Below, one piece after another: positions 1 to 17,673 of a DNA stretch of 17,673 nt (the first letter of the stretch is position 1; each line of letters begins with the position of its first letter). The notes under the pieces are model-generated. The model was not told where the DNA came from. It worked only from the letters and a program-made list of their open reading frames with translations, and did not search any database. Source of the DNA: an uncultured Eubacteriales bacterium (GTDB taxonomy: Bacteria > Bacillota > Clostridia > UMGS1883 > UMGS1540); the NCBI GenBank assembly GCA_900552775.1, contig USAP01000013.1:1-17673 (forward strand), in the 5' to 3' direction. The position numbers were made by a program, and so were the translations under genes.

Positions 1-112
1 TCCTTGTCCTCCGTAGGTGAGATAGCTGGACGAGACCGAGCAGAAAATTATATTTAAACGCAAGTGTTATTAATAAGGTAGGAATTAATATTCCGAAAAG
101 TTTTTTCAGCAT
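1..112 (-). CDS. N-terminus of unknown membrane-anchored or secreted protein (truncated by contig edge)
   Basis: An open frame of 37 codons starts at an ATG (110-112) and runs off the left edge. Its start overlaps the TGA stop of the Nudix gene by one base (TGATG), a typical translational-coupling arrangement, so it is probably the second gene of that operon. The N-terminus has two lysines (MLKK) followed by a hydrophobic stretch of about 16 residues (LFGILIPTLLITLAF). That fits a signal peptide or first membrane helix. The last dozen codons near the edge use CTA, CGG and AGG, which neighbouring genes rarely use, so the outermost ~40 bases could be low-quality or chimeric. No family can be named from this fragment. 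The coupling and hydrophobic start are seen directly; the rest is inference. Confidence 0.45.
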   Translation of the reverse strand, partial: MLKKLFGILIPTLLITLAFKYNFLLGLVQLSHLRRTR

Positions 113-537
113 CACATATTCCCTTCCGCTTTTTCGTACGCCGAGAGTGCGCCCGAAAGTATTTTTTTGTCATTGTCAAATGTCACAAGATTCAGAGCGT
201 CAGCCGCCGGCACCCACAAAGCTTCGGAGATTTCCTCAACCTGTCTGTGCAGTTCTCCGCCCGAAGGTGTTGCGAGAAAAAATATAACATCTTTCATCAC
301 GCCTTTTTTCGGGCTGTAGCGCGTAGAGCCGCGGAAATCGCCTATAAATTCCACCGAAAGACCCGTTTCTTCAAGTATTTCGCGGTGCGCGGTCATATGC
401 TCCGTTTCGTCTTTTTCCACATGCCCTTTCGGGAAAGAGTAGTGCATTCCGTTATTCATTTTTACAAGCAAAACCTCTGTTTTGCCGTCTTTGCCGCGGC
501 GCAGAATAACCGCTCCGCAGGATTTTTCCAAAGTCAA
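112..537 (-). CDS. Nudix hydrolase (Ap4A/MutT-like)
   Basis: A small cytoplasmic Mg2+-dependent pyrophosphohydrolase of the Nudix superfamily, about 141 aa, the usual length for a single-domain member. The complete Nudix box GX5EX7REUXEEXGU is at residues 38-60 (G-HVEKD-E ... REILEETGL). The opening EKSCGAV is typical of the bacterial bis(5'-nucleosyl)-tetraphosphatase group, so a house-cleaning or dinucleoside-polyphosphate substrate is likely but unproven. An upstream GTG (544-546) is in frame, but it lies inside the Shine-Dalgarno sequence AGAGGTGAT. The TTG at 535-537 sits at the right spacing after it and gives the N-terminus expected for the family, so I chose TTG. It has its own promoter (558-586), divergent from rluB, and its stop overlaps the next gene's start. 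Confidence 0.9.
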   Translation of the reverse strand: MTLEKSCGAVILRRGKDGKTEVLLVKMNNGMHYSFPKGHVEKDETEHMTAHREILEETGLSVEFIGDFRGSTRYSPKKGVMKDVIFFLATPSGGELHRQVEEISEALWVPAADALNLVTFDNDKKILSGALSAYEKAEGNM

Positions 538-557
538 CCTTATCACCTCTTTTATTT

Positions 558-586
558 ATTTTATCATAAATACATTTTTTAGTCAA
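558..586 (-). promoter_or_regulatory. Promoter of the Nudix gene
   Basis: On the minus strand the -35 TTGACT (581-586) and -10 TAAAAT (558-563) are separated by exactly 17 bp. The -10 is preceded by TGA, giving an extended -10. Transcription should start near 551, about 14 bases before the TTG start codon, so the leader is very short. Confidence 0.7.
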
Positions 587-652
587 TCTATACATAGTTT
601 ATTTTACAAAATGTTTTAAAATTCGAGTATTTTGCCGCGCTTTATCTTTTAC

Positions 653-681
653 TTGACTTTTTACATATTATATGTTAAAAT
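653..681 (+). promoter_or_regulatory. Promoter of rluB operon
   Basis: -35 TTGACT (653-658), 17-bp spacer, -10 TAAAAT (676-681) with an extended TGT immediately upstream. The start is predicted near 688, about 22 bases before the rluB ATG. It is divergent from the Nudix promoter, with about 65 bp between the two -35 boxes. Confidence 0.7.
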
Positions 682-709
682 GTACCGGAATAAATTCAGG
701 GAGACTGCA

Positions 710-1405
710 ATGAGAATAAACAAATATATTGCATCGTGCGGCATATGTTCGCGCCGCCGTGCCGATGAGCTTGTAAAAAGCGGCGCCGTAACGGTAAACG
801 GAGTTATTGTTACGGATTTTGCCGATATTGCGGAAAACGACACCGTGACCGTAAACGGCGAAATAATCGGACTTCAGAAAACAAAATATTACATTGCCTT
901 AAACAAACCCGAGGGGTATATAACCTCTGTCGGAGACGACAGGGGCAGACCTGCCGTGACGGATCTTGTTTCGGATTTAGACGCGCGCATTTTCCCCGTA
1001 GGCAGACTTGACTTTAACACAAGCGGACTGCTTCTTATGACAAACGACGGCGATTTTGCAAACCGCGTAACGCATCCGCGCAGAAACGTATACAAAACGT
1101 ACATAGCTCACATAAAAGGCTTTCCGGACTATAAGGCGCTTAACATTCTGCGCCGCGGCGTACTTCTTGACGACGGGAAAACGCTCCCGGCAAAAGCCGA
1201 GGTTATAAAGGCATACCCCGGAGGGTGCGATGTGAAAATTTCAATACACGAAGGCAGAAACAGGCAGATAAGAAGAATGTTTTCCGCACTCGGGTTTGAA
1301 GTTTTGTCGCTTTGCCGCACGGAAGTCGGCAACGTGATGCTCGGAAATATTCCGCTCGGAAGGTGGAGACATCTCACAAGCGGCGAAATATCATTTTTTG
1401 CGTAA
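710..1405 (+). CDS. rluB: 23S rRNA pseudouridine synthase, RluB/RsuA family
   Basis: A pseudouridine synthase that isomerises a specific uridine in ribosomal RNA; by family, most likely the helix-80/90 region target of RluB/YpuL-type enzymes in 23S rRNA. The protein has 231 aa. An S4 RNA-binding domain is at residues 2-50 (MRINKYIASCGICSRR, then AVTVNG). The RluB/E/F/RsuA catalytic domain follows, with the signature GRLDFNTSGLLLMTNDG near 98-114; D101 is the catalytic aspartate. The C-terminal EGRNRQIRRMF motif is intact. The start at 710 is chosen because AGGGAG lies 7 bases upstream and the S4 domain begins there; an ATG 78 bp further up lies before the promoter's start site. The SGNH hydrolase gene follows by 25 bp, probably cotranscribed. 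RluB versus RsuA/RluF specificity cannot be settled from sequence alone. Confidence 0.9.
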   Translation: MRINKYIASCGICSRRRADELVKSGAVTVNGVIVTDFADIAENDTVTVNGEIIGLQKTKYYIALNKPEGYITSVGDDRGRPAVTDLVSDLDARIFPVGRLDFNTSGLLLMTNDGDFANRVTHPRRNVYKTYIAHIKGFPDYKALNILRRGVLLDDGKTLPAKAEVIKAYPGGCDVKISIHEGRNRQIRRMFSALGFEVLSLCRTEVGNVMLGNIPLGRWRHLTSGEISFFA

Positions 1406-1430
1406 AACGCAGTGAAAGGAACTGAAAAGA

Positions 1431-2231
1431 ATGAAAGATATAGATGTATTTTATGCTCCGGCAGATGAAAAACCGCTCGACAATATGGTTGCCGACGGCG
1501 GCTTCTGCGGAATTTTCAGAACAATAGCCTGTATAGGAGACAGCCTTTCCTCGGGCGAATTTGAATCCCGGAAGGCAGACGGCACAAAGGGATATCACGA
1601 CTGCTTCGATTATTCATGGGGGCAGTACATGGCACGCATGGCAGGCTGCAAGGTCTATAATTTTTCCAGAGGCGGAATGACGGCGGAGGAATATGTTGAA
1701 AACTTTGCCGACAATAATAACTTGTGGTCAACCGATAAACTCGCGCAGGCTTATATAATAGCGCTCGGCGTAAACGATATATTCGGCCGACATTCTGAGC
1801 TCGGCTCCGTCTCCGACATAGACACGGAAAATTATGAAAACAACGCAAAAACATTTGCCGGATATTACGGAAAAATCATTTCAAAATATAAAAAAATCCA
1901 TCCGAGAGCAAAATTCTTTATTGTCGCCCCTCCCAGATGCGATGATCCCGAGCGCAACCTCGACGGAGATAAAATCTGCGCTCTGCTCTACAAAATCGCG
2001 GGGCTTTTTGACAATGTGTATGTTATCGATCTTTGCAAATTCGGCCCCGTGTATGATGAGGACTTTGAAAAAAAATATTACCTCGGTGGGCATATGAATC
2101 CCATGGGATATCTGCTCACCGCAAGAATAATGTGCTCGTACATAGATTATATTATAAGGCACAATATGGAAGATTTCAGAAAGGTCGGCTTTATAGGCAC
2201 CTCGTACGACTGTGAAGAAACGGAAATATAA
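1431..2231 (+). CDS. SGNH/GDSL-family hydrolase
   Basis: A 266-aa SGNH-hydrolase-fold esterase/acyl hydrolase with no signal peptide, so probably cytoplasmic. The four family blocks are visible: block I IGDSLSSGE with nucleophile S38, block II glycine in FSRGG (81-82), block III GVND with N115, and block V YLGGHMNPMGY with H221. The aspartate that often sits three residues before that histidine is not present; a glycine-rich LGGH takes its place, as in some GDSL-lipase relatives. The substrate cannot be predicted; carbohydrate or lipid deacylation is the usual range. AAGGAA precedes the ATG by about 10 bases. It follows rluB by 25 bp on the same strand and ends before a large hairpin that probably terminates the transcript. 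Confidence 0.85.
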   Translation: MKDIDVFYAPADEKPLDNMVADGGFCGIFRTIACIGDSLSSGEFESRKADGTKGYHDCFDYSWGQYMARMAGCKVYNFSRGGMTAEEYVENFADNNNLWSTDKLAQAYIIALGVNDIFGRHSELGSVSDIDTENYENNAKTFAGYYGKIISKYKKIHPRAKFFIVAPPRCDDPERNLDGDKICALLYKIAGLFDNVYVIDLCKFGPVYDEDFEKKYYLGGHMNPMGYLLTARIMCSYIDYIIRHNMEDFRKVGFIGTSYDCEETEI

Positions 2232-2281
2232 GCGGGATAAATAAAAGGGATATTAAATCTCCGGAACGCAAGAAAAGACAT

Positions 2282-2361
2282 AGGGTGCATAAAAGCCGCA
2301 ACACTTACCGGGCTGTGGCTAAAGCCGCAACACTTATCGGGTTGCGGCTTTTATGCACCCT
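2282..2361. terminator. Large hairpin between convergent genes, with internal tandem repeat
   Basis: A perfect 21-bp inverted repeat (2282-2302 with 2341-2361) encloses a 38-base loop. It lies between the plus-strand SGNH gene (stop 2231) and the minus-strand acyltransferase gene (stop 2388), where a shared bidirectional terminator is expected. The flanking T tracts are weak (TCTTATTATT on plus, TGTCTTTTCTT on minus), so termination is likely but not certain. Inside are two tandem 29-base units (2292-2320 and 2321-2349) with 3 differences. The second unit folds as its own 9-bp stem (AGCCGCAAC/GTTGCGGCT), nested in the larger one. Confidence 0.6.
2292..2349. repeat. Two tandem 29-bp units inside the hairpin
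   Basis: Units 2292-2320 and 2321-2349 are identical at 26 of 29 positions and each starts AAAGCCGCAACACTTA. The differences are transitions (C/T, C/T, T/C). Each unit is itself an imperfect or perfect stem-loop, so the array can fold either as two small hairpins or as one long one. Confidence 0.75.
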
Positions 2362-2387
2362 CTTATTATTGCAAATCGGGGCAGCGC

Positions 2388-3563
2388 CTACGGCAGAAAG
2401 ACTCCGCCCTTGGCATAAAAATGCCCGCCTTCGCAAAGATATTTTTTAACGGCGCGCTGCATTGATGTATTCTCGGGAAGTGCGGAAAACGGCGGCTTTT
2501 TCTTTGTGTGAAAAAGAAACTGCAAAACGCCGTCCTCCTCCGACAGCGTCGGGAACGCGGTGAATTTATCGGCAAACCTTGTAATATTTGTGTCTCCGCC
2601 CATAATAAGTTTCAGCCTTTTTTCAAGCATCCACGAAAAGCAGCAAAAGGCTTTAAAGCCGAATTCGGGATAACAGCTTGCAAAAATCTCCCGCGCTCTT
2701 TTATATGCTTCTTCACAAAGCTCAACCGTCAAAGGGTCTTCGGCGGGAATATGTACGCTGAGTATTTTATCGCCGCGGCGAAGCACCTCGCGGGCGCCCT
2801 CAAGGGTTATTCTGTGAGGCTCGATTTCCCCGTATTCATTTGCGGCATAGCCAGAAACAGCGCCGTTTTCTTCGGTTATTTCGGCAAAATACTTGCCTTC
2901 CTCATCCGTCTGCCCGGCAGAGCCCCAAACCATCCCGCTTTTATGCATATACTCGCCGTCTGCCAGAACTTTGAGTTCTCCGCCGCAGTCATACACGCGC
3001 ATATGCTGAGAAAATTTTGACATTTCAAAATTAAGCCTGCCGATTCTTATGATATCGCCGTTTAAATAATGCATAAACCACGAAGAGTAAATCCTCACGC
3101 CGCTTCTGCCGAACATGTCAAAATAGTCGTTCATTTCATCTCCGAAGCAGCTCATCGTGCTTCGGATCACGTCCTCGGGAAGCTTGCGTTTTTCAAGATT
3201 TTCCGCCATTTCGTCCGCAAACAGCAGGAAGGAAAAAAGCGGGAGATGATCCGTTTCGGCACACTCTCTGTCGGGCAAAGTCATGGAGCAAAGCTCATGT
3301 CTTTCCTCCAAGATGCAGCCGAATATATAAACAAACAGCAGCAGATCTTCATCTTCCGATATAATCTTTGCCGCATTCTGCACATCGTCAAACCATTTGC
3401 CGAACATTCCGAATCTTTTTTGAAGAGAAGCAATCTTTCCTGAGTCAACCGCGGATTTTCCGCATTTTTTGTAAAGCTTTTCACCCTTCTTATAAAATCC
3501 GAAAAAAGATTCGGGCGGATTAATTCCGAGTCTTTCGCAATATTTAATATATGAAGTATTCAC
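2388..3563 (-). CDS. Acyltransferase domain-containing protein (GNAT-like, two-domain family)
   Basis: A 391-aa cytoplasmic protein. Its pattern resembles the Firmicute family annotated as an acyltransferase with an N-terminal helical domain and a C-terminal GNAT-like domain. Recognisable features are the central RIYSSWFMHYLNGDIIRIGR segment (GD-IRIGRL is the family's hallmark), the VHIPAEDPLT segment, and the late CFSWML...SNI-like (TNITRF) region that corresponds to the acyl-CoA-binding half. The start is the GTG at 3561-3563, with AGGAGG seven bases upstream; the next ATG is internal. It is a single-gene unit, convergent with the SGNH hydrolase and downstream of the tRNA-Gln terminator. 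No clear promoter was found in 3564-3669. The acceptor substrate is unknown, and the family call rests on remembered motifs. Confidence 0.65.
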   Translation of the reverse strand: MNTSYIKYCERLGINPPESFFGFYKKGEKLYKKCGKSAVDSGKIASLQKRFGMFGKWFDDVQNAAKIISEDEDLLLFVYIFGCILEERHELCSMTLPDRECAETDHLPLFSFLLFADEMAENLEKRKLPEDVIRSTMSCFGDEMNDYFDMFGRSGVRIYSSWFMHYLNGDIIRIGRLNFEMSKFSQHMRVYDCGGELKVLADGEYMHKSGMVWGSAGQTDEEGKYFAEITEENGAVSGYAANEYGEIEPHRITLEGAREVLRRGDKILSVHIPAEDPLTVELCEEAYKRAREIFASCYPEFGFKAFCCFSWMLEKRLKLIMGGDTNITRFADKFTAFPTLSEEDGVLQFLFHTKKKPPFSALPENTSMQRAVKKYLCEGGHFYAKGGVFLP

Positions 3564-3622
3564 AGGGCAACCTCCTTTTATTTCTTTATTTATATATCGT
3601 TATCAAAATCCGTATACACGGC

Positions 3623-3648
3623 CGGTTTCGCACACCGAGCGGAAACCG
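3623..3648 (-). other. Small inverted repeat in the leader of the acyltransferase gene
   Basis: CGGTTTC (3623-3629) pairs with GAAACCG (3642-3648) around a 12-base loop. A second short GCCG/CGGC stem is at 3648-3660. It lies between the tRNA-Gln terminator and the acyltransferase start. No T tract follows, so it is not an obvious terminator; its role is unknown. Confidence 0.3.
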
Positions 3649-3669
3649 CCGCAAAACGGCTTAATTTAC

Positions 3670-3704
3670 AAAAAAAAAGCGCTTGCAAGGGACAAGCGCT
3701 TTTT
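3670..3704 (-). terminator. Intrinsic terminator of tRNA-Gln
   Basis: On the minus strand, directly after the encoded CCA, AAAAAGCGCTTG pairs with CAAGCGCTTTTT around a short loop, and the run continues to about nine T residues. This is a strong Rho-independent terminator that starts at the tRNA 3' end. Confidence 0.9.
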
Positions 3705-3777
3705 GGCTGCGGAACTAGGATTCGAACCCAGACAAAGTGAGTCAGAGTCACTCGTGCTACCTTTACACAATTCCGCA
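3704..3777 (-). tRNA. tRNA-Gln (anticodon CUG), CCA encoded
   Basis: A 74-nt cloverleaf. The acceptor stem TGCGGAA/TTCCGCA is 7 bp and begins with a U1-A72 pair, a known glutamine identity feature. The D arm is GTGT...GCAC. The anticodon stem AGTGA/TCACT holds loop CTCTGAC with U33 and anticodon CTG at 34-36, reading CAG codons. The T arm is CTGGG-TTCGAAT-CCTAG with one G-U pair. The discriminator is G73, as usual for tRNA-Gln, followed by an encoded CCA. It is a solitary tRNA gene with its own consensus promoter (3791-3819) and terminator (3670-3704). Confidence 0.96.
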
Positions 3778-3790
3778 ACGAACATGTTAT

Positions 3791-3819
3791 ATTATACATT
3801 GCTTTTACTGCTTTGTCAA
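3791..3819 (-). promoter_or_regulatory. Consensus promoter of tRNA-Gln
   Basis: A perfect -35 TTGACA (3814-3819) and a perfect -10 TATAAT (3791-3796) are separated by 17 bp. The start site is predicted near 3784, seven bases before the mature tRNA 5' end. A full-consensus promoter fits a stable RNA gene. Confidence 0.92.
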
Positions 3820-3872
3820 GAGTTTTTTAACATATTTGCAAAAAAATTATATTGTAAAATTCGGCGCGGCTA

Positions 3873-3901
3873 TTTACATTTTGTTTTTTTTGTGATAAAA
3901 T
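3873..3901 (+). promoter_or_regulatory. Promoter of the aminotransferase-tagO-galK-minD group
   Basis: -35 TTTACA (3873-3878), 17-bp spacer, -10 TAAAAT (3896-3901) with an extended TGA before it. The start is predicted near 3908, giving a leader of about 47 bases to the ATG at 3955. Confidence 0.7.
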
Positions 3902-3954
3902 TGGAAATATAAAATATAAAGAGACGGGCGAAATGCTCAAAAGGAATGATACGA

Positions 3955-5130
3955 ATGATTTTTTCAAACAGAACGGCAGGTCTTCAGGGATCTGCCATAC
4001 GCGAAATGTTTAAGCTTCTCGGCGACCCCGAGATTATTTCGTTTTCCGGCGGCGCTCCGGCGCCATCGCTTTTCCCGGGTGAACAGCTTGCGGAGATTTC
4101 CGCAAAAATATTAAGAGACAATCCGTCCGTGGCGCTTCAGTATGGTGTGACTGAAGGCTATGCCCCCCTGCGCGAGCAGATAAAAGCACGCATGGAAAAA
4201 TTTGGAAACATAAAAGACGGTGACGGGGTTTTGGTAACCTCGGGCGGTCAGCAGGCGCTTGACCTCTGCTTTAAAACACTTATAAACGAGGGGGATAACG
4301 TTGCGGTTGAAAAGCCGAGCTTTATAGGCGGACTCAACTCTCTGCGTTCCTACGGCGCAAAGCTGCACGGCGTACCGGTGAAATCCTCAGGAATCGATAC
4401 GGACGCTTTGGAGGAGCTTTTAAAGCACATGAAAATCAAGCTTTTATACACCATAACAACGTTTCAGAATCCTTCGGGCATTACGATGGATCTTAAAACA
4501 AGAAAAAAGATTCTGGAGCTTGCGGAAAAATACGATTTTTATATTCTTGAAGACAATCCGTACGGCGAACTCCGCTTTAAAGGAGAGAATCTGCCCACTG
4601 TCAAATCTCTCGACACCGAAGGCAGAGTTATCTATGCAGGCTCATTTTCAAAGGTTCTTTCCGCCGGAATGCGTATAGGATGGGCAGTTGCGCGGAAAGA
4701 TATTTTTGAGAAGATGGTTATATGCAAACAGGTTTCGGATGTTCATACGCCAATGCTCACGCAGATGATGGCTGCAAAATTCTTTGAAGAATATTCGCTT
4801 GACGAGCATATTGAAAAATCCAGAAAATTTTACGGCAAAAAATGCGCGCTGATGCTTGACGCTATGGACAGATATTTCCCCGATTACTGTACATACACAA
4901 GACCCGAGGGCGGAATATTCCTCTGGTGCACGCTGCCGAAACGTTTCGATACGAAAAAGCTTCTTGAAGTTTCAATCAAAAACAAAGTTGCGTTTGTTCC
5001 GGGCTTTACGGCGGAAGTTGACATGGACGCACCCTCAAGCGAATTCAGGCTCAACTATTCTCTGCCTACGGACGAGCAGATAGAACGCGGAATAAAACTT
5101 CTTGCGGACGTTATAAAAAATTACAACTAA
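3955..5130 (+). CDS. PLP-dependent aminotransferase, class I/II (2-aminoadipate/aromatic aminotransferase-like)
   Basis: A 391-aa fold-type I aminotransferase. The PLP lysine is K233 in the GSFSKVLSAGMRIGW block. N172 (QNPSG) and D200 (LEDNPYG) contact the cofactor, and the late EFRLNYS segment holds the arginine expected to bind the substrate carboxylate. It lacks the GntR DNA-binding domain of MocR regulators. The family covers LysN/2-aminoadipate and aromatic or branched-chain aminotransferases, so the substrate is open. An ATG at 3946 overlaps the AAGGA ribosome binding site, so I chose the ATG at 3955 (nine-base spacing). tagO follows by 12 bp. This enzyme could supply the transamination step for aryl-pyruvates made by the T-box operon, but it is on the other strand under its own promoter. 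Confidence 0.88.
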   Translation: MIFSNRTAGLQGSAIREMFKLLGDPEIISFSGGAPAPSLFPGEQLAEISAKILRDNPSVALQYGVTEGYAPLREQIKARMEKFGNIKDGDGVLVTSGGQQALDLCFKTLINEGDNVAVEKPSFIGGLNSLRSYGAKLHGVPVKSSGIDTDALEELLKHMKIKLLYTITTFQNPSGITMDLKTRKKILELAEKYDFYILEDNPYGELRFKGENLPTVKSLDTEGRVIYAGSFSKVLSAGMRIGWAVARKDIFEKMVICKQVSDVHTPMLTQMMAAKFFEEYSLDEHIEKSRKFYGKKCALMLDAMDRYFPDYCTYTRPEGGIFLWCTLPKRFDTKKLLEVSIKNKVAFVPGFTAEVDMDAPSSEFRLNYSLPTDEQIERGIKLLADVIKNYN

Positions 5131-5142
5131 GAGAAAGGCGAG

Positions 5143-6240
5143 GTGAAAAACTTGTCGTTACCGCTTATAATTTCATTTGTCATTGCATTTGCCGTGGCAT
5201 ATATTTCAACACCGTTTGTAAAACATCTTGCAAAGCGCGTCGGTGCAATCGACGTGCCGAAGGACGCACGCCGCGTTCACAAAAAACCCACGCCGCTTCT
5301 CGGCGGACTTGCAATTTTTTACGGATTTGCCGTGAGCGTTTTATGCCTGTGCGACATGGATATGAGCGTGCGCGGAATGATGTTCGGTTCGCTTGTTATA
5401 ATAATCACGGGCGTGTTTGACGATATTCACCCCTTGCGCCCCGTAACAAAGCTTTTTTGGCAGATTGTTGCCGCGGTGATAATAGTTTTGCACGGCGTTC
5501 AGATATACAGATTAAGCATGCCCACGTTTATAGCGCCTTCGGGCACGGTGGAACTTGGGATTTTCTCGGTTCCGATTACGATTATATGGATTGTGGGCGT
5601 TACGAACGCGGTAAATCTCATAGACGGGCTGGACGGTCTTGCGGCAGGCGTAAGCTCCATAGCTTCAATGACGCTTTTTTGCATAGCGCTCATAGCAAGC
5701 GAGCAGAATATAGCGCTTATAACTGCGGCACTTGCCGGCGCAAGTTTCGGTTTTCTGCCCTATAACTTTAACCCCGCTAAAATATTTATGGGCGACACGG
5801 GCGCCATGTTTTTGGGTTTTATCCTCGCAACGCTTTCGATTATGGGCGTTTTCAAAGCATATGCGGTCATAAGTTTTGTGGTGCCGTTTATAGTTTTGGG
5901 ACTGCCGCTTTTTGACACGGGCTTTGCAATTGTGCGCCGCATAGCGCATCACAAACCCATTATGGAGGCGGACAGAGGTCACCTTCACCACAAACTTCTC
6001 GACATGGGACTTTCACAAAAACAGACAGTTTCGGTTTTATATATAATAAGCTCCGTTTTGGGCCTTTCGGCAATTGTGCTTATAGGCGGCGGCGCGGTGC
6101 GCGCTCTCTTTCTGGTGGCAATAATAATTGCTATCGCGGTTGCCGGGTTTATAATATTCGGCGGACTTGCGAAAAAGGAAGAAAAAGAAGAAAACGGGGA
6201 TCCGAAGATTATCAGATATAATGATAAGGAGGACAATTAA
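5143..6240 (+). CDS. tagO: Undecaprenyl-phosphate N-acetylglucosaminyl 1-phosphate transferase (TagO/WecA family)
   Basis: A polytopic membrane enzyme of the MraY/WecA/TagO family. It transfers a HexNAc-1-phosphate from UDP-sugar to undecaprenyl phosphate and so starts wall teichoic acid or cell-surface polysaccharide synthesis. It has 365 aa with about 10-11 membrane helices. The signature sites are present: the Mg2+-binding VFDDIHPLRP (D93-D94), NLIDGLDGLAAG (158-169), MGDTG (216-220) and the cytoplasmic GHLHH histidines (279-283). The last ~25 residues are a charged tail (KKEEKEENG). The start is ambiguous. GTG at 5143 has only AAAGG four bases away, while TTG at 5152 would use GAGGTGA at ideal spacing; the difference is three residues. 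galK begins at the base after its stop. Confidence 0.92.
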   Translation: MKNLSLPLIISFVIAFAVAYISTPFVKHLAKRVGAIDVPKDARRVHKKPTPLLGGLAIFYGFAVSVLCLCDMDMSVRGMMFGSLVIIITGVFDDIHPLRPVTKLFWQIVAAVIIVLHGVQIYRLSMPTFIAPSGTVELGIFSVPITIIWIVGVTNAVNLIDGLDGLAAGVSSIASMTLFCIALIASEQNIALITAALAGASFGFLPYNFNPAKIFMGDTGAMFLGFILATLSIMGVFKAYAVISFVVPFIVLGLPLFDTGFAIVRRIAHHKPIMEADRGHLHHKLLDMGLSQKQTVSVLYIISSVLGLSAIVLIGGGAVRALFLVAIIIAIAVAGFIIFGGLAKKEEKEENGDPKIIRYNDKEDN

Positions 6241-7425
6241 ATGGAAATCAATGCAATTATTAAAGAATTTGAAAAACGGTTCGGCGAAGGCGGAGAAATC
6301 AGAATTTTCAAGTCTCCCGGCAGAGTTAATCTTATAGGCGAGCACACGGACTATAACGGCGGCTGCGTTTTCCCGGCGGCAATATGCCTTGAAACCACCA
6401 TTGCCGCAAGAGTGCGCAAAGACAGAAGAATCCGCATGGCGGCAACGGATCTTGACGTGCTTGTTGACGCGGATCTTGACAAAATAGAAAACTACAAAGA
6501 TTTAAAATGGGGCAACTATCAGCTTGGCATTGCAAGCGAGCTCATGAAAGACGGCTACGATGTGCAGGGCTGTGACATGCTCTTTGACGACACAACTCCC
6601 CATGGCGGCGGACTTTCGTCTTCCGCGGCAATCGAGGTTGCAACGGCTTTGTGCCTTGCCACTTTCGCAAACGAGGCGGCGGGCAAAGACGAAAAAGTCG
6701 ACATGATTAAAATGGCTCTCATAAGCCAGAAAGCGGAACACAACTATATAGGCGTAAGCTGCGGAATTATGGATCAGTTTGCATCTGCAATGGGCAAAAA
6801 AGACCATGCCATTTTCTTAAACTGCGCCGACCTTTCATACAAGCATGTGCCGCTTAATCTTGAAGGCAAAAGCATTGTAATTGCCAACACAAACAAGAAA
6901 AGAAGCCTTATAACATCAAAATACAATGAAAGATGCGAAGAATGTGCCGAGGCGCTGTCGGCATTTAAAACAATATTGCCCAATATAGTGTGCCTTGCCG
7001 ATGTGTCGGTTACAGATTTTGAGGACCATGAGCACATAATAGAAAACGAAACCGTCAGAAAACGCGCAAAGCACGTTATATATGAGTGCGACCGCGTTTT
7101 GAAATCGGTTGAAGCGTTAAACCGCGGCGATATTGAGGAGTTCGGCAGACTTATGAACAGATCGCACGACTCTCTGCGCGATTTGTACGAAGTTACGGGT
7201 CCCGAACTTGACACGCTTGTTTCCGAGGCGCGCAAGATAGACGGCTGCATCGGCTCGCGCATGACGGGTGCCGGCTTCGGCGGCTGCAGCGTAAGTATAG
7301 TTGAAAACGGCGCCGTTGAAGAATTCAAAGAAAAAGTCGGAAAAGCATATACCGAAAAAATAGGCTATGCCCCGTCTTTCTACATCACGGGTGCGGGAGA
7401 CGGCGGAAGAGAAATAAAGCTTTAA
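6241..7425 (+). CDS. galK: Galactokinase
   Basis: Phosphorylates alpha-D-galactose to galactose-1-phosphate with ATP, the first step of the Leloir pathway; cytoplasmic. The protein has 394 aa, full length for the family. The galactokinase signature GRVNLIGEHTDYNGG is at 27-41 and the GHMP ATP-binding loop PHGGGLSSSAA at 120-130. The catalytic aspartate is D178 in CGIMDQFASAMG, and the C-terminal GHMP motif MTGAGFGGCSVS is intact. AAGGAGG lies eight bases before the ATG, inside the end of tagO. The genes abut with no gap, so they are surely cotranscribed. No galT, galE or sugar transporter is in the window, so here galK sits with a surface-polymer gene rather than with a gal operon. Confidence 0.97.
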   Translation: MEINAIIKEFEKRFGEGGEIRIFKSPGRVNLIGEHTDYNGGCVFPAAICLETTIAARVRKDRRIRMAATDLDVLVDADLDKIENYKDLKWGNYQLGIASELMKDGYDVQGCDMLFDDTTPHGGGLSSSAAIEVATALCLATFANEAAGKDEKVDMIKMALISQKAEHNYIGVSCGIMDQFASAMGKKDHAIFLNCADLSYKHVPLNLEGKSIVIANTNKKRSLITSKYNERCEECAEALSAFKTILPNIVCLADVSVTDFEDHEHIIENETVRKRAKHVIYECDRVLKSVEALNRGDIEEFGRLMNRSHDSLRDLYEVTGPELDTLVSEARKIDGCIGSRMTGAGFGGCSVSIVENGAVEEFKEKVGKAYTEKIGYAPSFYITGAGDGGREIKL

Positions 7426-7481
7426 GCTTAACAAAAATTACTTTATGCTACGAAAACCCCTTTTACGGAACGGAGGAACAT

Positions 7482-8309
7482 ATGGGTGAGGTTACAGTTA
7501 TAACATCCGGCAAAGGCGGCGTCGGAAAATCGACCGCAACGGCAAATCTCGGAGCGGCGCTTGCCGCGATGAACAAAAAGGTTATAATGCTTGATACGGA
7601 TGCCGGTCTGCGCAACCTTGACGTTGTTACGGGACTGCAAAATAATATAGTTTATAATATTTCCGACATATTTGCCGGTGCATGTACGCTGAGACAGGCA
7701 ACAGTAGAAGACAAAAGCCACAAAAATCTTTACATGCTCGCGGCATCGCAGACGGAGGACAAGACAAAGTCCTGCGAATCTGAGATGAAAAAGCTCTGCG
7801 AGGAGCTTTCCGCGCTCTACGATTTTGTGCTTATCGACTGTCCCGCAGGTATAGAACAGGGGTTTAAAAACGCCGTTTCGGGTGCGGACAGAGCCATAGT
7901 GGTTGTCACGCCCGACAAAGCCTCCGTGCGCGATGCGGACAGGGTTTTGGGATTGCTTGAAGAAAGAGACATGAAAAACCTCTATATATTAATAAACAAA
8001 ATGAATCCGAAACTTGTTGAAAAAGGCGCGCTTTTGGGCACGGACGAAATTATAGAAACGCTTGCGGCGGACCTTCTGGGAGTTATCCCGGATGACCCGA
8101 AAATTCTCATAAACGCAAACTGCGGCAAGCTTGTCACGGGTGATAAGCACGCGCGCTCTGCCGCGGCTTTCGAAAATGTTGCGCAGAGAATGCTCGGAAT
8201 AAGCGTTCCTCTTACGGATCTTGCCGATGACGGATCTTTCAGATATAAACTGCGTAAAAAGTTTTCAAAGAAAACACCGGTAAGTGCAGGGGTTAAACCT
8301 TTCGAATAG
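7482..8309 (+). CDS. minD: Septum-site determining ATPase MinD
   Basis: A deviant-Walker P-loop ATPase of the ParA/MinD family, which dimerises on the membrane and positions the division septum by localising MinC. The protein has 275 aa. The deviant Walker A GKGGVGKST is at 10-18 (signature lysine K11, catalytic K16). The MinD-specific DTDAGLRNLD follows at 38-47, and Walker B is VLIDCPAG. A basic amphipathic segment (FRYKLRKKFSKK) near the end fits the membrane-targeting sequence, but it is followed by about ten further residues. GGAGG lies just upstream of the ATG. It starts 56 bp after galK with no clear promoter between. Neither minC nor minE is adjacent, unlike the usual minC-minD-minE order in Clostridia. 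A terminator hairpin follows at 8350-8410. Confidence 0.93.
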   Translation: MGEVTVITSGKGGVGKSTATANLGAALAAMNKKVIMLDTDAGLRNLDVVTGLQNNIVYNISDIFAGACTLRQATVEDKSHKNLYMLAASQTEDKTKSCESEMKKLCEELSALYDFVLIDCPAGIEQGFKNAVSGADRAIVVVTPDKASVRDADRVLGLLEERDMKNLYILINKMNPKLVEKGALLGTDEIIETLAADLLGVIPDDPKILINANCGKLVTGDKHARSAAAFENVAQRMLGISVPLTDLADDGSFRYKLRKKFSKKTPVSAGVKPFE

Positions 8310-8349
8310 TTCGGGATGTTAAAAAACTCCGGAAAAGAAAATAAAAAAT

Positions 8350-8410
8350 ACAGGTGCGGCAGAAAGTCACAATCCGATAAGGAAGTATTGGTTTTGAAAG
8401 CCGCACCTGT
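8350..8410. terminator. Bidirectional terminator between minD and the T-box operon
   Basis: A perfect 11-bp inverted repeat, ACAGGTGCGGC (8350-8360) with GCCGCACCTGT (8400-8410), encloses a 39-base loop. The stem is followed by TTTTAT on the plus strand and by ATTTTTTATTTTC on the minus strand, so it can stop both minD and the convergent operon; the minus-strand T tract is the better one. The loop itself contains a small hairpin with the core CAATCCGATAAG, similar to the one in the 2282-2361 element. Confidence 0.75.
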
Positions 8411-8416
8411 TTTATA

Positions 8417-8848
8417 CTAAATTCTGTATACATCTTTTGCCGAAAGCAGCTCAACATCAGAATTTTTCAGAATGTCCTCCGCCTTTTCGGGATTATTCAC
8501 TTTAAGCACCATAATGGCTTTTCCCGAAATTTTTCCGACAAACGCATACATATAGCTTATTTCTATTCCCTCGTCCGTTATTTTATGAAGCGACTTTGTA
8601 AGCCCTCCGGGCGAATCATCTATCGTGACGGCAAAAACGTCCGTAAGCTTTACAAAAACACCCATTTCTTTAAGGCACGCCACGGCAAGCTCGGGATTGC
8701 TCACAATCATGCGCGCAACACCGTAATCCGCCGTATCGGCAATTGAAAGCGCGCTTATGTCTATCCCGTTTTCGGCAAGCGTATCTAAAATTGCCACAAG
8801 CCTTCCCGGTTTATTTTCAACAAAAATGGATAACTGTTTTATAAACAT
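8417..8848 (-). CDS. Tandem ACT-domain protein
   Basis: A 143-aa stand-alone protein made of two ACT domains (about 1-67 and 70-143). The first begins FIKQLSIFVENKPGRL, the classic ACT N-terminal strand and turn, with an ENGIDI motif typical of amino-acid-binding loops. ACT domains bind small ligands, usually amino acids, and regulate partner enzymes allosterically. It is the last gene of the T-box operon, 10 bp after paaK. A paaK-ACT pair is common in Clostridia and archaea with IorAB. That context suggests it senses an aromatic amino acid or arylacetate and controls the ligase or oxidoreductase, but this is inference. AGGAGG lies six bases before the ATG. Confidence 0.88.
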   Translation of the reverse strand: MFIKQLSIFVENKPGRLVAILDTLAENGIDISALSIADTADYGVARMIVSNPELAVACLKEMGVFVKLTDVFAVTIDDSPGGLTKSLHKITDEGIEISYMYAFVGKISGKAIMVLKVNNPEKAEDILKNSDVELLSAKDVYRI

Positions 8849-8858
8849 CTTTCCCCTC

Positions 8859-10169
8859 CTATTTCTTATAAACCTTGCGGTTGTCTATAACTCTTTTCGC
8901 CTTGCCCTCGCTGCGCTCTATGGATTTGGGGTTAACAAGATGAACTTTTGCGCCTATTCCGAGAACGCTGCGCAGCTCACCGGTGATTTTTCTTTCGATA
9001 AGCTCAATGGTTTTTACATCGTCTCCGAACATTTTCTCGCTCATTTCAACGTTTATGTCAAACGTATCGTTATTATTCACCCTGTCGACAATAATCTGAT
9101 AATTCGGGGTAACGTCTTCGTTGACGCGCAGAAGAACCTCTTCAATCTGCGACGGGAACACGTTAACACCGCGTATTATGAGCATATCATCGCTTCTGCC
9201 CTGGGGCTTTTTCATTCTTATATGCGTTCTGCCGCACTTACACGGCTCATAAATAAGCGTGCATATGTCGCGCGTTCTGTATCTTATAACGGGGAAACCT
9301 TCTTTTGTGAGCGTGGTGAAAACAAGCTCGCCCGTTGCGCCTTCGGGAAGAACCTCTCCGGTGTCGGGGTCGATTATCTCGGCTATGAACATATCCTCGC
9401 AGATATGCATTCCCTCCTGCTCGCTGCACTCGTACGCAACGCCGGGACCCATAATCTCGGAAAGACCGTAAATATCGTACGCTTTAAGCCCCAGTGAATC
9501 CTCTATGGCGTGACGCATATCCTCCGTCCACGGCTCCGCGCCGAAAATACCGGCTTTAAGCTTTATTTTATCGCGCAGACCTGCTTCGTTTATGGCTTCG
9601 CCGAGATACATGGCATATGATGGTGTGCAGCATAAAGCCGTTGAACCGAAATCCACCATTGTCTGTATCTGGTTATGCGTATTTCCCGATGAAATCGGAA
9701 TAACGGTGGCGCCTATGCGCTGTGCGCCCTCATGCGCGCCGAGACCTCCCGTGAAAAGTCCGTAGCCGTATGCAATCTGTATGAAATCGCGGTTGTCAAG
9801 TCCGATTGCGGTAAACATTCTCGCAACGCAGTCCGCCCATGCCTCAAGGTCCTTTCTCGTGTAGCCGACAACGATTTTCTTGCCCGTTGTGCCGCTTGAA
9901 GCATGCACGCGGACTATGTTTTCCATAGGCTCCGCAAAAAGGCCGTACGGATAATAGTCTCTCAAATCCTGTTTATAGGAAAAAGGCAGCAGCTTAAGAT
10001 CCTCCACGCCGCGGATATCCTCCGGCTTTAAACCCGCTTCGTCCATGCGCTTTCTGAAAAGCTCCACTCTTTCATACATTCTCTTAACCTGCCGGCAGAG
10101 TCTCTCTCCCTGAAGTTTCTTAAGTTCTTCGCGCGGCATTGTTTCAATTTCTTTCTGCCACATCTTCAT
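8859..10169 (-). CDS. paaK: Phenylacetate-CoA ligase family protein (arylacetate-CoA ligase)
   Basis: An AMP-forming ligase that converts an arylacetate, ATP and CoA to arylacetyl-CoA; cytoplasmic. The protein has 436 aa, the usual PaaK length. The P-loop ASSGTTGKK is at 90-98; YGLSEIMGPG and YRTRDIC follow. The hinge GRSDDMLIIRGVNVFP and the C-terminal EGKAKRVIDNR with the catalytic lysine are all present. The ATG at 10169 is preferred over an upstream GTG because AAAGGCGGTG lies six bases before it and the protein then begins like its homologues (MWQKEIETMPREELKKLQ). It sits between iorB (15 bp) and the ACT gene (10 bp). In other organisms PaaK next to IorAB activates phenylacetate, 4-hydroxyphenylacetate or indoleacetate. 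Tyrosine control here favours 4-hydroxyphenylacetate, but specificity cannot be read from sequence. Confidence 0.92.
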   Translation of the reverse strand: MKMWQKEIETMPREELKKLQGERLCRQVKRMYERVELFRKRMDEAGLKPEDIRGVEDLKLLPFSYKQDLRDYYPYGLFAEPMENIVRVHASSGTTGKKIVVGYTRKDLEAWADCVARMFTAIGLDNRDFIQIAYGYGLFTGGLGAHEGAQRIGATVIPISSGNTHNQIQTMVDFGSTALCCTPSYAMYLGEAINEAGLRDKIKLKAGIFGAEPWTEDMRHAIEDSLGLKAYDIYGLSEIMGPGVAYECSEQEGMHICEDMFIAEIIDPDTGEVLPEGATGELVFTTLTKEGFPVIRYRTRDICTLIYEPCKCGRTHIRMKKPQGRSDDMLIIRGVNVFPSQIEEVLLRVNEDVTPNYQIIVDRVNNNDTFDINVEMSEKMFGDDVKTIELIERKITGELRSVLGIGAKVHLVNPKSIERSEGKAKRVIDNRKVYKK

Positions 10170-10184
10170 TAACACCACCGCCTT

Positions 10185-10751
10185 TTATAAATTGTATCCA
10201 AGTTCAAATGCCTTAAGATTAACGTCCACAAACTTCGGCGGAACCGTTTCGCGTATGGTTTTAACCCATTTGTCGTACGAAATATCGGTATTCTTTGCCA
10301 TAACGCCTATCAAAACCACGTTAACGGCTTTGAAATTGCCTGCTTTTTCCGCAAGTTCAAGCGCGTTTACGGCTGTTACGTCCGCTTCCTTTTTGATTTT
10401 CTCCAAAATATTTTCGGGATATGACGCCGCGCCCGTTATAACAGGCATCGGGTCGATTTCCTGATTGTTAACAATTATCTTGCCGCCCTTTTTAAGATAC
10501 GGCAGCGCTCTGTATGCCTCGAGCATCTCGAAAGCCAGAATAATATCCGCCTCGCCGCGGTCAATTATCGGCGAATAAACCTTTTCTCCGTATTTTACAT
10601 ATGTTACAACGCTTCCGCCGCGCTGGCTCATTCCGTGAACCTCCGAGACCTTAACATCGAATCCTTCATTTATAACCGTGTTTCCGAGTATTCTGCTGGC
10701 AAGGAGCGTACCCTGACCGCCCACGCCGACAATCATAATATTCTTTGTCAT
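10185..10751 (-). CDS. iorB: Indolepyruvate:ferredoxin oxidoreductase, beta subunit
   Basis: The small (gamma-type) subunit of indolepyruvate ferredoxin oxidoreductase, which interconverts aryl-pyruvates plus CoA with arylacetyl-CoA plus CO2 using ferredoxin. It has 188 aa with the family's nucleotide-fold start IMIVGVGGQGTLLASR (glycines 9, 11, 12 and 14) and the SEVHGMSQRGGSV motif at 36-48, both hallmarks of IorB/PorC. Its ATG lies three bases after the iorA stop. Its ribosome binding site AAGGAGG is inside the end of iorA, so the two subunits should be made in equal amounts. It forms a heterodimeric unit with IorA in the cytoplasm. Confidence 0.95.
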   Translation of the reverse strand: MTKNIMIVGVGGQGTLLASRILGNTVINEGFDVKVSEVHGMSQRGGSVVTYVKYGEKVYSPIIDRGEADIILAFEMLEAYRALPYLKKGGKIIVNNQEIDPMPVITGAASYPENILEKIKKEADVTAVNALELAEKAGNFKAVNVVLIGVMAKNTDISYDKWVKTIRETVPPKFVDVNLKAFELGYNL

Positions 10752-10754
10752 ACG

Positions 10755-12491
10755 TCAGTCCTCCTTTTTCTCTATAGCGCCGAACGGGCAGACATTTATG
10801 CAGAGTCCGCAGCCGTTGCACTGCGTCATATCGATTTTAACCGTGCCGCCGTTTTCCGAAATTGCCGGGCAGCCGAGCTTCATGCAAAGCTTGCATTTTC
10901 TGCATTTGTCGTTTATCTCGCAGTGACCCGTATATTTAACGCGTTTTAAAAGCGCGCACGGACGCTGCGCTATTATAACCGACGGCTCGTCCTTTTCCGT
11001 TTCCTCTTTTACAACCTTCTCAAATTCCTTAAGGTTAAAAGGATCGCAGACTCTCACGCTGTCAACCCCAACGGCTTTGCAAAGCGTGAGAAGGTTTACA
11101 CCCTTTGTTTCCTCGCCGCGGATTGTGTATCCCGTTGTGGGATTTTCCTGGTGACCTGTCATGCCCGTGATGGAGTTATCCAAAATTATAACGGTGCTTG
11201 CGCCTTTGTTATAAACAATATCTATAAGTCCCGTTATGCCCGAGTGCATAAACGTGGAATCGCCGATAACGGAAACAAGTTTCCTGTTAAACTCTTTTCC
11301 TCTCGCCTTTGCCATGCCGTGAGCCGCCGAAACGGACGCGCCCATGCATATTGTCGTATCAACGCTCTGAAGCGGAGCCACCGCACCCAAAGTGTAGCAG
11401 CCAATATCGCCCGACACCGTAAGTCCCAGTTTTTTAAGAACAAAGAATGTTGCTCTGTGCGGACAGCCGGCGCACATAACGGGCGGTCTTACGGGGATAC
11501 TCTCGGAAAGCGCCGTGCTTTCGGGAGCGTCCTCGCCCAAAATTACTTTCTTTATCATATGCGGAGTGTATTCGCCCAGCAGCGTAAACTCATCTTTTCC
11601 GATAACGTCAATGCCAAGCGCTTTGCAGTGCTCCTCAATAAACGGGTCAAGTTCCTCCGTTACATAAACCTTTTTGCATTTTGCCGCAAAATCACGTATA
11701 AGCTTTGAGGGCAGCGGATAAACCATACCGAGTTTTAAATAGTTTACCTTATCTCCCAAAGCTTCTTTTGAATACATATATGAAATGCCGCTTGTTATAA
11801 CGCCTATATCGCTTTTGTTATCCTCAACCGTGTTAAACTCGCAGCCTTCCGAAAATGCCTCGAGTTTTTTCATTCTCTCCTCAACAACCACATGCTGTTT
11901 TATTGCGTTTCCCGGCATCATAACATATTTTGCTATGTTTTTTTCATAAGGCTTTAATTCATCGTCTTTGCGTTCCCCGAGCTCCACAAGGCTCTGCGAA
12001 TGGGAAACTCTTGTGGAAAGTCTTAAGAAAACGGGCGTATCAAACTGCTCTGAAAGTTCAAACGCACGTCTTGTGTATTCTTTGCACTCCTCCGAGTCAG
12101 AAGGCTCAAGCATCATGATTTTGGATGCCTTTGCATAGTGGCGCGAATCCTGCTCATTCTGCGAAGAATGCATTCCGGGATCGTCCGCAACGCAGAAAAG
12201 AAGTCCGCCGTTTACTCCCGTGTAGCTCACGGTGAAAACGGGGTCTGCCATAACGTTAAGTCCGACATGCTTCATGCAGCTCATGGCTCTTGCGCCGCCG
12301 ATGGACGCGCCTATTGCAGCCTCCGCCGCAACCTTTTCGTTTGGCGCCCATTCCGCATAAACATCATCGTATTGTACAATGCTTTCGGTGATTTCCGTTG
12401 AAGGCGTTCCGGGATAAGATGAAACAACCCTGACGCCTGCTTCATACGCGCCGCGCGCCACGGCGGCGTTTCCGAGCATCAATTTTTTCAT
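10755..12491 (-). CDS. iorA: Indolepyruvate:ferredoxin oxidoreductase, alpha subunit
   Basis: The large catalytic subunit of IorAB, 578 aa. The N-terminal pyrimidine domain is at about 1-170 (SSYPGTPSTEI, EKVAAEAAIGAS). The thiamine-diphosphate domain has the binding motif GDSTFMHSG at 410-418 and the partner LDNSITGMTGHQ. At the C-terminus is a two-cluster ferredoxin module: C530-C533-C536-C541 and C558-C561-C564-C568. The latter set is CNGCGLCINVCPFG. Known reaction: reversible oxidative decarboxylation of indolepyruvate, phenylpyruvate or 4-hydroxyphenylpyruvate to the arylacetyl-CoA, with reduced ferredoxin. The ATG at 12491 is chosen because AAGGAAG lies eight bases upstream and the protein then starts with the conserved MKKLMLGNAAVARG; a longer frame overlaps the ligase gene. 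Tyrosine T-box control suggests that the enzyme runs in the reductive carboxylation direction here. Confidence 0.96.
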   Translation of the reverse strand: MKKLMLGNAAVARGAYEAGVRVVSSYPGTPSTEITESIVQYDDVYAEWAPNEKVAAEAAIGASIGGARAMSCMKHVGLNVMADPVFTVSYTGVNGGLLFCVADDPGMHSSQNEQDSRHYAKASKIMMLEPSDSEECKEYTRRAFELSEQFDTPVFLRLSTRVSHSQSLVELGERKDDELKPYEKNIAKYVMMPGNAIKQHVVVEERMKKLEAFSEGCEFNTVEDNKSDIGVITSGISYMYSKEALGDKVNYLKLGMVYPLPSKLIRDFAAKCKKVYVTEELDPFIEEHCKALGIDVIGKDEFTLLGEYTPHMIKKVILGEDAPESTALSESIPVRPPVMCAGCPHRATFFVLKKLGLTVSGDIGCYTLGAVAPLQSVDTTICMGASVSAAHGMAKARGKEFNRKLVSVIGDSTFMHSGITGLIDIVYNKGASTVIILDNSITGMTGHQENPTTGYTIRGEETKGVNLLTLCKAVGVDSVRVCDPFNLKEFEKVVKEETEKDEPSVIIAQRPCALLKRVKYTGHCEINDKCRKCKLCMKLGCPAISENGGTVKIDMTQCNGCGLCINVCPFGAIEKKED

Positions 12492-12507
12492 AAGTTCTGC
12501 TTCCTTT

Positions 12508-14160
12508 CTAATTCGTCCTGTTTTCCGAAATCTCATTCTGTTTTGCAACAAGGCTTTCGCCGCAGTACATTTTTCTGAGCTTCGGCTTTTCTATTTTACC
12601 TGTGGGATTTCTCGGTACGTCCGCAAAAATAAATTTGTGCGGTCTTTTATATCTCGGCAAAGCGCGGCAGAAATCGGTTATTTCCTCTTCGCTCAGCGTT
12701 TCGCCCTCTTTAACTTCCACAACTGCCGCCGCTATTTCGCCGAGGCGTGTGTCCGGCAGGCCGATAACGGCAACGTCTTTAATCTTCGGATTGCTTCTTA
12801 AAAAGTCTTCAATCTGAACGGGATAAAGATTTTCACCGCCGGAAATGATAACGTCTTTTTTACGGTCGACAAGATAAATAAATCCGTCTTCATCGCGCAT
12901 TGCCATGTCACCCGTGTAAAGCCAGCCGTCTTTTAAAACCTCCGCCGTTGCTTTTTCGTCTTTATAGTAGCAAAGCATAACCCCGGGGCCTTTTACCGCA
13001 AGCTCTCCGACGTCTCCGTTTTTAACTTCGTTTCCGTCGCTGCCCACTATTTTAACTTCCCAGCCGAAACCCGCTTTGCCTATTGCGCCGACTTTGTGAA
13101 TATTCTCGACTCCCAGATGCACGCATCCGGGGCCTATGGATTCCGACAAACCGTAGTTTGTGTCATAAAGGTGATTCGGGAATTTTTCTTTCCAGCGTTT
13201 TATAAGGCTCGGCGGCACGGGCTGCGCGCCTATATGCATAAGTCTCCATTTGGAGAGGTCATAGTCTTCAAGTTTCACATCGCCGCGGTCTATGGCGTCA
13301 AGAATATCCTGCGCCCACGGCACAAGCAGCCACACTATGGAGCACTGCTCGTCAGACACGGCTTTTAAAATCCATTCGGGTTTTACGCCCTTTAAAAGCA
13401 CCGCTTTTCCGCCCACCAAAAACGATCCGAACCAGTGCATTTTTGCGCCCGTATGGTAAAGCGGCGGTATGCAGAGGAACACATCGTCCTTTGTCTGCTT
13501 ATGGTGCGCCTGCTCCGTCATTGCGGCATGCATTAAACTTCTGTGCGCATGCACAATGGCTTTCGGGAAGCCGGTCGTTCCGGACGAGAAATATATTGCC
13601 GCCTCATCGTCATCCGTAAGCTTTATGTCGGGTGCTTTTGAGGAACAGTATGTTACAAGCCTGTCATAGCTTTCCGCAAACGTCGGGCAGTCCTCCCCGA
13701 CGTAGAACCAGGCCTTAACGCGCGGAATGGTGTCGCAGATTTCCTCCACACGCCCCGTAAACTCGGGTCCGAACAAAATTGCGTCCGCATCCGCAAGGTT
13801 TAAGCAGTATTTTATCTCATCCGATGTATATCTGTAATTTAAAGGCACGGCAAGGGCGCCTGTTTTAAGTATTCCGAAATATATGGGCAGCCACTCCAGG
13901 CAGTTCATAAGAAGAATCGCCACTTTGTCACCTTTTTTAATGCCGCGCGTTAAAAGCAGATTTGCAAAGCGGTTTGCCTTTTTGTTAAACTCGCTCCACG
14001 TAATCTCGCTTCTGTAAGCCTCATTGGGGCTTGCTTCTATGAGAGAATACTCTCTCCATGTCATTCTTGTCTGGTTTTCAAGCTTTGGGTTTATCTCAAC
14101 CAAAGCGGTATCGTTAGGGTAAAAATCCGCATTTTTCTTAAGTATATCGGTAATAGGCAT
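12508..14160 (-). CDS. AMP-forming acyl/aryl-CoA ligase
   Basis: A 550-aa class I adenylate-forming enzyme, separate in family from PaaK. All core motifs are present: P-loop YFSSGTTGFPKAIVHAH (190-206), YGLSE (336-340), LYTGDMA (414-420), hinge DRKKDVIISGGENLYP (432-447) and catalytic K522 in PTGKIEKPK. It makes an acyl-adenylate, then a CoA thioester. The substrate is unknown; operon context suggests an arylacetate or related aromatic acid, but fatty-acid ligases look similar. An N-terminal stretch (about 28-52, NQTRMTWREYSLIEA...) partly repeats the following TWSEFNKKANR segment, a small extension relative to many homologues. The ATG at 14160 uses AAGGAGG nine bases upstream, within the symporter gene. 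The gap to the symporter stop is one base and to iorA 16 bases. Confidence 0.9.
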   Translation of the reverse strand: MPITDILKKNADFYPNDTALVEINPKLENQTRMTWREYSLIEASPNEAYRSEITWSEFNKKANRFANLLLTRGIKKGDKVAILLMNCLEWLPIYFGILKTGALAVPLNYRYTSDEIKYCLNLADADAILFGPEFTGRVEEICDTIPRVKAWFYVGEDCPTFAESYDRLVTYCSSKAPDIKLTDDDEAAIYFSSGTTGFPKAIVHAHRSLMHAAMTEQAHHKQTKDDVFLCIPPLYHTGAKMHWFGSFLVGGKAVLLKGVKPEWILKAVSDEQCSIVWLLVPWAQDILDAIDRGDVKLEDYDLSKWRLMHIGAQPVPPSLIKRWKEKFPNHLYDTNYGLSESIGPGCVHLGVENIHKVGAIGKAGFGWEVKIVGSDGNEVKNGDVGELAVKGPGVMLCYYKDEKATAEVLKDGWLYTGDMAMRDEDGFIYLVDRKKDVIISGGENLYPVQIEDFLRSNPKIKDVAVIGLPDTRLGEIAAAVVEVKEGETLSEEEITDFCRALPRYKRPHKFIFADVPRNPTGKIEKPKLRKMYCGESLVAKQNEISENRTN

Positions 14161-14161
14161 C

Positions 14162-15706
14162 TTACTTTTCCTCCTTGTCAAAAAGCAAATTGCATTTTTC
14201 GGGGCTCATCGGCTTTTCAAAGCTCGATACAAGAGTTGTTACAACAATTGAAACCGCCATTGCCAAAACTCCCATTTCGGGCGTATGCGACACCGCAGCG
14301 GGAAATCCGCCCGTCACCGTAAGCCAAACCGCGGGCACAAATATTCCCAAAAGTCCGGCAAACATGCCGCAGAAAGCAGATTTCTTTCCTGCCTTTTTCG
14401 AGAACAGTCCCAATATATAGGGTCCTATAAAAGCGCCCGAGACAACGCCCCACGAAAAGGACATTATGTTTACTATAATAGTGATATTAAGCGTTGCAAA
14501 AATATACGAAAGCGCCACAAACACAAGGCAGAGCACACGCGTCAAAACCATCTGTGACTTAGGCTTTAAGTCTTTTTTAATCTCCGGCACAAGGTCAACC
14601 GACACTGCCGAAGCGGAACTCAGCACAACCGAGGCAAGCGTGGACATTGAAGCCGAGAGCAGCAGTATAAGTATAACCGCAAGTATAATAACCGTGAAGC
14701 TGCTGCCGCCGAGAGCCGTTATAAGCATCTGCGGAATAACAAAATCCTTGCCGCCTTGGGGAAGTGTGTTTGAAAGCACAAGTCTTGAAAGCGAACCCGT
14801 GAAATATGCGCCGCAGCCTATGATAAGGCAGAAGAGCGTTGAAATCCATGTTGCGTGTTTTATGGAGTTTTTATCGTCTTTTATGGCATAGTATTTCGTA
14901 ACCATCTGCGGCAAACCCCATGTTCCGAAGCTTGTGAGCAATATATTGGTGCAGAGGAATTTAAATGATGAGCCTCCCCACACACTTGTAAGCTTTGCTC
15001 CGCTCACGCCGTCCTCCCCCATCGGGATTGCGGCAAGAGCCTCAAAAACATTGTCTGTACCGTTTGCACCGAGGTATTTTAAAACCGATACAATCATGAG
15101 CGCTATGCCGCCTATCATGATTATTCCCTGCACAAAGTCCGTGTAAACCGTGGCAAGGTATCCGCCCAAAACAAGGTACACAGCCGTTAAAGCGGCTATT
15201 ATAAACATGCACCAGTTAACGGATATATTCGGGAAAATAACGTTAAACATTGCGCCGAGTCCTTTGTATACGGCTGCCGAATAAGGCACAAGGAAAATAA
15301 AAATAATCAGCGCGGATATGATTTTCAAGGCTTTTGAATCATATCTGCCTTCAAAAAACTCCGGCATTGTTTTGGATTTTAACCTGTGCGTCATGCGGCG
15401 CGTCGGCTTTGCCAGCACGCACCACGCCAGAAGGCAGCCCAAAACCGCGTTTCCGACACCTATCCACATGCTTGACACACCTATGTCCCAGCCGTGTTTT
15501 CCGGCATAGCCTACGAAAATAACAGCCGAAAAATACGATGTGCCGTAAGCAAAAGCCGAGACAATCGGTCCCACATTTCTGCCGCCCAGCAAAAATCCGT
15601 CGATGGTTTTTGCCTTACGGTAGCTTATAACGCCGATGCTTATCATCAAAACCGCGAAAAGCAGCAGCGCGCCCGCCGTAATCCATTGAATTTGTGCTCC
15701 GTTCAT
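14162..15706 (-). CDS. Sodium:solute symporter (SSS family)
   Basis: An integral membrane Na+-coupled transporter of the SSS/PutP family, 514 aa with about 13 hydrophobic helices. Family features are the discontinuous first helix region (VSAFAYGTSYFSAVIF, 49-64), the KTMPEFFEGRY loop (112-122), VYTDFVQG (187-194), and SASMSTLASVV, where the Na2-site serines lie. It is the first gene after the T-box leader, so it should be expressed when tyrosyl-tRNA runs low. SSS members carry proline, pantothenate, acetate, phenylacetate and other carboxylates. With an arylacetate-activating operon behind it, an aromatic acid such as 4-hydroxyphenylacetate is the likely cargo, and tyrosine itself is an alternative. 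AAAAGGGG precedes the ATG by about eight bases. Confidence 0.9.
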   Translation of the reverse strand: MNGAQIQWITAGALLLFAVLMISIGVISYRKAKTIDGFLLGGRNVGPIVSAFAYGTSYFSAVIFVGYAGKHGWDIGVSSMWIGVGNAVLGCLLAWCVLAKPTRRMTHRLKSKTMPEFFEGRYDSKALKIISALIIFIFLVPYSAAVYKGLGAMFNVIFPNISVNWCMFIIAALTAVYLVLGGYLATVYTDFVQGIIMIGGIALMIVSVLKYLGANGTDNVFEALAAIPMGEDGVSGAKLTSVWGGSSFKFLCTNILLTSFGTWGLPQMVTKYYAIKDDKNSIKHATWISTLFCLIIGCGAYFTGSLSRLVLSNTLPQGGKDFVIPQMLITALGGSSFTVIILAVILILLLSASMSTLASVVLSSASAVSVDLVPEIKKDLKPKSQMVLTRVLCLVFVALSYIFATLNITIIVNIMSFSWGVVSGAFIGPYILGLFSKKAGKKSAFCGMFAGLLGIFVPAVWLTVTGGFPAAVSHTPEMGVLAMAVSIVVTTLVSSFEKPMSPEKCNLLFDKEEK

Positions 15707-15741
15707 AAATATGACCCCTTTTCTTTTGCAGAGGACATATT

Positions 15742-15775
15742 AAAAAAGTCCTCTGTATTGTATTATACAGAGGAC
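15742..15775 (-). terminator. T-box conditional terminator
   Basis: An 11-bp perfect stem, plus-strand GTCCTCTGTAT (15748-15758) with ATACAGAGGAC (15765-15775), encloses a six-base loop and is followed on the minus strand by six T residues (15742-15747). Its 5' arm is shared with the antiterminator, so the two structures exclude each other. Confidence 0.92.
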
Positions 15776-16034
15776 GAATTTTTTAAATCCGTGGTACCAC
15801 CTCAGGTTCGCCGCCCAACTCACGAAGGGCAGCCTCATCAGGTACAGCGCAAGACTCAATACCTTAGTGCTGTGACGGGCACACCCGTTGCAGCCTACTC
15901 GAAACCTCTTTCGGTGCACAGCTCTCGGAATGTATTCGGATATATGCTTTCCGTTGTCTCGCACCGCCCGACAACTCTCTCAAGGCTCCGCATATTCTTA
16001 CTTGTTTCCGGTCATCACCTTTAAATATTAACTT
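15742..16034 (-). promoter_or_regulatory. T-box riboswitch, tyrosine (UAC) specifier
   Basis: Read on the minus strand, the leader begins AAGGTGATGACC (about 16022) and has T-box stem I, with AGTAA on the 5' side of the specifier loop, AGAGAG and a GGTG distal loop. GAA-TAC-A (15931-15937) is on the 3' side, so the specifier is UAC (15932-15934), a tyrosine codon. Stem III is GCTGCCC/GGGCGGC (15810-15833). The T-box sequence TGAGGTGGTACCACGG is at 15789-15804. Its UGGU bulge would pair with ACCA, matching the A73 discriminator of tRNA-Tyr. GAGG and ACG can pair with CCTC and CGT in the 5' arm of the terminator (15770-15776) as antiterminator. Uncharged tRNA-Tyr should therefore allow read-through into the symporter operon. 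Confidence 0.93.
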
Positions 16035-16040
16035 GAAATA

Positions 16041-16069
16041 ATTATATCACTTCATTATTTATTTGTCAA
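16041..16069 (-). promoter_or_regulatory. Full-consensus promoter of the T-box operon
   Basis: A perfect -35 TTGACA (16064-16069), 17-bp spacer, and perfect -10 TATAAT (16041-16046) with an extended TGA. The start is predicted near 16034, giving a leader of about 328 bases to the symporter ATG. A maximally strong promoter fits control by transcription termination rather than initiation. The -35 lies only 10 bases after the stop of the upstream NSS transporter gene. Confidence 0.92.
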
Positions 16070-16079
16070 CAGTATTTTT

Positions 16080-17435
16080 TTAAATTTTAAAAATACCGAA
16101 CACATCCAGCACGGACGATACCAAAATAAGCACAATACATATCGGCGCCAGATATTTTATCATAACCGTGAAAACCTTTTCGCGCCCAAAAGTTCCGTCC
16201 CGGCTAATCTCATCGGCAAGCGTTTTCGGCTTTATAACATATCCCACAAATATGCATGTGAGGAATGCGACAATCGGCATTAAAACGCTGTTGCTTATAA
16301 AATCGAAAAAGTCGAGGAACGAAAGACCTATTATCTTCACGCCGCCCCACAGCCCGAACCCGAGCGAGGACGGAATACCCAGGAAAAGGCATATGGCAAT
16401 TGTAAGTATACAAGCCGTGCTTCTTTTAACCTTGAATTTATCGCTGAAAATAGAAACAACCGTTTCCATGAGCGAAATTGAAGATGTGAGCGCCGCAAAC
16501 AAAACGAGTATGAAAAACGCCGCGCCGATAACCGTGCCGCCTTTCATGCTTTCAAAAACCTGCGGCAGCGTTACAAACATAAGCCCGGGGCCTTTGCCCA
16601 AAGCCGCCTCGTCTCCGCCCGAGAAAACAAACACCGCCGGAATAATCATAAGACCTGCCAAAAATGCAATTCCGGTGTCAAAAATTTCTATTTGTTTTAC
16701 TGACGCTTCAAGATTTACATCCTTTTTCATATATGAGCCGTATGTTATCATAATGCCCATCGCAAGCGACATGGAGTAGAAAAGCTGACCCATTGCCGCA
16801 AGCACCGTTTTTGCCGAAAATTTTGAAAAATCGGGCGTGATGTAATAGAGAACGCCGTTAACAGCACCCGGCAGCGTAATCGCATAAACGGCAATTATAA
16901 CTGAAAGCACTACGAGAATAGGCATCATAATGCTGCTTACCTTCTCAACGCCTTTTTCAACGCCCCTCAACACAACAAAAGACGTGATGCCGAGGAATAC
17001 CAGAAACCAAATGAGCGGCTCTGCCGGCTTTGATATAAAGCTTTCAAAAAATCCGCTTTCCGCCGCAAGCCTTGCCTGCCCCGTGCAGAATGCCGCAAGG
17101 TATTTCGTAACCCAACCGCCTATAACCGAGTAATAAGGCAAAATTATCATGGGAACAAGCGCCGTGAGAGTTCCTATAAAAGAGAACTTTTTGGAAAGCG
17201 CGCCGTATGCGCCTATGGCGCTTAGACCCGTTTTTCTGCCGAGCGCAATCTCCGCCGACATAAACGCAAATCCGAATGTAAGCGCAAGTACGATATACAC
17301 GAGCAGAAATATTCCGCCGCCGTATTTTGCCGCAAGATACGGGAATCTCCAAATATTTCCCAAACCCACGGCTGAACCTGCCGCCGCAAGCACAAAACCG
17401 ATTTTTCCGCTGAAACTGCTTCTTTCTTTTTCCAT
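16080..17435 (-). CDS. Sodium-dependent amino-acid transporter, NSS (LeuT/TnaT) family
   Basis: A neurotransmitter:sodium symporter family protein, 451 aa, with about 11 membrane helices as in bacterial LeuT, TnaT and Tyt1. The Na+ and substrate-site motif GLGNIWRFPY in helix 1 is at 24-33. The helix-8 region ALTSSISLMETV matches the family's second ion site, and the helix-2 MSAEIALGRK is also typical. Bacterial members import hydrophobic or aromatic amino acids, including tyrosine and tryptophan. Its position just upstream of a tyrosine T-box operon suggests an aromatic amino acid, but this is inference. The ATG at 17435 has GGAGG five bases upstream. No clear promoter or T-box was seen in 17436-17650, and no terminator follows its stop. 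Confidence 0.93.
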   Translation of the reverse strand: MEKERSSFSGKIGFVLAAAGSAVGLGNIWRFPYLAAKYGGGIFLLVYIVLALTFGFAFMSAEIALGRKTGLSAIGAYGALSKKFSFIGTLTALVPMIILPYYSVIGGWVTKYLAAFCTGQARLAAESGFFESFISKPAEPLIWFLVFLGITSFVVLRGVEKGVEKVSSIMMPILVVLSVIIAVYAITLPGAVNGVLYYITPDFSKFSAKTVLAAMGQLFYSMSLAMGIMITYGSYMKKDVNLEASVKQIEIFDTGIAFLAGLMIIPAVFVFSGGDEAALGKGPGLMFVTLPQVFESMKGGTVIGAAFFILVLFAALTSSISLMETVVSIFSDKFKVKRSTACILTIAICLFLGIPSSLGFGLWGGVKIIGLSFLDFFDFISNSVLMPIVAFLTCIFVGYVIKPKTLADEISRDGTFGREKVFTVMIKYLAPICIVLILVSSVLDVFGIFKI

Positions 17436-17462
17436 ACTTTCCTCCGTTTGTTATATTTTTAA

Positions 17463-17490
17463 GTAGGGGCGACCCTGTGTGGTCGCCCGT
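17463..17490. repeat. GTAGGGGCGACC-type dispersed repeat hairpin
   Basis: GGGCGACC (17467-17474) pairs with GGTCGCCC (17481-17488) around CTGTGT, preceded by GTAG. I recall similar GTAGGGGCG...CGCCC hairpins as multi-copy intergenic repeats in Clostridia genomes. Only one copy is in this window, so repetitiveness is from recall, not shown here. It lies in the 238-base region before the NSS gene, which holds no other gene. Confidence 0.5.
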
Positions 17491-17531
17491 TTATGTTCCG
17501 CACACAAAAGGTCGCTCGCACGGCTCGCTCT

Positions 17532-17577
17532 CAAACGCAAAGCCAAGCATTGCGTTTGGTTTTCCTCAACACCAAAC
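17532..17577. repeat. Overlapping mutually exclusive hairpins upstream of the NSS gene
   Basis: CAAACGCAA (17532-17540) pairs with TTGCGTTTG (17550-17558), and GTTTGGT (17554-17560) pairs with ACCAAAC (17571-17577). The two stems share bases 17554-17558 and cannot form together. They may be the body of the dispersed repeat at 17463-17490 or a leader structure of the NSS transcript. Confidence 0.5.
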
Positions 17578-17650
17578 GGACAACTTCCCCGCAAAACAAA
17601 TCTTCATGTATGCAAAAACTTTTTAAAATGTCACCGCAACAGTGTATCAC

Positions 17651-17673
17651 AGATCGGAAGAGCGTCGTGTAGG
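17651..17673 (+). other. Illumina adapter read-through at contig end
   Basis: The last 23 bases begin AGATCGGAAGAGCGTCGTGT and match the reverse complement of the Illumina TruSeq universal (P5) adapter. This is not genomic sequence. The biological contig ends at or before 17650. Confidence 0.97.

Follow-up and report, generated by a model that had tools for sequence, protein, structure and literature searches.

T-box leaders raise expression when the cognate tRNA is uncharged, i.e., upon starvation for the amino acid concerned. Firmicutes T-boxes have been described on amino-acid biosynthesis, aminoacyl-tRNA synthetase, and transporter genes, and the locus analyzed here appears to share their leader anatomy, specifier logic, and starvation induction. 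Reductive assimilation of arylacetates is also known physiology. Specifically, methanogens convert arylacetates to arylpyruvates by reductive carboxylation with an indolepyruvate:ferredoxin oxidoreductase (IOR) and a phenylacetyl-CoA ligase (PMC6737245, PMC4162585), and the formation of Phe out of phenylacetate, of Ile out of 2-methylbutyrate, and of Val out of isobutyrate has been described in the rumen (PMC7356843), by the same chemistry that we propose below. The oxidative Stickland cluster HpdDEFG-HpdJ-HpdK of C. scatologenes shares the arylpyruvate:ferredoxin oxidoreductase chemistry, every step of which is thermodynamically reversible (PMC13285125). Here, we analyzed a window of 17,673 nt (the whole stretch of DNA), which resembles DNA of a gut Clostridia bacterium, and consider it likely, judging from comparison with relatives, that a Tyr T-box switches on an arylacetate-salvage operon that would rebuild tyrosine by reductive carboxylation.

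Organization of the operon

Protein family profiles (Pfam and NCBIfam) and ORF coordinates confirmed the minus-strand gene order put forward in the first-pass annotation, i.e., symporter, ligase, iorA, iorB, paaK, and double ACT, with gaps of 1–16 bp. The operon begins with an SSS-family Na+ symporter (SSF; 14162 to 15706), a candidate arylacetate importer, which is followed by an AMP-forming acyl/aryl-CoA ligase (AMP-binding; 12508 to 14160, ATG at 14160), iorA for the IOR alpha subunit (IOR_alpha; 10755 to 12491, ATG at 12491), iorB for the beta subunit (10185 to 10751), a PaaK-like phenylacetate-CoA ligase (8859 to 10178), and an ACT domain pair protein (ACT_8 by Pfam; 8417 to 8848) that may act as a feedback sensor, all on the (−) strand. 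The successive intergenic gaps measure 1, 16, 3, 6, and 10 bp. The IOR subunit models TIGR03336 and NF005325 scored above their cutoffs (746.7 versus 650.9 and 298.5 versus 230 bits, respectively), with TIGR03334 falling just under its curated one (203.8 versus 205.8). Since the PaaK equivalog TIGR02155 did not reach its cutoff (540.8 versus 646.3 bits), we call this gene PaaK-like rather than PaaK; the best solved relative of its product is the phenylacetate-CoA ligase 2y27 (E-value of 5.9e-132). Among the six operon genes, the Pfam and NCBIfam profiles revealed no kinase, phosphotransacylase, or ADP-forming ligase, only AMP-forming ligases. The window also encodes, on the (+) strand, a class I/II aminotransferase (Pfam; 3946 to 5130), a putative arylpyruvate transaminase whose orthologs follow the ACT gene in relatives.

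The first-pass annotation had named a strong terminator between the symporter and iorA as an argument against its own reading. A scan of both strands from 8200 to 16200 returned 12 terminator-like matches compared with 10.8 expected by shuffling; because this yield is close to expectation and only the leader terminator stands out, we see no convincing terminator in the symporter-iorA interval. An NSS transporter (16080-17435) was considered as an operon partner and rejected, with no match listed in 80 related loci.

Promoter and T-box leader

Upstream of the operon, also on the (−) strand, lies a predicted sigma-70 promoter (TTGACA-17-TATAAT; 16041 to 16069) that agrees with the consensus at 12/12 positions and has a TG preceding the −10 element (extended −10). 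It is followed by a T-box leader RNA (15767 to 16024) that matches Rfam RF00230 at 107.3 bits (gathering threshold, 93) and covers the whole model (1–219). As read in the leader sequence, the specifier loop is GAA-UAC-A, with the Tyr codon UAC at 15932 to 15934 (− strand), and the full-consensus promoter and UAC T-box claimed earlier thus both held up. The T-box bulge UGGU (15796 to 15799, − strand) could pair with the ACCA end of a tRNA with discriminator A, which we take to be the discriminator of tRNA-Tyr. An intrinsic terminator hairpin of 11 pairs with a T run (15748 to 15775, − strand), which we read as the competitor of the antiterminator, folds at −17.7 kcal/mol (z-score of −8.61 against shuffles). 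Stem I folded alone in ViennaRNA is stabler than most shuffles (z-score of −2.51), with the canonical T-box stem not obtained, and RNAalifold over 25 leaders recovered it in part only. The antiterminator is aligned by the Rfam model, yet folds like shuffles when taken alone (z-score of −0.30). For the window, the T-box prediction draws on the match to the Rfam model together with conservation.

Tyr T-box operons in related genomes

Together with the window, 22 genomes with a T-box on this operon type gave a set of 23 leaders. Tabulating the specifiers of these T-boxes upstream of iorAB-paaK, we found UAC in 23/23, with leader identity as low as 49%. As a control on specifier reading, the codon agreed with the gene in 7/7 targets named by NCBIfam, of 10 sent. 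In 7 of the 23 operons, the symporter is missing and the T-box lies directly before the ligase; in two genomes with such a symporter-free operon (G003 and G010), an SSS symporter stands alone under a UAC T-box of its own. At two loci (L082 and L083), the T-box operon closes with an aminotransferase, which is the best match of those genomes to the aminotransferase of the window (54–55%; next, 25%). Counting these two, orthologs of the window aminotransferase follow the ACT gene in four relatives, of which two have the T-box. Assemblies from ruminant guts account for many of the related loci.

A stricter regular expression missed the T-boxes of L007 and L015, both of which were found by Rfam, and T-boxes may therefore be hidden in the loci screened by regular expression only, namely 53 of the first 80 loci, 27/39 order regions, 47/60 class regions, 18/19 second-type regions, and 39/40 family regions. 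Motif hits at L108, L150, and L177 were dropped for want of an Rfam T-box match; L154 was dropped as well, as it sits within the symporter gene on the opposite strand. Likewise, we did not count L092 (a T-box-like core below gathering, on the same strand, beyond ACT and not upstream of iorA) or L012 (a T-box above gathering but on the opposite strand).

The first-pass annotation had pictured tyrosine formation as bypassing the shikimate pathway and proposed looking for missing tyrA or other shikimate-branch genes. Run on relatives, this check came out the other way: prephenate dehydrogenase (tyrA) was present in 19/20 genomes, chorismate synthase in 18/20, and prephenate dehydratase in 20/20, and the 8 of these genomes with the Tyr T-box operon had 7, 8, and 8, respectively. 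These counts rule out a shikimate-deficient organism for the relatives, and the bypass would stand only as a parallel route, not as a replacement.

Sister modules with other specifiers

On a separate IorA clade, we found Trp (UGG) T-boxes in three cases, with iorA-iorB-paaK, trpB2-iorA-iorB-paaK, and iorA as targets. In three genomes, acyl-CoA ligases (HTH-cupin-ligase fusions) that adjoin VOR and a branched-chain aminotransferase (BCAT) lie behind Ile and Val T-boxes. A Phe case (L064) was not counted: its T-box contains GAAAUUUCA, with UUC as the probable specifier, and another gene, presumably YerC/TrpR-like and with its own likely promoter, precedes iorA. Since Tyr, Trp, Ile, and Val T-boxes sit on matching modules, they would mark some modules of ligase, 2-oxoacid:ferredoxin oxidoreductase, and transaminase as biosynthetic. 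An AMP-forming ligase adjoining IOR has itself been argued to indicate biosynthesis (PMC13285125). We lean, with some reserve, toward the broader idea that codon-matched T-boxes in gut Clostridia govern a general CO2-fixing salvage of carbon skeletons, the codon telling in which direction, and to which product, enzymes work that annotation usually assigns to amino-acid degradation. In this scheme, the Tyr codon would belong to ligase-IorAB, the Trp codon to a second clade of IorAB accompanied by PaaK (and TrpB2), and the Ile and Val codons to HTH-cupin-ligase with VOR and BCAT.

Discussion

Reductive salvage, as a route parallel to the shikimate pathway, fits the data best. Uncharged tRNA-Tyr would turn the operon on through the T-box; the symporter would take up an arylacetate, the most likely one being 4-hydroxyphenylacetate that other gut microbes leave behind; an AMP-forming ligase would turn it into a CoA thioester, which IorAB would carboxylate to 4-hydroxyphenylpyruvate using reduced ferredoxin and CO2; and an aminotransferase would yield tyrosine, with the ACT pair possibly adding feedback. 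The first-pass annotation's claim of such a route is partly supported by what can be read from sequence, i.e., the leader with its uniform Tyr specifier and starvation-type control, the conserved gene order, the two genomes in which a symporter of this family has a separate Tyr T-box, the linked aminotransferase (within the T-box operon in two relatives), AMP-forming ligases without a kinase or ADP-forming ligase, and the cognate Trp, Ile, and Val T-boxes; we infer the substrate, the direction of IorAB in vivo, import, and the ACT role.

The substrate range of IORs includes phenyl-, hydroxyphenyl-, and indolepyruvate (PMC13285125), and the operon has two different ligases, so that phenylacetate and indoleacetate might be used equally with 4-hydroxyphenylacetate, tyrosine being merely the signal. 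We regard this as improbable, as UAC in all leaders found versus UGG on a separate IorA clade suggests product specialization. Less probable still is oxidative fermentation of aromatic amino acids, in which IorAB would form the CoA ester by oxidizing 4-hydroxyphenylpyruvate and the ligases would work in reverse for energy conservation. IOR is oxidative in peptide fermenters and such a route, with other enzymes, is characterized in C. scatologenes (PMC13285125), and C. difficile iorAB-butK is tabulated among SigL-dependent promoters (PMC7438776), but a T-box means more expression under tyrosine starvation, the six operon genes offer AMP-forming ligases only, and the sister modules accompany TrpB2 or BCAT under cognate T-boxes. 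That the T-box is there for the symporter, acting as an importer of tyrosine, with iorAB downstream by accident, is very hard to credit given the seven operons in which no symporter intervenes, even though Tyr transporters of other families (NHAC and NSS) are known to be under T-box control and the genes behind distant T-boxes include four mentions of a sodium symporter (PMC2494555).

Several observations count against reductive salvage. A T-box was undetected for 14/33 IorAs of the clade, some on cut contigs; a strong ortholog of the aminotransferase was absent in 7/15 genomes, six of which are T-box genomes found first; and L087 and L091 showed no paaK or ACT match downstream. A single activation step would not call for the two ligases of the operon, the symporter of the window falls in an SSS clade other than that of the remaining T-box symporters compared (41–45% identity), and sequence does not fix substrate specificity.

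When IorAB, VOR, and PaaK genes turn up in gut metagenomes, they are commonly taken to indicate production of phenylacetate, p-cresol precursors, and branched acids. If T-box codons single out a subset of them as belonging to consumers that use these acids to rebuild amino acids, the predicted host-relevant aromatic metabolites would flip sign for those organisms, older rumen work on amino acids from scavenged acids would gain genes, the codon would be a cheap sequence marker of reaction direction, and a form of cross-feeding would be described in which the amino-acid waste acid of one microbe is the amino-acid precursor of another.

We found no report of T-box control of a reductive arylacetate operon in a literature search that did not cover two main T-box surveys (Vitreschak 2008, Gutierrez-Preciado 2009); Wels 2008 (PMC2494555) does not use the terms indolepyruvate, phenylacetate, acyl-CoA, or oxidoreductase in its main text. 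Compared with the described Firmicutes T-boxes, the target here would be a reductive arylacetate module. The C. scatologenes Hpd cluster differs in its VOR-like oxidoreductase, its kinase and phosphotransacylase, and its induction during growth on tyrosine (PMC13285125). Whereas the rumen work is physiological as cited in PMC7356843, the loci compared here link each product to genes and to a cognate T-box, with no Phe case counted. Finally, the window differs from the methanogen route in its clostridial origin, amino-acid-specific T-box, SSS symporter, and second ligase.

A tyrosine T-box heads the operon

A T-box leader (RF00230) was identified on the minus strand at 16024-15767, scoring 107.3 bits in Rfam against a gathering threshold of 93, with a promoter on its 5′ side (minus strand, 16069-16041; consensus match 12/12) and a strong terminator on its 3′ side (minus strand, 15775-15748). 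Its specifier loop reads GAA-UAC-A and its bulge UGGU; we take this bulge and the UAC specifier to be what a tRNA-Tyr with discriminator A would call for. Family-profile matches named the genes that follow as an SSS symporter, an AMP-forming ligase, iorA, iorB, a PaaK-like ligase, and an ACT pair, with successive gaps of 1, 16, 3, 6, and 10 bp. Thus, the minus-strand operon, full-consensus promoter, UAC T-box, and gaps of 1-16 bp described in the first-pass annotation were all re-found, and the terminator scan of this stretch brought out only the leader's own, with no strong terminator standing out between the symporter and iorA, where one had been named as contrary evidence.

An NSS-family Na+ transporter (16080-17435) lies immediately upstream of the promoter on the same strand, with no match listed in the tblastn gene-order map of 80 related loci. 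The last bases of the (+) strand (17651-17673) resemble the Illumina TruSeq adapter, which makes it probable that the contig was left untrimmed where the window ends.

Conservation and phylogeny

We scanned a collection of 84,980 genomes for IorA and mapped gene order by tblastn at the best 80 of 590 loci, applying Rfam to 27 and screening the remainder by motif only; a T-box lay 5′ of (SSS-)ligase-iorAB in 8 of the 80, with UAC in every one. The order of G002, a T-box genome, yielded 40 iorA matches over the cut-off among 51 genomes searched, and T-boxes, all over gathering and all UAC, in 10 of the 39 regions taken (the remaining one was L002, that genome's own locus). At class level, 136 of 196 sampled genomes carried iorA over the cut-off, and 60 upstream regions, chosen non-randomly from the matches listed, contained four UAC T-boxes and one UGG T-box. 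With the window, tabulating specifiers upstream of this operon type, as had been proposed, gave UAC in 23 of 23 operons from 23 different genomes, all with leaders over gathering. Pairwise identity among 25 leaders (these 23 plus two preceding lone symporters) ranged from 0.49 to 0.97 (mean, 0.64), and the L107 leader has C instead of A directly after UAC.

Downstream sequence covers 19 of the 23 operons, 15 of which have paaK and ACT matches after iorB; two are cut by the contig end (L010 and L022), and two (L087 and L091) showed neither match 3′ of iorB. In a tree of 122 IorAs, all 19 included from Tyr T-box operons (18 full length; L022, 490 residues) fell into a single clade of 33 (support 0.889), which became 34 (support 0.995) when two sequences were added. 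No T-box was detected for the other 14 of the 33, some of which are on cut contigs. A single origin with later losses is likely, so the 23 operons are not independent.

A PaaK-like gene occupies the place of the window's ligase in L006, L067, L110, and L113-L116, suggesting that the two enzymes use acids of one kind. The symporter is not the sole T-box target, since the T-box abuts the ligase with no symporter between in 7 of 23 operons. The window symporter (14162-15706) is nearest (57-64%) to those accompanying paaK-iorAB-paaK-ACT operons and shares only 41-45% identity with those compared from behind other Tyr T-boxes; it may be a swapped part.

Other T-boxes and sister modules

We then read specifier codons, by eye from loop context, in 25 of the 30 T-boxes off the ior operon in six operon genomes (one from G010 and four from G001 were left out). 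Only two carried UAC, both before a lone SSS symporter (L125 in G003 and L138 in G010), and the ior operons of these two genomes (L004 and L016) lack a symporter; the other 23 carried Phe, Trp, Ile, Val, Leu, Asn, or Thr codons. Ten target genes were run against NCBIfam, which gave a name to seven (AsnS, ValS twice, IleS, ThrS, TrpE, and TrpB2), and the codon agreed in 7/7; three missed the E-value limit and are presumably two PheS and one LeuA-like. Separately, a T-box with a probable Phe codon (UUC) precedes a YerC/TrpR-like gene and iorA (L064:7272-8001).

A second IorA clade carries UGG (Trp) T-boxes, arranged as T-box-iorA-iorB-paaK (L200/L173; L200:4329-8290; 107.7 bits), T-box-trpB2-iorA-iorB-paaK (L215/L260; L260:77-5463; 80.6 bits, below gathering, E = 1.9e-16), and T-box-iorA on a cut contig (L234; 71.6 bits, below gathering, E = 4e-14). 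Identity to the window's IorA is 42% for L200, 40% for L260, and 58% over the 67 residues of L234; L200 and L260 share 61% identity with each other and 79-82% with L234. All three fall in one clade of eight (support 1.0). Such modules are rare within the regions sampled, with one each from the 60 class regions, the 19 second-type iorA regions, and a set of 40 drawn from two families (of which one repeats a second-type region). In G003, G005, and G010, Ile (AUC) and Val (GUA) T-boxes each precede a protein of ~760 residues, and the only pair scanned (G010, L139:430-5380) proved to be HTH-cupin-AMP-ligase fusions. Genes for VOR, a 2-oxoacid:ferredoxin oxidoreductase, and a branched-chain aminotransferase lie just downstream of these pairs (L139, L126, and L133 with L261-L263). 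However, this arrangement is not general, since G001 has VOR and the Ile-type T-box gene on separate contigs and a VOR search of G002 gave no match.

Direction of the pathway

The first-pass annotation proposed that IorAB works reductively, in a route from 4-hydroxyphenylacetate to tyrosine that bypasses the shikimate pathway. In relatives the bypass did not hold: of 20 genomes, 19 have tyrA, 18 have aroC, and all 20 have pheA, so the salvage route would supplement the shikimate pathway rather than replace it. No T-box was found on the tyrA contig of the T-box genomes G002, G003, G005, G006, or G010; in G001, a Phe (UUC) T-box (L120:439-687) precedes pheA-tyrA, and none was found on the ior operon.

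The reductive direction is favored in part by the specifier (Tyr in 23/23), as T-boxes induce on starvation. The operon also runs on from ACT into an aminotransferase in L082 and L083, as it does in L013 and L018, where no T-box was found. In all four genomes, this gene is the best match (53-55%) to the window's plus-strand aminotransferase (3946-5130), the second-best being 25% where listed, so the window's transaminase is probably this gene, 3.3 kb away on the opposite strand. Counting against that link, a strong ortholog is missing from 7 of 15 genomes. The reductive reading does not account for the presence of two ligases.

No report of T-box control of this kind was found in the portions of the literature searched, which did not include the T-box surveys of Vitreschak 2008 and Gutierrez-Preciado 2009. 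By term count, the main text of Wels 2008 (PMC2494555) contains no such target, and the passages retrieved on T-boxes and ferredoxin oxidoreductases are unrelated to this regulation.

The reductive direction is also favored by the make-up of the six operon genes, which include AMP-forming ligases but no kinase and no ADP-forming ligase; PMC13285125 applies the same argument to Bacteroides IOR. Of all the evidence, the parallels with the Trp, Ile, and Val sister modules speak most strongly for this direction. It has long been known that isobutyrate, 2-methylbutyrate, and phenylacetate are built into Val, Ile, and Phe, respectively, in the rumen (PMC7356843).
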